Below are positions 1-64,000 of a stretch of 64,000 nucleotides of DNA, one piece after another (position 1 is the first letter of the stretch; every line of letters starts with the position of its first letter). The position numbers and the translations under genes are program-made. Under the pieces are notes generated by a model. It searched no databases. It saw nothing but the letters and a program-made list of their open reading frames with translations, and had not been told where the DNA came from. This DNA is from Psychroflexus tropicus DSM 15496 (GTDB lineage Bacteria; Bacteroidota; Bacteroidia; Flavobacteriales; Flavobacteriaceae), in the NCBI RefSeq assembly GCF_000378765.1, contig NZ_KB905342.1:248001-312000 (forward strand), in the 5' to 3' direction.

Positions 1-507
1 AGACTACTTCTATATACCGCTACTCAAGATTTACAACAGCCCATGGCGATTCGCTACCCGAGAGGACGAGGTGAAATTTTGGACTGGAAAGCCAATTTTA
101 AAGCTTTAGACATAGGAAAGGGCAGATGTTTACGAGAAGGCTCAGAACTGGCTGTATTAAGCTTAGGAAGCATATCAAGCCATGTCTCTAAAAGTATTGA
201 AGCTATCGCTGGCAGGTTCAGCATAGCCCATTACGATTTACGGTTTTTAAAGCCTTTGGATGAAGACCTGCTAAACTCTGTTTTTGAAAAATTTGACCAT
301 ATACTCACAATCGAGGATGGCACTGTGAAAGGTGGTTTTGGAGATGCGGTTCTGGAATTGGCTCAAGCTGAACTCTATAAAGGTGATATTCATAAACTGG
401 GAATACCCGATCAATTTATAGAACACGGAGATACTGATGAACTCTATGAAATCGCTGGGATATCTTTAGGACAAATCAAAGAGAAGATCCTTTCGATCCT
501 AAGTTGA
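1..507 (+). CDS. dxs: 1-deoxy-D-xylulose-5-phosphate synthase, C-terminal part (cut by window edge)
   Basis: This is the 3' end of a thiamine-diphosphate enzyme that condenses pyruvate with glyceraldehyde 3-phosphate, the first step of the MEP isoprenoid pathway. The frame is open from base 1; the in-frame ATG at 43 is internal (it sits in a conserved QQPMAIRYPRG segment), so the gene begins upstream of the window. What is visible is the end of the pyrimidine-binding domain and the transketolase C-terminal domain (HYDLRFLKPLD, EDGTVKGGFG, GIPDQFIEHG). It ends in TGA only 2 bp from the stop of the convergent phosphatase gene, and no terminator lies between them. The family assignment is confident; activity cannot be judged because the ThDP-binding part is missing. 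Confidence 0.93.
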   Translation, partial: RLLLYTATQDLQQPMAIRYPRGRGEILDWKANFKALDIGKGRCLREGSELAVLSLGSISSHVSKSIEAIAGRFSIAHYDLRFLKPLDEDLLNSVFEKFDHILTIEDGTVKGGFGDAVLELAQAELYKGDIHKLGIPDQFIEHGDTDELYEIAGISLGQIKEKILSILS

Positions 508-509
508 TC

Positions 510-1238
510 TTAATTTCTACCCGTTTCATTAGGATACAATTCATACACTGGATCGCTTTGCCAAAACTCTTTAGTATCGATATCTAGAATACTGATGGGC
601 CCTTTAAACGCTGCCCCCGTATCTATATTCCAAACATTGGCTAGATTAACTGGCTCTGTTTTTCCTATGCGAGTGGTAGGCGTATGACCGATATAAATCT
701 CTTTAAACAGTTTTAGTCTGCTAGGATAAAAATCATCCTCTGGTTGTAAAGATTTATCCATAGCCAAAACCATTTCCCAAAGGGTTCTATCCCAATACAC
801 CGTATTCGAGTAGAATTCTGAAGTCGGTCCATGCATGTTGGCAAAACCCGCATGAAGAAATAGCCTATTCTGTTCATCTATATAGTAATCAGTTAGATTT
901 TCAAGGAATAAACGGTGCAGGTCTTTGATGGTAGAACTCACATCCTGATAAGCTTTCATCGTGCTATCTCCTCCGTGTTGTAACCATTTAGGGATAGATT
1001 CTGCCGTTCTAAACCAGTTAAGCACCAATGCATCATGATTCCCTCTTATAAAAATACAATCCTGCTCCTCTTTCAGCTGTATTAAATAAGATAGTAATTC
1101 CGGTGTACCACTCCATCCGTCGACATAATCACCTAAAAAGATTAATTGATCTTCTTTCTCTACTTTTGCTCGTTTCATCACCTGCTCCAAAGCATTATAC
1201 CCTCCATGTATATCACCAATCACCAGCGTTCTGCTCAT
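510..1238 (-). CDS. PPP-family metallophosphatase (serine/threonine phosphatase-like)
   Basis: 242-residue cytosolic metallophosphoesterase of the bacterial PPP type (PrpA/PrpE or Ap4A-hydrolase-like). The dinuclear-metal signature is complete: GDIHG (residues 8-12), GDYVDG (36-41), RGNHD (65-69), a histidine in LFLHAGF near 128 and another in YIGHTPT near 184. The length fits the single-domain family. Its ATG lies one base after the stop of the AlbA_2 gene at 1240-2379, so the two are probably co-transcribed and translationally coupled. The substrate could be a phosphoprotein or a dinucleoside polyphosphate; nothing in the sequence decides this. Confidence 0.85.
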   Translation of the reverse strand: MSRTLVIGDIHGGYNALEQVMKRAKVEKEDQLIFLGDYVDGWSGTPELLSYLIQLKEEQDCIFIRGNHDALVLNWFRTAESIPKWLQHGGDSTMKAYQDVSSTIKDLHRLFLENLTDYYIDEQNRLFLHAGFANMHGPTSEFYSNTVYWDRTLWEMVLAMDKSLQPEDDFYPSRLKLFKEIYIGHTPTTRIGKTEPVNLANVWNIDTGAAFKGPISILDIDTKEFWQSDPVYELYPNETGRN

Positions 1239-1239
1239 C

Positions 1240-2379
1240 TTAATTGTATTTAATTTTTCGTAAAATTCTCATATTGTCTTTTAACCTCTGATAAGCTTTT
1301 TGATGACTTTGATTTAGTAAAGGCTTTGCCTCTTCCAGCTTGCCTAATGAATTTTCGAAACCATTGAGGTAAGCAATAAGATAAATTGTTGAGAGATTCA
1401 CCATTTCGCTTTGTTCAGCATTGCTAAGATTCAATTTCTTTTTGAGCTTATGCAATAAACTATCGTTATGATTTAGATAATGTCTTAAGGTCTTTTGGTC
1501 AAACTGAGGGGCTTCAAATACCAATTTGGATTCTATATCATAATTCATATTGTCTCTAAAATTGATACTCACCTTTTCCAAGGGATAGTATTTAAATTTA
1601 TTCTGAAGACCGAGCTGAACATATTCCAAAATTTCAAACTTGTCCTCATCAAATTGAATTTCAACTTCATCTAAATCAGAATAAAACAATTTGACCTGTT
1701 CATTGATTAGTTGAATGTTGACTCGGGAATAAAAGGTTTTATCTCCAACTGTTTTGGGTTTAGCCGCCCAACAGAGGACAAAATACTCTTTAAAAACTTT
1801 ATATTGAGGGTTAAAATCTTTACTCTTTAATATAAAGTCGTGAAAGCCATCTAGGGTGAGTTCAATATTATTTTGGGAGTTCTGTTCTATCGCAGAAACT
1901 ATTTCTGAATTGATATCCTTGATTTCAATATCAAATACCTTTGGCTTGCTGATGCTACCTTCCCGCATAAATACAGTCCCTCCCCAGTACTTCCAGATAT
2001 TTTTCCGCAATGAGCAGATGCTGTTATCTCGTTTAGGCCGAATACTCACCAGGCCTACTACTTTATCCTCTGGTAAATGAGGAAACTGAACATTTTCATA
2101 GGAGACCACGGGAGGATGATCCAAATAGGCGTTGATTAAATTCTGGATTTTACTATCATCAAAAAAGTCTACCCCAACAATTTCATTATTTTCATCTTGA
2201 ATGCCGATGACAATATAAGAGTTGTTATCTGGATTGGTATTAGAAAGCGAACACACATGCTTTAGAAATTTGGCTTTCCCTTCCTTGGTACCTATATCGA
2301 CTCGCAGCTTCTTATCATAGAAGCTATTTTCTCCATTGTGAGCTAGCAGATTTTTAATAAGTAGACGCTTGTTAATCAT
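1240..2379 (-). CDS. Schlafen/AlbA_2 domain protein (putative ATP- or nucleic-acid-binding)
   Basis: 379 residues. The N-terminal ~150 residues resemble the AlbA_2 (divergent AAA-4, Schlafen) domain: a KEGKAKFLKHVCSLSNTN helix, then YIVIGIQDENNEIVGVDFF, and a strand with VGLVSIRP. A typical AlbA_2 protein has a glycine-rich AfaNtxGG motif; here that position reads NTNPDNNS, so the nucleotide-binding loop is atypical. The C-terminal ~220 residues match no domain I recognise; they are charged and include QSEMVNLSTIYLIAYLNGFENSLGKLEEAK. There is no signal peptide. It precedes the metallophosphatase by one base. Related proteins are variously annotated as transcriptional regulators or ATP-binding proteins; no biochemical role can be assigned from sequence. 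Confidence 0.65.
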   Translation of the reverse strand: MINKRLLIKNLLAHNGENSFYDKKLRVDIGTKEGKAKFLKHVCSLSNTNPDNNSYIVIGIQDENNEIVGVDFFDDSKIQNLINAYLDHPPVVSYENVQFPHLPEDKVVGLVSIRPKRDNSICSLRKNIWKYWGGTVFMREGSISKPKVFDIEIKDINSEIVSAIEQNSQNNIELTLDGFHDFILKSKDFNPQYKVFKEYFVLCWAAKPKTVGDKTFYSRVNIQLINEQVKLFYSDLDEVEIQFDEDKFEILEYVQLGLQNKFKYYPLEKVSINFRDNMNYDIESKLVFEAPQFDQKTLRHYLNHNDSLLHKLKKKLNLSNAEQSEMVNLSTIYLIAYLNGFENSLGKLEEAKPLLNQSHQKAYQRLKDNMRILRKIKYN

Positions 2380-2440
2380 AGACTTGTCTAAAATTACAAG
2401 AAAAATCTTAATTGGTCTTGATCACAGTTTGAAATGAGTA

Positions 2441-2486
2441 CAAAAAAAAGACCTCACAGTCCCGAAAATTTGGGACTGTGAGGTCT
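2441..2486 (-). terminator. Rho-independent terminator of the TonB-dependent receptor gene
   Basis: A perfect 15-bp stem (2449-2463 paired with 2472-2486) encloses an 8-nt loop. On the minus strand it is followed by a run of eight T (2442-2449 on the plus strand are A). It lies about 25 bases past the receptor stop codon. Confidence 0.92.
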
Positions 2487-2510
2487 AGAGCATTTATAAC
2501 TTATCTACTG

Positions 2511-5500
2511 TTAGTTAAAGATATATCTTAAACCAACTTGCATTTGCCATCTAGAAGATAAAATACCTGAGTCATCGAAGTTTTGTATACCTTCTTCGTT
2601 AAGACGATTGTTGAAAGAAAATTCTGGGTTTGGACCAGCTACTTCAGTAGTTAATACTTCCACATCTCCAGAAATAAATGGCCTACGTCCCCAATCTTTA
2701 TTGATTAGATTAGTAAAATTAAAAATGTCAAAAGATGCTTGTAAAGTGTGCTTCTTATTAAAAGCTTGAATTGAAAAATCCTGTAGAAATTTTAAATCCA
2801 ATATATGACTCCATGGACCGAAATCACCATTTCGTTCAGCATATTGCCCTCTTCTTTCTCTTAAATATTCATTATTTTCAATAAAACTATTAAAGTTTTC
2901 CCATTGTGTTTGTTGCTGCTCTGGAGTACCAATGAAAGTTATTTCATTCGCGTTTCTAGGAATATAAATTAAAGCATTATCTCTATCATCGTCATTAAGT
3001 AAATTCTCTTCATTATTATAAATAAAACTGTATGGAGTACCCTGCTGACCAGTATAAAATAAAGATAATGTACTTTTCACGTTATCATTCCACTCGTACT
3101 CATAAGAAACATTAGCTGCAATTCTGGACCCTGAAGCGAAGCCTGAACGCTGTATACCAGGATTTGCATTCTTTCCATTTACAGTTGTAAGTGTGTTCCA
3201 CTGAGAAGAATTTTGGGAGGATGTTCCATCAAAAATACTGTAAGCATCTCCATAAGTATAAGCTACTTGACCAGCAAACCCGTTTTCAAATGGTTTTGTT
3301 AATTTGAACGTCGCGTTATAAGAGTAGCCTTCATTTGTATTGGTTCCTAAATAAATACCAGAATAAGTATCATCTATTACATCTGTTCTATCATAAAAAG
3401 GTCTACCATCTGCTCCATTTAAGCGTCCAATTGGTCCTTTAACATTAAGGTTTTCATAAAATACCGCATTCAGAACATCATTGTAAAGGAACTCTCCAGA
3501 AGCAATTAAACCCCATACTGGTAATTTTTGATCTACAGCAATATTATATTTCGCCACTTGAGGTAATTTTATGTCAGGTGCAAATAAATCGATTTGACCA
3601 CCTACTCCTCCAGTTCCAGGTTCAGCGCCTGGCTGTACGGGTTGATTATTTATATCGCCACTAAAGAAAACATCTCCAGGTAATTGGAAATCTCTAACTT
3701 CACCAACTACAGTACCTGTATTGTTGTAGGCGCCTCCAGGCCATACTAAGGGAATTCTCGAGGTAAATACACCTACACCACCTCTTACTTGTGTAGTTTT
3801 GTTTCCACCTACATCCCAGGAAAAACCAAGTCTTGGAGAAAAGTGAATCTGAGCATCAATCGGTTTTCCTACTCTCGCTCCTTGAAGGTCCTTTCCGTTT
3901 GCTTCTAAAAGAGCAACTGTTCTTGTATTAAAGTCTGGATTATCAATTCCATCTTCAAAAAATGGTACATCAATACGAAGTCCTAAACTAACTCGAAAAT
4001 CATCACTAACATCTACGTCGTCCTGAACATAGAATCCTAATTGAGAATAAGAAAACTCTGCAGCTCCTTGTGAATTGTCACCAACACCACCTAATAAAGA
4101 ATAACCTCTTCTAAAAAATCTTGCTGGTGCTTCATTTCCATCAACACCGTCTAAATAAGTGTTGAAATCAGCTAATGATCTAAACGTGTAATCTCCAAAA
4201 TTCTGTCTAAAGAAAACATTCTTAGAATCAAAGTATTCGAAGTTTGCACCAAAAGTTAACTTGTGACGACCACTATACACTTCAAAGTTATTAGTGATGT
4301 TCAACACTTTTTGTTCTAATAAGTTAGCCGTAGAAAACGGTTCAGAACCGAAAAATATATTACCAGAGAAGAATTCATCACCAATTTGTCTATTATCCTG
4401 AATTCTAACTGCTGGGAATGGATTTCCTATTGGGCTTCTATCATCTACAACATCAGTATAGGCCACAATCAAGTTATTTGAAATATCAGAACCATTTGTG
4501 TATTTCCACTCTAAAGTTGAAGAATTTGATCGTGAAGGGAAAAGTACCCCTCTATTATTATAATTGATATTCGAAATTGTACTAGACCTAGGATCTCTTT
4601 GTTCAGCTTCAACATAGTTATTTCTAAATGTCAAGCTATTATTGTTGTTTATGTTCCAGTCAAGACGTGTAGTAATCTTATCACTAACCAGACTACTAGT
4701 ATTACTATCAAAACTACCAGGATCATAACCGTATGTGTTAATTAACCCTTGCCTAAGGGCTGCGAGGTCTGATGGTGTAGAAGCTCCTTGATAAAGAGCA
4801 ACATTAAAAGGCTGAGGGGTTTGCTCATCTTGTCTTTCATAGTTGATGAAGTAAAATAATTTATCTTTTACAATTGCTCCACCAACTCTTGCTCCAAAAA
4901 GCTCAGCAGTAAAATCATCAAGCCTTTCTCTATTCTCTTCACTTATGGCTGTAGGAGTTTTCCCTGCTAAATCTTGATTTCTTAAATAATAGTAAGCCGA
5001 ACCTTCTGTATTATTTGTTCCCGAACGTGTAATTGCGTTTATAGAACCTCCAGCAAAACCGGATTGTCTCACATCAAATGGAGAAAGGTTTACCTGGAAT
5101 GACTCAATCGCATCAATAGAAATTGGGCTTACACCGGTTTGCCCTCCATTAGTTCCTGTTGGAGAGAGTCCAAAAGCATCATTGTTTACAGCACCATCAA
5201 TATAGATCGCATTGTAACGGTTGTTTTGCCCTCCTAGTGAAATACTTCCGCTCTCTCCAACTTGAGCTTCCGGAGTTTTTCTAATGAAGTCTCCTAATGA
5301 TCTTGTAGCAGATGGTAAATTTAAGATTTCTCTATTTGAAATATTAGTATTGGATCCAGTTTGGCCAGAATCAAAAATGCCATTCTTAGACGCTGAAATG
5401 ATGACTTCATCTAATGCATTGTTCGACTCCGCCATTTGTCTGCTAATTTTTTCAGCATCACCAAGTCTTAAAAAAACTCCTTCTAACAGAATATCTTCAA

Positions 5501-5750
5501 AACCTACATAAGTAATTTTTACAGTGTAAGGTCCGCCAACACGCATGTTGGGTATTCTGTAGAATCCATCAAAATCGGTTACAACACCGTACTGAGTTCC
5601 AGTTGGTGTATGCACAGCAATAACATTAGCTCCCGGAAGAGGCTGGTCGTTGTTGTCTGTGATCTGACCGTTAATAGAGGAAGTTGTTACCCCTTGTGCA
5701 AATAAACCTACTCCCATCATTAAGAATAAGCCAAGTAGCAATTTTTTCAT
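2511..5750 (-). CDS. Oar-like TonB-dependent receptor with carboxypeptidase-regulatory-like N-domain
   Basis: 1079-residue outer membrane protein. A signal peptide (residues 1-19, ending LFAQ) is followed by a CarboxypepD_reg-like beta-sandwich (about 25-105: GQITDNNDQPLPGANV, TDFDGFYRIPNM, VTYVGF-type end), a plug domain (about 115-245, with LGGQNNRYNAIYIDGAVNND and GSINAITRSGTN), then a long beta-barrel ending in GLRYIFN, an aromatic-rich C-terminus typical of barrel assembly. Length and the plug sequence fit the Oar/OmpA-related receptors of Bacteroidota rather than SusC, whose signature I do not see, and no SusD partner is adjacent. The cargo is unknown: peptide, siderophore or glycan are all possible. 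It is monocistronic with a strong terminator. A near-consensus -7 box (TACTTTG, plus-strand 5780-5786) precedes it. Confidence 0.9.
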   Translation of the reverse strand: MKKLLLGLFLMMGVGLFAQGVTTSSINGQITDNNDQPLPGANVIAVHTPTGTQYGVVTDFDGFYRIPNMRVGGPYTVKITYVGFEDILLEGVFLRLGDAEKISRQMAESNNALDEVIISASKNGIFDSGQTGSNTNISNREILNLPSATRSLGDFIRKTPEAQVGESGSISLGGQNNRYNAIYIDGAVNNDAFGLSPTGTNGGQTGVSPISIDAIESFQVNLSPFDVRQSGFAGGSINAITRSGTNNTEGSAYYYLRNQDLAGKTPTAISEENRERLDDFTAELFGARVGGAIVKDKLFYFINYERQDEQTPQPFNVALYQGASTPSDLAALRQGLINTYGYDPGSFDSNTSSLVSDKITTRLDWNINNNNSLTFRNNYVEAEQRDPRSSTISNINYNNRGVLFPSRSNSSTLEWKYTNGSDISNNLIVAYTDVVDDRSPIGNPFPAVRIQDNRQIGDEFFSGNIFFGSEPFSTANLLEQKVLNITNNFEVYSGRHKLTFGANFEYFDSKNVFFRQNFGDYTFRSLADFNTYLDGVDGNEAPARFFRRGYSLLGGVGDNSQGAAEFSYSQLGFYVQDDVDVSDDFRVSLGLRIDVPFFEDGIDNPDFNTRTVALLEANGKDLQGARVGKPIDAQIHFSPRLGFSWDVGGNKTTQVRGGVGVFTSRIPLVWPGGAYNNTGTVVGEVRDFQLPGDVFFSGDINNQPVQPGAEPGTGGVGGQIDLFAPDIKLPQVAKYNIAVDQKLPVWGLIASGEFLYNDVLNAVFYENLNVKGPIGRLNGADGRPFYDRTDVIDDTYSGIYLGTNTNEGYSYNATFKLTKPFENGFAGQVAYTYGDAYSIFDGTSSQNSSQWNTLTTVNGKNANPGIQRSGFASGSRIAANVSYEYEWNDNVKSTLSLFYTGQQGTPYSFIYNNEENLLNDDDRDNALIYIPRNANEITFIGTPEQQQTQWENFNSFIENNEYLRERRGQYAERNGDFGPWSHILDLKFLQDFSIQAFNKKHTLQASFDIFNFTNLINKDWGRRPFISGDVEVLTTEVAGPNPEFSFNNRLNEEGIQNFDDSGILSSRWQMQVGLRYIFN

Positions 5751-5889
5751 TTGAAAATGTTTTTGTTTATAATTTGCTGCAAAGTAAACTCAGATTGAAA
5801 GTTCTAATATTAAGCTAAGGTTAAGAAACCTTGTTAAAAAAGTAATATGAAACTAATCTACATAAGGAGTTTGGTGAGTCAGAAAAAGA

Positions 5890-5928
5890 GTAAAAACTTT
5901 TAAGCCAAGCCAGTTGTGGTTTGGCTTG
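5890..5928 (-). terminator. Probable terminator of the M23 peptidase gene
   Basis: A 10-bp stem (5902-5911 with 5918-5927, one G-U pair) with a 6-nt loop is followed on the minus strand by a T-rich run (plus-strand 5890-5901). It lies about 40 bases downstream of the M23 stop codon. The T tract is interrupted, hence moderate confidence. Confidence 0.5.
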
Positions 5929-5965
5929 ACACCTTAAAGCAACGGATAAAAATTAACAGCTATTA

Positions 5966-7219
5966 TTATAAAATAGACTTGTAGTCCACCTGGTCTATTT
6001 TAACCTTTAAGGGTTCAATAAAGTCGAAATAAACAGGCTTTAATTCTTCCTTCATGGGTTCTGCATCAGGAAGTTCTTGCTTATAGGGATCAACTTGCCT
6101 GCCATTAACCCAGAATCGGTAACAAACGTGAGGACCGGTAGCTAAACCAGTCTGACCTACATAACCTATGATTTCACCTTGTTTGACATATTGACCAACC
6201 TTCACCGCTCGTCTGGACATGTGAAGGTATTGCGTAGAGTATTTGTTGGTATGTCTAATTTTTACATACTTACCATTTCCTCTGGTATAACTAGACTTAG
6301 TGACAACTCCGTCTGCAGTAGACCAGATAGGTGTTCCTGTTCCTGCAGCATAGTCAGTCCCTTTATGAGCTTTCCATCGTTTTTGTACGGGATGGAAACG
6401 TCGTCTGGTATATCTAGATGAGATTCTATTAAATTTTAATGGGGCTTTTAGAAAGAATTTTCTCAAGGTTTTGGCGTTTTCATCAAAATAATCAGTACGA
6501 CCGGTTGTGGAATCTACCTCAAATTCAAAAGCATAAAATTCACGCCCTCTGTGTTTCAGTACAGCTGCATCTATAGATTCTAAGCCAGCGTAAATAGTAT
6601 CGTCAATATACTTTTCTTTGTAGATCAGCTTGAACTGATCCCCTTTCTGAAGTCTAAAAAAGTCCACACTCCATTGATAGATATCTGCAAATCTGTTGGT
6701 CAACAAGTAATCTAAGCCTGCTTCATCTATAGCTGCTGAAAGCGATGAAGAAATTACACCCGATGTAGATTTTTGCTTAATCGTTACTGGTTTAGACTTA
6801 GCCTGACCCTTCAAACTATCCAAACTAATAACTGCATAGTCAATTAAAGACTTTTGGTATACAAAATGCTGAACTCGCTGAGTAGAATCTTTACTTTTAA
6901 AAAGCACATAAGGCTTACCTGAGTTAATTCTTCTAAAATTCATTATAGAATCTGGAATGCCTTCTGTAATTTGATATACTTTGGCTGGACTCACTCCGTG
7001 ACTATCCATAATAGTCCCAAAAGTTTCTCCTCGTCTTACCGTGTCGAAAACCACCTCAAAATTACTTAAGTCGAAACCAAACACTTTAGGCTTAGTTTCA
7101 AGCTTAATGGTCTTTACTTGTTCGTTTTCCGGAACAGTTTGTTTCACATCATCCTGACAAGAGTAAATAAAAAAGCTTAGTATTATTAAGAGGAAATGAA
7201 ACTTGAAGGGTCTTTGCAT
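5966..7219 (-). CDS. M23-family peptidoglycan endopeptidase, lipoprotein
   Basis: Predicted lipoprotein of 417 residues. I start it at the ATG at 7219; a TTG 24 bases earlier would add 8 residues. From the ATG there is a compact lipoprotein signal with lipobox FIYSC (Cys21). The central 240 residues are an M23-associated N-terminal region (including a LysM/OapA-like stretch, TVRRGETFGTIM, near 60). The peptidase domain carries HKGTD (His285, Asp289), a central YLH (His333) and GPHVC (His364, Cys366). The usual last motif is HxH; here the second His, normally a zinc ligand, is Cys, which could still bind zinc. The likely role is cross-link cleavage in peptidoglycan at the inner face of the outer membrane. 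The gene appears monocistronic. Confidence 0.87.
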   Translation of the reverse strand: MQRPFKFHFLLIILSFFIYSCQDDVKQTVPENEQVKTIKLETKPKVFGFDLSNFEVVFDTVRRGETFGTIMDSHGVSPAKVYQITEGIPDSIMNFRRINSGKPYVLFKSKDSTQRVQHFVYQKSLIDYAVISLDSLKGQAKSKPVTIKQKSTSGVISSSLSAAIDEAGLDYLLTNRFADIYQWSVDFFRLQKGDQFKLIYKEKYIDDTIYAGLESIDAAVLKHRGREFYAFEFEVDSTTGRTDYFDENAKTLRKFFLKAPLKFNRISSRYTRRRFHPVQKRWKAHKGTDYAAGTGTPIWSTADGVVTKSSYTRGNGKYVKIRHTNKYSTQYLHMSRRAVKVGQYVKQGEIIGYVGQTGLATGPHVCYRFWVNGRQVDPYKQELPDAEPMKEELKPVYFDFIEPLKVKIDQVDYKSIL

Positions 7220-7296
7220 GGAGGTTTTAATTGAAAACGTCAAAAAATTATATTAGTATAAAAAATAAAACAAATTTAATTGGCGAAAGCTTGTAA

Positions 7297-7328
7297 TCAA
7301 AAAAACCTCTAAAAAGAGGTTTTTTTGA
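7297..7328. terminator. Bidirectional Rho-independent terminator at the end of the ATP synthase block
   Basis: An A-tract, CCTCT, a short A-rich loop, AGAGG and a run of T (stem about 7300-7310 with 7315-7325) form a hairpin with T runs on both strands. It follows the atpG stop (7344) by about 16 bases on the minus strand. Confidence 0.88.
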
Positions 7329-7343
7329 TAGGTTTGGTAGTAT

Positions 7344-8213
7344 CTAACTATCCGCTAAAGCTTCAGCTCCGGCAACAATTTCTAAAATTTCATTAGTAAT
7401 CGAAGCTTGTCTGGCTTTGTTATAAGATAATTTTAAATCATCTCTCAACTCTGTGGCGTTATCTGTGGCTTTGTGCATGGCCGTCATACGTGCTCCATGT
7501 TCTGAAGCAACAGAGTCTCTTATGGCTTTGAACAATTGAATTTTTAAAGACTTCGGAATCAACTCTTCAACAATCTCTTCCTTGTTAGGTTCAAAAATAT
7601 AGTCTGAAGATAAATTTCCTTCCTCTTTTTGGCTAGCTGGCTTGATCGGTAAAAATTGCTCTGTAGTTACAATTTGGGTAGCTGCATTTTTAAAGCTATT
7701 ATAAACCAATTCTATTTTGTCGAAAGTATGTGATTTAAATTGAGTCATAAGCTCTTCAGCTATTTCAGCTACAACTTCATAGGTGAGGTCATCATAAATC
7801 TCATTATGGTTTCCAACAGCATCGTGTGATTTGTTCAATACATCACCAGCTTTTTTACCAATATTGAGAATTTTCACCTCTTTACCAGCGTATGTTTCTG
7901 TCGCAAGGCTTCTTACTCGCTTAACTATGTTGGTATTGAAAGCACCAGCAAGTCCTCGATTGGAAGATATAGCAACAATCAAAACTGAATTCACATCTCT
8001 TTGATCTGAATAAGGGCTATTCGTATCATTTTCTAGAGAAGCACTTAAACTCTGCAAAAGCTCAGTAAGCTTTTCTGCATAAGGACGCATGTCCTCGATT
8101 GCATTTTGAGCTCGGTTCAACTTTGCAGCAGAGACCATTTTCATGGCACTGGTAATCTGCATGGTAGATGATACCGATGTGATTCTACTTCTTAATTCCT
8201 TTAAATTAGCCAT
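7344..8213 (-). CDS. atpG: F1Fo ATP synthase gamma subunit
   Basis: 289 residues, the normal size for the rotor shaft that turns inside the alpha3beta3 head. N- and C-terminal helices are recognisable: LKELRSRITSVSSTMQITSAMKMVSAAKL at the start, and KATDNATELRDDLKLSYNKARQASIT with EILEIVAGAEAL at the end, which form the coiled-coil shaft. The ATG is 10 bp after the atpA stop. It is the last gene of the block; the bidirectional terminator follows. The beta and epsilon genes do not follow, which is the usual split arrangement in Bacteroidota (atpDC at another locus). Confidence 0.97.
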   Translation of the reverse strand: MANLKELRSRITSVSSTMQITSAMKMVSAAKLNRAQNAIEDMRPYAEKLTELLQSLSASLENDTNSPYSDQRDVNSVLIVAISSNRGLAGAFNTNIVKRVRSLATETYAGKEVKILNIGKKAGDVLNKSHDAVGNHNEIYDDLTYEVVAEIAEELMTQFKSHTFDKIELVYNSFKNAATQIVTTEQFLPIKPASQKEEGNLSSDYIFEPNKEEIVEELIPKSLKIQLFKAIRDSVASEHGARMTAMHKATDNATELRDDLKLSYNKARQASITNEILEIVAGAEALADS

Positions 8214-8223
8214 AAGTTAATGG

Positions 8224-9804
8224 TTATGCTTTGTATTTCGCAGATATTTCTTTGGCTGCACTTGTAAGCGCATCTGTAATTTCATCTGTAAGCTTACCTG
8301 CTTTTAATTGATCTAAAGTTTCTCTATGCTTAGCATTTAAAAAGTTTAGATAATCTTTTTCAAATTCTTTAATCTTTTCAACAGGAACTTCCCTCATCAA
8401 GTTTTTAGTTCCTGCGTAAACAATCGCGATTTGATCTTCAACTGCATAAGGACTTGCCTCTGCCTGTTTTAGAATCTCAACGTTACGCTTACCTTTCTCA
8501 ATGGTATTTTGAGTAGAAGCATCCAAATCTGATCCAAACTTGGCGAAGGCTTCAAGTTCTCTATATTGTGCCTGGTCTAATTTAAGAGTACCAGCCACTT
8601 TCTTCATGGATTTAATCTGAGCAGAACCTCCCACACGAGAAACAGAGATACCAACGTCAATTGCAGGTCTTACACCAGAGTTAAATAAGTCTGAAGTAAG
8701 AAATATCTGTCCATCTGTAATGGAGATGACGTTTGTAGGAATATAGGCAGAAACATCACCAGCCTGAGTTTCAATAATTGGAAGCGCTGTTAAAGAGCCG
8801 CCCCCTTTTACTTTATCTTTTAGAGCTTCTGGTAAATCGTTCATCTGACTGGCAATACCATCGTCATTAATGATTTTGGCAGAACGTTCTAATAATCTTG
8901 AGTGAAGGTAAAATACATCACCAGGATAAGCTTCACGGCCTGGAGGTCTTCTTAACAATAACGACACCTCACGGTAAGCTACCGCTTGTTTAGATAAATC
9001 ATCATAGATAATAAGAGCCGGTCTTCCCGTATCTCTAAAATATTCACCGATAGCCGCCCCAGCTAATGGAGCATAAACCTGCATTGCTGCGGGGTCTGAA
9101 GCATTAGCTGCAACAATTGTAGTGTAAGCAAGTGCTCCTCTTTCTTCTAAAAGATTAGCAATACCTGCAACAGTAGAGGCCTTTTGACCTACGGCAACAT
9201 AAATACAGTATACTGGTTCACCTTTATCGTAAAATTCTTTCTGGTTCAGGATGGTATCAATACAAACTGAAGTTTTACCAGTCTGTCTATCACCAATCAC
9301 TAACTCTCTTTGTCCTCTTCCTACCGGAACCATCGCATCAATCGACTTGATACCGGTTTGCATTGGCTCGGTAACAGGCTCTCTATAAATAACACCTGGT
9401 GCTTTTCTTTCGATAGGCATCAAGAAGGTTTCCCCTTCGATATCGCCTTTTCCATCGATAGTTTCACCAAGGGTATTAACAACACGTCCTACAATCCCTT
9501 CTCCAACTTGAATTGAAGATATTTTTTTGGTTCGTTTTACAGAATCCCCTTCATTGATATCGGTAGATTTACCAAGAAGTACAACACCTACTGTATCTTC
9601 TTCCAGGTTAAGAACCATACCATTGAGTCCTCCTTCAAATTCTACAAGCTCTCCTAACTGAGCGTTGGTAAGACCATAAACATTGGCAATACCATCTCCG
9701 ACGCGAAGAACTGTTCCTACTTCATCTAGTGAGGTTTCAGATTCGAAACCAGAAATTTGCTTTTTTAAGATTGCTGAAACTTCAGCAGAGTTTACTTCAG
9801 CCAT
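8224..9804 (-). CDS. atpA: F1Fo ATP synthase alpha subunit
   Basis: 526 residues, slightly longer than the E. coli protein (513). It shows the N-terminal beta-barrel (to about 95), the nucleotide-binding domain with P-loop GDRQTGKTS (about 171-179), the [16 protein letters not shown] strand with conserved [24 protein letters not shown], and the C-terminal helical domain with [22 protein letters not shown]. The alpha P-loop binds a regulatory nucleotide; catalysis is on beta, which is encoded elsewhere. It lies 41 bp downstream of atpH. Confidence 0.98.
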
Positions 9805-9845
9805 AATTTATTGTGCATTAAATGGTATATACATACCGTTTAGTA

Positions 9846-10373
9846 TTATGATAATTGTCTTTTGAATCGGTTAAGACTTCCTGACACACTAGCGTCAAAT
9901 TGAAGATCTTTCAATCTGAGTATAAATCCCCCAAGAATAGATTCATCAACTTGGTTGGTAAGATTTGCTGTGAAGCCAGTAATTTCTTTAATTTTAGTTT
10001 GAACTTTTTCTTCTATGTCTTTAGTCATCTCTACAGCTGTAATGACAGTTGCAGATTGAATATGATGCTGAGAATTGTAAAGTGAAATATAAGCTTCAGA
10101 AACTTCGTCTAGTATTTCGACTCTATTATTGGCAGCTAGCGTTTTGATCAGTTTTTTGACCAGATCGTGAGCCCCATTAAAAACCTCTAAAAGCACCGCT
10201 TCTTTTTTACTTACTTCCACTAAAGGACTTGTCATCATCAATTTCAAATCCTTGTGTTCTGAAATTGTAGAACGAATCGTAGTAAAATCATTAAGCACTT
10301 TCTCGTCAAGCTTTTCAGCTTGAGCTAGCTCAATAACCGCCTTTGCATATCGTCTTCCTGCTCTACTTCCCAT
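9846..10373 (-). CDS. atpH: F1Fo ATP synthase delta subunit
   Basis: 175 residues, the usual size. Delta is the peripheral-stalk link (OSCP homologue) that joins the b dimer to the top of F1. The N-terminal helical bundle is typical (RAGRRYAKAVIELAQAEKLDEKV), as is the C-terminal segment VDESILGGFILRLKDLQFDASVSGSLNRFKRQL. The start ATG is 11 bp from the atpF stop, supporting co-translation. Confidence 0.95.
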   Translation of the reverse strand: MGSRAGRRYAKAVIELAQAEKLDEKVLNDFTTIRSTISEHKDLKLMMTSPLVEVSKKEAVLLEVFNGAHDLVKKLIKTLAANNRVEILDEVSEAYISLYNSQHHIQSATVITAVEMTKDIEEKVQTKIKEITGFTANLTNQVDESILGGFILRLKDLQFDASVSGSLNRFKRQLS

Positions 10374-10384
10374 AAGAGGTAATC

Positions 10385-10879
10385 TTAATTAAGTTTAACG
10401 TCATCAAGCATTTTATTGACCAAGTTCATTTGCTCTTTTTTATCATCAAGTTGTTTCTTAACAACAGATTCAGCAATTTGAACAGACAATTCTGCAACTT
10501 GAGATTTAATTTCAGATAAAGCTTGTTTTTTTTCACTTTCTATAGTGATTTGAGCTTTTTCTAAAATTCTTTCGGCTTTGTCATTAGCATCTTCAGTAGC
10601 TTCAGAAATGATAGATTTCTTCATTTCCTGTGCCTCTTTCAACATTTCGTCACGTTCGGCTCTGGCTTGTTGAAGCATTTTTTCATTATCTGCTTTCAAG
10701 TTTGCCATTTCTTCTTTGGCTTTTTCTGCAGAAGCTAAAGCATCATTAATCGAAGCTTCTCTTTCACCAACTGCTTTCATCACCGGTTTCCAGGCGAACT
10801 TAGTTAGCAAAAAAATCAAAATGATAAGGACAACGACTTGCCAAACAAATAAACCGTATTCTGGAGTAATTAAATCCAT
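10385..10879 (-). CDS. atpF: F1Fo ATP synthase b subunit
   Basis: 164 residues. One N-terminal membrane helix (about 11-28, VWQVVVLIILIFLLTKFAW) is followed by a long, highly charged alpha-helical coiled coil (about 35-155) that dimerises to form the peripheral stalk. The PVMKAVGEREASINDALASAEKAKEEM motif after the membrane segment is typical of bacterial b subunits. Only one b gene is present, so a homodimer is expected. It is separated from atpE by 74 bp holding a terminator-like hairpin. Confidence 0.96.
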   Translation of the reverse strand: MDLITPEYGLFVWQVVVLIILIFLLTKFAWKPVMKAVGEREASINDALASAEKAKEEMANLKADNEKMLQQARAERDEMLKEAQEMKKSIISEATEDANDKAERILEKAQITIESEKKQALSEIKSQVAELSVQIAESVVKKQLDDKKEQMNLVNKMLDDVKLN

Positions 10880-10899
10880 TTATAATTGTGTTTTTAATT

Positions 10900-10946
10900 C
10901 AAAAAATAAAACCCTCACCCAACCAACCGTTGGCTGTGAGGGTTTT
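10900..10946 (-). terminator. Terminator-like hairpin inside the ATP synthase operon (atpE-atpF gap)
   Basis: An 11-bp stem (10908-10918 with 10936-10946) carries a second 4-bp stem on top (10923-10926 with 10930-10933). On the minus strand it is followed by a T-rich run (plus-strand 10901-10908 are A except one T). It begins about 8 bases after the atpE stop, so read-through is needed for atpF-H-A-G. It may attenuate, or protect the 3' end of an atpE-rich transcript. Confidence 0.75.
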
Positions 10947-10953
10947 CATCATT

Positions 10954-11190
<237 letters not shown>

Positions 11191-11204
11191 TTAAAAATTA
11201 AAGA

Positions 11205-12293
11205 TTAATGATGTTCATGTTCTTGTACTGCCATGCCAATAAATAAGGCGGACAACATTGTAAATATAAAGGCTTGCAAAAATGCAACTAATAATTCTAA
11301 AACTGTAATGAATAAAGCAAAAGGAACAGATATAGCAGCTACTCCTGCAGTTTCTAAAATAAATATCAACCCGATTAAACTCAAAATTATAATGTGACCC
11401 GCAGTGATATTGGCAAACAAACGAATCATAAGGGCGATAGGTTTAATGAAGACCCCTAATATTTCAACAATAGCCAAAATTGGTTTTACAAAAGTTGGGA
11501 TACCAGGCATCCAAACAACGTGTTGCCAGTAGTCTTTATTGGCGTTGACCAAAATCAAAACCAAAGTAAATAGACCAAGAGCAATAGTAATAGAAATATT
11601 ACCAGTAACGTTGGCCGCCCCAGGCAATAGACCCATTAAGTTGGAAATCCAAATAAAGAAAAACACGGTGAGTAAAAAAGGCATATACTTCAAATATTTC
11701 TTTTCACCAATCTGTGGTTTTGCGATTTCATCTCTAACGAAAACAACCAAAGTTTCCAATATATTTTTAAATCCTTTCGGAGCGTTTTTAGACTTCTTAT
11801 AATGCTTAGCCAATCCTACGAATAACAAAATCAACAGCAAAGCAGACAGCAACATAGAAGCGACGTTCTTGGTAATCGATAAATCAAAAGGCCTGTTAGC
11901 ATTTAGGGCTGCATGAGTTTTTTCATCAAACTTCAAAGCTTCTTCTCCCTCATCTAATACATAAATTTTTTCATGATAATTCACGAATTTTTGTCCATTA
12001 GACTCTACGACATGCTCTCCCTCGACATCATGATGAAATGCACTCGACATAAAAGTGGTTAAACCTTCATCTGTCCACAAAATAACAGGAAGCGGTAGCG
12101 TAAAAGCATCTTCTCCTTCTCCAAAAAAATGCCACCCATGAGAATCACTAATGTGGTGCATGATCATTTCGGTAGGATTAAATTCTTCTGTTAATTCCTC
12201 ATCAGTATCAGTTTTGGCAACAGAATTAAAGGAATTCAAAAAAAGGACAAGCATTAAAGCCACTGTAATCTTAAAAGATTTTTGTGTAGACAT
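11205..12293 (-). CDS. atpB: F1Fo ATP synthase a subunit with N-terminal periplasmic extension
   Basis: I start the gene at the ATG at 12293 (362 residues), not the TTG 39 bases upstream, because a TAnnTTTG promoter box overlaps that TTG and a good signal-like segment (residues ~5-25) follows the ATG. The first ~130 residues (acidic, with an AKTDTDEELTEEF stretch) are an extension absent from the E. coli protein but usual in Bacteroidota. Then come the membrane helices with the essential arginine in ALMIRLFANITAGHIIILSL, which faces the c-ring carboxylate, and a His-rich tail (AVQEHEHH). It is the first structural subunit of the block. Confidence 0.95.
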   Translation of the reverse strand: MSTQKSFKITVALMLVLFLNSFNSVAKTDTDEELTEEFNPTEMIMHHISDSHGWHFFGEGEDAFTLPLPVILWTDEGLTTFMSSAFHHDVEGEHVVESNGQKFVNYHEKIYVLDEGEEALKFDEKTHAALNANRPFDLSITKNVASMLLSALLLILLFVGLAKHYKKSKNAPKGFKNILETLVVFVRDEIAKPQIGEKKYLKYMPFLLTVFFFIWISNLMGLLPGAANVTGNISITIALGLFTLVLILVNANKDYWQHVVWMPGIPTFVKPILAIVEILGVFIKPIALMIRLFANITAGHIIILSLIGLIFILETAGVAAISVPFALFITVLELLVAFLQAFIFTMLSALFIGMAVQEHEHH

Positions 12294-12329
12294 AGAAAGT
12301 TGACTTAATATCAATTCAGAAATTTCGTG

Positions 12330-12337
12330 CAAATGTA
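12330..12337 (-). promoter_or_regulatory. Candidate -7 promoter box upstream of atpB
   Basis: The minus strand reads TACATTTG, a perfect match to the Bacteroidota -7 consensus TAnnTTTG, about 37 bases before the atpB ATG. I see no clear -33 TTG at the expected spacing. If active, it gives the core ATP synthase genes a start independent of the sprE-bactofilin part. Confidence 0.42.
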
Positions 12338-12424
12338 AGTTTTTCCTTTCTAATTTTAAATGAAAGCTTTGAAAAAATATTTAATCCATAATTTAATATG
12401 ATGGAGCTCTGAATTTTTGTAACT

Positions 12425-12823
12425 CTATTCTGTCTTAGTAGGCTCTTGAGCGTTGATTAATTTAATGACCTGAACAGCTTCAAAAATCAAATAGAGAAAA
12501 TAAGGGATAAAAAAATTGAGAATATTACTAAAGTTAGGTTTATCTTCTGAAAGCATACCTGGCAGCAGAAAAAGAATAGCAGCAAGCATTTTTAATAAAC
12601 TGGTCCCCATAAAAGCAAATCCAGTGTGGTCTTTGGAATTAGACTGCACCCAAAACACAATTCCTGCAACGACTAGCGCAGATAGAATATGGAATGCGTA
12701 GATAGAACCCAAACTATAGTAAGTGATGATCTCATAGAAATAGTCCAGTAGCCAATGAATCAAAAGAACTACTGCAGAAAATAATAAAATTGAGATATAT
12801 GACTTTAATAGTTTAGAATTCAT
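12425..12823 (-). CDS. Small four-helix membrane protein in the atp block (DUF6168-like)
   Basis: 132 residues with four predicted membrane helices (about 8-28, 38-58, 70-88, 98-120) and short charged ends. It occupies the place where many bacteria have atpI, and sits 7 bp after AtpZ, but the sequence does not look like classical AtpI. I associate it with the Flavobacteriia family DUF6168, from memory. A role in c-ring assembly or Fo insertion is an inference from position only. Confidence 0.7.
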   Translation of the reverse strand: MNSKLLKSYISILLFSAVVLLIHWLLDYFYEIITYYSLGSIYAFHILSALVVAGIVFWVQSNSKDHTGFAFMGTSLLKMLAAILFLLPGMLSEDKPNFSNILNFFIPYFLYLIFEAVQVIKLINAQEPTKTE

Positions 12824-12830
12824 ATTGAAT

Positions 12831-13046
12831 TTAATCCTGAAAATTTTTTAACGAAAGAATCACGTGAGCTAAGGCCACAAAAATACCCCCTAAAGATAAC
12901 ACTATAGTAAAGACTTTGGAAGAGTCGGTATAATTGGCATCTAGCCACCTACCTAAAAAAACAGAAGCGGCAATTATAATGGCCATTTGAAGAGCGATAC
13001 CAGAAAAATATAACCAGGGTTTAGGCTGTTTTTTCTTTTTTGGCAT
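12831..13046 (-). CDS. atpZ: AtpZ/AtpI-like protein
   Basis: 71 residues with two membrane helices (about 12-30 and 42-64) and a basic N-terminus (MPKKKKQPKPW). The pattern ALQMAIIIAASVFLGRWLDANY, then GGIFVALAHVILSL fits AtpZ, the small partner of AtpI implicated in Mg2+ handling and c-ring assembly. Its ATG lies inside the bactofilin gene: the two overlap by 26 bases, so translation is probably coupled. The lysine-rich start is forced by the overlapping lysine-rich bactofilin tail. Confidence 0.8.
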   Translation of the reverse strand: MPKKKKQPKPWLYFSGIALQMAIIIAASVFLGRWLDANYTDSSKVFTIVLSLGGIFVALAHVILSLKNFQD

Positions 13047-13422
13047 CTGCAGGTAAAGATTTCACAGCTCCTTTCATACTACATGTCGCATTAAAAATAG
13101 CGCCAGGTTCTATAGAAAGTTTATCTGTAAAAACGTCTCCTTCAATTTTGGAGGTTGCTCTTAAAGTTAAAAGTTTAGACACTTTTAATTCTCCTTTAAA
13201 TTCTCCCTCAAAATCAGCATTTTCACATTCAATAAGGCCCTCGATGTAGCCTGTTTTTCCTACGACAATTTTTCCTGGAGTTTTGATATCCCCAATCACT
13301 TTCCCTTCAATTCTAAAGCTGCCTTGCGATTGAATCTCTCCTTTAAAAACGGTGCCTTGAGCTATTTTGTTTTGCTCTTTTGTTAAATCTGAATTCACTG
13401 GTTTATTTTTTTCTGTAAACAT
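13021..13422 (-). CDS. Bactofilin (polymer-forming cytoskeletal protein)
   Basis: 133 residues. The central ~100 residues are the bactofilin right-handed beta-helix, made of short repeats around hydrophobic/glycine positions (GTVFKGEIQSQGSFRIEGKV, GDIKTPGKIVVG, GYIEGLIECENADFEGEFKGEL), flanked by short disordered tails as usual. Bactofilins polymerise without nucleotide and scaffold envelope or motility machines. It lies one base after the SprE/PorW stop and overlaps AtpZ, so it bridges a gliding/secretion gene and the ATP synthase block. A link to cell shape or gliding is an inference from that context. Confidence 0.88.
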   Translation of the reverse strand: MFTEKNKPVNSDLTKEQNKIAQGTVFKGEIQSQGSFRIEGKVIGDIKTPGKIVVGKTGYIEGLIECENADFEGEFKGELKVSKLLTLRATSKIEGDVFTDKLSIEPGAIFNATCSMKGAVKSLPADAKKEKTA

Positions 13423-13423
13423 G

Positions 13424-15991
13424 TTATTTGATTTTGTCTAAGTAGTCATCAAGGTTTTTATTGATTTGAGCAATCCTATAATTCTTCTGTGATATCACAA
13501 AATAAGTCAAATTTTTATCAATAATAGCATTTTTGATAAACTTTTCTGCTAGGCCTTCTGCTCCTAATTTACTTTTAAGACCATTAATAGTTAATAAGGT
13601 TTGATTTTGGTCGTAAATATCTTCATTTAAATTGAGCTCCAGCCCCTCTTCTTCTTGCAGAGCTTGTGATAAGTTTTCTTTGACCTCTTGAATTTTATTT
13701 GCTGCTATGCTATCTTGATGAAAATCGAATACCAACAAGTAATCGGCTTGTTGGTCTGGCTTCATATCGAATTGGGAGGAAAGCGGATTTCTTTCAAGCT
13801 CTCTGTAGCGGTTTTGAGCATATTTGCCTTCCTCTGATTGTGGATAGGTCAAGGCTACATAATTTAAAGCTTCTTTATAAGCATCCGCCCCCTCAAGTTT
13901 TGCAAGTACTCTGGCTTTAAGAAGTTCCAATTTAGGAACAATAGAGTTGCCGATAAAGACCTGAGTATGAAGCTCAATTTCACTTAAAACAGCCTGGTAT
14001 TGACCAGATTTGTATTCATTGTAAAGCCTTTTATAGACATTTTGTGGATTATTAGCATTCGATTTATAAGCCTCTGGATTTCTCAAAATACTTGCGTACC
14101 TAGAGTCAGAATGTTGATTCAGAATCTCATTCTTCCAATAATTCGCTTTTTGTTGATCTTCAAGTTCCAGATATATTTTATACAAGTAGTATTTAGACGG
14201 TAAAATGAGCCTCTTTTCAGGATTGCTTTTTAAAAGAGAAGTGAGTTTATCTATAGCAAGCTGCATTTCTCTGAATTTCTCTTTATAAATAATGCCTAAC
14301 TGATAGTAAGCGAAATTTCTTTCATCATAGATACTATCTATCAATTTTTCATCGGTAGGAATTTGAGCGATGTAAGTCTCAGGATCGTACTCAGGCTTGA
14401 GTGGTTGATCTTCGTTTGCTACAGAAGCATCTTCATCGATACCTGAAGCAAATTGTGGATTTGCTCTCCAATCATCTGTTAACTCGAGATCGCCCCATAA
14501 CTTTCTAAAGGATTCTTCGCCTCTTTGCTTTTGGGTAAGATCATAAAAATAAAACTTAGAGCTGCTGTTTTGCCTTCCTCCAATCTGACTCCGCTGAGCT
14601 CCAAATCTTGAGTTACCTAATGTAGAAGCGGGAGATTTGGCAAACACACTTTTCTGTTCTTCTTTTAGTTTTTCTGTATAATCCTTAAAAATCCTGAGAC
14701 GCTCTTCTTCTGAAGCATTTACCAGATTAATAATACTGTCGTTTGTCTTGGCAATTCTTTCAAACTTAATAACATCCTCCAGATTATCTCTTTTTCTTTT
14801 AATTTGTCTAAACTCTCTGGTTTGCTTAGCCAAATTGGTTAACGTACTATCGTAATATTTTCCAGCTGTTTCATAAGAAGCTTTATCAAAATAAATTTCA
14901 CCTAAATTGAGGTAATTCTGACTTTTCAAATATCGATCTCGGGGATTTTCTCTAAGCGATTTATTAAAGGACTGAATAGCTAGAGTAATAGAATCTTGAG
15001 CACGCCTAAAGACAGCATTATCGTAATATATAAAGTCAAGAAACGGTCGATTTTCTCGGTTTTCAGCCATCTCCTTGAAGGCTAATTCTGTGGTAAACCA
15101 TTGCAATTCCTCATATCCCTTAAGACGAAGTTTTTCCAATTCTGAATGAATCAAATACCGTCGGGGTGTTTTTCGGTTCAGGGCAATTACTCTATTAAAA
15201 CTGACTCGCGCTGAGTCTTTTTCGTTCAATAAAGAGTGCAATTGGCCCTTTATGTAGAGTAAGCGTCCTTTCTTCTCTTCATCTGGAGCAAAAGCAATTG
15301 CTGTTTGAAGGGTTGAGATTGCCTGCCTTTTTAGATCTTCATATATATAAGCCTGAGCTAATGTTGAACTGGCTTCGTACTGCTCTGCTGTCGATAACTC
15401 TGAAGTGTTAATCAACTCAAGCAGATTTTTTATAACCATGTCGTAATATTCTAATCTCAAATTGGTCTTCTGTAACCAAATTTTAGCTTCATTGATGGTA
15501 GAACTTTCAGGGTAATGATTTAAAATAAAGCTAAAGGCATCTTTGGCAGGAATAAAACGTTGATCTAAATATCTAGCCTTTCCTAATAATAAAAAGGCTT
15601 CATCTATTTGCGGATTATATTCTCTCCCTCCCATAAACATGGAGTGTTTCTGTATAGCCTTAGTAGCTTTTTCTTCAGCTGCTTCAAAGCTGGATATGCT
15701 GTTTTCTGAAGAATTGGAAGGTTTATTTTTTCTATCCCTTCTAATACTTAAGGGATTCTCTTTCTCTTCAACAGCCATTCTTTCAATAGGTAATATGGCC
15801 CAGTAATCTTCTGTATAAGCAGCTTCCACTTCTCTTTTACCTTTTTCCAACTCTAGATTTCCATTATAAATAATGTTATAGTAGGCAGTCATCGCGTGGA
15901 AATTCTTATTCAGAAACTTATCCTTTTTTCGGGAACATGACGAAAATAGGACAAGGCTTAATAGAGTTAAGAGAATATAATTTATACGCAT
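13424..15991 (-). CDS. TPR lipoprotein SprE/PorW (type IX secretion and gliding)
   Basis: 855-residue lipoprotein with lipobox LFSSC (Cys19) and many tetratricopeptide-like helical pairs through the chain (for example around EAFLLLGKARYLDQRFIPAKDAFSFILNHYP and NLGEIYFDKASYETAGKYYDSTL). The N-terminal KDKFLNKNFHAMTAYYNIIYNGN segment, size and bactofilin/ATP synthase neighbourhood fit SprE of Flavobacterium johnsoniae (PorW of Porphyromonas), needed for type IX secretion and gliding; it is thought to connect the outer-membrane translocon to the PorLM/GldLM motor. Translation would be coupled to bactofilin (1-bp gap). I leave the symbol blank because sprE and porW are both used. Confidence 0.85.
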   Translation of the reverse strand: MRINYILLTLLSLVLFSSCSRKKDKFLNKNFHAMTAYYNIIYNGNLELEKGKREVEAAYTEDYWAILPIERMAVEEKENPLSIRRDRKNKPSNSSENSISSFEAAEEKATKAIQKHSMFMGGREYNPQIDEAFLLLGKARYLDQRFIPAKDAFSFILNHYPESSTINEAKIWLQKTNLRLEYYDMVIKNLLELINTSELSTAEQYEASSTLAQAYIYEDLKRQAISTLQTAIAFAPDEEKKGRLLYIKGQLHSLLNEKDSARVSFNRVIALNRKTPRRYLIHSELEKLRLKGYEELQWFTTELAFKEMAENRENRPFLDFIYYDNAVFRRAQDSITLAIQSFNKSLRENPRDRYLKSQNYLNLGEIYFDKASYETAGKYYDSTLTNLAKQTREFRQIKRKRDNLEDVIKFERIAKTNDSIINLVNASEEERLRIFKDYTEKLKEEQKSVFAKSPASTLGNSRFGAQRSQIGGRQNSSSKFYFYDLTQKQRGEESFRKLWGDLELTDDWRANPQFASGIDEDASVANEDQPLKPEYDPETYIAQIPTDEKLIDSIYDERNFAYYQLGIIYKEKFREMQLAIDKLTSLLKSNPEKRLILPSKYYLYKIYLELEDQQKANYWKNEILNQHSDSRYASILRNPEAYKSNANNPQNVYKRLYNEYKSGQYQAVLSEIELHTQVFIGNSIVPKLELLKARVLAKLEGADAYKEALNYVALTYPQSEEGKYAQNRYRELERNPLSSQFDMKPDQQADYLLVFDFHQDSIAANKIQEVKENLSQALQEEEGLELNLNEDIYDQNQTLLTINGLKSKLGAEGLAEKFIKNAIIDKNLTYFVISQKNYRIAQINKNLDDYLDKIK

Positions 15992-16098
15992 GAAGTAGAA
16001 TCTAAAATGTATAACTTAAAAAAGTATAGAAAAGTATTTCATTGTAAAAATAGTTGTTTTTAAACAAAAAAAAGTTGACTTGGTGCCTTAAAGCTAAA

Positions 16099-16803
16099 TC
16101 ATCTTTCGAAATACAACTCAAGCTCTTTCAAAGTAGCTTCACTGGTATGAATATCCTTTACAAGCTCTCCCTTGTCTAAGACCACTACACGCTCACAAAC
16201 CTCTGTAACATGCATCAAATCATGACTGGAGACGAGAATGGTTACATTTTTTTTAACAGATAGTTCTTTAATGATTTTTTTTAAACGAATCTGAGTAGTG
16301 GGATCAAGATTCGCAAAGGGCTCATCTAAAATAACAACCTCGGGGTTTCCGATAAGTGCTGCAACTATACCTGCCTTTTTCTGATTTCCTTTAGAGAGAT
16401 CCCTTAAATACTTTTTTTGATTCAAAATTTCGCCATAAAAAAAGTCTTGAAACTCTGCTAAAAGTTCATCAACCTCTGCTTTGGAAGTATTTCTCAAGTC
16501 GCCTATAAAATAAAAATACTCTTCGGCAGTGAGATACCCAATCAAAAAGCTTTCGTCAATAAATGAAGAGGTGTAGGGTTTCCAATCTTCACTTTGACTT
16601 ACAACAATGCCCTTGTTTTCAATATGCCCTTTCGTAGGGAGTATCAGGTCCAGCAGTAAACTAAAGAAGGTAGTTTTTCCTGCTCCATTATTTCCAACAA
16701 GGCCAAAACTCTGACCTTTAGGTATGGTTAAGTGTTCTATATTTAGCACTTTATCTCCATTATAACTTTTGGACAGGTTTTGAACGTCTATGATTGATTC
16801 CAT
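16099..16803 (-). CDS. ABC transporter ATP-binding protein (DUF5687 partner)
   Basis: 234-residue ABC ATPase: Walker A GNNGAGKTT (about 36-44), a Q-loop VVSQSEDW near 69, signature motif LRDLSKGNQKKAG (LSKGN rather than LSGGQ), Walker B VVILDEPFANLDP and a switch His in VSSHDL. It resembles drug/lipid-type exporters of the CcmA/NatA group. It starts 9 bp after the permease gene, forming a two-gene transporter. The degenerate signature (SKGNQ) is common in this subfamily. The substrate is unknown. Confidence 0.9.
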   Translation of the reverse strand: MESIIDVQNLSKSYNGDKVLNIEHLTIPKGQSFGLVGNNGAGKTTFFSLLLDLILPTKGHIENKGIVVSQSEDWKPYTSSFIDESFLIGYLTAEEYFYFIGDLRNTSKAEVDELLAEFQDFFYGEILNQKKYLRDLSKGNQKKAGIVAALIGNPEVVILDEPFANLDPTTQIRLKKIIKELSVKKNVTILVSSHDLMHVTEVCERVVVLDKGELVKDIHTSEATLKELELYFER

Positions 16804-16812
16804 ACGATGTGA

Positions 16813-18288
16813 TTATTTTTTTTCTGAAAAAGCAGCGATTGTTTTATACTTTGTTTTTTGGTAGGTTTTTTCTATAAAACTTAAAAAATACGACTTAAAG
16901 GTCAGACCTAATATTCCGCTTAAAGTCAAGGCGATGATCCCGGCATTGAAGCTAATTAACTTGTAGGGCACATAGAAAATAAGCATTGGACCTAAAATCT
17001 TGGGTAAACTTATAAGCAGTTGGGTAGGGTTAAAACCCTGTGTGTTACTAAACGCTTTAGCTTTTTGATTTAATTCTACCGGAACGCGATTAAGAGCACC
17101 ACCGTACAAAGTGATGAAAGAATTTAACCCAATATTAAATGAAGCTCCAGCAGCTATCATCGCATAGATATCCCAACCAAAATAGATGTAAGGAGTACTC
17201 AATATAAATGAAACCACGCAAGCCAGTGCCATCAACAACCATTTGGATTCCAGATATTTTTTATAAGATACGTTTTGACTCATCATGAGCTTGTAATACT
17301 CACTATCCCAAGATGGTACCAATTGACCAAATGTGATAAGAAATCCACCTGTGACAAAAATTGACGCAAAGGCTAAAAACACAGGCATATTCTTATAAGT
17401 ATCTTGGGTGTAAAAAATCAATCCGTAAAATAAAAACAAAAAGGACATCATCAATACTTGTTTTGGCCTTGCATTCCGAGTAATCATTTTAACATCATTT
17501 TTTAAAAAGGTAGCCAGAGTTCCAAAACGATTTAAGAACTCCAAATTATAGTTTCTGAATTTTTCCTTTTTCGCCTTAACAGCCCCATCGATGTAAAAAT
17601 TATTTCTTAGTAATCTATAGTTCATTTTAAATAAAAAAACAACCGTAAATAGAGGTATGAGTATAGTGTAACCAAGCTCATAAAGCGAATTGAAAAACAC
17701 TCCTGTAAAAGGTGTAATGTCAAAGATGCCATAGTATTGTAGTCCAACAGACAAAGCTAATATGGATATAACAACATAAAAGGCTTTACTGTTTTTATTT
17801 AAAATAAAGTTTAAAAAATTAATTGAGAAACTTATGGAAAGTACACCTACAAACCACCCTACAATCATGACAGGATTGTAACCTTGAACTATCAATACAA
17901 TAGAAAGCGGTATGAAAAATAAAAGTGGAAGTATGTTAAAAAAAGAAAAGGAGGTTTTTAATAGCAAAAATTGGATCACAGATTTTCTGCGAACCGGTAG
18001 CAAAAGCATAGGTTTTATATTCATGACCGGCAACTGTTGCATAAAATACCGAAGGCCCAAATCACCAAGCACCCAGTAAATCATGTAATTATTGATCATC
18101 GAGAAAGGATCTTGATCTGGAAGTGCTTTTTTGAAAATGAAAAACACTCCAATTCCAGCGAAAATAGCTATAGCTGCGAAATATAAGGCTGCCAGAATCA
18201 TCAATATTTTGATAGCCAGACCTTTTTCAAAAAAAGAAGACCTGCGGAATTGCTTCCACTCTAAACTCAAAAACTGAGATGTTGTCAT
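16813..18288 (-). CDS. DUF5687 family ABC-2-like permease
   Basis: 491 residues with about 10-12 membrane helices arranged in two halves, separated by a charged stretch near 215-245 (KAKKEKFRNYNLEFLNRFG). The N-terminus MTTSQFLSLEWKQFRRSSFFEKGLAIKI is amphipathic and basic as in ABC-2 permeases. Together with the downstream ATPase it should form an exporter. DUF5687 is a Bacteroidota family without known cargo. It is transcribed divergently from the M14 pair; the 122-bp gap must hold both promoters, but I see no perfect TAnnTTTG in it. Confidence 0.82.
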   Translation of the reverse strand: MTTSQFLSLEWKQFRRSSFFEKGLAIKILMILAALYFAAIAIFAGIGVFFIFKKALPDQDPFSMINNYMIYWVLGDLGLRYFMQQLPVMNIKPMLLLPVRRKSVIQFLLLKTSFSFFNILPLLFFIPLSIVLIVQGYNPVMIVGWFVGVLSISFSINFLNFILNKNSKAFYVVISILALSVGLQYYGIFDITPFTGVFFNSLYELGYTILIPLFTVVFLFKMNYRLLRNNFYIDGAVKAKKEKFRNYNLEFLNRFGTLATFLKNDVKMITRNARPKQVLMMSFLFLFYGLIFYTQDTYKNMPVFLAFASIFVTGGFLITFGQLVPSWDSEYYKLMMSQNVSYKKYLESKWLLMALACVVSFILSTPYIYFGWDIYAMIAAGASFNIGLNSFITLYGGALNRVPVELNQKAKAFSNTQGFNPTQLLISLPKILGPMLIFYVPYKLISFNAGIIALTLSGILGLTFKSYFLSFIEKTYQKTKYKTIAAFSEKK

Positions 18289-18410
18289 AATAAGGAGGTT
18301 TATGGATTAGTCAAGTTTTTCTGCTTTCTGTTACACTGAGATAAATAACAATTCAAATTTTCATTTTTTTAAGAGATAAATAAAGTTATTTTTATGAAAA
18401 TTTTTTAAAA

Positions 18411-20018
18411 ATGAAGCAACTTATACCTTTTTTGCTGTTGATTTTGGCTCAATACACAGCTTTAGCTCAAGCAGACTATCCAAAATTGAATGAAATATCA
18501 AAGCGTCTACAGGCATTAGACAAAGACTCAAAAGCTAGCTTAACCACTCTTACCACCACTGTAGGTGGTGAAGAGGTTTATGCTTTAAAACTGGGAACTG
18601 GAGACCTTGACCAAAAACCTGCCATAGCCATAGTAGGGGGCGTTGAAGGTTATCATGTCCTTGGCGTAGAACTCGCTTTACAGATCTCTGAGCGGATAAT
18701 AAAAAATCATTCTGAAATTCTGGAAACGACCACCTTCTACGTGTTTCCAAATATGGCTCCAGACGCCTATGTTCAATACCACAGTAAGCTGAAGTATAAT
18801 CGAAGAGGAAACTCTGCTGATATTGATCATGATCGTGATGGAAAACTTAATGAAGATCCTTATGAGGATTTAAACAAAGACGGGTTTATCACTCAAATCC
18901 GTATCGAAAGTCCTTTGGGAACATACATGGCTCATCCAGACGATGCTAGGCTTATGATAGAAGCTGATACTTCCTCGGCCAATGCAAAGCGGTATATGCT
19001 CTATTCAGAAGGTATAGATAACGATAAGGATGGGAAGTATAACGAAGACTTATTGGAAGGAGTTGCTTTTAATAAAAGTCTCACCTACCAATTTCCAGCG
19101 TTTGAACCTCTGGCTGGAGATTATGCAGTTTCTCAAAAGGAAAGCAGAGCTTTATTAGATTATTTATTTCAGCAATGGAATATTTATGCATTTGTTAGCT
19201 TTGGACCTGCCAATAATTTATCTTCTCCACTTAAATACAATGCACAACAAGCTAAAAAAAGAATTGTAGCATCCCCGCTAGAACAAGATGTTGCTATCAA
19301 TAAAATGGTTTCAGACCTTTATAATGAAAGCATTTCACAGAAGGCTTTTATGCAGGATAATCAAGGTAGCGACGGAGACTTCTTTCAATGGGCTTATTTT
19401 CATTTTGGCAGATTAAGCTTTAGTACGCCTGGATGGTGGGTGCCAGAGGCTAAAAAAGATTCTACCTCAACATCTCCATTAGAGGAGACCAAAGCATCAA
19501 ATTTCTTAAAATGGGCGAAACAAGAAAATTTAAACGATGTATTTTTAGAATGGCAGCAAGTGAATCATCCAGACTTTGAAAATAAAACAGTAGAAGTAGG
19601 TGGAGTTAAACCATTTGTAATGGAAAATCCACCATTTTCTAAAGTGGATAGTATCGCCATTGAGCACACTGATTTCATTTTGAAATTGGCTAAGAATCAA
19701 CCCAAACTTGAATTCCATAACCTTAAAGTTGAACAACTGAAAGGTAATTTAAAGAGAGTTACGGTTGATCTGCTGAATAACGCCAACCTACCTACTCACT
19801 CTCAGCTTGGAGAACGATCACGCTGGCTACAGAAAATCAGAATAGAGTTGAATACTTCGAAGGAAAATATTTTAGCCGGCAACAAAATCGAGCTGGTTTC
19901 TAAAATGGATGCCTATGAAACGAAATCGTTTTCCTGGATAGTTAAAGAAAATGGTAAACTCACCTTGAAAGCTGGAGCTCCTCATTCGGGTTTTGCAGAA
20001 ATAATTATAAACTTATAA
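18411..20018 (+). CDS. M14 carboxypeptidase-like protein lacking the catalytic residues (pseudoenzyme)
   Basis: 535 residues with signal peptide (cleavage after ALAQ, about 20). It aligns along its length with the next gene (KPAIAIVGG against KPAMYIDGN; two DxDxDG-type calcium motifs, DHDRDGKLNED and DNDKDGKYNED), so it is an M14-fold protein. The zinc motif HxxE (HSNE in the paralogue) is EGYH (Glu79, His82): the two ligands are swapped. The third His (SYHNYGG in the paralogue) is SFGPANN, the NRDW arginine is NK, and the catalytic Glu (TNEL) region is STPGWW. Peptidase activity is therefore unlikely. It may bind peptides or regulate the active partner, which starts 3 bases after its stop. 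Confidence 0.85.
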   Translation: MKQLIPFLLLILAQYTALAQADYPKLNEISKRLQALDKDSKASLTTLTTTVGGEEVYALKLGTGDLDQKPAIAIVGGVEGYHVLGVELALQISERIIKNHSEILETTTFYVFPNMAPDAYVQYHSKLKYNRRGNSADIDHDRDGKLNEDPYEDLNKDGFITQIRIESPLGTYMAHPDDARLMIEADTSSANAKRYMLYSEGIDNDKDGKYNEDLLEGVAFNKSLTYQFPAFEPLAGDYAVSQKESRALLDYLFQQWNIYAFVSFGPANNLSSPLKYNAQQAKKRIVASPLEQDVAINKMVSDLYNESISQKAFMQDNQGSDGDFFQWAYFHFGRLSFSTPGWWVPEAKKDSTSTSPLEETKASNFLKWAKQENLNDVFLEWQQVNHPDFENKTVEVGGVKPFVMENPPFSKVDSIAIEHTDFILKLAKNQPKLEFHNLKVEQLKGNLKRVTVDLLNNANLPTHSQLGERSRWLQKIRIELNTSKENILAGNKIELVSKMDAYETKSFSWIVKENGKLTLKAGAPHSGFAEIIINL

Positions 20019-20021
20019 GTC

Positions 20022-21752
20022 ATGAAACATTTTAGATATACCTCCTTTATTTGTGCAGCTGTTCTATTACTTCTAAGTAGTGTAACTCAGGCACAGGAAA
20101 AATTCTTCAGAGCTATTGGAACGCCTCATCAGCCTAAAGTTGAAGCTAGCTGGAATCGATATAACACTTATGATGGTATCGTAGACCTAATGCAACAAAT
20201 TGCAGATGCTTATCCTAAGTTAACCCGTCTGGAGAGTATAGGGAAATCTGTAGAAAATCGTGACATTTATATGTTGACCGTTTCAGATTTTAATACAGGA
20301 AACCCAGATGAAAAACCAGCGATGTACATCGACGGGAATATTCATTCCAACGAAATACAAGGCGCTGAGTTTTCTCTATACACGGCCTGGTACCTCACAG
20401 AGATGTTTAATGAGCTAGATTTTATCAATCAGCTGCTAAAGGATAAAACGTTCTATATCGTTCCAACAATCAATCCGGATGCTAGAGACAATTACATGAA
20501 AGAGCCCAACACCCCTCATTCTCCTAGATCTGGAATGCTGGTCTTAGATAACGATGGAGACGGAAAAGCAGGAGAAGACGGGTATGATGATCTCAATGAG
20601 GATAATCATATCACTTATATGATAAGAAAATCTCCAACGGGTCAATACATAAAAGACCCTCAAGATAATAGAAGACTTATACAAGTAGCTGAAGAAGAAC
20701 AAGGCGAATATGAAATGCTGGGTTTTGAGGGGATAGATAGAGATGGAGACGGAAATGTAAACGAAGACGGTATAGGTTATTATGACCCCAATCGAGATTG
20801 GGGCTGGAAGTGGCAACCAGATTACGTCCAAAGAGGAGCTTATAAGTATCCTTTCAGCTTACCAGAAACCAGGGCTGTAGCAGATTTCGTATTGAAGCAC
20901 CCAAATATTGCAGGAGCTCAAAGCTATCATAATTATGGAGGTATGATTTTAAGGGGGCCAGGAGCAGAAGAAGATAAAGACACCTACAACAGGGAAGATG
21001 TTCGCATTTATGATGCTATTGCAAAGAAAGGAGAAGAAATGATACCTGGCTATAGATATCTCACGGTCTACAAAGATTTATATTCTGTTTTTGGAGGTGA
21101 ATTAGATTGGTTTTATGGGGGTAGAGGGATTTACACTTACACCAATGAGTTGATGGTGTCTTATTTGTATTTTCATAAAAATGAAGGCAGAGCAAACCAA
21201 GAAGAAGAATTAAAAGTAGATAAATACCTCACTTTTGGAGATGCTTTTGTGGATTGGAAAGAATATGATCATCCTCAGTATGGAAAAATTGAAATTGGAG
21301 GATTTAAGAAAAACTTCAGCCGTGCACATCCCGGGTTTTTACTGGAACAGGATGCTCATAGAAATATGGCTTTTACTATTTATCACGCGTATCAGACTCC
21401 AAAATTGAATATCCTAGATGTGTCAGAAAAAAGCTTAGGGAATGGTCTTAAGGAAATTACAGCTACCATTTATAACGAGCGCCTGATGCCTACTCATAGT
21501 AGTCAGGATCTTAAATTCAACATTGAAAGACCCGACTTAATCAGTATTTCAAACGCCAATGTTGTAGCAGGAATGGTTGTTGAGGACGAAGATTTCAATA
21601 AGGTTAATGAGCAGGTGGAAAACCCAGAAACTCTTCGTGTGTCTAATATTCCTGGAATGGAAACAGTTAAGGTAAGATGGATTGTATCTGGTGGAAGAAA
21701 TTATAAAATTGAAGTAGATTCTGCTAAAGGTGGTAAAGCTACATGGAAGTAA
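20022..21752 (+). CDS. Secreted M14 zinc carboxypeptidase (intact active site)
   Basis: 576-residue exported metallocarboxypeptidase with signal peptide (VTQA-Q, about 25). The active-site set is present: HSNE (His108, Glu111) as zinc ligands, the NPDAR substrate-binding segment near 155, NRDW (Asn/Arg) near 257, His in QSYHNYGG near 306, and the catalytic Glu in TYTNEL near 375. Two DxDxDG motifs (DNDGDGKAGED, DRDGDGNVNED) suggest bound calcium. A C-terminal beta-sandwich-like region follows (about 460-576). It probably removes C-terminal residues from peptides outside the cytoplasm. It is in tandem with a degenerate paralogue, most likely one operon. Confidence 0.9.
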   Translation: MKHFRYTSFICAAVLLLLSSVTQAQEKFFRAIGTPHQPKVEASWNRYNTYDGIVDLMQQIADAYPKLTRLESIGKSVENRDIYMLTVSDFNTGNPDEKPAMYIDGNIHSNEIQGAEFSLYTAWYLTEMFNELDFINQLLKDKTFYIVPTINPDARDNYMKEPNTPHSPRSGMLVLDNDGDGKAGEDGYDDLNEDNHITYMIRKSPTGQYIKDPQDNRRLIQVAEEEQGEYEMLGFEGIDRDGDGNVNEDGIGYYDPNRDWGWKWQPDYVQRGAYKYPFSLPETRAVADFVLKHPNIAGAQSYHNYGGMILRGPGAEEDKDTYNREDVRIYDAIAKKGEEMIPGYRYLTVYKDLYSVFGGELDWFYGGRGIYTYTNELMVSYLYFHKNEGRANQEEELKVDKYLTFGDAFVDWKEYDHPQYGKIEIGGFKKNFSRAHPGFLLEQDAHRNMAFTIYHAYQTPKLNILDVSEKSLGNGLKEITATIYNERLMPTHSSQDLKFNIERPDLISISNANVVAGMVVEDEDFNKVNEQVENPETLRVSNIPGMETVKVRWIVSGGRNYKIEVDSAKGGKATWK

Positions 21753-21821
21753 AATGCTAATCTAAACTTAAGGATATAGCCGTTACTTTTCTATGTATTA
21801 ACTTTAGATCAAAACATTTAT

Positions 21822-22355
21822 ATGAGCATTTCAAAACCGTTTAACCTTAACCAATGGATAGAACAAAACAGGGACTTATTAAAACCTCCTGTGGGCAACA
21901 AGAATTTATATAAGCATTCTGGAGATTATATAGTGATGATTGTTGGAGGTCCCAACGCACGAAAAGACTATCATTATAATGAGACTGAAGAGTTGTTCTT
22001 TCAACTGGAAGGAGAAATTGAAGTTCACATTCAAGAAGAGGGCGAGAAAAAAACAATGGCTCTAGGTCCAGGTGATATGTATTTACACCCTGCAAAAGTT
22101 CCACACTCTCCAGTTAGGAAAAATGGATCTATAGGTCTTGTTGTTGAAAGGAAACGGCAGAACTTAGAAGGAAAAGATGGCTTATTATGGTATTGTGATC
22201 ACTGTAATCATAAATTACATGAAGTCTACTTTCCACTAAACGATATAGAAAAAGATTTTTTAAAGCATTTTAAAACTTTTTACAACAGCAAAGAACTGAG
22301 AACTTGCAAAAACTGTGGTGAAATTATGCCTGTTGATGAACGTTTCACAGCTTAA
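21822..22355 (+). CDS. nbaC: 3-hydroxyanthranilate 3,4-dioxygenase
   Basis: 177 residues. This cupin opens the ring of 3-hydroxyanthranilate in the kynurenine route of tryptophan breakdown (or quinolinate/NAD synthesis). The iron ligands fall at the family positions: His51, Glu57 and His95. The C-terminus carries two CxxC pairs (Cys125/Cys128 and Cys162/Cys165), the rubredoxin-like second iron site found in bacterial and fungal enzymes. It is followed 56 bp later by an aldehyde dehydrogenase that could act downstream. A near-consensus box (TAACTTTA) lies about 20 bp before the ATG. Confidence 0.95.
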   Translation: MSISKPFNLNQWIEQNRDLLKPPVGNKNLYKHSGDYIVMIVGGPNARKDYHYNETEELFFQLEGEIEVHIQEEGEKKTMALGPGDMYLHPAKVPHSPVRKNGSIGLVVERKRQNLEGKDGLLWYCDHCNHKLHEVYFPLNDIEKDFLKHFKTFYNSKELRTCKNCGEIMPVDERFTA

Positions 22356-22411
22356 TTATTGGACTGACTTAATTTTACTAAATTCGTTCAAAATCAAGAA
22401 AAATAAAATTT

Positions 22412-23965
22412 ATGAGTGATATTTCTAAAGAATTCGGAATAGATAAAGCTTTAAAAGAGCTAGACATTGAATTTGAAAACAAAGGTACTTCTGTTGGTGA
22501 ACATTTTTTTGCAGACGGGGATTGGATTGAATCTTATTCTCCTGTAGATGGGGCTTTAATTGGAAAAGTAAAAGCGACAACTCAAAAAAATTATGATAAA
22601 GTAGCCAGTACTGCTCACGAGGGGTTTAAAGAATGGCGTACATGGCCAGCACCAGCTAGAGGCGAAGTGGTACGACAGTTCAATGATGAATTGAGAAGAC
22701 TTAAAGCTCCGCTTGGTAAACTTGTTTCTTATGAGATGGGAAAATCCTATCAGGAAGGTCTAGGTGAGGTCCAAGAAATGATAGACATATGTGATTTTGC
22801 GGTTGGTTTATCTAGACAACTTCACGGTTTAACTATGCATTCTGAACGTCCCGGACATCGCATGTATGAGCAGTGGCATCCCCTTGGAGTTGTTGGTATT
22901 ATCTCTGCCTTTAATTTCCCTGTAGCCGTGTGGTCCTGGAATACAGCATTAGCTTGGGTCTGTGGAGATGCCTGTATCTGGAAAGGATCAGAAAAAACTC
23001 CACTTACTTCTGTGGCTTGTCAAAAAATAGCTGCCAGAGTTTTTGCTGAAAATAAAGTACCAGAAGGAATTTCGTCGTTGATTACAGGAGACTACAAAGT
23101 TGGTGAATACATGACACAAGACAAACGTGTTCCGTTAATCTCTGCCACTGGATCCATTAGAATGGGTAAAATTGTTGCGCAAGAAGTCGCCAAAAGACTC
23201 GGTAAATCTTTGCTAGAATTAGGGGGAAATAATGCGATAATTGTGACACCAGATGCTGATATCAAAAACACGGTCATCGGAGCTGTGTTTGGAGCTGTGG
23301 GAACATGCGGACAACGCTGCACCTCTACTCGTAGAATAATCATACACGAGTCTATATATGATAAAGTAAAAGATGCCATTGTAGATGCTTACCAGCAAAT
23401 TCGTATTGGAAATCCTTTGGATGAAAATAATCACGTAGGGCCACTCATCGACCAGGATGCAGTAAAGAATTATTTACATGCCTTAGAAGAAGTGAAGAAA
23501 GAAGGCGGAACAATTTTGGTAGAAGGTGGTGTTTTGGAAGGTGAAGGCTATGAAAGCGGATGCTATGTAAAACCTGCTATTGCAGAAGCAGAAAACCATT
23601 TTGATATCGTCCAGCATGAAACCTTTGCGCCAGTTCTTTACATCATGAAATATTCTGGGGAAGTAGATAACGCCTTAGAACTTCAAAACGGTGTGGTACA
23701 GGGACTGTCTTCCGCGATTATGACCAATAATTTAAGAGAGGCAGAACGATTCCTCTCTGCTGAGGGTTCAGACTGTGGAATTGCCAATGTTAATATTGGT
23801 ACATCCGGTGCAGAAATTGGAGGAGCCTTTGGAGGTGAAAAAGAAACAGGAGGAGGAAGAGAATCTGGTTCAGATGCCTGGAAAGTGTATATGAGAAGAC
23901 AAACAAATACAATCAATTATACCAAAGACCTTCCTTTAGCTCAGGGTATAAAATTCGATTTATAA
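22412..23965 (+). CDS. ALDH7-type aldehyde dehydrogenase
   Basis: 517-residue NAD(P)-dependent aldehyde dehydrogenase. Glu269 (LLELGGNNA) and the nucleophile Cys303 (GTCGQRCTSTRR) are in place, with SAFNFPVAVWSWN and KGSEKTPL in the cofactor site. The GQRCTSTRR and N-terminal FFADGDWIESYSPVDG features fit the ALDH7/antiquitin group (alpha-aminoadipate semialdehyde or piperideine-6-carboxylate dehydrogenase) better than the 2-aminomuconate semialdehyde group. Lysine degradation is thus the family-based guess, whereas the neighbouring 3-hydroxyanthranilate dioxygenase suggests a kynurenine role. A terminator follows. Confidence 0.88.
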   Translation: MSDISKEFGIDKALKELDIEFENKGTSVGEHFFADGDWIESYSPVDGALIGKVKATTQKNYDKVASTAHEGFKEWRTWPAPARGEVVRQFNDELRRLKAPLGKLVSYEMGKSYQEGLGEVQEMIDICDFAVGLSRQLHGLTMHSERPGHRMYEQWHPLGVVGIISAFNFPVAVWSWNTALAWVCGDACIWKGSEKTPLTSVACQKIAARVFAENKVPEGISSLITGDYKVGEYMTQDKRVPLISATGSIRMGKIVAQEVAKRLGKSLLELGGNNAIIVTPDADIKNTVIGAVFGAVGTCGQRCTSTRRIIIHESIYDKVKDAIVDAYQQIRIGNPLDENNHVGPLIDQDAVKNYLHALEEVKKEGGTILVEGGVLEGEGYESGCYVKPAIAEAENHFDIVQHETFAPVLYIMKYSGEVDNALELQNGVVQGLSSAIMTNNLREAERFLSAEGSDCGIANVNIGTSGAEIGGAFGGEKETGGGRESGSDAWKVYMRRQTNTINYTKDLPLAQGIKFDL

Positions 23966-23975
23966 AGTCCACAAG

Positions 23976-24018
23976 CAAACTCACAAGAGGAGCCTAACTA
24001 CCTTTTGTGAGTTTGTTT
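23976..24018 (+). terminator. Rho-independent terminator after the aldehyde dehydrogenase gene
   Basis: A 15-bp stem (23976-23990 with 24001-24015, one G-U pair) with a 10-nt loop is followed by a short T-rich stretch. It lies 10 bases past the stop codon. Confidence 0.8.
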
Positions 24019-24145
24019 AATACTAAAACCATAAGGCTTAAACAAAACTCTATACATTGTTTGTAAAGGAAGAATTTTGTGTTTTAAAACTTGTTTGGCT
24101 TTTGGTAGCATCAAAAAAACAACTTAATTTGCAATTATATGTACA

Positions 24146-24176
24146 CCTATTTTGAAAGTCAAACTTTCAAAATAGG
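24146..24176 (+). promoter_or_regulatory. Perfect 14-bp inverted repeat upstream of fabH
   Basis: 24146-24159 is perfectly complementary to 24163-24176 around a 3-nt centre (CAA). No T tract follows, so it is not a simple terminator. It ends 17 bases before the fabH ATG. A TA-TT-TTG box (24148-24154, one T short of TAnnTTTG) lies inside the left arm, so the repeat could be an operator over the promoter, or a stem in the fabH leader. Confidence 0.55.
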
Positions 24177-24193
24177 ACTATAATATCGATTAT

Positions 24194-25189
24194 ATGAGTG
24201 ATATAAAGGCGGCGATTACTGCAGTTGGCGGTTATGTGCCTGACTATGTTTTAAGCAATCAAGTTCTTGAAACTATGGTAGACACCAATGATGAGTGGAT
24301 CACAGCCAGGACAGGAATCAAAGAGAGACGTCTTTTGAAAGAACCAGGCCTTGGATCTTCTTATTTAGGTATTAAAGCCTGCGAAGATTTATTCAATAAA
24401 ACATCAGTAAAACCAGAACAAATAGACTTAGTGGTTTTTGCAACTGCAACCCCAGATATGCCCGTAGCCTCATCTGCGGCCTATCTTGCTACTGAGATTG
24501 GAGCAGTAAATGCTTTTTCATTTGATCTACAATCGGCCTGTTCAAGTTTCCTCTACGGGATGTCAATGGCTTCTTCTTATATAGAATCTGGTAAGTACGA
24601 AAATGTTTTATTGGTTGGTGCAGACAAAATGTCTTCTATTATAGATTATACAGACCGAAGTACCTGTATTATTTTTGGTGATGGAGGCGGTGCTGTTTTA
24701 TTTTCACCAAATCAAGAAGGACTCGGTTTGCAGGATGAAATTTTAAAAACTGATGGAACTGGTAGACAATTTCTAAAAATTGATGCAGGAGGTTCTCAAT
24801 TACCAGCATCTGAAGAAACTGTAAAAAATAAACAACATTTTGTGTTTCAAGATGGTAAGACTGTGTTTAAGTTTGCAGTATCCAATATGGCAGGAGTAAG
24901 TGAAGAAATAATGCAAAAGAATAATCTTACAGGAAAAGATGTTGATTGGCTTGTAGCGCATCAGGCTAACAAGCGAATTATCGATGCGACCTATAAGCGT
25001 ATGAATTTGGATTCAGAAAAAGTACTGATGAATATTCACCGTTACGGAAATACCACTTCCGCAACATTACCTTTATTATTAAGCGATTACGAAAAACAAC
25101 TAAAAAAAGGAGATAATCTTATTTTTGCTGCTTTTGGTGGTGGATTCTCTTGGGGATCTATTTATCTGAAATGGGCTTATAATTCTTAA
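24194..25189 (+). CDS. fabH: Beta-ketoacyl-ACP synthase III
   Basis: 331-residue condensing enzyme that starts fatty acid synthesis by joining an acyl-CoA primer to malonyl-ACP. The catalytic triad is Cys116 (LQSACSSFLYG), His256 (VAHQANKRI) and Asn286 (HRYGNTTSA). The GGGFSWGS motif near the C-terminus is typical. It is upstream of accB and accC in the same direction (21-bp gap to accB), so primer condensation and malonyl-CoA supply are likely co-regulated. The rpmF and DUF177 genes that often precede this cluster are not here. Confidence 0.96.
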   Translation: MSDIKAAITAVGGYVPDYVLSNQVLETMVDTNDEWITARTGIKERRLLKEPGLGSSYLGIKACEDLFNKTSVKPEQIDLVVFATATPDMPVASSAAYLATEIGAVNAFSFDLQSACSSFLYGMSMASSYIESGKYENVLLVGADKMSSIIDYTDRSTCIIFGDGGGAVLFSPNQEGLGLQDEILKTDGTGRQFLKIDAGGSQLPASEETVKNKQHFVFQDGKTVFKFAVSNMAGVSEEIMQKNNLTGKDVDWLVAHQANKRIIDATYKRMNLDSEKVLMNIHRYGNTTSATLPLLLSDYEKQLKKGDNLIFAAFGGGFSWGSIYLKWAYNS

Positions 25190-25210
25190 CCTCCTTAAAA
25201 ACAAAACATT

Positions 25211-25705
25211 ATGGATTTAAAGGAAATTCAAAACTTAATTAAGTTTGTTGCTAAATCTGGGGCAAGTGAAGTAAAACTTGAAATGGACGATGTCAAAATC
25301 ACCATCAAAACCGGTAGTGAAGATGATGGAAAAACTTATGTTCAACAAGTACCTATGAACATGCCTCAACAACAAATGCAGCAAGCTCCAGTTCAAAGCC
25401 AGCCCGCTCAACAGCCTGCTACACAAGAAGAAAATTCTGCTCCAAAAACTAATGAGGATAGCAAATATGTGACCATCAAGTCACCTATTATTGGAACCTT
25501 TTATAGAAAACCTTCCCCAGACAAAAAAGCTTTTGTGGAAGTTGGTAGTGAGGTGAAAGAAGGTGATGTTCTATGTACGATTGAAGCAATGAAACTATTC
25601 AATGAAATAGAGAGTGAAGTCTCTGGGAAAATTGTAAAAGTATTGGTAGATGACTCCTCACCAGTGGAGTTCGACCAGCCTCTTTTCTTAGTGGATCCTT
25701 CTTAA
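25211..25705 (+). CDS. accB: Biotin carboxyl carrier protein of acetyl-CoA carboxylase
   Basis: 164 residues. The N-terminal ~45 residues are the family's conserved segment (DLKEIQNLIKFVAKSGASEVKLEMDDVKI), followed by a Q/P/A-rich flexible linker (about 55-85) and the biotinyl domain. The biotin-accepting lysine is in IEAMKLFNEIE (about Lys127). It carries carboxybiotin between AccC and the carboxyltransferase, whose subunits are not in this window. It lies 44 bp upstream of accC. Confidence 0.96.
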   Translation: MDLKEIQNLIKFVAKSGASEVKLEMDDVKITIKTGSEDDGKTYVQQVPMNMPQQQMQQAPVQSQPAQQPATQEENSAPKTNEDSKYVTIKSPIIGTFYRKPSPDKKAFVEVGSEVKEGDVLCTIEAMKLFNEIESEVSGKIVKVLVDDSSPVEFDQPLFLVDPS

Positions 25706-25749
25706 ACATCTATTTACTTTAGATGTTTCTTTAACTTAAATAAACAACC

Positions 25750-27114
25750 ATGTTTAAAAAAATTCTAATCGCCAACCGCGGAGAAATTGCATTACGAATT
25801 ATTCGTACATGTAAAGAAATGGGAATAAAAACTGTTGCGGTTTATTCTACGGCAGATAAGGAAAGCCTTCATGTAAGATTTGCAGATGAAGCTGTTTGTA
25901 TTGGTCCCGCACAGAGTAGCGAATCCTATCTTAAAATTCCGAACATAATTTCTGCAGCAGAAATAACAAATGCAGACGCTATCCATCCAGGATATGGATT
26001 CCTCTCTGAAAATGCTGCCTTTTCTAAAATTTGCGAAGAGCATGACATTAAATTTATTGGAGCCAGGCCAGAAATGATCGACAGAATGGGAGATAAGGCA
26101 AGTGCTAAAGCTACTATGAAAGCAGCTGGAGTTCCTTGTGTTCCAGGATCTGAAGGTATTTTGAAGGATTTTGAAGAATGCAAAAAGACAGCCAAAAAAA
26201 TCGGATATCCGGTCATGCTTAAAGCTACAGCTGGTGGAGGCGGTAAAGGTATGCGTGCTGTAAATAGTGAAGACAAGCTGGAAGGCGCTTGGGAGTCTGC
26301 CAGGCAAGAAGCAAAAGCAGGGTTTGGAAATGACGACATGTACATGGAAAAGCTCATAGAAGAGCCCCGCCATATTGAGATACAAATCGTTGGTGACCAA
26401 ACTGGAAAAGCATGTCACCTTTCTGAAAGAGACTGCTCAATCCAGAGAAGACATCAGAAACTTACCGAGGAGGTTCCTTCTCCGTTTATGACAGATGAGC
26501 TTCGTGAAAAGATGGGTAATGCCGCAGTAAAAGCAGCTGAATATATCAAATATGAAGGTGCTGGTACTATTGAATTCTTAGTCGATAAGCACAGAAACTT
26601 CTATTTTATGGAAATGAATACTCGAATTCAGGTCGAGCACCCTATTACAGATGAAGTGGTAGATCATGACTTGATTAGAGAACAGATTTTAGTAGCCGCA
26701 GGTGTCCCTATTTCCGGAAAGAACTACTATCCAAAATTACATTCTATTGAGTGTAGAATCAATGCGGAAGATCCTTTTAATAATTTCAGGCCTTCACCTG
26801 GCAGAATTGAAACCTTACACTTACCGGGCGGGCATGGTATTCGCGTAGACACCCATGTCTATAGTGGATATATCATTCCTCCTAATTATGATTCTATGAT
26901 TGCTAAATTAATCGCTACTGCTCAAACGAGAGAAGAAGCTATCAATAAAATGAGGAGAGCTTTAAGTGAATTTGTGATTGAAGGCATCAAAACTACTATT
27001 CCTTTCCATGCGCAACTCATGGAGCATCCAGATTATATGGAAGGAAATTACACTACAAAGTTCATGGAGGATTTTGTATTAGAAGATATCATTGATGAAG
27101 AAGACGAAGATTAA
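25750..27114 (+). CDS. accC: Biotin carboxylase subunit of acetyl-CoA carboxylase
   Basis: 454 residues, the normal size. This ATP-grasp enzyme carboxylates biotin on AccB using bicarbonate and ATP. The N-terminal biotin carboxylase domain ([16 protein letters not shown]), the glycine-rich ATP loop GGGGKGMR (about 164-171), and [18 protein letters not shown] (about 283-300) are intact. A short acidic tail (IIDEEDED) ends the protein. A strong bidirectional terminator separates it from convergent hemF. Confidence 0.97.
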
Positions 27115-27135
27115 AACAAATGCTTTTTTATAAAA

Positions 27136-27167
27136 CAAAAATGGCTGCCTTAAAGCAGCCATTTTTG
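27136..27167. terminator. Bidirectional terminator between accC and hemF
   Basis: A 12-bp stem (27137-27148 with 27155-27166) with a 6-nt loop has A and T runs at the two edges, so it can end both the rightward accBC transcript and the leftward hemF transcript. It begins just past the hemF stop at 27169. Confidence 0.9.
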
Positions 27168-27168
27168 T

Positions 27169-28071
27169 TTATACCCACTCTTTAGGACTTTTCAAAGCAT
27201 TTATAAGCTTTTCCTCTTGAGACCCGTCTTTGGGATGATAATTGTATTGCCACTGTACATGTGGCGGTAGACTCATCAATATACTTTCAATCCTACCGTT
27301 TGTTTTTAAACCAAATAAAGTTCCTTTGTCATGAACGAGGTTAAATTCTACATACCTTCCCCTCCTTATTTCCTGCCAATCTCTATGTTTTGAAGTGTAA
27401 TCCATAGATTTTCGTTTTTCAACAATAGGTACATAAGCCTTTAGAAAACTATCCCCAACATGAGTCACAAAATTGTAAATGTCCTCTAGATTTCTTTCTG
27501 AAGTTGGTTTCAAGTAATCAAAAAACAATCCACCTACCCCTCTGGCTTCATCTCTATGTGAATTCCAAAAGTAACGGTCGCAGTTGGCTTTATAATCATT
27601 GTACAACTGCTCTCCAAAAGGATCGCATGCCTCTTTCGATACCTGGTGAAAATGAGTAACGTCCTCCTCAAATAAGTAATAAGGAGTTAGGTCTTGACCT
27701 CCACCAAACCATTGGTCTATAATTTTTCCTTGTCTGTTATACATTTCAAAATACCTGAAATTAGCATGCACAGTAGGCACCATTGGATTGCTTGGATGAA
27801 GGACTAAGCTGATACCACAAGCAAAGAAATCGCAGTCTTGTACATTAAAGTAATTTTGCATGGCCTCGGGCAGGTCTCCATGAACTGCTGAAATATTAAC
27901 TCCCCCTTTTTCAAAAACATTCCCGTTTTCTATGACTCGTGTTCTTCCACCACCACCCTCTTTTCTTTCCCAGATATCTTCAGAAAATGATGCCGAACCA
28001 TCAATAGACTCTAATTTAGAAGTAATCTGATCTTGAAGTTTTTGGATATAGTTATAAAACTTATCTTTCAT
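27169..28071 (-). CDS. hemF: Oxygen-dependent coproporphyrinogen III oxidase
   Basis: 300 residues, the normal length. The enzyme oxidatively decarboxylates two propionates of coproporphyrinogen III to make protoporphyrinogen IX in haem synthesis, using O2. Signature segments are VPTVHANFRYFE, DQWFGGGQDLTPYYLFEED and the RRGRYVEFNLVHDKGT(L)FGL stretch near 235-255. An O2-requiring enzyme fits an aerobic marine flavobacterium. A perfect -7 box lies at 28089-28096. Confidence 0.97.
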   Translation of the reverse strand: MKDKFYNYIQKLQDQITSKLESIDGSASFSEDIWERKEGGGGRTRVIENGNVFEKGGVNISAVHGDLPEAMQNYFNVQDCDFFACGISLVLHPSNPMVPTVHANFRYFEMYNRQGKIIDQWFGGGQDLTPYYLFEEDVTHFHQVSKEACDPFGEQLYNDYKANCDRYFWNSHRDEARGVGGLFFDYLKPTSERNLEDIYNFVTHVGDSFLKAYVPIVEKRKSMDYTSKHRDWQEIRRGRYVEFNLVHDKGTLFGLKTNGRIESILMSLPPHVQWQYNYHPKDGSQEEKLINALKSPKEWV

Positions 28072-28088
28072 TGTGAATTATTTAGATA

Positions 28089-28096
28089 CAAAAATA
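28089..28096 (-). promoter_or_regulatory. Candidate -7 promoter box of hemF
   Basis: The minus strand reads TATTTTTG (TAnnTTTG), 17 bases before the hemF ATG. The position is right for a short leader; the -33 element is not clear. Confidence 0.45.
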
Positions 28097-28116
28097 AAGC
28101 TTTTTGAAATCCAAAA

Positions 28117-28146
28117 AGTTTATCCCTGTTAAGAATAGGATAAACT
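28117..28146. promoter_or_regulatory. 9-bp inverted repeat in the hemF / trans-sulfuration gene intergenic region
   Basis: 28117-28125 (AGTTTATCC) is perfectly complementary to 28138-28146, with a 12-nt loop. It lies in the 134-bp divergent gap. There is no T tract and I recognise no SAM riboswitch core. It could be an operator or a leader stem. Confidence 0.35.
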
Positions 28147-28205
28147 GAAAAGACTGATGATAGCATAAGCCTATCTTGATATAAATTCGTTTAAAAAATA
28201 AATAG

Positions 28206-29351
28206 ATGAAATTTGATACAAAAACCATACACGGAGGACAAGAGGATATAGATCCAGCTTATGGCGCTGTAATGCCTCCAATCTATCAATCCTCGACCTT
28301 TAAACAGATTAGCCCGGGAAAAGACAAAGGATATGCTTATGCCAGAAGTGGAAATCCGACAAGAACAGCATTAGAAAAATCGATTGCCTCCTTAGAAAAT
28401 GGTAAATATGGGTTAGCTTTTGGATCTGGTTTGGCAGCAATAGATGCCATATTTAGATTGCTCAAACCAGGAGATGAAGTTATATCCACAAGCGATCTTT
28501 ACGGAGGAAGCTTTAGGCTTTTCGATGGAGTTTTTAAAGATATGGGAATACGATTTCATTTTGTTAATATGCAAACTACTAAGTCTATTGAAAAGTATAT
28601 CAATGATAAAACCAAATTGATCTGGGTCGAAACGCCAACCAATCCAATGATGAGTATTATCGATATTGAAAGTATTAGTATGCTTTCAAAACAACACAAA
28701 ATATTGCTGGCTGTAGATAATACATTTGCAACTCCCTATTTGCAGCAACCATTAGAACTAGGTGCAGACCTTGTCATGCACAGCGCAACAAAATACTTAG
28801 GAGGGCATAGTGATGTGATTATGGGTTCTGTAGTTGTGAATGACGACTCTTTAGCTGAACGATTGTATTTTATACAAAAGGCGTGTGGTGCAGTACCTGG
28901 CCCAATGGACTGTTTTTTGGTTTCAAGGGGAATTAAAACACTTCACCTCAGGATGCAGCGCCATTGTGAGAATGGCAAAGCTATAGCTCAATATTTAAGA
29001 AAGCACCCAAAAGTTCAACAGGTGTACTGGCCTGGTTTTGAAGATCATCCAAACCATGAGATCGCTAAAAAACAGATGAAGGGTTTTGGAGGTATGGTGT
29101 CGTTTTCTATGAAAGGAAACTCATACGAGGAAGCCATGAGCTTTCTAAAAAAATTATGCATATTTACACTTGCTGAATCACTAGGAGGAGTTGAGTCCTT
29201 GGCAGGTCATCCTGCAAGCATGACTCATGGTAGTATTCCTAAAGAGGAAAGAGAAAAATCTGGGGTAGTAGATTCGCTAATAAGATTGAGTGTTGGTATT
29301 GAAGATATTGAAGATTTAATCGAGGATTTACAGAACGCTTTCAGGAAATAA
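28206..29351 (+). CDS. Cystathionine gamma-synthase/lyase-type PLP enzyme
   Basis: 381 residues, a member of the Cys/Met metabolism PLP family. The PLP lysine is Lys196 in HSATKYLGGHSD; YARSGNPTR (about 45-53), the Asp of AVDNTFATP (about 169-177) and LGGVESLAGHPASMTH near the C-terminus are conserved. This set fits cystathionine gamma-synthase (MetB) and gamma-lyase equally; sequence reading does not separate them. The cofactor and trans-sulfuration role are secure, the direction is not. It ends 19 bp from the convergent outer-membrane protein gene. Confidence 0.9.
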   Translation: MKFDTKTIHGGQEDIDPAYGAVMPPIYQSSTFKQISPGKDKGYAYARSGNPTRTALEKSIASLENGKYGLAFGSGLAAIDAIFRLLKPGDEVISTSDLYGGSFRLFDGVFKDMGIRFHFVNMQTTKSIEKYINDKTKLIWVETPTNPMMSIIDIESISMLSKQHKILLAVDNTFATPYLQQPLELGADLVMHSATKYLGGHSDVIMGSVVVNDDSLAERLYFIQKACGAVPGPMDCFLVSRGIKTLHLRMQRHCENGKAIAQYLRKHPKVQQVYWPGFEDHPNHEIAKKQMKGFGGMVSFSMKGNSYEEAMSFLKKLCIFTLAESLGGVESLAGHPASMTHGSIPKEEREKSGVVDSLIRLSVGIEDIEDLIEDLQNAFRK

Positions 29352-29370
29352 AGGGATGGAATTGAAAGTC

Positions 29371-30147
29371 CTAATCTATGATATAATTAAATCCGAAGGC
29401 CAGCCAAAACATCCAATCATTATTTTTATTTTGAGGTCCGATAGGTTCTAGCCCATCTACAAAATCGGAAAGGTAGTAATGCCAGCGGATCTCAGCAAAG
29501 ACATCTGTTTTTCGAGATATTTTATACTTCAGTCCTCCTTGAAAATTTGCTGATAGAGTGATATTTGATTCATTAGTAAACGCTGGTTCTTCTCCAGGGT
29601 CAGCTAAAAAAGTAGGAAAGGTAGTTTCAGGTAAACCTAGTCCACCTTCTAATGACGTTTGAGCAACTGGAGAATAATATACAAAGTTAAGTCCTAGTCC
29701 TGCGTAAGGCGTAAAACTGCCAGGATTCCTCTCGTAATCTCTAATACGCATCAAGTAATATTCTATACCCGAACCAATCTCTAAAACATTTGCTTCTCCG
29801 GTCATGGACCTAAGTTGTAATCCAGCTTGATTATCTTTATCAGCTAAAGCCCCGAAGTGACCAAGTTCAGTAGAATGATATACTAAACTTGAACGGACTT
29901 TGAAATGTTGACTTGTATATCGAGAGATGAAATCAGTATAAGCAAAGTTAAGGTAATGATTAACCCCAAAACCAATACCTGAATTGTTTCTTATAGTTTC
30001 ACTGTCGCCTCTAAGGCCATAGTCACCTCTAAATGAAATATAACCACCCATTACACTGACCTCATGGTAAATCTGAGCAGAGACGCTAGTTTGAAATCCT
30101 AAAGAAAACAACAAAGTTGCTATAATAGGAAGGTGCTTGAATTTCAT
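29371..30147 (-). CDS. Outer membrane beta-barrel protein of unknown function (THC0290_0291-like)
   Basis: 258 residues. A signal peptide (about 1-24, ending SVSAQ) is followed by alternating amphipathic strands rich in Gly/Tyr/Phe, ending WLAFGFNYIID, as expected for a small beta-barrel. IYHEVSVMGGYISFRGDYGLRGD and VNHYLNFAY match my recollection of a Flavobacteriia family called THC0290_0291, of unknown role. It is divergent from gdhA, with each gene having its own TAnnTTTG box in the 183-bp gap. Confidence 0.72.
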   Translation of the reverse strand: MKFKHLPIIATLLFSLGFQTSVSAQIYHEVSVMGGYISFRGDYGLRGDSETIRNNSGIGFGVNHYLNFAYTDFISRYTSQHFKVRSSLVYHSTELGHFGALADKDNQAGLQLRSMTGEANVLEIGSGIEYYLMRIRDYERNPGSFTPYAGLGLNFVYYSPVAQTSLEGGLGLPETTFPTFLADPGEEPAFTNESNITLSANFQGGLKYKISRKTDVFAEIRWHYYLSDFVDGLEPIGPQNKNNDWMFWLAFGFNYIID

Positions 30148-30165
30148 AAACAGAAGTTAACAGAA

Positions 30166-30173
30166 CAAATATA
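30166..30173 (-). promoter_or_regulatory. Candidate -7 promoter box of the beta-barrel protein gene
   Basis: The minus strand reads TATATTTG, a perfect TAnnTTTG, 18 bases before the ATG. Confidence 0.45.
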
Positions 30174-30281
30174 GAAAAACAAAAAAATAAATCGACTATA
30201 AAAAATAAAATTTGATTTCTAAGGGATTAGCACTCAAACAAATATTAATCAATTTTTAAGTTATCTGTAAAATTGAAATTA

Positions 30282-30289
30282 TATCTTTG
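30282..30289 (+). promoter_or_regulatory. Candidate -7 promoter box of gdhA
   Basis: TATCTTTG matches TAnnTTTG perfectly and lies 41 bases before the gdhA ATG. An AT-rich upstream stretch is present but no clear -33 TTG at ~20 bp spacing. Confidence 0.45.
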
Positions 30290-30330
30290 CGAAAGTTTTA
30301 AAAAAACGTCTAATAAATAAGAATAACCAA

Positions 30331-31674
30331 ATGAATAAAGAGGTAAAAGAATTTTTAGATTACGTTTCAGATAGAAACCCAAATCAACCAGAATTTTTAC
30401 AAGCTGTGGAGGAAGTAGCAGAAGCTATCATTCCATTTATGGAGGAAAATTCTAAATATAAAAACTACAAGTTATTAGAGCGCATGGTTGAGCCAGAGCG
30501 AGTTGTCATGTTCAGAGTTACCTGGCTAGATGACAATGGAGAGATCCAAGTTAATCGAGGGTATAGAGTACAAATGAACTCTGCTATTGGGCCATATAAA
30601 GGTGGGCTTAGATTTCATCCTTCAGTAAACTTAAGTATCCTGAAATTTTTAGCCTTTGAGCAGGTTTTCAAAAACAGCCTAACAACACTTCCAATGGGTG
30701 GTGGCAAAGGAGGGTCTGATTTCGATCCTAAAGGTAAATCAGATAATGAGGTCATGCGCTTTTGCCAGAGTTTTATGACAGAGCTTTACAGACATATTGG
30801 AAATGACACTGATGTTCCTGCTGGGGATATAGGTGTAGGTGGTAGAGAAGTAGGATATATGTTTGGACAGTATAAACGTATTCAAAATGAATTTACCGGT
30901 ATTTTAACTGGTAAAGGACAATCTTACGGAGGCTCTCTTATAAGACCAGAAGCAACGGGATATGGAAATGTATACTTTACCAAAAGCATGCTGGAAACTC
31001 AAGGCGAAAGCTTAGAAGGTAAAACTATATTGATATCTGGCTCGGGGAATGTCGCTCAGTATGCTGCAGAAAAAGCTATTGAATTAGGGGCTAAAATTTT
31101 AACTATGTCAGATTCTAGTGGGTATATTTACGATGAAGACGGAATTGATAGCGATAAGTTAAGCTTTATCATGGAGTTGAAGAATGAGAAAAGAGGGAGA
31201 ATAAAAGAATATCTGGACCAATACCCGGACGCAAAATATGTAGATGGTAAAACACCATGGAGTGAAAAAGGACATATTGCTATGCCTTGTGCTACTCAAA
31301 ACGAATTGCTGGAAGATGATGCTAAAAAACTAGTGGACAATGGCTGTATTTTGGTAGGTGAAGGAGCTAATATGCCATGTTCTCCAGAAGCCATCGAAGT
31401 ATTCCATAACAACAAAATATTGTTTTCACCTGGAAAAGCATCTAATGCTGGTGGTGTTGCGACTTCTGGATTAGAAATGTCTCAAAACTCATTGAGATAC
31501 AGCTGGACTGCAGAAGAAGTTGACAATAAACTTAAACAAATCATGACCGATATTCATGAAGCCTGCGTTACCTATGGTAAAGATGAAACAGGCTATGTCG
31601 ATTACGTTAAAGGTGCTAATATCGCAGGATTTGTAAAAGTAGCAGATGCTATGATTGCTCAGGGTGCTGTATAA
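30331..31674 (+). CDS. gdhA: NADP-type glutamate dehydrogenase
   Basis: 447 residues, the size of hexameric GDH. It aminates 2-oxoglutarate to glutamate in ammonium assimilation. GGLRFHPSVN (about 91-100), catalytic Lys126 in PMGGGKGGSDFDPKGKSD, the dinucleotide fold GSGNVAQYAAEKAIELGA (about 236-253) and SNAGGVATSGLEMSQN near 375-390 are all present. NADP preference is inferred from overall similarity to GdhA, not from a diagnostic residue. A strong terminator follows. Confidence 0.96.
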   Translation: MNKEVKEFLDYVSDRNPNQPEFLQAVEEVAEAIIPFMEENSKYKNYKLLERMVEPERVVMFRVTWLDDNGEIQVNRGYRVQMNSAIGPYKGGLRFHPSVNLSILKFLAFEQVFKNSLTTLPMGGGKGGSDFDPKGKSDNEVMRFCQSFMTELYRHIGNDTDVPAGDIGVGGREVGYMFGQYKRIQNEFTGILTGKGQSYGGSLIRPEATGYGNVYFTKSMLETQGESLEGKTILISGSGNVAQYAAEKAIELGAKILTMSDSSGYIYDEDGIDSDKLSFIMELKNEKRGRIKEYLDQYPDAKYVDGKTPWSEKGHIAMPCATQNELLEDDAKKLVDNGCILVGEGANMPCSPEAIEVFHNNKILFSPGKASNAGGVATSGLEMSQNSLRYSWTAEEVDNKLKQIMTDIHEACVTYGKDETGYVDYVKGANIAGFVKVADAMIAQGAV

Positions 31675-31696
31675 ATAACGATAACCATAATTTATT

Positions 31697-31730
31697 AAAG
31701 TCAGTTGAAAATATTTCAACTGACTTTTTT
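31697..31730 (+). terminator. Rho-independent terminator of gdhA
   Basis: A perfect 14-bp stem (31697-31710 with 31714-31727) with a 3-nt loop is followed by T residues to 31730. It begins 22 bases past the gdhA stop. Confidence 0.92.
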
Positions 31731-31795
31731 GATTGTAGGAACTTATTTTATAATAAATTCACGTCAAAATAGTTTTAAGTTTATAAAAACTACCT

Positions 31796-34087
31796 ATGAG
31801 ATTTCTTGTTTTCCTCATTCTTTTGTATCCAAGTTTGCTCATTGGACAAGACTTTTCTCAACGTTGGCAAGGCTACTTCTCCTACAATAATATTACCGAT
31901 TTAGATGAAAGCGAAAACAAAGTGTATGCTGCATCAGAGAACGCCTATTTTATCCACGATATAGCGACACAGACCACAGAAACCATCACTTCAATTCAAG
32001 GACTTTCTGGAGACCCCATTTCTAAAATTTACCACTCAGAGGCCTTTGGACTAACTTGTGTAGGCTATGAAAACGGACTACTTCAAATAGTCATGGATAA
32101 CAATCAAAATGTATTTACGATTGTAGACATAAGAGATAAGGTATCGATTTCACCAGAGAATAAACGCATCAATGATTTTTTTGAGTTTGAAGGGATACTT
32201 TATATCTCAACAGATTTTGGGATAGCTCAGTATAATCTTGAGAATTTAGAATTTGAAGAATCATTTTTTATCGGTAATAATGGAAGTCAAATCCAAATTA
32301 ACCAAATCACAATAGCTGAAGGTAAAATTTATGCGGCCACTAGTGTAGAAGGCATCAAAACAGCAGATTTTAATAACCCCAACCTGATTGATTTTCAGAA
32401 TTGGCAAACCGAATATCCTGGTAACTGGAATGGAGTGCTTTCTTTTTCAAATTTAGTATTTGGCCTTAGGAATAATAATACCATCAACAGGCTCGAAAAT
32501 GGAGTAGCAAGTCTATTCGAATCAATAGGCTCCAATGTTACAGGTTTCAATGTAAGTGGAAATCAATTAGTAGTCACTGCAGCAAATCAAGTTTTAGCTT
32601 ACAATACGGATTTGAATTTAGAAGCATTTTTTAACTAGATTCAGGACGAAGATTTTAATATTAACACTTCTGTAGCCAGTAATGATGGATACTTTCTGGG
32701 CCACGCCAGTTTGGGTTTATTGGGCTTTGAATCTGATAGTAACCTGAATTTTTCTGAATTAAGTCCAGCTGGACCTCTTTTAAATAGAATATTTAGCCTG
32801 GAAGCCACCTCAACAGACCTTTGGGTCACCTTTGGAGAATACGACCAGTTTTTAAATCCCTTTCCTTTGGATAGAAGGGGCTTAAGCAGATTAACACTTG
32901 AAAACTGGATCAATATTAATGTAGATGAACTGAACAATGCAGCCGAATTATCGGATGTTTCAATAGATCCTAATAATCCAGAGCGGGTTTTTGTCAGTAG
33001 CTTTTTCGATGGGTTATTAGAGATAGAAAACAATGAGCTGATTCAGCAGTATGATTCCTCAAATAGCTTAATTGAGGGTGTTCCAAGCAATGTCAATGAC
33101 AACAGAATTGGTGCCAGTGTATTTGATTCTCAAGGAAATTTATATTTCACCAACTCACTTTCTGAAAATCAGCTAAAGCGACTTAATGCAAATGGTAGTT
33201 TTGAAAATGTAGAGGCTTCTGATGGATTTTTAAACCCTACAGAAACATCTTCAGCAAAAATTATAGCAGACAATAATGACAATATTTATGTGGCTACAAC
33301 AAGAGAAGGCATCCCGGCTTACAATCCAAATACCGGTGAGTCAGCCCTAATTTCTAGTAATGTTCAAGGTGTCGATTTCCCGGATACTTTCAATGAAAAC
33401 CCAAATATAACGGCCTTAGAAATCGACTTGAATTCCCGTTTATGGATTGGTACCCAGGCTGGTCTAAGAGTCATGTCTAATCCTGCGGCTATATTTGATG
33501 AAAATGCAAATGTCAACGTGTTTCCTATTATTATCGAAGATGTAGACGGTTTGCCTCAGGAACTGCTTTTTGAACAATTTATTACTGATATCGCTACTGA
33601 TGGTGCCAATAATAAATGGATTGCTACTGCTGATTCTGGAGTCTTTCAGGTGTCACCAAATGGCAGAGAAATTCTAAATATTTTTAATGTCAATAACTCA
33701 CCGCTTCCCACAAACAGTGTGCGAACTATTGCTATAAACCCAACCACTGGAGAAGTGTTTTTAGGAACTACAGCTGGCTTATTATCCTATTCCAGCAGAA
33801 TTACTTCTGGAAACGACACCTTGGAAAACTTAAGGGCATTCCCAAATCCAGTTAGACCCAATTATAATGGGCTAGTTACTATTGATGGATTGATTGATGG
33901 TGCCAATGTTAAAATAACCGATGTGACTGGTAATCTTGTTTTTGAAGAATTTGCAAGCGGCGGAACGCTGCTTTGGGATACCAGAGCTTTTGGAAAACAT
34001 AAAGTAGCCTCTGGTGTGTATTTTATAGTAGTTACTGGTGAAGACCAAATCGAAACAAAGGTGGGTAAAATAATGATTATTCGCTGA
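31796..34087 (+). pseudogene. porZ: porZ-like type IX secretion protein, interrupted by one in-frame TAG
   Basis: A single 764-codon frame broken only by TAG at 32636-32638. The first half (280 residues) has a signal peptide (cleavage near LLIGQ) and starts a two-component-regulator-type beta-propeller (WQGYFSYNNITDLDES, SIQGLSGDPISKIYHS). Past the stop the same frame runs on without a gap (IQDEDFNINTSV...) through the second propeller to a type A C-terminal sorting domain (FPNPVRPNYNG, ASGVYFIVV, KVGKIMIIR). Total length, architecture and position before recO fit PorZ of the type IX attachment complex. The downstream half has no signal peptide, so reinitiation would not give an exported protein. 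CAG to TAG is the simplest cause. Mutation, sequencing error or readthrough are all open. Confidence 0.82.
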
Positions 34088-34806
34088 TGCAACTTAAAAC
34101 AAAAGCCATTGTCATATCCACCCTAAAATATGGTGAAGCAGACCTCATCGCGAAATGTTTTACTCTAGATAAAGGACTCGTTTCTTATATGCTAAAAGGT
34201 ATTAGAAAATCCAAGCGTGGAAAGTTGAGGGTATCCATGTTCCAACAGTTATCCCTTTTAGAAATTGAAGCGTTTCACAAAGAAAATAAGAAACTTCAAT
34301 ATATGAAGGAAGTAAGAAGTTTTCATCCTTATCAAACTCTTCAATCCAATGTTTACAAATCAACAATGGTTATGTTTCTTGCTGAAGTTTTAAAAGGAAG
34401 TATACAAGAGGAAGAAAAAAATCAAGCCTTATTTCATTTTTTAAAAGATAGTTTTTTATATCTGGATCAGTCGGAGACTTTTAAAAATTTTCATCTCTTA
34501 TTTATTGTAAGACTCACTGAGTTTTTAGGATTCTATCCTGATCAACAAAGTATAGATTTTCCTGTTTTTGATATGCTGAATGGAGTTTTCCAGCTCAAAG
34601 AATACAATTCTTATTCCTTCAACGATTCAAATTCAGGTCTATTAAAAAAGCTTTTAAACGTCTCAGGTTTTGAAGAAGTCAACCAAATAAAACTCAATCA
34701 AGAGAGGAGAAAGAATTTTCTTGACTTTATGATGTTGTACTATGAATTGCATATGCAGGGCTTTAAAAAGCCAAAATCATTGGAAATCCTACAACAAATT
34801 TTTTGA
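34087..34806 (+). CDS. recO: DNA repair protein RecO
   Basis: 239 residues, the usual RecO size. It shows the N-terminal OB fold (KTKAIVISTLKYGEADLIAKCFTLDKGLVSYMLKGIRKSKRGK) and a helical C-terminal domain. RecO anneals strands and loads RecA with RecR in gap repair. The four-Cys zinc motif seen in some RecO proteins is absent, as in many Bacteroidota. Its ATG overlaps the porZ stop (TGATG), so translation is coupled to porZ; the amber codon upstream may therefore be polar on recO. It converges on djlA with a 4-bp gap. Confidence 0.93.
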   Translation: MQLKTKAIVISTLKYGEADLIAKCFTLDKGLVSYMLKGIRKSKRGKLRVSMFQQLSLLEIEAFHKENKKLQYMKEVRSFHPYQTLQSNVYKSTMVMFLAEVLKGSIQEEEKNQALFHFLKDSFLYLDQSETFKNFHLLFIVRLTEFLGFYPDQQSIDFPVFDMLNGVFQLKEYNSYSFNDSNSGLLKKLLNVSGFEEVNQIKLNQERRKNFLDFMMLYYELHMQGFKKPKSLEILQQIF

Positions 34807-34810
34807 GTAC

Positions 34811-35554
34811 CTAGAGACCTCTTTCTTTCTGAATGCGTTCATAGGCCTCCTGCACTTTATTGAATTTTTCCTGAGCCCCTTTTCGATAAACTTCATCCAT
34901 ATGTTGCAGCTTATCGGGATGAAATTTTTTAGCCATAGTTCTATAAGCTTTTTTAACTTCAGCATCTGAAGCGGACTTGTCAATTTCAAGAATTTTATAG
35001 GCATTATCTGCAGATTTTAAGAACATGGCTTTTATGCTTTCAAAATCAGAATGTCCAACTCTAAGGTTTTGAGAAATAGTGTGTAAAACCCGAAGTTCTG
35101 CTTCGGAAACATGACCATCTGCGTTAGAAATATTAAATAGAAAATGTAAAATTTGTAACCTGACTTCATAACGAACTCTTGGCCTTAGGTAGGCGCAAAT
35201 ACGAACAACAGATATCTCTCGATTTTTGATGACATCATTAAAAGTTCTAAATGTTGCGTTGGCTCTTTCCTTACCATAGGCCTGTACGAAATACATCCTC
35301 ACATAATCCATTTCTTGTTGAGTCACCTTTCCATCGGCTTTGATGACAAGGGAGGACAGAGATAATAGGTTGAGCTCAAAGTCGCCAGGCGAAACTTCAC
35401 TTTTTTGCTCCTGAAAAATTTGCCCAAAACCACCTCCTGAACTTGAGGTAGATCCCCTGAAAATTCGATCTAAAATGGACCCTAAAAGAAAGCCTAAAAT
35501 AGCTCCACCAAAACGCATATAAAAAAAGCCAATAATGGCACCAATCCACTTCAA
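34811..35554 (-). CDS. DjlA-like membrane-anchored J-domain co-chaperone (TerB plus DnaJ)
   Basis: About 247 residues from a TTG start at 35554 (reading MKWIGAIIGFF, the usual beginning of this family). ATG codons 33-36 bases further upstream are less likely because a perfect TAnnTTTG box (35573-35580) lies between. The order is an N-terminal membrane helix (GAIIGFFYMRFGGAILGFLLG), a TerB-like helical domain (about 55-160, with two acidic ADGKVTQQEMDYV / ADGHVSEAELRVL motifs), and a C-terminal J domain with HPD in KFHPDKL (about 218). It probably recruits DnaK to the membrane. Confidence 0.85.
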   Translation of the reverse strand: MKWIGAIIGFFYMRFGGAILGFLLGSILDRIFRGSTSSSGGGFGQIFQEQKSEVSPGDFELNLLSLSSLVIKADGKVTQQEMDYVRMYFVQAYGKERANATFRTFNDVIKNREISVVRICAYLRPRVRYEVRLQILHFLFNISNADGHVSEAELRVLHTISQNLRVGHSDFESIKAMFLKSADNAYKILEIDKSASDAEVKKAYRTMAKKFHPDKLQHMDEVYRKGAQEKFNKVQEAYERIQKERGL

Positions 35555-35572
35555 ATTCAATAATTTTAATTG

Positions 35573-35580
35573 CAAATATA
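35573..35580 (-). promoter_or_regulatory. Candidate -7 promoter box that decides the djlA-like start
   Basis: The minus strand reads TATATTTG, 18 bases before the TTG start at 35554. Transcription starting a few bases later would exclude the upstream ATG codons, supporting the TTG. Confidence 0.5.
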
Positions 35581-35693
35581 AAGGCATCATTATTTAAAAT
35601 TTACAAAACGATGTCTTTTTAAGATAGATTAAACGATAGCCAACAGAATTGAAATCATTATGTTAAGAGCAAAGCAGATAAAAGACATTTTTA

Positions 35694-35701
35694 TACATTT
35701 G
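35694..35701 (+). promoter_or_regulatory. Candidate -7 promoter box of the bacilliredoxin gene
   Basis: TACATTTG matches TAnnTTTG, 36 bases before the ATG at 35738. Confidence 0.45.
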
Positions 35702-35737
35702 TATTTAAATTCAGTTTAAATAATAAAATTATAATAT

Positions 35738-36148
35738 ATGTACCCACCAGAATTAGTAAAACCTATGCAGCAGGAATTAACCGCTGTTGGTTTTGATGAA
35801 TTAAAAAGCAAAGCTGATGTTGATGTTGCTTTAGCTAAGGAAGGAACGACATTGGTCGTAGTAAATTCAGTTTGTGGATGTGCTGCAGCTAATGCTAGAC
35901 CTGGAGCTATAAAATCTCTTGAAAATGCAAAGAAACCAGACCATATGGTAACTGTGTTTGCAGGCGTAGATAAGGAAGCTACCGATGAAGCTAGAGCCAG
36001 AATGGTACCTTTCCCTCCAAGTTCGCCATCTATGGCACTTTTTAAAGACGGAGAATTGGTCCACATGTTAGAAAGACACCACATTGAAGGAAGACCTGCT
36101 GAAATGATTGCAGACAACTTGATGGATGCTTATAATGAGCATTGCTAA
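35738..36148 (+). CDS. BrxA/BrxB-family bacilliredoxin
   Basis: 136-residue thioredoxin-fold protein of the YphP/YqiW (BrxA/BrxB) family, recognisable from TTLVVVNSVCGCAAANARPGA with the redox motif Cys46-Gly-Cys48 and KPDHMVTVFAGVDKEAT. In Bacillus these proteins remove bacillithiol from mixed disulfides; some Bacteroidota are thought to make bacillithiol, so the same role is plausible but not shown here. Monocistronic with a strong terminator. Confidence 0.9.
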   Translation: MYPPELVKPMQQELTAVGFDELKSKADVDVALAKEGTTLVVVNSVCGCAAANARPGAIKSLENAKKPDHMVTVFAGVDKEATDEARARMVPFPPSSPSMALFKDGELVHMLERHHIEGRPAEMIADNLMDAYNEHC

Positions 36149-36160
36149 CAGAACGAAAAC

Positions 36161-36199
36161 TTAAAAAAAACCGCTTTAAACTAAAGCGGTTTTTTTTTG
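36161..36199 (+). terminator. Rho-independent terminator after the bacilliredoxin gene
   Basis: A 9-bp stem (36170-36178 with 36182-36190) is flanked by an eight-A run and a nine-T run, so it may work in both directions. It lies about 20 bases after the stop. Confidence 0.92.
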
Positions 36200-36251
36200 C
36201 CTAAGTCTACTGAAAAAAGGATTAAAATAATAAGTAAATTGCTCCTCCAAA

Positions 36252-36259
36252 TAATTTTG
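36252..36259 (+). promoter_or_regulatory. Candidate -7 promoter box of the plsC operon
   Basis: TAATTTTG matches TAnnTTTG and ends 11 bases before the ATG at 36271. This leaves almost no leader and argues against the in-frame TTG at 36262. Confidence 0.45.
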
Positions 36260-36270
36260 AATTGAAACAA

Positions 36271-37008
36271 ATGAAAAAGATTCTGTCATATCCTTTCTCG
36301 GTAATTTTCTACTTGTTTTTTGGATTAACTCTTGTTGTGTTTCATATCTTACAATGGTTGTCGTTCAACTTATTTGGATATCAAGCTCATAAGAAAAGCG
36401 TCGATATTTTCAATTTCTTTCTCCTTAGATGTCTTAATCTGGTAGGAACTAGATTCAAGTATCAGAATACCTATCAGTTTGACCTTAATAGGCCACATAT
36501 TATAGTGTCTAATCACCAGAGCATGTTCGACATTCCCCCTATAATTTGGTACATGAGAGCATTGCACCCCAAGTTTATAAGTAAGAAAGAGCTAGCAAAA
36601 GGGATCCCGGGCATTTCTTATAATCTGAGGCACGGAGGATCAGTCTTAATCGACAGGAAGAATCCAGAACAGGCTATTGGGCAAATTCAAAAATTGGGAC
36701 AGTATATTTCAGAAACCAAACGCGCTGCTGTCATCTTTCCTGAGGGCACGAGAAGCAGAACAGGAGTTCCTAAAAGTTTTGCTTTTAACGGACTAAAAAC
36801 TTTATTTGAGGCTTGTCCAGAGGCTGTTGTTGTACCGGTGTGTGTGAATAGTTCCTGGAAACTCCAGCGTTTTGGTATGTTCCCTCTGGGAATGGGTGCT
36901 TTCTTAAACCTCGAAGTTTTACAGCCCTTGGAGGTAAAACATTACAAAGTAGAGGAACTTATCCCAAAAATTGAAAAAAGCATCGTTTCTAAGGTTAAAA
37001 TCGACTAA
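36271..37008 (+). CDS. plsC: 1-acyl-sn-glycerol-3-phosphate acyltransferase
   Basis: 245 residues from the ATG at 36271. It has a membrane helix near the N-terminus (about 8-33), then the acyltransferase blocks: HQSMFD (His82, Asp87; HX4D), the GGSVLIDRKNPEQA region, FPEGTRSRTG (about 156-165) and a VPVCVNSSW stretch. It acylates lysophosphatidate to phosphatidate in phospholipid synthesis. An HD-domain gene follows after 3 bp. Confidence 0.92.
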   Translation: MKKILSYPFSVIFYLFFGLTLVVFHILQWLSFNLFGYQAHKKSVDIFNFFLLRCLNLVGTRFKYQNTYQFDLNRPHIIVSNHQSMFDIPPIIWYMRALHPKFISKKELAKGIPGISYNLRHGGSVLIDRKNPEQAIGQIQKLGQYISETKRAAVIFPEGTRSRTGVPKSFAFNGLKTLFEACPEAVVVPVCVNSSWKLQRFGMFPLGMGAFLNLEVLQPLEVKHYKVEELIPKIEKSIVSKVKID

Positions 37009-37011
37009 TAT

Positions 37012-37665
37012 ATGGATACAGACCAGATCATATTGAATACTAAATCATTTGTACAGGATAAACTGAAAAATGCAGAAGGCGGTCACGATTGGTTTCATAT
37101 TTTGAGGGTTTACAACAATGCTTTACATATTTTAAAATCTGAAGAGGCAGACGCTCTAATTGTTCAGCTAAGCAGTCTGCTTCACGATATCGCAGACTCT
37201 AAGTTTCACGATGGCGATGAGAGTATTGGACCACGTGTCGCCCAAAACTTTTTAGAAAGCCAGTCGGTAAAGCCTAATATTATCGACCATGTTATCAACA
37301 TCATTAAAAATGTTTCTTACAAAGGAGGCCATAATACCTCTAGTTTTCATTCTGTAGAATTGGATATCGTCCAGGATGCAGATCGTCTGGATGCTATTGG
37401 AGCCATAGGAATTGCAAGAACTTTCAATTTTGGTGGTTTTAAAAACAACCCTATTTACGACCCTGATGTACCGCCTAAGTCAAATCAATCTAAAAAAGAG
37501 TACAAAAAATCAAATTCTCCAACTATCAATCATTTTTACGAGAAACTCCTTCTCCTAAAAGATAAAATAAACACCAAATCTGCGCTGAAAATTGCTGAAA
37601 AACGACATGCCTTTATGGAGGATTATCTAGAGCAGTTTTATGCAGAATGGGATGGTCATTTGTAA
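37012..37665 (+). CDS. HD-domain phosphohydrolase
   Basis: 217 residues. The metal site is His25 (GHDWFHILRV), His58-Asp59 (LLHDIADSKF) and an aspartate in VQDADRLDAIG (about 124). The family (YedJ-like) covers nucleotide phosphatases and phosphodiesterases; the substrate is unknown. The C-terminal third is helical and charged. It is co-directional with plsC (3-bp gap) and converges on pdeM with one base between stops. Confidence 0.85.
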   Translation: MDTDQIILNTKSFVQDKLKNAEGGHDWFHILRVYNNALHILKSEEADALIVQLSSLLHDIADSKFHDGDESIGPRVAQNFLESQSVKPNIIDHVINIIKNVSYKGGHNTSSFHSVELDIVQDADRLDAIGAIGIARTFNFGGFKNNPIYDPDVPPKSNQSKKEYKKSNSPTINHFYEKLLLLKDKINTKSALKIAEKRHAFMEDYLEQFYAEWDGHL

Positions 37666-37666
37666 C

Positions 37667-38296
37667 TTAATTAACAGAATGAACAACATCTTCAGACAAA
37701 ACATAGACCTTCTCCTCTTCCTCAGGTTCGATGAGAAAAAGACCGGTGAAGGCCCCAAAGGCTGGTAAAATCAATTGGTATTTACGCTTGTAAAAGCAGG
37801 ATAATTTAAGGTGCTGTCGGCCCATGCCTACCAGCCTGTAGCCAGGGTGTAAATGCCCGCAAATGTTATAAAAATTTGGCTTTTCTTCAGGATGATGGGT
37901 TAAGAATATGGCATCAACAAACAATTCTTTTACAACTTTAAAACCGATATCTTCAAACTGGTAGTGAGGTATAATATCATGATTGCCAACAATTAAAGTC
38001 ATATCTACAGTTTGATGTTCAACCCAATTTTTAAAGCGTTCCCAGTCTTTGTTTTGGGTAGAATGAAATAAATCTCCCAAAAAAATTAAGGCTTTGGGAT
38101 CAAATTCTTTAAGAACTATATTTAATTTTTTGAAATTTTCTAGCCCTACCCGACTTGGTAAAGCACTTCCGTTTTTCCTAAAGTGATCCACTTTACCAAA
38201 ATGAACATCAGCGATTAATAGGGCTTCTCGAGATGGCCAGTATAAGCAACCGCTTGAATGCATTATAAATTCTTGATCTCCGTAGTTGAGTTTCAA
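37667..38296 (-). CDS. pdeM: Ligase-associated DNA-damage-response endonuclease PdeM
   Basis: 209-residue calcineurin-like phosphoesterase. Motifs: ADVHFGK (about 29-35), GDLFH (about 74-78), VGNHD (about 103-107), THHP and GHLHPG (about 145-150). N-terminal FIMHSSGCLYWPSREALLIADVHFGKVDHFRKNG matches PdeM, a nuclease usually encoded with a DNA ligase and a Lhr-like helicase; those partners are not adjacent here. The start is TTG: the frame is closed 12 bases upstream and has no ATG before the first motif. Confidence 0.87.
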   Translation of the reverse strand: MKLNYGDQEFIMHSSGCLYWPSREALLIADVHFGKVDHFRKNGSALPSRVGLENFKKLNIVLKEFDPKALIFLGDLFHSTQNKDWERFKNWVEHQTVDMTLIVGNHDIIPHYQFEDIGFKVVKELFVDAIFLTHHPEEKPNFYNICGHLHPGYRLVGMGRQHLKLSCFYKRKYQLILPAFGAFTGLFLIEPEEEEKVYVLSEDVVHSVN

Positions 38297-38339
38297 ATTA
38301 GTGTATTAAATGGATTAAACTTGAAATATAACTTTTGAA

Positions 38340-39695
38340 TTAACTATTCACTCGGGAAGTAAATTGCTTTAGCTTTCCACTTTCTGAGCGTTCCAGCTCG
38401 TCCTTTTTTTCGAAAAACACACCAAGTCCTTTTTCTAGATAAGTTTCTATGGCCTTAGTAATATTTTCTTTTTGATGTGAACTTAATTCAACTTCAGCCT
38501 TATATTGAATTACAAATTTAGACAAGTCTGTTTGAATTATTTTAATTTCTTTGACTATTCCTGAATCTTCAATAACCGATTTCGTAACATAGTAAAAACT
38601 TAATGCAGGTACTTTTTTTCCACTTGGTAAGACAGCAAACTCATTGGTTCTACCCGTTAGCGATTTTAAAATCAATTTTCCAGGAGCAGACTTTTCATCT
38701 ATTACTCCCCTATCACCGATGTTATAGCGAATAAAGGGGTGAGCCTTGTTGTAAAGTGAGGTGATGACAATATTACCTTCTTCTCCATAGGGCAAAGCCT
38801 TACCACTGTTGTCTACTACTTCAACGTAAAGAGTCTTAGTATTGAGGAGCCACTCTCCTGTGGTATTTTCGAAAGCAATCACATCTAGTTCACTGGCACC
38901 GTATTCGTTGACAATCATCACTCCAAGTTGTTGTTCTAATAGCGCTCGATCATCATCAAACAGCATTTCACTGGTAGTTATACAAAGTTTTAGACTGGGA
39001 CATACGTCTTTTAAAATGATATTTTGGTCGCGTAAGAACTTAGCAAACAAAACAATAGAGCTGGTATAGCCGTTGATATAATCAAAGGGCTTTGTTTTAA
39101 ATAGTTGTAAAAAATTATGGAGGTTTTCAACAGATAAATCAAAAATATCTAGACGATGCCTGTTAGCAAGCAGATCCTTGAGTCGTTCTTTTTGGTGACC
39201 CACAAAACCTTTGGGAATCCCGTAAAATCTAGCTTCAAGCGATGCATTCATATCTATTCCATGTTGCTGGTATAACCACATAATATGAGCCCAGGTTAAA
39301 GCATGTGCATACTTGTCTTTTGCAAAAATGAAGGGATTCCCACTGGATCCTGAAGTTTTATTAATAAAAACCTTAGACGTTTTAAAGTCCTTACTTAGGC
39401 GGTCTTTAAGGGGTTTCTGCAGATCGGCTTTGGTCATGATTGGCAATTGGTTCCAGTCCTCAAAGGACTCTAACTGGGCAAAAGCAGCGTAACTCGGATT
39501 ATGAGTTAAATGATAATTGACAATTTCATTTCGTCTCGATCTCAAATGCATCTCCATGTCTTCATCTGGAATAGCTAAAAGAGATTTGAATTCTCTTTCA
39601 GCTTTACGAATAGGAAATCCTTTGAGGCTTAAAATTTTTTTGAATCGATTCACAGAAATTTCAGTGCTTTCATTGGCGAAGCAATTTACAAACAT
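38340..39695 (-). CDS. Adenylate-forming enzyme, phenylacetate-CoA ligase/CapK family
   Basis: 451 residues of the PaaK/CapK group of AMP-binding enzymes: phosphate loop KTSGSSGNPFIFAKD (about 113-127), an EYGASELD motif (about 262-269), NIGDRGVID and the hinge region GRTNEFAVLPSGKKVP. It activates a carboxylic acid as the adenylate and may transfer it to CoA or a carrier. No acyl carrier or paa gene is adjacent, so the substrate is unknown; CapK-like members often act in surface polysaccharide or quorum-signal pathways. It diverges from purD with only 34 bp between start codons. Confidence 0.82.
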   Translation of the reverse strand: MFVNCFANESTEISVNRFKKILSLKGFPIRKAEREFKSLLAIPDEDMEMHLRSRRNEIVNYHLTHNPSYAAFAQLESFEDWNQLPIMTKADLQKPLKDRLSKDFKTSKVFINKTSGSSGNPFIFAKDKYAHALTWAHIMWLYQQHGIDMNASLEARFYGIPKGFVGHQKERLKDLLANRHRLDIFDLSVENLHNFLQLFKTKPFDYINGYTSSIVLFAKFLRDQNIILKDVCPSLKLCITTSEMLFDDDRALLEQQLGVMIVNEYGASELDVIAFENTTGEWLLNTKTLYVEVVDNSGKALPYGEEGNIVITSLYNKAHPFIRYNIGDRGVIDEKSAPGKLILKSLTGRTNEFAVLPSGKKVPALSFYYVTKSVIEDSGIVKEIKIIQTDLSKFVIQYKAEVELSSHQKENITKAIETYLEKGLGVFFEKKDELERSESGKLKQFTSRVNS

Positions 39696-39696
39696 T

Positions 39697-39704
39697 TACT
39701 TTTG
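39697..39704 (+). promoter_or_regulatory. Candidate -7 promoter box of purD
   Basis: TACTTTTG matches TAnnTTTG, 25 bases before the purD ATG, and abuts the start codon of the divergent AMP-binding gene. Any -33 element must lie within that coding sequence. Confidence 0.45.
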
Positions 39705-39729
39705 ACACCTAATCTAAGCTTACAATCTC

Positions 39730-41004
39730 ATGAACGTTTTGATACTAGGTAGCGGTGGACGCGAACATACTTTAGCCCAAAAGATTTCAGAAAGTACAAA
39801 GTGTAACAATTTATACGTGGCTCCAGGAAATGCGGGGACACTGCATTGTGCTAAAAACTTACAGCTGGACATTCTCAACTTTCAAGAGGTTGCAGACTGC
39901 ATCAAAACACATGACATCGACATGATGGTTGTGGGACCTGAGGCTCCTCTTGTGGAGGGCATAAAAGATTATTTCGACAGTCTTACAGAATTCTCAGACC
40001 TTAAGATAATTGGCCCATCTAAAAGAGGCGCTGAACTTGAAGGGAGCAAAGAACGCGCAAAAGAGTTTATGAAAGCTCACAAGGTGCCTACAGCTGCTTA
40101 TCAAAGTTTTGATCAAGCAAGCTTAGAAGAAGGTAAAACCTTTTTAAAAACGATGACTCCTCCCTATGTTCTTAAGGCAGATGGTCTTGCAGGAGGAAAA
40201 GGAGTATTGATCTTAAGTGATATTGAAGAAGCTCAGCAGGAGTTGGAACATATGCTAACCAAAAATAAGTTTGGAAAAGCTTCGGAAAAAGTGGTGATCG
40301 AAGAGTTTTTGGACGGTATTGAACTTAGCGTATTTGTTCTGACCGATGGTAAAAATTACCTCACACTCCCTAATGCAAAGGATTATAAGCGTATAGGCGA
40401 AGGTGATACTGGGCTCAACACTGGTGGTATGGGCGCCATTTCTCCTGTGCCATTTGCAGATGATGAGTTCATGCGTAAAGTAGAGGAAAGAATCGTAAAA
40501 CCGAGTATAGAAGGACTTCAAAAAGAGCAAATTGATTTTACTGGGTTCTTGTTTATCGGTTTGATGAAAGTTGATAATGATCCTTATGTAGTTGAGTATA
40601 ACGTAAGAATGGGAGATCCTGAAACTGAAGTGGTGATTCCTAGAATCAAAAGTGATTTCCTGGACGTGCTTGATAAAACATCACAAGGCAAAATAAATGA
40701 GGCAGAACTCATCATCGACTCAAGATCTGCTGCTACAGTCATGTTGGTCTCTGGAGGCTATCCAGAAGCTTATGAAAAAGGTAAGACCATTACTGGCTTA
40801 GATGAAACTCAAGGTGTGTTTGTCTGCCATGCAGGAACCAAAACAGAAAACGACCAGGTTTTTACAAACGGTGGTCGTGTAATTGCTGTGACTGCCTTCG
40901 GTAATACGTTTCAAGAAGCTTTAGAAATAGCTTACCAAAAGGCAGATAAAATAAATTTTGAAAAAAAATACTTCAGAAAAGATCTTGGAAAAGACCTAAT
41001 CTAA
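39730..41004 (+). CDS. purD: Phosphoribosylamine-glycine ligase
   Basis: 424 residues, normal for PurD. An ATP-grasp enzyme that makes glycinamide ribonucleotide, the second step of purine synthesis. It starts MNVLILGSGGREHTLAQKI, with VGPEAPLVEGI (about 74-84), KADGLAGGKGV (about 143-153) and the metal/ATP-binding YNVRMGDPETE (about 289-299). Its last 9 bases overlap the end of the convergent small membrane-protein gene. Confidence 0.96.
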   Translation: MNVLILGSGGREHTLAQKISESTKCNNLYVAPGNAGTLHCAKNLQLDILNFQEVADCIKTHDIDMMVVGPEAPLVEGIKDYFDSLTEFSDLKIIGPSKRGAELEGSKERAKEFMKAHKVPTAAYQSFDQASLEEGKTFLKTMTPPYVLKADGLAGGKGVLILSDIEEAQQELEHMLTKNKFGKASEKVVIEEFLDGIELSVFVLTDGKNYLTLPNAKDYKRIGEGDTGLNTGGMGAISPVPFADDEFMRKVEERIVKPSIEGLQKEQIDFTGFLFIGLMKVDNDPYVVEYNVRMGDPETEVVIPRIKSDFLDVLDKTSQGKINEAELIIDSRSAATVMLVSGGYPEAYEKGKTITGLDETQGVFVCHAGTKTENDQVFTNGGRVIAVTAFGNTFQEALEIAYQKADKINFEKKYFRKDLGKDLI

Positions 41005-41244
41005 TTCGGCATCTTTACCTAAAAAGGAGTGAGCTTTTACGCTCTTATCTTCCTGATCATTTTCGTCAAAACTTTTGAGCTGTTTCATCCAATATAGAAA
41101 AGCTACAAAAACGATAAGGACAAATACGAAGTTTAATCCATTGGCAGCCCACCAAGAATCGTCTTGCAATTCTCTTAGTGCATCTAAAGGCAAAAACAAA
41201 ACATCTTCAAATAAACTTGCAATACCTTCAAAAAAATCCTTCAT
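40996..41244 (-). CDS. Small membrane protein (DUF6341-like)
   Basis: 82 residues with an amphipathic N-terminal helix (FFEGIASLFEDVLFLPLDALREL), one membrane helix (about 36-54, NFVFVLIVFVAFLYWM) and an acidic C-terminal tail. A conserved WWAANGLNF precedes the helix. I associate it with Flavobacteriia family DUF6341. The function is unknown. Its 3' end overlaps purD by 9 bp tail to tail, and it diverges from the DUF6427-like gene across a 46-bp gap that holds a palindrome. Confidence 0.72.
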   Translation of the reverse strand: MKDFFEGIASLFEDVLFLPLDALRELQDDSWWAANGLNFVFVLIVFVAFLYWMKQLKSFDENDQEDKSVKAHSFLGKDAELD

Positions 41245-41262
41245 GACTGTGTTATATTATAT

Positions 41263-41279
41263 TTACTTTGCAAAAGTAA
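41263..41279. promoter_or_regulatory. 7+3+7 palindrome with opposed -7-like boxes
   Basis: TTACTTT (41263-41269), GCA, AAAGTAA (41273-41279) form a perfect inverted repeat. On the minus strand it contains TACTTTTG (41271-41278), a perfect -7 box for the DUF6341-like gene; on the plus strand TACTTTG (41264-41270), one T short, faces the DUF6427-like gene. Either back-to-back promoters or an operator. Confidence 0.5.
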
Positions 41280-41290
41280 TAAAATAGACC

Positions 41291-42220
41291 ATGTTAACAA
41301 GACTTTTTAGTCATTCAAAACCTATTGCTTATGCTATTCTTAGCATACTTTTTATCATGGCATTTTTTACGGAGAATTTCATCTCATCAAAAGTGGAGGT
41401 GGATACTACATTTGTCTTAAGTAAGATTGGTGTTCTAATTGTATTCTTACTGATTTTGTTTCTACTTAACTTTATGGTAAAGCGGAATAAAATTCACCAA
41501 CAGCACACCTATGCTATATCTAGTTTTGTCTTGTTAATCATTGCTTTTCCGGATATCTTAAGGTCGGTAGAATTTATTGTAGGCTATCTTTTCTTATTGC
41601 TCTCCTTCCGAAGGATTTTAAGCCTTAAAAACAATACCAATATCAAGCAAAAAATTTTTGATGCTAGTCTTTTTCTTTCTATTTCTATTTGGTTTGTGCC
41701 AATGCATTGGTTATTTGCAGTAGTCATCTATTTTGGGATTATACTCTACGTTTCTCAAAACTACAGGCACTTTATAATTCCATTTGTTGGCTTATCTGTT
41801 GGGATTGTTATTCATCTCTGTTTTTTTCTATTACTCAAAAATGAATGGACCTCACTGTCTTTTTATTTTCCAAACTTTAACGGCGTCCAAGGTCTTTTTT
41901 CTGATTTTAAGTATAATATTTTATTGTCTTTAATTTTGTTTGTCTTGGTTTGGGTTTTATTTCAATTGCCTTCCATCTATAGCAGAGCCAAACTCCACGA
42001 AAGGGAAAGCCTTAGCCTTATCCTTTTCTTTTTATTTATTTCTATTCTCGTTGTATTGGTGAACAATACTCTTATTTCTAAGGACGCTGTTTATTTAATT
42101 TTTCCACTAAGTATTTTGATAGGCAATTATTTCCAATTGAATTCCACCAAAAAATGGATTAAAGAAAGCATATATATTTTGTTTATCTCTGGTATTATTT
42201 TTTCTGCCATTTATTCTTAA
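41291..42220 (+). CDS. Multi-spanning membrane protein (DUF6427-like)
   Basis: 309 residues, about 8-9 hydrophobic helices, very rich in Phe/Leu/Ile; short basic loops and no large soluble domain. It matches my recollection of DUF6427, a Flavobacteriia family found beside purD. The function is unknown; O-antigen ligase-like or polymer-export proteins have similar layouts, but no diagnostic motif is visible. It is co-directional with the DUF4254-GT9 pair, though that pair seems to have its own promoter box. Confidence 0.68.
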   Translation: MLTRLFSHSKPIAYAILSILFIMAFFTENFISSKVEVDTTFVLSKIGVLIVFLLILFLLNFMVKRNKIHQQHTYAISSFVLLIIAFPDILRSVEFIVGYLFLLLSFRRILSLKNNTNIKQKIFDASLFLSISIWFVPMHWLFAVVIYFGIILYVSQNYRHFIIPFVGLSVGIVIHLCFFLLLKNEWTSLSFYFPNFNGVQGLFSDFKYNILLSLILFVLVWVLFQLPSIYSRAKLHERESLSLILFFLFISILVVLVNNTLISKDAVYLIFPLSILIGNYFQLNSTKKWIKESIYILFISGIIFSAIYS

Positions 42221-42260
42221 AGACTAGATCTAATGAAAAGTCTGTTTTAAAAACACTTGG

Positions 42261-42268
42261 TATATTTG
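42261..42268 (+). promoter_or_regulatory. Candidate -7 promoter box of the DUF4254-GT9 pair
   Basis: TATATTTG matches TAnnTTTG perfectly, 21 bases before the ATG at 42290. Confidence 0.48.
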
Positions 42269-42289
42269 TAACCAATCAAAACTAAATTT

Positions 42290-42898
42290 ATGTTTTCTGA
42301 AAAAGCGAATAGAGTATTTCAAGACGTGATCGAAACTTACCACATTAAAGATAATGTAAACCAGGAGTTTAAAAATCCATTTGATAAGAATGAAACTCTT
42401 ATTGAACATCTTCTCTATAGAAAATGTTGGATAGATACTGTACAGTGGCACTATGAAGATCTCATTCGTGATCCACAAATCTCTCCAGAAGAGGCATTGG
42501 TTTTGAAAAGAAAAATTGACGCTTCCAACCAGGACAGAACAGACACTGTAGAATATATAGACAGTTATTTCCTCGATCTTTTTAAATCTATAGAGCCTAA
42601 AGAGAATGCTAAGATCAATACCGAAAGTCCTGCCTGGGGCATAGATAGACTATCTATTCTCGCACTCAAAATTTATCATATGAATGAAGAGGCTAATAGG
42701 AAAGATGCCTCAGAAAAACATCAAATGGCTTGTAAAGCTAAGCTTAACGTGCTGCTGGAGCAACAAAAAGATTTATCTCTAGCTATCGATCAGCTTCTTG
42801 AGGACATTAAAGTAGGTGATAAATATATGAAAGTCTACAAGCAGATGAAGATGTATAATGACGACGAGATGAATCCAGTATTGAGAAGCAAACAATAA
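42290..42898 (+). CDS. DUF4254 domain protein
   Basis: 202-residue, mainly helical, charged cytosolic protein without recognised catalytic motif. Conserved-looking segments are NPFDKNETLIEHLLYRKCWIDTVQWHYEDLIRDP and NTESPAWGIDRLSILALKIYHM, which fit DUF4254. Its stop directly abuts the ATG of the family 9 glycosyltransferase (no gap), so tight coupling is likely and a role in LPS/glycan assembly with it is a fair inference; the biochemical function is unknown. Confidence 0.8.
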   Translation: MFSEKANRVFQDVIETYHIKDNVNQEFKNPFDKNETLIEHLLYRKCWIDTVQWHYEDLIRDPQISPEEALVLKRKIDASNQDRTDTVEYIDSYFLDLFKSIEPKENAKINTESPAWGIDRLSILALKIYHMNEEANRKDASEKHQMACKAKLNVLLEQQKDLSLAIDQLLEDIKVGDKYMKVYKQMKMYNDDEMNPVLRSKQ

Positions 42899-43939
42899 AT
42901 GAAACGTCCTAGCCACATTCTTGTGATAAGACTATCTGCCATGGGAGATGTTGCTATTACGGTTCCTGTTATTACACATTTACTAAAGACTTATCCAGAC
43001 CTCAAAGTAACCGTCTTAACTAAGCCCTTTTTTGCTCATCTATTTTCACATCTAGACAGAGTTAATATTGTAAAAGCCGAAGTCAAGCTGAAACATAAGG
43101 GAATTTCCGGCTTATGGGTGCTAGCTAAACAATTACATCGGCTCGATATTGATTCTGTAGCAGACTTGCACAATGTTCTTAGGTCGAGAATTCTGTGTGG
43201 CTTTATGAAAATTCTTGGACACGACTACTACAGGATAGATAAGGGCCGAAGGGATAAAAGGGCATTAACGAGATCTCAAAATAAAGTTTTAAAACCTTTA
43301 AAACCTACACACAGACGATACGCCGATGTCTTTAAAAAATTAAATTTGCCCTTAGATTCAGGCTTTACCATAGAAAAGCGTCCATTAGATCTTTCTGAAA
43401 GAATCAAGTCCCGACCTGACCTAGACACATCAAAAAAATGGATTGGAATAGCTCCTTTTGCAGCTCATTCTCCAAAGCAGTATCCTATCAAATTAATGAA
43501 AAAAGTCATATCTGAACTTGCAAGGCAAGGAGACATTCAGGTTTTATTATTTGGTGGTGGCAAAAAAGAAATTAAAAAGCTTAATTCCTTGGCCTCTGAT
43601 GTGAATTCCTGTTATTGCGTTGCAGGAGAATTTAGTTTTCCCGAGGAGCTGAAATTGATTTCTAATTTGAAAGTCATGCTGTCTATGGATAGTGGCAATG
43701 GTCATTTAGCGGCTATGTTTGGTGTGGATGTCATAACGCTATGGGGGGCAACTCATCCCTATGCAGGCTTCGCCCCCTATGGTCAACGAGAAGAATTACA
43801 ATTGCTCCCAGATTTAAAAAAATATCCATTACTTCCCACTTCTATTTATGGTAATAAAAAAGTGAAAGCTTACAAAAAAGTTATGGAAGACATCAAGCCT
43901 GAAGATGTAATAGAGGCCGTGAAGCAAGTCACGAATTGA
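42899..43939 (+). CDS. Family 9 glycosyltransferase (heptosyltransferase-like)
   Basis: 346 residues, GT-B fold. The N-terminal VIRLSAMGDVAITVPVI (about 8-24) and C-terminal MLSMDSGNGHLAAMFGVDVITLWG (about 260-283) with APFAAHSPKQYP (about 181-192) are the GT9 nucleotide-sugar/acceptor motifs of LPS core heptosyltransferases. The sugar donor cannot be fixed; Bacteroidota enzymes of this family may not use ADP-heptose. It is likely cytosolic, at the inner membrane, acting on lipid A-core or a related glycolipid. Confidence 0.88.
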   Translation: MKRPSHILVIRLSAMGDVAITVPVITHLLKTYPDLKVTVLTKPFFAHLFSHLDRVNIVKAEVKLKHKGISGLWVLAKQLHRLDIDSVADLHNVLRSRILCGFMKILGHDYYRIDKGRRDKRALTRSQNKVLKPLKPTHRRYADVFKKLNLPLDSGFTIEKRPLDLSERIKSRPDLDTSKKWIGIAPFAAHSPKQYPIKLMKKVISELARQGDIQVLLFGGGKKEIKKLNSLASDVNSCYCVAGEFSFPEELKLISNLKVMLSMDSGNGHLAAMFGVDVITLWGATHPYAGFAPYGQREELQLLPDLKKYPLLPTSIYGNKKVKAYKKVMEDIKPEDVIEAVKQVTN

Positions 43940-43940
43940 A

Positions 43941-43974
43941 ACAAAAAAAACTGCCTTAGAAGGCAGTTTTTTTT
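43941..43974. terminator. Bidirectional terminator between GT9 gene and sod
   Basis: A 10-bp stem (43947-43956 with 43961-43970) with a 4-nt loop lies between an eight-A run and an eight-T run, ending both convergent units. Confidence 0.92.
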
Positions 43975-43992
43975 CAATTCAGTTCGTCAATC

Positions 43993-44601
43993 TTATTTAT
44001 TTTCAGAAAAACGCTTGGATACTTCTTCCCAATTAATCACATTGAAAAAAGCATTTATATATTCTGGTCTTTTGTTTTGATAATTCAAGTAGTAGGCATG
44101 CTCCCAAACATCAATACCTAAAATTGGAGTTCCTCCACAACCTACATTTGGCATCAACGGATTGTCTTGATTTGCGGTAGAGCATACTTCCAATTGACCA
44201 CCGTTATGAACACAAAGCCAAGCCCATCCAGAACCAAACTGTCCGGCTGCTGCTTTTGAGAATTCATCTTTAAAAGCTTCAAAAGAACCAAAAGCTTTAT
44301 CAATTGCAGAAGCTAACTCTCCTGAAGGTTTTCCTCCACCATCTGGAGACATCACTTTCCAAAATAGGCTGTGATTGTAAAAGCCTCCACCATTATTCCT
44401 TACTGCAGTATTGGACAAATCAAGATTGATCAATAAGTTATCAATCGTTTTACCTTCAAGGTCTGTGCCTTCTATTGCATTATTTAATTTTGAAGTATAT
44501 CCAGCATGGTGCTTACCATGATGAATTTCCATAGTTTTTTGATCGATATGTGGCTCAAGAGCATCGTGAGCGTAATCTAATTTTGGTAATTCAAAAGCCA
44601 T
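43993..44601 (-). CDS. sodA: Superoxide dismutase (Mn/Fe family, Mn-type pattern)
   Basis: 202 residues. The metal ligands are His27 (IHHGKHH), His77 ([11 protein letters not shown]), Asp164 and His168 (DVWEHAYY). The GGGFYNH segment (Gly at the position where Fe-SODs have Gln) together with Gln145 in STANQDNP is the pattern of Mn enzymes, although cambialistic use cannot be excluded. No signal peptide, so cytosolic. A perfect -7 box lies 31 bases upstream. Confidence 0.93.
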
Positions 44602-44632
44602 AAGTATAGTATTTTTGTTAATTTGATAATTT

Positions 44633-44640
44633 CAAAAGTA
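44633..44640 (-). promoter_or_regulatory. Candidate -7 promoter box of sod
   Basis: The minus strand reads TACTTTTG, a perfect TAnnTTTG, 31 bases before the ATG at 44601. Confidence 0.45.
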
Positions 44641-44772
44641 ACTATTAAGACTTTGTTTATGAATAATTTGATGTTATTATTTACTTAAAAACAAGGTAAA
44701 AATCAAGTTTAAAGCGATCTACAATTCAATTCCGAAATGTTTAATTTTACTGGATTATTATAAACTTCAAGC

Positions 44773-47700
44773 ATGCAAAACCCATCTAATTTTACCATTT
44801 ATAATGCTTCAGCGGGTTCTGGTAAAACTTTTAAGCTCACGGAGCGCTATTTAACCTTATTGCTATCTTCTTCTAAGTTCAACAGCTTTCAAAATATTTT
44901 AGCTATCACCTTCACCAATAAAGCAGTGGGTGAAATGAAAACACGAATTTTGGATTATCTTACTTTATTTTCAAGAGAACAGGAAAGCCTGGAAGATGAT
45001 CCGATGTTTAAGTTAATTCAAAACACTACAGGCCTTTCTAAAAAACAAATTCAAAAGAAATCCTATTTCATTCTCAAGGAAATACTGGGTAATTATGCTG
45101 CTTTTGAAATATCTACCATAGATGCTTTTACACATAGAATCATAAGAACCTTTGCTAAGGATTTGGGTCTTTCTATGAATTTCGATATAGAAATGGATGC
45201 TAAACAGATTCTTCAATTAGCTGTAGACCGGCTAGTTGAAAAGGCTGGGAATGATAAGAAACTCACCGAAGTTTTAATCGATTTTGCACTCGACAAAGTT
45301 AATGATGATAAAAGTGGAGATGTAAGCAGGGACATCTTTGAAGCGGCCACTTTATTGCTTAATGAAAAAGATGAGGCCTATATCAACGCATTAAGTGATT
45401 TTAAGTTAGAAGATTTTAAAACCCTGAAATCTAACCTCGAAAACGACATCGAATCCCTTAATAATCAATTGAAAATCAATGGCGAAGACTTTCTTGAAGT
45501 TTTCAATCAAAATGGTTTAGAAACCACTGATTTTATGAGGGGCTCCATACCTAATTACTTCAAAAAATTGAGAGAAGGTCATTATCCCTCAAAATTCGAC
45601 TCAGCATGGCAAACCCAGATTGAAAATGAAGAATCTTACGTGAAAAAAAATCAGAAAGCTGAGAAGAAGCAAATAATTTTTTCCATGAAAAAATTGATTG
45701 TTGAGAAATTCATCTCTAGTAAAGATCTTATTTCCAAGCTGAGGTTTTATCAAAAAATTCAAAAAAACATTACTCAACTTTCGCTTCTTAACGCAGTTAA
45801 GGAAGAAATGGAACTCATCAAAAAGGAGCAAAATATCATGTTGATTTCAGACTTCAACAAGAAGATAAGTGAAGAAATCAAAAAGCAACCCGCTCCTTTT
45901 ATTTTTGAACGCTTAGGGGAAAAGTTTCAGCATTATTTTATAGACGAGTTTCAAGACACCTCTAGGCTACAGTGGAACAATCTAATACCACTTACGGGTA
46001 ACGCTCTGGCTACTTTATTTGAGGGAGATGAGCCCGGAAGCCTTACTCTAGTTGGAGATGCTAAGCAATCCATTTACGCCTGGCGAGGTGGAGATGCCTA
46101 TCAGTTTATGAGTTTATCTAACGGAGACTCTCCCTTTCCCTCCTTGCCAAAGCTTAAAACCCTTGATGCCAATTTTAGAAGTGCTAAAGCGATTGTGGAT
46201 TTTAACAATAGGTTTTTTGAATATGTAGGAAACCAATTAAGCTCACCAGAGTTAAAGCAATTATTTTCAGAAAACAGATTGATTCAGCAAGCTACCAAAA
46301 CGGAAGAAGGCTATGTTCAATTGAAATTTCTTGAAGCAGAAAATAATGATCAGCGTCATCAAGTTTACCCAAAAGAAATTTTAAATATCATAATAGACAA
46401 ACAAAACAATGGATTCGAGCTTGGTGAAATTTGTATCCTGGTTCGAAATAAACAAGAAGGCATTGCGATTGCAGAATACCTCAATCAACATCAAATCCCA
46501 ATAGTTTCTTCAGAAACACTATTAATCAGGTCAGATGCACAGGTTCAATTTGTATTAAACTTGTTCAATGTACTCAACAATGAAGCTGATGAAAATTCGA
46601 AAGCTAAAGTCTTGGATGTTTTAAGTTTAAGAAGCTCAAAAACTGAAGCAGAACGATTTGAATTGCTGAGTAATACTCTCATTGAAAATAAAGAAGAGTT
46701 TTGGACGATGATCCCTAAGTTTGGATTTGATTTTGATCCCAATGAATTTATGGCACTTCCATTTTATGATGCTGTAGAATACACCATTAATAAATTTGAG
46801 CTAAACGAATCTGCGAATGCTTATCTACAGTTTTTCTTAGACGAAGTTTTTGATTTTACGATCCGCAATCAGGCTGGCTTAAATGCATTTCTTAAATACT
46901 GGGGTACTCAGGAAGAAGTCAAAAGTATCATCAGTTCAGACCAGAGCGCAGCTGTTCAAATTATGACGATTCATAAGAGCAAGGGGTTACAGTTTCCTGT
47001 AGTGATTTTTCCTTATGCCAATCAACAAATTGATAACACGCTGAGGAATCACCTTTGGGTTAATTTAGATGAAAAATTCAAACTGCCATTTGCACTTATT
47101 ACTAAGCCAGGTCAACTAGACCATCCACTTTACAAGGAAAAATATTCAAAGCTTGTTTCTGAATTAGAAATGGAAAATATCAACATATTATATGTTGCTT
47201 TAACTCGGGCTGCGAAAGAACTTTACATACTTTCTGAAGACGATAGAGATAAAAAAGGATCGCTAAAAGCGAATACATTTTCAGGATTATTAATGGGATA
47301 TTTAGAAATTTCCAAACAAACTAAAGTTGAAGCCAACATGAATTATTCGTGGGGTAAAAGGCTTACAAATCATGAAAATTTAAGTTTAAGCACTGATATC
47401 GAAACTAAAACATTAACATTTCACTCTCCTTCTCAAGATCTAAACCTCAACTTGGTGACAACTGCAGGCAAGCTATGGAACGACGAACTCGAGGAAGCAA
47501 AGCAGGAAGGAAATCTTATACATTCCTTGCTCTCGAAAATAAAATTGAAGGACGATTTGAAAGCCTCATTGAATTGGCATATCAATAATGGCTACATTAA
47601 TCATAAGGAGATAAATATCTATCAGGACATACTTCAATCTATTCTAACACACCCTGAGCTTAAAGCGTTTTATCAAGATGGATACAGCGTTTGGAACGAA

Positions 47701-47916
47701 CGTGATATTTACCATCATAATAAATTACTACGGCCAGATAGAGTTTGCCTGCTTGAAAATGACGCTTACATCATCGATTATAAAACAGGACACCCTTCAC
47801 CTATGCATTCAAGTCAGGTTGAAGCTTATGCAGAAGCTTTAAGAAGTTTAAAATATATTGTTAAGAAGAAGCTGCTTGTTTATATATCAGATTCAATTGA
47901 GGTAAAGATTGTTTAA
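44773..47916 (+). CDS. AddA-like UvrD-type helicase-nuclease
   Basis: 1047 residues. SF1 helicase with Walker A ASAGSGKT (12-19), ITFTNKAVGEMKTRI, the DEFQDTSRLQW Walker B (near 392-402), GDAKQSIYAWRGGD, and the late helicase motifs MTIHKSKGLQFPVVIFP (about 735-751) and LYVALTRAAKELYI. The C-terminus holds a RecB-type nuclease signature: DRVCL followed by IIDYKTG (Asp1002). It should resect double-strand ends with the AddB-like protein encoded at 50649. The two subunits are separated by kbl and ompA rather than adjacent. The name AddA is by analogy; some call such genes RecB-like. Confidence 0.87.
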   Translation: MQNPSNFTIYNASAGSGKTFKLTERYLTLLLSSSKFNSFQNILAITFTNKAVGEMKTRILDYLTLFSREQESLEDDPMFKLIQNTTGLSKKQIQKKSYFILKEILGNYAAFEISTIDAFTHRIIRTFAKDLGLSMNFDIEMDAKQILQLAVDRLVEKAGNDKKLTEVLIDFALDKVNDDKSGDVSRDIFEAATLLLNEKDEAYINALSDFKLEDFKTLKSNLENDIESLNNQLKINGEDFLEVFNQNGLETTDFMRGSIPNYFKKLREGHYPSKFDSAWQTQIENEESYVKKNQKAEKKQIIFSMKKLIVEKFISSKDLISKLRFYQKIQKNITQLSLLNAVKEEMELIKKEQNIMLISDFNKKISEEIKKQPAPFIFERLGEKFQHYFIDEFQDTSRLQWNNLIPLTGNALATLFEGDEPGSLTLVGDAKQSIYAWRGGDAYQFMSLSNGDSPFPSLPKLKTLDANFRSAKAIVDFNNRFFEYVGNQLSSPELKQLFSENRLIQQATKTEEGYVQLKFLEAENNDQRHQVYPKEILNIIIDKQNNGFELGEICILVRNKQEGIAIAEYLNQHQIPIVSSETLLIRSDAQVQFVLNLFNVLNNEADENSKAKVLDVLSLRSSKTEAERFELLSNTLIENKEEFWTMIPKFGFDFDPNEFMALPFYDAVEYTINKFELNESANAYLQFFLDEVFDFTIRNQAGLNAFLKYWGTQEEVKSIISSDQSAAVQIMTIHKSKGLQFPVVIFPYANQQIDNTLRNHLWVNLDEKFKLPFALITKPGQLDHPLYKEKYSKLVSELEMENINILYVALTRAAKELYILSEDDRDKKGSLKANTFSGLLMGYLEISKQTKVEANMNYSWGKRLTNHENLSLSTDIETKTLTFHSPSQDLNLNLVTTAGKLWNDELEEAKQEGNLIHSLLSKIKLKDDLKASLNWHINNGYINHKEINIYQDILQSILTHPELKAFYQDGYSVWNERDIYHHNKLLRPDRVCLLENDAYIIDYKTGHPSPMHSSQVEAYAEALRSLKYIVKKKLLVYISDSIEVKIV

Positions 47917-47921
47917 ATTTG
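47914..47921 (+). promoter_or_regulatory. Candidate -7 promoter box of kbl, overlapping the addA stop
   Basis: TAAATTTG is a perfect TAnnTTTG whose first three bases are the stop codon of the helicase gene. It lies 16 bases before the kbl ATG, so kbl may be transcribed independently. Confidence 0.48.
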
Positions 47922-47937
47922 CACAAAACAGAGATTT

Positions 47938-49140
47938 ATGTATTCAAATAAATTACAACAACAACTCATTGAAGAAATTCAAAGCATAAAAGATGATGGG
48001 CTTTATAAAAAAGAACGCGTCATTACATCTCCTCAGGGAGCAGAAATAACTCTCGATTCTGGAAAAAAAGTTCTCAATTTTTGTTCAAACAATTACCTGG
48101 GTTTATCTTCTCATCCGGAAGTAGTTCAGGCAGCTAAAGATACTTTAGACTCTCACGGTTTTGGAATGTCTAGTGTAAGGTTCATCTGCGGAACACAAGA
48201 TATACACAAACAACTCGAGTCTGAAATTGCGAGTTTCTATGGAACAGAGGATACCATATTATACGCCGCCTGCTTTGATGCCAATGGTGGAGTTTTTGAA
48301 CCTTTACTGACTAAAGAAGACGCCATTGTTTCAGACTCCCTTAATCATGCCTCAGTAATAGATGGTGTAAGATTATGTAAAGCTGCGAGATATCGCTATC
48401 AGAATGGCAATATGGAAGATTTGGAGACCCAACTCAAACAAGCTAGAGAAGATGGCGCCAGACACATTTTGATTGTTACAGACGGAGTGTTCTCCATGGA
48501 CGGTCTTGTTGCGCCACTTGATGATATTTGTGATTTAGCAGATAAATATGAATCTCTAGTTATGATTGATGAGTGCCATGCTACAGGTTTTATTGGTGAG
48601 AAAGGTATAGGTACGCTAGAAGAAAAAGGTGTCTTAGATCGCATCGATATTATAACTGGAACTCTAGGAAAAGCACTCGGAGGTGCGATGGGCGGTTACA
48701 CGACAGGTAAAAAAGAGATAATCGATCTATTGAGACAAAGGTCCAGGCCTTACTTATTTTCAAATTCCCTCGCTCCGTCGATTGTTGGTGCATCTCTAAA
48801 AGTTTTCGAAATTTTGAAAAATGACACCAGTTTGAGAGATAAATTAACAGAAAACACGGTATATTTCAAAAAACACATGAAAGAAGCTGGTTTTGACATT
48901 ATAGATGGAGAATCAGCCATTGTTCCGGTTATGCTATACGATGCTAAGTTATCTCAAGAAATGGCTTCAATGCTGCTAGATGAGGGTATTTACGTGATTG
49001 GCTTTTTCTATCCAGTAGTGCCTAAAGAGAAGGCGAGAATTCGTGTGCAATTATCAGCAGCACATGATAAAGCTCACTTAGATAAAGCTATAGAAGCCTT
49101 TGTAAAAGTAGGTAAACACTTAAAAATTGTCAAAAGTTAA
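47938..49140 (+). CDS. kbl: Glycine C-acetyltransferase (2-amino-3-ketobutyrate CoA ligase)
   Basis: 400-residue PLP enzyme of the alpha-oxoamine synthase family. The PLP lysine is Lys245 in [46 protein letters not shown] and [16 protein letters not shown] match Kbl closely rather than serine palmitoyltransferase. It converts 2-amino-3-ketobutyrate and CoA to glycine and acetyl-CoA in threonine degradation; threonine dehydrogenase is not in the window. Its own promoter box overlaps the preceding gene's stop. Confidence 0.93.
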
Positions 49141-49161
49141 CGAAATTAGCAATTTTAATTT

Positions 49162-49169
49162 TACATTTG
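49162..49169 (+). promoter_or_regulatory. Candidate -7 promoter box of the OmpA gene
   Basis: TACATTTG matches TAnnTTTG perfectly, 43 bases before the ATG. An AT-rich leader with A runs follows, as expected for a highly expressed Bacteroidota gene. Confidence 0.5.
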
Positions 49170-49212
49170 TTTAGTATATAATACAATTACCTTTAAACTA
49201 AAACAAAAAAAC

Positions 49213-50586
49213 ATGAAAAAATTGAACAAAATTTTATTGCTTCTGGTTCTCACTTTTAGTGTAGCTAGTATGCAAGCACAAGACGAAAACAACCCATGGG
49301 CTGTTGTTATCGGAACTAATGCTGTTGATTTCTATGCAGCTGGTAACGATTTTTTACCTGATGGTTCAGAGGGAGGAAGTTTATTTAGCGAATATTTTAA
49401 TGCCAACGACCATTGGAATATCGTTCCTTCTGTTTCTTATTTAGAAGTGAAAAGATACGTGGGTGACGGTTTTAGCGCTAGATTAAGCGGTTCTTTCAAC
49501 CAGATTGAGAATGTTGGAAGAGTTTCATCGCAAGATATTAGTTTTTATAACATTGGTGCTGGAGTTGAATATAACTTCAAAAATTTATTAAATACCTCAG
49601 TGTTAGATCCATTTTTAGGTGTAGGTGCAGGCTATTATTGGTTAGATGATAATGGAGCCTCTACATTTGATGCAGGGTTAGGCTTAAACTTTTGGTTTAC
49701 AGATAACATAGCATTCACAGTAAAATCTTCTTATAATACTGCATTTGAAGATGATAATTTTGATTATTTCCAACATTCTGCTGGTTTAACTATCTCTTTT
49801 GGAGGTACTGATACTGATGGTGATGGAGTATACGATAAAGATGATGAGTGTCCTGATACTCCTGGTTTAGCAGAATTCAACGGATGTCCAGATTCTGATG
49901 GTGATGGTATCGTTGATAAAGAAGACGAATGTCCAGATACAGCAGGTTTAGCTGAATTTAATGGTTGCCCAGATTCTGATGAAGATGGTATCGCAGACCC
50001 TAATGATGAATGTCCAAACGAAGCTGGTACTGAAGCTTTAAACGGATGTCCTGATTCTGACAATGATGGTGTAGCTGATAAAAATGACGAGTGTCCTAAT
50101 GAAGCTGGTCCAGAAGCTAATGATGGTTGTCCTTATCCTGATTCTGATGGTGACGGCGTTTTAGACAAAGATGATATGTGTCCAGATGTTGCTGGTACTA
50201 CAGCTAACAATGGTTGTCCAGAAGTTACTGAAGAAGTTCAAAAAGAACTTAATGAGTATGCTAAAACCATTAATTTCGCCACTGGAAAAACAACGATTAC
50301 AAAAGATTCTGAAGAAGCTTTAGAGGCAATTATTGCAATTTTAGATGAATACCCTAACGCTAAGTTTACTGTAGAAGGTCATACAGATAGTGTAGGTAGT
50401 GCTCAAAATAACAAAAGATTGTCTGAGGCTAGAGCACTTTCAGTTAAATCTTTCCTAGTTGATAATGGTGTCGATGAATTTAGATTATCGTCTGCTGGAT
50501 ATGGCGAAGAAAGACCTGTTGCTGATAACAGCACAAGAGCAGGTAGAGCTGAAAATAGAAGAGTTGAAATCAATTTGATGAAATAA
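49213..50586 (+). CDS. OmpA-family outer membrane protein with thrombospondin type 3 repeats
   Basis: 457 residues in three parts: signal peptide (about 1-22, SMQAQ) plus an eight-stranded-type beta-barrel (to about 198); five 27-residue calcium-binding repeats of the DxDxDGxxDxxDxCP type (200-336); and an OmpA peptidoglycan-binding domain (about 345-455) with the signature VEGHTDSVGSAQNNKRLSEARA and RAENRRVEINL. It links the outer membrane to peptidoglycan through a rigid, calcium-dependent stalk. Codon use looks typical of a highly expressed gene. A terminator follows directly. Confidence 0.93.
   Translation: MKKLNKILLLLVLTFSVASMQAQDENNPWAVVIGTNAVDFYAAGNDFLPDGSEGGSLFSEYFNANDHWNIVPSVSYLEVKRYVGDGFSARLSGSFNQIENVGRVSSQDISFYNIGAGVEYNFKNLLNTSVLDPFLGVGAGYYWLDDNGASTFDAGLGLNFWFTDNIAFTVKSSYNTAFEDDNFDYFQHSAGLTISFGGTDTDGDGVYDKDDECPDTPGLAEFNGCPDSDGDGIVDKEDECPDTAGLAEFNGCPDSDEDGIADPNDECPNEAGTEALNGCPDSDNDGVADKNDECPNEAGPEANDGCPYPDSDGDGVLDKDDMCPDVAGTTANNGCPEVTEEVQKELNEYAKTINFATGKTTITKDSEEALEAIIAILDEYPNAKFTVEGHTDSVGSAQNNKRLSEARALSVKSFLVDNGVDEFRLSSAGYGEERPVADNSTRAGRAENRRVEINLMK
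49810..50220 (+). repeat. Tandem thrombospondin type 3 repeats in ompA
   Basis: Five diverged 81-bp units (27 residues each, GATxCTGATGGTGATGG-like starts and a TGTCC/TGCCC Cys-Pro at each end), with a 6-bp (Tyr-Pro) insertion before the last unit. They are coding repeats, not a CRISPR or satellite. Confidence 0.9.
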
Positions 50587-50611
50587 ATTATTTCTAAAAA
50601 TTATAACTATT

Positions 50612-50640
50612 AAACACCCCAATTGGGGTGTTTTTTTATT
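50612..50640 (+). terminator. Rho-independent terminator of the OmpA gene
   Basis: A 9-bp stem (50612-50620 with 50625-50633) with AATT loop and a following T run, about 26 bases after the stop. Confidence 0.92.
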
Positions 50641-50648
50641 TTTAACCT

Positions 50649-53348
50649 ATGCAAACTTTCATAGATGACATAGCTTCAAAATTTAAGGAGGAGGATTTTA
50701 GCGAGAATCACTTTATTCTGCCGAGCAGAAGAGCCGCTCAGGCATTTTCTAAGGCCCTATTTCATAAAAAGAATAGTAGTTTTCTGGTTCCTAAAGTTCA
50801 AAGTATAGAAGAGTTTATTGAAAGTATATCGGGCATTACCATCATTACATCGCTGGAAACCTTGTTTGAATTTTATAAAGTCTACAAAGAAGAGACTAAT
50901 CCAAGCAAACAAGAGCCCATAGAACAGGTTTATAATTGGGGGCAATCCATAATACAAGACTTCAATGAAATCGACCGTTATGATATTGATGCCGACCAAT
51001 TTTTCGGTAACCTAAAAGCGATAAAAGACCTAGAGCATTGGTCAAATTCTGAGGTAAAAACTGAGCTTGTAAAAAATTATATCGAATTCTGGAATAGTCT
51101 ACCAAGATATTACAAGGCTCTTAAGGAAGACCTCAGATCGAAGCATAAAGCTTACCAGGGCATGGCCTATCTTGAAGCTTTACATCAGATAGAAGATTAT
51201 CTAGCCTTAAATAAAAAGAGATATAATTTCATAGGCTTTAATGCTTTAAACACCTGTGAAGAAAAGATGATCGAATTAGTCGTTAAAAAAGGAAGAGGTC
51301 AAGTATTCTGGGATATCGATAAAAGCCTTTTAAAAGAAAATAGTGCTGGAATGTTCATGAGGTCTTACGCAAAAAACTGGTCAGTTTATAAAGAAAAAGA
51401 GCTTATACCCACCTGCAATTCTTACAATGATTTTAAAGAAATAAACCTCTATGGAGTTTCAAAAAAAATTGGACAGGCAAAACTCGTAGGTGATGTGCTT
51501 TCCAAACTTACAACAGATGAGTTAAACCATACGGCTTTAATTTTGGGAGATGAAACCCTCTTACAGCCTATTCTCGCCTCCCTCCCGAAAAATATTGAAA
51601 ATCTAAATGTGACAATGGGATCTCCCTTAGCTAATACTAGTCTTGCTCCCTTGTTTAATATTATATTCCAATTGAGGTCTCTAAATGAAGATTATATTTA
51701 TTACGAGCAACTCTTTGAAATTCTTGATCATCCTAACATCAAAAACTCATTTCAGGAAGAAGTGCTCTGGCTAAAGGAACATCTAAAAGCAAATAATATT
51801 GTTTTTCAAGACAAGCTGGAGCTTTTCAAAAAGATAGATCATCTAAGTTCAGAATTCTTACAATTGATGAATTTGACTACCAATACATCAAATTGCAGCG
51901 TGTTGGAATTTCTAGATAATTGTCTTAAGCTTATCGAACTTTTAAAACCAAACCTGAGTCATAATTCATTGTCTTTAGAATATCTATTTGGATTTAAAAA
52001 ACTGTTTTTAAAGCTTGAAAATTTAATGGATAAGTCTGAACTTATTAATGATTTCAAAGTTTTTAATCATATCTACCTTGATATACTATCGAAAGAGACT
52101 TTAGATTTTGAGGGTTCTCCGTTTGAAGGTCTTCAAATTATGGGCATGTTGGAAAGTAGGGTTCTGGATTTTAAGAATGTAATTATCACCTCAGTAAATG
52201 AAGGCATCTTACCTTCTGGGAAATCGCAAAATAGCTTTATTCCTTTTGATTTGAAAAAAGCATATAAGCTGCCCACTTTTAAGGAAAAAGATGCAATCTA
52301 TGCTTATCATTTTTTTAGATTGATTCAAAGAGCAACCACCTGTCATTTTATTTACAATAATGCCACTACTGGCGTGGAAAGAGCAGAAAAAAGCAGGTTT
52401 ATTAAGCAATTAGAAATCTTTAAATCGCCCCAACATAGGATAAACAACTACACTGTAAGTGCTAAACGGGATCACAGTGAGACTTCATTGGAAGTAATTC
52501 ACAAAACACCAAAAATGATTAAAAAACTGAAAGCTCTTTTGAGTTACGGCATCTCACCATCAGCTTTAGCTAGCTACATTAGGAATCCCATCGATTTTTA
52601 CAACCGCTATGTGTTAGGACTAAAAGATCTAGAGGACTTGGAGGAGGATATATCATATAAAGCCTTAGGAACAGTTATACATGAGTGTTTGGATTTGCTT
52701 TACAGAAGCTATCAGGGAAAGAATATATTAGAAGATGATGTGAATCTAATGCTTCAGAAGTACCCTAATATTATCGATCAATTATTAGAAAAAATATATC
52801 AAAAAGACTCCTTATCAAGAGGAAGAAATCTAATAGATGCCCATATTGCTAAGCATCAGGTCAAGCGTTTTTTATTAAAAGAAAAAGAACATTTGAAGGG
52901 GAATACCTTAAAAATCCTTGAGGTAGAAGGGAAACATGAAAAGCCTTTAAAGATTGAAGGTATTGACTTTGAAGTTAAATTGAGGGGGACAGTAGACAGG
53001 GTTGATTTGTTTAATGATCAATTGAGAATTATCGACTATAAGACTGGTAAGGTTGAAGCAATTCAATTATCTATCCCTAAAGATTGGGAGGAGTTTTCTA
53101 GTGATTATAAATACTCCAAAGCCTTTCAAATTCTTTTTTATGCCCTCCTTAAAGAAGAAAGCCTAAGTCAGGACGCAACAGCGGGTATTGTGTCGTTCAA
53201 AAACTTGAACGCTGGCTACATGAAGTGTAAGCGTGCGAAGTCAAATAATAATTTATTAGAGTTCGTGAATGAGTTTAAAGGGGAATTAAGTAACTTGATT
53301 TTAGAAATACTAAACCCAGAAGTCCCATTTACTGAAAAATCTGTATAA
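50649..53348 (+). CDS. AddB-like PD-(D/E)XK nuclease / inactivated helicase
   Basis: 899 residues. The C-terminal third holds the AddB-type nuclease: ALGTVIHECLDLL (about 674-686), GTVDRVDLFNDQLRIIDYKTG (about 777-797) and a downstream QILFYALL helix. The N-terminal two-thirds is a helicase-like fold without a good Walker A (its start FILPSRRAAQAFSKAL is the typical degenerate AddB beginning). The four-cysteine Fe-S cluster of Bacillus AddB is absent: the first cysteine position reads YIRNPIDFY and only one Cys follows the nuclease. It should partner with the AddA-like protein at 44773. The ATG lies 8 bases after the ompA terminator's T run. Confidence 0.83.
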   Translation: MQTFIDDIASKFKEEDFSENHFILPSRRAAQAFSKALFHKKNSSFLVPKVQSIEEFIESISGITIITSLETLFEFYKVYKEETNPSKQEPIEQVYNWGQSIIQDFNEIDRYDIDADQFFGNLKAIKDLEHWSNSEVKTELVKNYIEFWNSLPRYYKALKEDLRSKHKAYQGMAYLEALHQIEDYLALNKKRYNFIGFNALNTCEEKMIELVVKKGRGQVFWDIDKSLLKENSAGMFMRSYAKNWSVYKEKELIPTCNSYNDFKEINLYGVSKKIGQAKLVGDVLSKLTTDELNHTALILGDETLLQPILASLPKNIENLNVTMGSPLANTSLAPLFNIIFQLRSLNEDYIYYEQLFEILDHPNIKNSFQEEVLWLKEHLKANNIVFQDKLELFKKIDHLSSEFLQLMNLTTNTSNCSVLEFLDNCLKLIELLKPNLSHNSLSLEYLFGFKKLFLKLENLMDKSELINDFKVFNHIYLDILSKETLDFEGSPFEGLQIMGMLESRVLDFKNVIITSVNEGILPSGKSQNSFIPFDLKKAYKLPTFKEKDAIYAYHFFRLIQRATTCHFIYNNATTGVERAEKSRFIKQLEIFKSPQHRINNYTVSAKRDHSETSLEVIHKTPKMIKKLKALLSYGISPSALASYIRNPIDFYNRYVLGLKDLEDLEEDISYKALGTVIHECLDLLYRSYQGKNILEDDVNLMLQKYPNIIDQLLEKIYQKDSLSRGRNLIDAHIAKHQVKRFLLKEKEHLKGNTLKILEVEGKHEKPLKIEGIDFEVKLRGTVDRVDLFNDQLRIIDYKTGKVEAIQLSIPKDWEEFSSDYKYSKAFQILFYALLKEESLSQDATAGIVSFKNLNAGYMKCKRAKSNNNLLEFVNEFKGELSNLILEILNPEVPFTEKSV

Positions 53349-53359
53349 AGTGATACGTT

Positions 53360-55054
53360 ATGCGTTGGAAATGTATTAACACTCCTGAATCCCAAAAGAT
53401 AGATCAGCTCCAAAAAGCTATTGGAGTTGATCGGCCAATTGCTGAGCTTCTTGCTAAGAGAAACATAACCACCTTTGATGAAGCCAAATTGTTTTTCAGG
53501 CCAAACCTTGATGAGCTTCATGACCCTTTTTTGATGAAAGGAATGCAGGAGGCCTGCGAGCATATCATCTGTCATATTAAGCAAAATAAACCAATCATGG
53601 TTTTTGGAGATTATGATGTGGATGGTACGACAAGTGTGGCCCTTATGAGTTCCTATTTAAAACAGCTTGATGCAGAAGTTTTAAGCTACATACCAGATCG
53701 GTATGAAGAGGGTTACGGCATCTCCTATAAAGGAATAGATTACGCAAGAGAGAATAACATTGAACTTATCATTGCCTTAGACTGTGGTATAAAAGCCATC
53801 GATAAGGTAAAGTATGCAAAAGATTTAGGTATTGAATTCATTATATGCGATCACCACCGACCAGGTGATCAGATTCCGGATGCTTTGGCAGTTTTGGATC
53901 CGAAGCAAGAAGACTGTCATTATCCATACGATGAGTTATGCGGTTGTGGAGTAGGTTTTAAACTTATTACAGCTTTACAGAGTAAGTTAGGCTTACCAGA
54001 AAGAGAAGTGTATAAATATTTAGATTTGGTAGCTACAGCCGTAGGATCTGATATTGTACCAATTACGGGAGAAAACAGGATACTCGCTTATTTTGGGCTA
54101 AAATTAATCAACTCGAGAAAAAGACCCGCCTTTAAAGCTATTCTGGAACAAACTAAAAAGCGAGAACTTACTATTACTGATGTGGTTTTTATGATAGGCC
54201 CAAGAATAAATGCTGCAGGAAGAATGAAACATGGCCTTCTAGCCACTCAATTGCTCTGCGAAAAAAGTAAGGATAAGGTCGATCAATTAGCAAAGGATAT
54301 TGAGCTTTTTAACACGGATAGAAAAGACACCGACAAGAGCATTACAAGTGAAGCCCTTGAACTCATCAAAGAAAATAAAGAGGAAAACAGATTTACAACG
54401 GTTGTATACCAACCGCACTGGCATAAAGGTGTAATTGGAATTGTAGCCTCCAGACTTACAGAAACTTATTACAGACCAACTCTGGTGTTTACAAAAAGCG
54501 GTGATAAGCTAGCAGCTTCTGCCCGATCGGTCAAAGGTTTCGACGTGTATGATGCCTTGCAAGACTCGTCTGAATTTATCGATCAGTTCGGAGGTCATAA
54601 ATATGCTGCAGGCCTAACCCTAGACGAACAAAATTTTGAAAAATTCAAAGAGAAATTTGAAGAAGTAGTAAAAAAAACTATCGATCCAAAGTTACTTGTT
54701 CCTGAATTGATTTTCGATTCTGAAATAAGTTTTAGAGCAATTACTCCTAAATTTATCAGGATTTTAAAGCAGTTAGCACCCTTTGGCCCTGGTAATATGA
54801 AACCAACTTTTGTAACCAGGAATGTAAATACAACTGGATTCGTGAAATGCTTAGGTGAAGAAGGGCTCCATCTAAAATCAAACTTAGTAAATGATGGTAT
54901 TGTTTTCACATCGATTGGATTTAACCTGGGACCAAAAAAAAATCTCATGGAATCTGGAAACAAATTCGATATTATTTATACCATTGAAGAAAACGAATGG
55001 AACGGGAATACGACTGTACAACTCAACTTGAAGGACCTCAAAAAGTCTAATTAA
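53360..55054 (+). CDS. recJ: Single-stranded-DNA-specific exonuclease RecJ
   Basis: 564 residues, the usual size. DHH-family phosphoesterase motifs: VFGDYDVDGTTS (about 75-86), LDCGI (about 140), the DHH motif CDHHRPG (about 155-163), LDPK, then DHHA1 with GRMKHG and YQPHWHKGVIGIVASRL, GGHKYAAGL, and a C-terminal OB fold (about 450-560). It degrades 5' ends in RecF-pathway repair, matching recO at 34087. It starts 11 bases after the AddB-like stop, so the two are probably one operon. Confidence 0.95.
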   Translation: MRWKCINTPESQKIDQLQKAIGVDRPIAELLAKRNITTFDEAKLFFRPNLDELHDPFLMKGMQEACEHIICHIKQNKPIMVFGDYDVDGTTSVALMSSYLKQLDAEVLSYIPDRYEEGYGISYKGIDYARENNIELIIALDCGIKAIDKVKYAKDLGIEFIICDHHRPGDQIPDALAVLDPKQEDCHYPYDELCGCGVGFKLITALQSKLGLPEREVYKYLDLVATAVGSDIVPITGENRILAYFGLKLINSRKRPAFKAILEQTKKRELTITDVVFMIGPRINAAGRMKHGLLATQLLCEKSKDKVDQLAKDIELFNTDRKDTDKSITSEALELIKENKEENRFTTVVYQPHWHKGVIGIVASRLTETYYRPTLVFTKSGDKLAASARSVKGFDVYDALQDSSEFIDQFGGHKYAAGLTLDEQNFEKFKEKFEEVVKKTIDPKLLVPELIFDSEISFRAITPKFIRILKQLAPFGPGNMKPTFVTRNVNTTGFVKCLGEEGLHLKSNLVNDGIVFTSIGFNLGPKKNLMESGNKFDIIYTIEENEWNGNTTVQLNLKDLKKSN

Positions 55055-55065
55055 TTACAATTCCT

Positions 55066-55073
55066 TAACTTTG
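55066..55073 (+). promoter_or_regulatory. Candidate -7 promoter box of the LysE-type gene
   Basis: TAACTTTG matches TAnnTTTG, 23 bases before the ATG at 55097. Confidence 0.45.
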
Positions 55074-55096
55074 ATTAACAAATCGATTTCGATTCT

Positions 55097-55795
55097 ATGT
55101 TACAGGACATAATTTCTGCTATTCCTTTAGGCTTTTTCTTAGCCTTTATGGTGGGTCCGGCTTTTTTTATTTTATTAGAAACCGCTGCGATGAGGGGTTT
55201 TAAAGCTGCCTTTTCTTTTGATATGGGAGTTATCTTGGCAGATATTGTCTTTATTTTCATTGCTTATTTTAGCACCAATCAACTACTTAGAAGTATAAAA
55301 GATGACCCAGCCTTATTTATTTTTGGTGGAAGTGTCCTTGCCATTTATGGTTTGATTGCCTACATCAAGACAAGAAAAGCTACATACACCAGAGCAGACT
55401 TTGAGGTGCAAAAACTAAAACGAAAAGATGTATTTGGCATCATTGTCAAAGGCTTTTTACTAAATTTTATCAACATTGGAGTGTTGGGCTTTTGGCTAGG
55501 GCTACTCATTATTTTTGGACCTTCAATGGACATGGATGGTTCAAGACTTATTGTATTTTTTACAACGATTATTGTCACTTACTTGTTTATTGATATTTTA
55601 AAAATTCTACTGGCAAAAAAATTCAATAAGAAACTCACTCCAAAACGTATTACTCTTTTTAAGAAAGGGATCAGTTTTTTATTAATCATTTTTGGAGTTA
55701 TCCTAATATTGAGAGGGATTATACCCGAAAAAATAGAACAGATTGAAGACCAATTTGAGACCACCTCTTTAGATCTGAATTCTGTTGATTTATAA
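55097..55795 (+). CDS. LysE/RhtB-family amino acid exporter
   Basis: 232 residues, six predicted membrane helices. It opens with IPLGFFLAFMVGPAFFILLETAAMRGFKAAFSFDMGVILAD, the conserved first helix pair of LysE-type transporters (PGP-like MVGPAF motif). It probably exports amino acids or related metabolites by proton antiport; the substrate cannot be told. The last 30 residues form an acidic cytosolic tail. Confidence 0.85.
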   Translation: MLQDIISAIPLGFFLAFMVGPAFFILLETAAMRGFKAAFSFDMGVILADIVFIFIAYFSTNQLLRSIKDDPALFIFGGSVLAIYGLIAYIKTRKATYTRADFEVQKLKRKDVFGIIVKGFLLNFINIGVLGFWLGLLIIFGPSMDMDGSRLIVFFTTIIVTYLFIDILKILLAKKFNKKLTPKRITLFKKGISFLLIIFGVILILRGIIPEKIEQIEDQFETTSLDLNSVDL

Positions 55796-55930
55796 AAATT
55801 AAAACCTTTAAATCTAAGAGTTTATTTAAACTGGATAGATTTCGTATTCACGTTGAAGCATTAAATATAGATCTTCATAAAGTTAATTGAGAACCCTAAG
55901 GGTTTAAGTGATAAAAAACTTTTAGCTATA

Positions 55931-55961
55931 AAAAAAGCCTGATAGGAGATCAGGCTTTTTA
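55931..55961. terminator. Bidirectional terminator beside tRNA-Cys
   Basis: A 12-bp stem (55932-55943 with 55949-55960) with a 5-nt loop has A and T runs on the two sides. It lies 15 bases past the 3' end of the tRNA on the minus strand. Confidence 0.88.
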
Positions 55962-55975
55962 GTGAAAGTGTTTTG

Positions 55976-56046
55976 AGGTGTCGAGCGGATTCGAACCGCT
56001 GTAGATGGTTTTGCAGACCACTGCCTAGCCACTCGGCCACGACACC
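55976..56046 (-). tRNA. tRNA-Cys (anticodon GCA)
   Basis: On the minus strand this 71-nt sequence folds as a cloverleaf: acceptor stem GGTGTCG/CGACACC, D arm with GGCCGAGTGGCTAGGC, anticodon loop CTGCAAA with anticodon GCA, T arm with GGTTCGAATCC, and discriminator U, which is an identity element of tRNA-Cys. The CCA end is not encoded, as is common in Bacteroidota. It is monocistronic with a terminator downstream. Confidence 0.97.
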
Positions 56047-56059
56047 TTTTTAGGAAGTG

Positions 56060-56067
56060 CAAATTTA
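56060..56067 (-). promoter_or_regulatory. Candidate -7 promoter box of tRNA-Cys
   Basis: The minus strand reads TAAATTTG, a perfect TAnnTTTG, 13 bases before the mature 5' end. Confidence 0.5.
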
Positions 56068-56108
56068 AGAAATTTATTCAATCCTCCATGTCATTATGAA
56101 GATAAGAT

Positions 56109-56468
56109 TTAATCTCGAGTTCTAGATAAGGTAATATTCACGTCTTCTACATCACCTCCTAATGGCGGATTGAGTTTAGCCACCTTGACCCGTGAGGATT
56201 TTACCGGGGTCAATTCAGAAAAAATTCGATCCAGGATCCTCTTTGCAACGTGTTCCAGAAGTTTAGAGGGCTGTTTCATTTCCTCCTTCACGATCTTATT
56301 AAGATGAACGTAATCAACTGTATCTGTCAATTGATCTGTTTCTGCGGATAGATTTAAATCTGCTTCAACACTTAAGTCCACTCTATAATCACTTCCTATC
56401 TTGGTTTCTTCAGGCAAGCAACCGTGATAGGCATAAACTCTTATATTATTTAATGCAATTGTATCCAA
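56109..56468 (-). CDS. folB: Dihydroneopterin aldolase
   Basis: 119 residues, the normal size. It cleaves dihydroneopterin in folate synthesis. It begins DTIALNNIRVYAYHGCLPEETKIGSDYRVD (family signature with Glu and Tyr of the pterin pocket), has DTVDYVHL (about 48-55) and ends in VKVAKLNPPLGGDVEDVNITL with the catalytic Lys-Pro region. The start is TTG: no ATG is in frame and a TATCTTTG box (56482-56489) lies 13 bases before it. Confidence 0.92.
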   Translation of the reverse strand: MDTIALNNIRVYAYHGCLPEETKIGSDYRVDLSVEADLNLSAETDQLTDTVDYVHLNKIVKEEMKQPSKLLEHVAKRILDRIFSELTPVKSSRVKVAKLNPPLGGDVEDVNITLSRTRD

Positions 56469-56481
56469 TACTTTTTTTAAA

Positions 56482-56489
56482 CAAAGATA
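56482..56489 (-). promoter_or_regulatory. Candidate -7 promoter box of folB
   Basis: The minus strand reads TATCTTTG, a perfect TAnnTTTG, 13 bases before the TTG start; it limits the possible leader and supports that start. Confidence 0.48.
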
Positions 56490-56624
56490 AAGAGGAATCG
56501 CTTAATATATGAATTGATTTTTATTACGAATACTAAAGTTAATTTAAATTTTAACACTTCTGTAACAGGCTAAATTGTAACATCTGTAAAAAAATGGAGT
56601 CTTACTTTTAGGAATACAACTATT

Positions 56625-57326
56625 ATGATTGAAATTAAAGATTTACACAAGTCCTACAAGATGGGAAAAAATTCTCTTCACGTGTTGAAAGGAATTAATT
56701 TTAGCGTAAAAGAAGGAGAGTTAGTCTCTATTATGGGATCATCAGGGTCTGGTAAATCAACACTTCTGAATATTCTTGGGATGCTAGACGAAGCAGACTC
56801 TGGTTCTTATACTCTAGATGGCGTTCCAATTAAAAATCTAAATGAAAAACTTGCTGCTCAATACAGGAATAAGTTTTTGGGATTTATTTTTCAATCTTTT
56901 AATTTAATAAATTATAAGTCAGCATTAGATAATGTGGCTTTGCCTTTATATTACCAAGGTGTCAACCGAGCTGAGCGTATGGAACGTTCAATGGCCTATC
57001 TGGAAAAAGTAGGCTTAGCCAAGTGGGCTTCACATAAACCCAATGAACTTTCTGGAGGACAAAAACAAAGAGTAGCTATTGCCAGAGCTTTGGCTAGTGA
57101 TCCTAAGGTCCTTCTTGCCGATGAGCTTACAGGGGCCTTAGATTCAAAGACTTCTTACGAAATTATGGATTTGATTCAGCAAATCAATGATGAAGGAAGA
57201 ACCATTTTGGTGGTGACTCACGAGGAAGATATTGCCCAAATGACCAAGCGAATAGTCAATTTGAAAGATGGGGTTATCATAGATGATAAATACGTTAACC
57301 AAGTAAGAGCTATACAAAATGTTTAG
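56625..57326 (+). CDS. MacB/LolD-type ABC ATPase
   Basis: 233 residues: Walker A GSSGSGKST (about 38-46), Q loop FQSFNLI, signature LSGGQKQRVAIARAL (about 145-159), Walker B VLLADELTGALDS and His switch VVTHE. The residue after the catalytic Glu is usually Pro (DEPTG); here it is Leu (DELTG). It is the first gene of a five-gene efflux operon and overlaps the next gene by 8 bp. Confidence 0.92.
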   Translation: MIEIKDLHKSYKMGKNSLHVLKGINFSVKEGELVSIMGSSGSGKSTLLNILGMLDEADSGSYTLDGVPIKNLNEKLAAQYRNKFLGFIFQSFNLINYKSALDNVALPLYYQGVNRAERMERSMAYLEKVGLAKWASHKPNELSGGQKQRVAIARALASDPKVLLADELTGALDSKTSYEIMDLIQQINDEGRTILVVTHEEDIAQMTKRIVNLKDGVIIDDKYVNQVRAIQNV

Positions 57327-58563
57327 TCTAGAACGCTGGCAGGAGATTTTTGAGACGATCTCAAAAAATAAGTTAAGGACTTTCCTTACTGGCTTTTCTG
57401 TAGGATCTGGCATCTTTATCCTTGTCATTCTATTAGGCGTAAGTGTAGGGTTTCAAAATGGAATTGAAAATCAGTTTCAAAATGATGCTGAAAATATCAT
57501 TAACATTTACCCCGGCGAAACAAGTATAGAATATGAAGGATTCAACGAAGGCAGAAGAATTCAGTTAAAAAATGAAGATTATGCTTTAGTGACAAAAAGT
57601 AGTTCTAACGAAATTGAATATAGTTCTTCCATGTATCAGATTTTTGCAGGTTTGATTACTTACAAAAGCGAATCTGGCAGTTATCGGGTAGAAGGCGTTA
57701 TGCCAGACTATCAGTTTTTGGAAAAAGCAGAAATTATTGAAGGCCGATTTATCAATACAAACGATCTTGATGGAAATGAAAAGTATGTCGTTATTGGAAA
57801 TCGTGTCAAAAAAGATCTATTCAAGGAAGGATCACCCATTGGAAAGCAGGTAAAAATTTCTGGTCTTAATTTTAAAGTGATTGGCGTATATACAGACCCT
57901 GGTGGAGATCGTGAGGAAGGTCGGGTTTATGTCCCACTTACTACCGCTCAAATTGTATTCGGTGCTGGAACTGATATCAGATCTATTGGCCTAACACTTC
58001 CTAAAGAAGACAATTACGATTTAGCATTAAAAAACTCTTCAGCTTTTGCTGCAAAAATTGAGCAACTGCTGAAGAAAAAACTACAAATTGCTCCTAAGGA
58101 TGAGAGTGCTATTTACATCAACAATAATATTGAAAATACTAAAGAGGTCTATATCCTCATTGGAGCCATGAGAGTTTTTTTCTGGGGGGTTGGTATTGCT
58201 ACTCTTTTAGCAGGAATTATTGGAGTGAGTAACATCATGCTCATCATTGTTAAAGAGCGTACTAAAGAAATAGGTATTAGAAAAGCTCTGGGCGCAGAAC
58301 CGCTTTCTATCGTTGGAATGATCTTACATGAATCCATTTTTGTAACGGCGATATCAGGCCTATTGGGTTTAATTTTCGGGCTAGTCCTTTTGGAAGTAGT
58401 TGGACCTTATATCGAGTTGGACTTTATCAGAAATCCAAGTGTCAACTTCAGTATTGCAGTTTCCACTTTGATATTATTAATCGCAGCAGGCGCAATTGCG
58501 GGCTTCTTTCCAGCTTGGAGAGGAGCTAAAATAAAGCCTATAGATGCACTAAGAGACGAATAA
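57319..58563 (+). CDS. MacB-like ABC permease, subunit 1
   Basis: 414 residues with the MacB layout: one N-terminal membrane helix (about 20-42), a ~230-residue periplasmic MacB_PCD domain, and three C-terminal helices of the FtsX domain, ending FPAWRGAKIKPIDALRDE (the PxxALR motif). KERTKEIGIRKALGAEP is the conserved loop. It overlaps the ATPase gene and lies 1 bp from the second permease gene, so a heterodimeric membrane part is expected. Confidence 0.9.
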   Translation: MFSLERWQEIFETISKNKLRTFLTGFSVGSGIFILVILLGVSVGFQNGIENQFQNDAENIINIYPGETSIEYEGFNEGRRIQLKNEDYALVTKSSSNEIEYSSSMYQIFAGLITYKSESGSYRVEGVMPDYQFLEKAEIIEGRFINTNDLDGNEKYVVIGNRVKKDLFKEGSPIGKQVKISGLNFKVIGVYTDPGGDREEGRVYVPLTTAQIVFGAGTDIRSIGLTLPKEDNYDLALKNSSAFAAKIEQLLKKKLQIAPKDESAIYINNNIENTKEVYILIGAMRVFFWGVGIATLLAGIIGVSNIMLIIVKERTKEIGIRKALGAEPLSIVGMILHESIFVTAISGLLGLIFGLVLLEVVGPYIELDFIRNPSVNFSIAVSTLILLIAAGAIAGFFPAWRGAKIKPIDALRDE

Positions 58564-58564
58564 T

Positions 58565-59824
58565 ATGTTTAGTAGAGATAAATGGAATGAGGTTTTAGAG
58601 TCGCTGACTTCAAATTTGTTTAGAACAATTTTGACAGCTTTCGGAGTATTTTGGGGGATTTTTATTTTAGTCATCCTTCTGGCTGCTGGTAATGGTTTTG
58701 AAAATGGGGTCAAACAACTTTTTGACGGCATATCCTCCAACTCAATGTTTATGTGGTCACAAACGATATCTAAATCTTACGATGGCCTTCCTAAGGGACG
58801 CCGATATAATTTTGAACTTCAAGATGTTGCCGAAATAAAAAATGAGGTTAACGGTCTCAAATACGTTTCACCGAGAAATCAATTGGGTGGCTTCGGTGGA
58901 GATAACAACGTGGTCCGAGGACTCAAAAGCGGTGCTTTTAACGTGTATGGTGACTATCCTGATATTCAGTTTCAAGAGCCAATGAAGGTTCTTAGAGGTC
59001 GCTTCTTAAATCAAAATGATATTGAAAATAAGCGAAAAGTTGCGGTGATTGGTGAAGGCGTTATAAAAGGTCTTTATGATTTTGATGAAGATCCTTTAGG
59101 CACTTACATCAAAATCCAAGGTGTAAACTTTATGGTGATTGGGGTGTACAAAAAAAGAGGTTTTGGTGGTGGAAATGCTGAAGAAGAACAAAAACAAATT
59201 TATGTTCCCTTTACAGCTTATTCTCAAGCCTTCAATATGGGACAAACTGTGGGTTGGATGGCTATCACTGCAGATGATGATAATTCCATCACAGAATTGA
59301 AGACAGAAATATTTGACATTATCAAAGAAAATCACAGCATCGCTCCAGATGATGATCGAGCGATTGGAAATTTTGACCTCTATGAGCAGTTTTCTAAAAT
59401 CTCCGGACTGTTTATTGCACTTAACGCAGTAGCCTATTTTGTAGGTATTCTGATTTTGTTTTCAGGAGTTATTGGTATCAGTAATATAATGTTGATTGTC
59501 GTCAAGGAAAGGACCAACGAAATTGGCGTGCGACGTGCTTTAGGGGCAACCCCTTGGCAAATAAGAGGTCAGGTGCTTTTTGAATCTGTATTCCTTACCA
59601 TTATAGCAGGCATGACAGGTATTGCCTTTGCAACTGGTATTCTCGCCATTATTAATGCATTACTTCCAAAAGATTCAGACATGCCTTTTGTGAATCCTAG
59701 TGTAGATCTCATAACTGTATTAATCGCCTTAATGATACTTATAGTCTCTGGTCTCTTAGCTGGCTTTATTCCAGCTCAAAACGCTATAAAAGTAAAACCA
59801 GTAGATGCCTTAAGAACTGAATAA
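58565..59824 (+). CDS. MacB-like ABC permease, subunit 2
   Basis: 419 residues, the same layout as its neighbour but clearly diverged: N-terminal helix (FLT-type, LFRTILTAFGVFWGIFILVILLAAGNG), periplasmic domain (about 50-290, with a Gly-rich KKRGFGGGNAEE loop), then three helices with KERTNEIGVRRALGATPWQI and C-terminal IKVKPVDALRTE. The two permeases probably form one pore. The substrate is unknown. Confidence 0.9.
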   Translation: MFSRDKWNEVLESLTSNLFRTILTAFGVFWGIFILVILLAAGNGFENGVKQLFDGISSNSMFMWSQTISKSYDGLPKGRRYNFELQDVAEIKNEVNGLKYVSPRNQLGGFGGDNNVVRGLKSGAFNVYGDYPDIQFQEPMKVLRGRFLNQNDIENKRKVAVIGEGVIKGLYDFDEDPLGTYIKIQGVNFMVIGVYKKRGFGGGNAEEEQKQIYVPFTAYSQAFNMGQTVGWMAITADDDNSITELKTEIFDIIKENHSIAPDDDRAIGNFDLYEQFSKISGLFIALNAVAYFVGILILFSGVIGISNIMLIVVKERTNEIGVRRALGATPWQIRGQVLFESVFLTIIAGMTGIAFATGILAIINALLPKDSDMPFVNPSVDLITVLIALMILIVSGLLAGFIPAQNAIKVKPVDALRTE

Positions 59825-59851
59825 AACAACCTTACTAATAGAAATAAACCC

Positions 59852-60976
59852 ATGAAAAAAGTTATTACCATTATCGTATTGCTCCTCATTGTAGCCTTAT
59901 TTGGAGGATCTTTATTCTATCTGTATCAGAAGAATCAAGAAAGTCCCGAGGTGTTTAAAACCGAAGAGCCTACCACCGAAACTATTGTAAAAAAGACTAT
60001 GGCAACAGGAACTTTAATTCCTAGAGAAGAAGTAGAAGTAAAACCTAACATCTCTGGTGTAGTAGACAAGCTGTTTGTTAAGCCTGGAGATAATGTAGAG
60101 ATCGGGGATATGATTGCTCAATTGAAAGTAGTCCCTAATATCACAAACTTGAACTCGGCAAAAAACCAGGTGAGGCAATCCAAGATCAATTTAGCTAATG
60201 AGAAAAAGATTTTTGAAAGACAGAAGGAGTTATATGAACGCGGAGTGATTTCAGAAAATGATTTCGACCTGGCAAAAAATGCATATGATAATGCTTTACA
60301 AACGGTGAGAGCAGCAGAAGAGAACCTTGAAATTATCGAAACAGGAACCACTCAGGACGCAGGAAATGCAGCTACTACAGAGATAAAAGCAAGAATTTCT
60401 GGAATGATACTGGACGTTCCTATAGAAATCGGTAATCAGGTTATTGAAGCTAATAACTTTAATGAAGGGACCACTATAGCAATTATTGCGAAAACAGATG
60501 ATATGATCTTCAAAGGCAAGGTGGATGAGTCTGAAGTTGGAAAAATCGAAGAAGGTCTGCCACTCGAGATTACAGTAGGAGCTATTGAAGACAAAACCTT
60601 CAACGCCACATTGGATTACATTTCACCAAAAGGCACAGAAGAAAACGGTGCTGTTCAATTTGATATAGAGGGAAGCTTAAAACTAAACGACTCTATTTTT
60701 ATTAGAGCTGGCTTGAGTGCTAATGCTTCAATCATCTTAGAGCGTTCTTCTGATGTACTGGCGATAAGTGAATCCTTAGTCCAATTCGAAAAAGAAACGA
60801 ATGAGCCATTCGTCGAAGTGGAAGTGGGTGAACAAGAATTCGAAAAAAGAATGGTAGAACTAGGTCTTAGCGACGGTATTAATGTCGAGGTTGTATCTGG
60901 AGTAGATAAAGATGATAAAATCAAAGTGTGGAATCGTGTAGAAGCACCTATCGCAGGAAATCGCCGAGGAAGATAA
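59852..60976 (+). CDS. MacA/HlyD-type periplasmic adaptor
   Basis: 374 residues. An N-terminal membrane anchor (about 5-24), then the lipoyl-like half (GTLIPREEVEVKPNISGVVDKLFVKPGDNVEIGDMIAQL), a coiled-coil hairpin (about 95-165, QVRQSKINLANEKKIFERQKELYERGVISENDFDLA), the second lipoyl half and beta-barrel. It joins the permease to the TolC-like channel. No lipobox is seen. It lies 27 bp after permease 2 and 15 bp before the channel gene. Confidence 0.9.
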   Translation: MKKVITIIVLLLIVALFGGSLFYLYQKNQESPEVFKTEEPTTETIVKKTMATGTLIPREEVEVKPNISGVVDKLFVKPGDNVEIGDMIAQLKVVPNITNLNSAKNQVRQSKINLANEKKIFERQKELYERGVISENDFDLAKNAYDNALQTVRAAEENLEIIETGTTQDAGNAATTEIKARISGMILDVPIEIGNQVIEANNFNEGTTIAIIAKTDDMIFKGKVDESEVGKIEEGLPLEITVGAIEDKTFNATLDYISPKGTEENGAVQFDIEGSLKLNDSIFIRAGLSANASIILERSSDVLAISESLVQFEKETNEPFVEVEVGEQEFEKRMVELGLSDGINVEVVSGVDKDDKIKVWNRVEAPIAGNRRGR

Positions 60977-60991
60977 TCTAAGATCATAACT

Positions 60992-62428
60992 ATGAAATTT
61001 ACTTTATATATATCAAGTCTATTACTTTTTACGACTTTACTTTCAGCACAAGAACAACCAGCTGAATGGACCTTAGAGGCATGCGTAAGCTATGCCATGG
61101 ATAATAATATTTCTATCAGGCAGTCTATGCTTGATCAGGAAAATGCAGATATTAGTAAGAGTGAGGCAATTGGAAATTATTTACCTAGTTTGAATGGTAG
61201 CGGAAGCAATAGCTGGAACTCTGGTTTAACTCAGAATATTACAACGGGAGTTTTGGAAAATCAGGTGGTACGTAACCTTACTGTTAATGCTACTGCAGGC
61301 ATAACTCTTTTTGACGGACTTAGAAATCTTAGAACTTTCCAAAGAGCTAAGTTAGAACAGCTCGCAAGCCAGTACTCACTTCAGCTTATTAAAGATGATA
61401 TTGCACTTTTTGTTGCTAATGCTTACTTAGAGATATTAGTAAATAAACAACAGCTAGCCTTGTTGATAGAACAAAATCGAGTCACCAAAGAACAGATTGA
61501 GCTGACTAGGAAAACGGTTGAGGTCGGTACTGCTCCTGAAGGAGATTTATTAGAAATACAGGCCACCAATGCAGATGAAGAGCAACAAATTATTATCGCA
61601 GAAAACAATCTGAGAATATCAAAAATTAACCTTGCTCAAACCTTGCTTATTGAGGACTATCAAAATTTTGATATTGCTGATGATGAATATGATGTTCCAC
61701 TTACCGATATTATGTCCAAAACTCCAGAGGAGATCCTTGAAAAGGCAAGACAGGAACGCTATGAAGTGAAAACTGCTGAGCAACAAGTAGAACTGGCTGA
61801 AAAAGACATCGAAATTGCCAGAAGTGGTTTATACCCGTCACTAAATGGATTTATTAATTATAACACTCGTGAAAACGACAGAGGACGAACAGTTGGCGCA
61901 AGCATAGACCCTGATGAACCAACACGACAAATTGGGGTTGTAGAAGCAACTGGAGAGTCTGTAGTCACTGGTAATTTTATTACTGAAACAGCAGGCCCAA
62001 GTAGTTTTTTCAGTCAATTGGCCAGAAACGACGGATTAAGTTACGGGGTACAATTGAATATTCCGATTTTTAACGGCTTTGCGACGAGGAACTCTATAAA
62101 ACGAGCAGAAGTTAACGTTAAAAGAGCAGAGTATCAATTGGAACAAGCCGAATTAGACTTAGAAGCAAATGTATATCAGGCTTATGTTGATGCGCAGGGA
62201 GCAGCTAAATCATATGAAGCAGCTCAAAAGGCGGTAGAATCTCAACAACTTGCCTTTGAATATGCTCAGGAACGCTTTAATGTAGGGGTTTCTAATGCTT
62301 TTGAACTGAGTCAATCAAAATTTAGATTAACCAATGCTGAAAACAGGTTGATCAATGCCAAATACGACTATATATTCAACCTTAAAGTCTTAGAATTATT
62401 CTTTGGAATCAGGGTGGTAGAATACTAG
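60992..62428 (+). CDS. TolC-family outer membrane channel
   Basis: 478 residues. Signal peptide (about 1-19, LLSAQ), then two repeated outer membrane efflux halves made of long helices (FVANAYLEILVNKQQLALLIEQNRVTKEQIELTRKTVEVG; YQAYVDAQGAAKSYEAAQKAVESQQLAFEYAQERFNVGVSNAFELSQSKFRL) and short barrel strands. It should complete a tripartite MacAB-TolC-like exporter. It ends in TAG, showing that TAG is an ordinary stop here. Terminator downstream. Confidence 0.92.
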   Translation: MKFTLYISSLLLFTTLLSAQEQPAEWTLEACVSYAMDNNISIRQSMLDQENADISKSEAIGNYLPSLNGSGSNSWNSGLTQNITTGVLENQVVRNLTVNATAGITLFDGLRNLRTFQRAKLEQLASQYSLQLIKDDIALFVANAYLEILVNKQQLALLIEQNRVTKEQIELTRKTVEVGTAPEGDLLEIQATNADEEQQIIIAENNLRISKINLAQTLLIEDYQNFDIADDEYDVPLTDIMSKTPEEILEKARQERYEVKTAEQQVELAEKDIEIARSGLYPSLNGFINYNTRENDRGRTVGASIDPDEPTRQIGVVEATGESVVTGNFITETAGPSSFFSQLARNDGLSYGVQLNIPIFNGFATRNSIKRAEVNVKRAEYQLEQAELDLEANVYQAYVDAQGAAKSYEAAQKAVESQQLAFEYAQERFNVGVSNAFELSQSKFRLTNAENRLINAKYDYIFNLKVLELFFGIRVVEY

Positions 62429-62493
62429 TGTTTAAAGAATATAAAATACAACTCGAAACGTTTATTTAGACATCAAATAATATCTTTCGTATT

Positions 62494-62531
62494 AAAATGT
62501 TTGGCTTAAATTTGAGCCAAACATTTTCATT
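62494..62531 (+). terminator. Rho-independent terminator of the efflux operon
   Basis: A 13-bp stem (62494-62506 with 62515-62527) with an 8-nt loop followed by a T-rich stretch, about 65 bases past the TolC stop. Confidence 0.82.
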
Positions 62532-62566
62532 TTATAAGCTAGAAATCATTAAAAAAGTCAATCATC

Positions 62567-63226
62567 TTGAGTATCATTCTTTGCATAGAAACCTCAACCA
62601 CCAATTGCTCTATAAGCATTGGTAAAGACAATCAGGTCCTAGGCCTAAAAGAGGAAAACAGTAAAAGCTTTTCACATTCCGAGCAGCTTCATACTTTTAT
62701 AAAAGAACTATTAGAACAACTTAGCCTATCAATGCAGGATCTGGATGCGATTTCGGTGAGTAAGGGTCCTGGATCTTACACAGGACTAAGGATAGGAGTT
62801 TCTGCGGCAAAAGGGTTGGCTTATGCTTTAGATCTTCCACTAATTTCTGTTTCGACATTGGAATGCCTGGCAAGGCAAGTTCATATAAATGGAGGCTATA
62901 TTGTCCCCATGTTAGATGCCAGGCGTATGGAAGTGTATTCTGAAGTATTTAAGGCGAACCAACATTCAAAAAGAGAAATACGAGCTGAAATACTCAACGA
63001 AGATTCCTTTAAAGAAGAATTAAAACAAACTCAGCTCCATTTTATTGGAACTGGTATAGAGAAATTTGAAGCCATTTGCAATCATCCTAATGCAGTTTTT
63101 CATAAAGAAAAACTTCCGTCTGCTAAAGAACAATTCTTTATAGCGAAACGGAAGTTTGAAAATAATGATTTTGAGGATGTGGCTTATTTTGAGCCCTTTT
63201 ACCTTAAAGATTTTGTGAGTCACTAA
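62567..63226 (+). CDS. tsaB: tRNA threonylcarbamoyladenosine biosynthesis protein TsaB
   Basis: 219 residues. It opens IILCIETSTTNCSISIGKDN (ASKHA ATPase fold) and has SHSEQLHTFIKELL, VSKGPGSYTGLRIGVSAAKGLAYAL and MLDARRMEVYSEVF, all typical of TsaB, the scaffold partner of TsaD in t6A37 modification of ANN-reading tRNAs. The start is TTG (MSIILCIE); no ATG is in frame nearby. It converges on the MscS gene with 4 bp between stops. Confidence 0.92.
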   Translation: MSIILCIETSTTNCSISIGKDNQVLGLKEENSKSFSHSEQLHTFIKELLEQLSLSMQDLDAISVSKGPGSYTGLRIGVSAAKGLAYALDLPLISVSTLECLARQVHINGGYIVPMLDARRMEVYSEVFKANQHSKREIRAEILNEDSFKEELKQTQLHFIGTGIEKFEAICNHPNAVFHKEKLPSAKEQFFIAKRKFENNDFEDVAYFEPFYLKDFVSH

Positions 63227-63230
63227 GACT

Positions 63231-64000
63231 TTATTTTTCTTTGCTCATGTCAAATAAATGCACATCGCGTTGTGGGAATGGGAAGGATACTCCAGCATCT
63301 TCTAGCTCAACTTTTAGCTTTTCGATGGTATCGAAGTGTAAGCCCCAATAGTCTTCTTGCTTAGCCCAAAATCTTAATGAGAGATTTACAGAATTGTCTG
63401 CTAACTCAGACACAAAAACTACGGGTTCTGGATCTTGCAATGCACGTGAATCGGAATTGACGATATTGAGCAGTACTTCTCTTGCTTTCTTGATATCACT
63501 ATCGTATGAAATACCTACCGTCATGGCATTTTTACGTAAAGGCTCGTAAGAATAATTGGTCACCTTATTATTTGACAATTGACCATTGGGGATCACCACG
63601 CGTTGATTGTTAAAGGTGGTGAGATAGGTATAAAAAATACTGATTTCAGTTACAGTTCCAGACTCTCCCTGAGCATCAATAAAATCTCCCACTTTAAAGG
63701 GTTTGAGGATAATGATGAGAACTCCTCCCGCAAAATTGGACAAGGAACCCTGTAATGCTAAACCTATCGCTAAACCAGCTGCTGCTAAAATTGCCGCAAA
63801 GGAGGTTGTTTCCACTCCTAGCTTGGTAATAATCACAATAAATAAAATGATCTTAAGCACAACACTAAGTATGCTCAGGGCAAATCCTCTTACGCCAGAA
63901 TCAACCTCTCGTTTTTCCATCACTTTTCTTAGTCGACCAATGATCAATTTGATGACCCAGAGGCCAAGAATAAGAATGACCAACGCCGCTATGATGCTAG
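63231..64000 (-). CDS. Small-conductance mechanosensitive channel MscS (5' end outside window)
   Basis: At least 250 residues of an MscS-type channel; the frame stays open to base 64000, and the TTG at 63983 is probably internal (upstream codons continue a hydrophobic helix). It shows a membrane helix pair, then the pore-lining TM3 with small residues (AAILAAAGLAIGLALQGSLSNFAGGVLI) and the beta/alpha-beta domains (GDFIDAQGESGTVTEISIFYT, VVIPNGQLSNNKVTNYS). It releases osmolytes on hypo-osmotic shock. Confidence 0.92.
   Translation of the reverse strand, partial: SIIAALVILILGLWVIKLIIGRLRKVMEKREVDSGVRGFALSILSVVLKIILFIVIITKLGVETTSFAAILAAAGLAIGLALQGSLSNFAGGVLIIILKPFKVGDFIDAQGESGTVTEISIFYTYLTTFNNQRVVIPNGQLSNNKVTNYSYEPLRKNAMTVGISYDSDIKKAREVLLNIVNSDSRALQDPEPVVFVSELADNSVNLSLRFWAKQEDYWGLHFDTIEKLKVELEDAGVSFPFPQRDVHLFDMSKEK

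Follow-up and report, generated by a model that had tools for sequence, protein, structure and literature searches.

The closest described counterpart of the locus considered here is PorZ of Porphyromonas gingivalis (PG1604, PDB 5m11), which, according to the accessible text of PMC8545088, binds anionic lipopolysaccharide and has the sortase PorU as an interaction partner. Its layout, as given in the accessible text of PMC5121618, comprises propeller 1 at residues 39-322, propeller 2 at residues 29-34 together with 335-679, and a C-terminal domain at 692-776. In Flavobacterium johnsoniae, PorQ, PorZ and PorU have been described as the attachment complex in the available part of a 2025 report (PMC12618676), and the gene Fjoh_0707 was assigned as the porZ orthologue in PMC10936215, where, in the part of that paper available, the gene is intact and its deletion was deliberate. 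The same part of the paper shows that the porZ deletion lowered surface colonisation, much reduced the biofilm and abolished the zorbs, which its authors regard as motile biofilms and whose loss they tie to group movement; nonspreading colonies were formed by one of the nine mutants, CJ2302 (a sprA deletion), the porZ deletion being among the other eight.

The window, i.e., the whole stretch of 64,000 nucleotides analysed here, comes from a Psychroflexus genome (a 3.0 Mb draft of 16 contigs, with completeness 100 and contamination 0.09) and carries a gene of the same family, with the same order of propeller 1, propeller 2 and C-terminal domain, which is interrupted by a stop codon (Table 1). 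The initial annotation had read the segment from 31796 to 34087 as a single frame open save for this amber codon, and the open reading frames of the plus strand bear it out, the TAG being in frame with the ATG at 31796 and the frame being open again from the next base up to the TGA at 34085-34087. The length of 764 codons given with that reading is right as a figure, but it counts both stop codons, the internal TAG as well as the terminal TGA; the coded residues are 280 in the 5' piece and 482 in the 3' piece. Owing to the TAG, the locus lacks the uninterrupted frame expected of a PorZ gene; judged from its sequence, it is porZ by descent, with no production of a PorZ protein implied.

Table 1. 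Features of the interrupted porZ locus and the adjoining gene, in window coordinates
Feature	Position	Strand	Content	Models and structures matched
5' porZ piece	31796..32638	+	start, N-terminus of Sec type as judged by eye, most of propeller 1	PF21544; NF052228, positions 5-268
In-frame TAG	32636..32638	+	the one internal stop in the 150 listed PorZ matches	
3' porZ piece	32639..34087	+	last part of propeller 1; propeller 2; sorting domain (T9SS); own TGA	NF052228; TIGR04183; PDB 5m11
Downstream gene	34087..34806	+	ATG begins on the last base of the porZ stop (TGATG, 34085-34089)	

The family assignment is based on the model NF052228 (T9SS_PorZ, 757 positions), in which the match of the 5' piece (E-value of 1.3e-69) is followed by that of the 3' piece at positions 273-757 (E-value of 7.4e-151); because the two pieces match consecutive stretches of one PorZ model, it is not by chance that the frame is open again after the TAG. 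The search tool read across the TAG and gave the whole locus 746.8 bits (cut-off 260), reporting "1 TAG" inside, and the pieces scored singly gave 504.1 and 235.5 bits, the latter value being below this cut-off. The 5' piece was also recognised by PF21544 (PorZ_N_b_propeller; 83.9 bits, cut-off 27, E-value of 1.8e-23). The sorting domain, which had been placed in the second half from the beginning, is found there by TIGR04183 (32.7 bits, cut-off 23), although the Pfam model PF18962 (Por_Secre_tail) remained under its own cut-off (22.7 bits against 27).

With respect to the known structure, the 3' piece matched PDB 5m11 by sequence with an E-value of 1.1e-41, the 5' piece alone gave no match in the PDB at 0.001, and the profile of an alignment that joins 13 relatives with both window pieces matched 5m11 with an E-value of 4.5e-75. 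In this profile alignment, counted by hand and weak in this region, the stop is placed approximately at chain position 268, which corresponds to about residue 286 of the P. gingivalis protein, provided that the last chain residue is R776. By this approximate placing, the stop cuts within propeller 1, some 36 residues, or roughly one blade, from its end. The residues on both sides thus continue one beta-propeller, as had been supposed from the sequence, and, the stop being inside this first propeller, neither fragment makes a whole domain. That the locus nevertheless holds a pair of functional genes, or a PorZ assembled from two separately made parts, is hardly credible. Such an arrangement would agree with the conservation of both parts and with an open reading frame of 458 residues that begins at TTG 32711, inside the 3' part, but it is opposed by the position of the stop inside a propeller, by a signal-peptide-like N-terminus that was seen (by eye) in the first half only, by the in-frame starts of the 3' piece within 300 bases of the stop, which are three in number and all TTG, and by the rows of relatives that extend to this point, none of which (0 of 24 from the genus and 0 of 66 others) is divided here.

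The source genome groups with Psychroflexus, its closest named record being P. gondwanensis (82%), for which the genome G004 is taken here, and the genus set consisted of 27 genomes, including the source genome itself. In 23 of the 26 others, porZ runs without interruption in one frame of 766-799 codons, counted from stop to stop; in the remaining three, it is either frame-shifted (G012) or cut by contig ends (G016 and G018). Among the 25 genus genomes that can be judged, the gene is therefore interrupted in two, the source genome and G012, and in different ways. The column of the stop codon is occupied by a sense codon in all 24 genus rows that reach it (25 rows in total, that of G018 falling short) and in each of the 66 rows that lie outside Psychroflexus, drawn from the 80 best among 287 relatives; this count leaves out the two rows of G012 (L028 and L029), two weak matches that belong to other genes (L030 and L031) and the repeats of genus genomes (L032-L045). 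The initial annotation had proposed comparing this codon in close relatives and had regarded two separate genes there as evidence against its reading. All the rows that reach the codon carry a sense codon, and no judgeable relative splits porZ at this point. A conserved two-gene arrangement is rejected in view of the single-frame relatives, and so is a conserved amber readthrough, as the stop is kept in no row, of the genus or beyond it, that reaches the column. The column is by itself variable, since 709 of the 763 columns vary less and eight different residues occupy it within the genus.

On a wider scale, the PorZ profile search covered 395 genomes with a minimum completeness of 90, and 256 of them had a match over the cut-off. 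One of the 150 best matches listed, that of the source genome, contained an internal stop, and the other 149, as counted by hand, were without; since the list runs from the highest score downwards, any broken porZ outside the best 150 would be missed. Many porZ genes of Flavobacterium align along both window pieces. A search with the 3' piece for a second porZ copy matched just one place in the source genome at an E-value of 0.001, and the search with NF052228 gave a second match in this genome, outside the best 150 listed. The porZ of G012 (L179:2950-5251, minus strand) is likewise interrupted, but through a change of frame, not a stop codon, near L179:3713-3765, about two thirds along the gene; the genes that flank it, the counterparts of the window genes at 30331 and 34087, align in one frame, and the break in this porZ may be an error.

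Known cases of amber readthrough and of TAG reassignment resemble the locus in having an in-frame TAG inside a conserved gene, and differ from it in that here the stop is not conserved, no tRNA with the CUA anticodon was found, TAG serves as a normal stop and release factor 1 is present. The tRNA list, incomplete as it is (150 of 269 candidates were scored, and Ile-gat and Ala-tgc are missing), contains 33 genes, none with a CUA anticodon, while the gene prfA for release factor 1 was found with 489.7 bits against a cut-off of 423.25. Seven of the 54 open reading frames of at least 100 amino acids in the window end in TAG, one of them being the porZ piece; of the other six, all four that have a counterpart in P. 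gondwanensis end where the counterpart ends, and two have no counterpart. The earlier opinion that TAG is not generally reassigned is backed by these genes together with release factor 1, and the suppressor tRNA that had been suggested as a check does not appear among the tRNA genes found. Reassignment of TAG, as well as an amber suppressor tRNA, is accordingly unsupported.

Another possibility is that the stop is leaky, i.e., near-cognate misreading of UAG yields enough full-length PorZ to keep the gene under selection. This would be in line with the conservation of both porZ parts and with the eight residues tolerated at the column in the genus, owing to which the inserted residue would probably be harmless. 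However, the lack of a CUA anticodon among the tRNA genes found, the presence of release factor 1, the four TAG-ended window genes that end as in P. gondwanensis, and the sense codons in all 24 genus and 66 other rows make a leaky stop quite improbable. Still further from expectation, and to be considered very improbable, is that the anchoring of surface proteins is set by the efficiency of UAG readthrough, with enough full-length PorZ made by misreading.

The age of the lesion was assessed from the rate of protein change. The unique changes in the window porZ and in that of P. gondwanensis, counted with five outgroups, were 52:62, 56:55, 52:54, 52:60 and 52:52, with chi-square values that did not exceed 0.88 over the full length and 1.07 over a part, i.e., with no acceleration in the window gene; relative to G026, the window porZ has changed more slowly, the chi-square reaching 7.5 over the entire protein and 8.14 over its second part. 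The window porZ has retained every one of the 129 columns that do not vary among the 23 complete relatives from the genus, although this test is weak, as six intact relatives tested alike differ at 0 or 1 columns. The dN/dS ratio was obtained for few pairs because of the saturation of synonymous sites in most of them. It follows from the lack of acceleration and from the 129 kept columns that the stop arose late compared with the split of the species, is tolerated or leaky, or is not real. An old pseudogene is rejected in view of the lack of visible decay in both tests.

A stop that is not real would be an error of base calling or of assembly in a gene that is truly intact, and this is unlikely. 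It would suit a porZ without trace of decay in a draft assembly of 16 contigs, and the internal stop in porZ is the only one in the 38 open reading frames of P. gondwanensis that were matched in the window (out of 67 tried, these 38 covering it from 18411 onward only), a pattern that a single stray error would also produce. Against an error stand the lack of any other defect in the portion of the window that was compared, with no frame change flagged in the 38 frames, and the completeness and contamination values of the genome. Substitution errors are rare in assembled isolate genomes, which counts against an error as well if the genome is that of an isolate.

From the stop itself, the family, the intact relatives and the absence of visible decay, we infer that the Psychroflexus strain has probably lost a functional porZ through a recent single-base nonsense mutation. 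The change appears to be an ordinary loss of function, with no new genetic mechanism; 278 of the 6858 single-base changes possible in the 762 sense codons of porZ create a stop, and such an event thus calls for no special cause. Translation would halt at codon 281, and Sec would export the N-terminal fragment, which would then probably be degraded in the periplasm. This fragment would be devoid of the last part of propeller 1, of nearly all of propeller 2 and of the C-terminal domain, the latter being the part by which PorZ crosses the outer membrane. The 3' piece is not expected to be exported either, given its apparent lack of a signal peptide and the nearby in-frame starts that are TTG only.

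In related bacteria, secreted proteins depend on PorZ for their anchoring at the cell surface. Since PorZ in Porphyromonas hands the lipopolysaccharide anchor to the sortase PorU, the type A cargo in a strain with the nonsense allele would probably be secreted, yet poorly anchored. The type A sorting domain has 44 matches in the source genome, porZ itself being one of them, and the type B domain has five, three of them above the cut-off. PorU, PorV and SprA are without internal stops in this genome, and a wider decay of the secretion system is rejected as far as these three genes are concerned. By analogy with P. gingivalis and F. johnsoniae, surface adhesion and biofilm formation would probably be hit more than single-cell gliding. 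The effect on gliding predicted in the initial annotation is doubtful: the porZ deletion of F. johnsoniae still spreads, although the loss of zorbs, linked to group movement, speaks in favour of some effect, as far as the available text of PMC10936215 goes.

If real, the allele would be a naturally occurring loss of function in a gene of the attachment complex, within a genome whose PorU, PorV and SprA remain open, and it would provide a way to study PorZ beyond the oral pathogen in which it has mainly been studied; the strain may also serve poorly as a reference for surface attachment in Psychroflexus. A naturally occurring nonsense allele of porZ was not found among the papers listed by a literature search that had most subscription journals outside its scope, and nothing was found within the same scope on phage resistance combined with type IX secretion and nonsense mutations in Flavobacterium.

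The gene downstream of porZ, which we take from its sequence to be recO, aligns with all 239 residues of the neighbouring gene of P. gondwanensis at 72% identity. In the 25 genus rows, the porZ stop overlaps the next ATG by one base in 18, is directly followed by the ATG in three and shows neither arrangement in four; the early stop in porZ could lower the expression of the downstream gene via polarity or lost coupling.

Apart from porZ, a subtilisin-like cargo gene of the source genome (L182:3939-6786, C4, minus strand) seems broken, with an open reading frame of 446 residues (a subtilase, as judged by eye) and another of 516 residues that bears a sorting domain overlapping in different frames at an A-rich run; its counterparts are longer single frames in some relatives, and pieces are also present in P. 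gondwanensis, G013 and G020. A sorting-domain match with one in-frame TAA (L167, G000:C4:158493-158708) belongs to the same cluster as this locus. Within the window, the gene at 38340-39695 shares only 26% identity with its positional counterpart in P. gondwanensis, against 72 and 77% for the flanking genes, and it has perhaps been replaced in the source genome or in P. gondwanensis.
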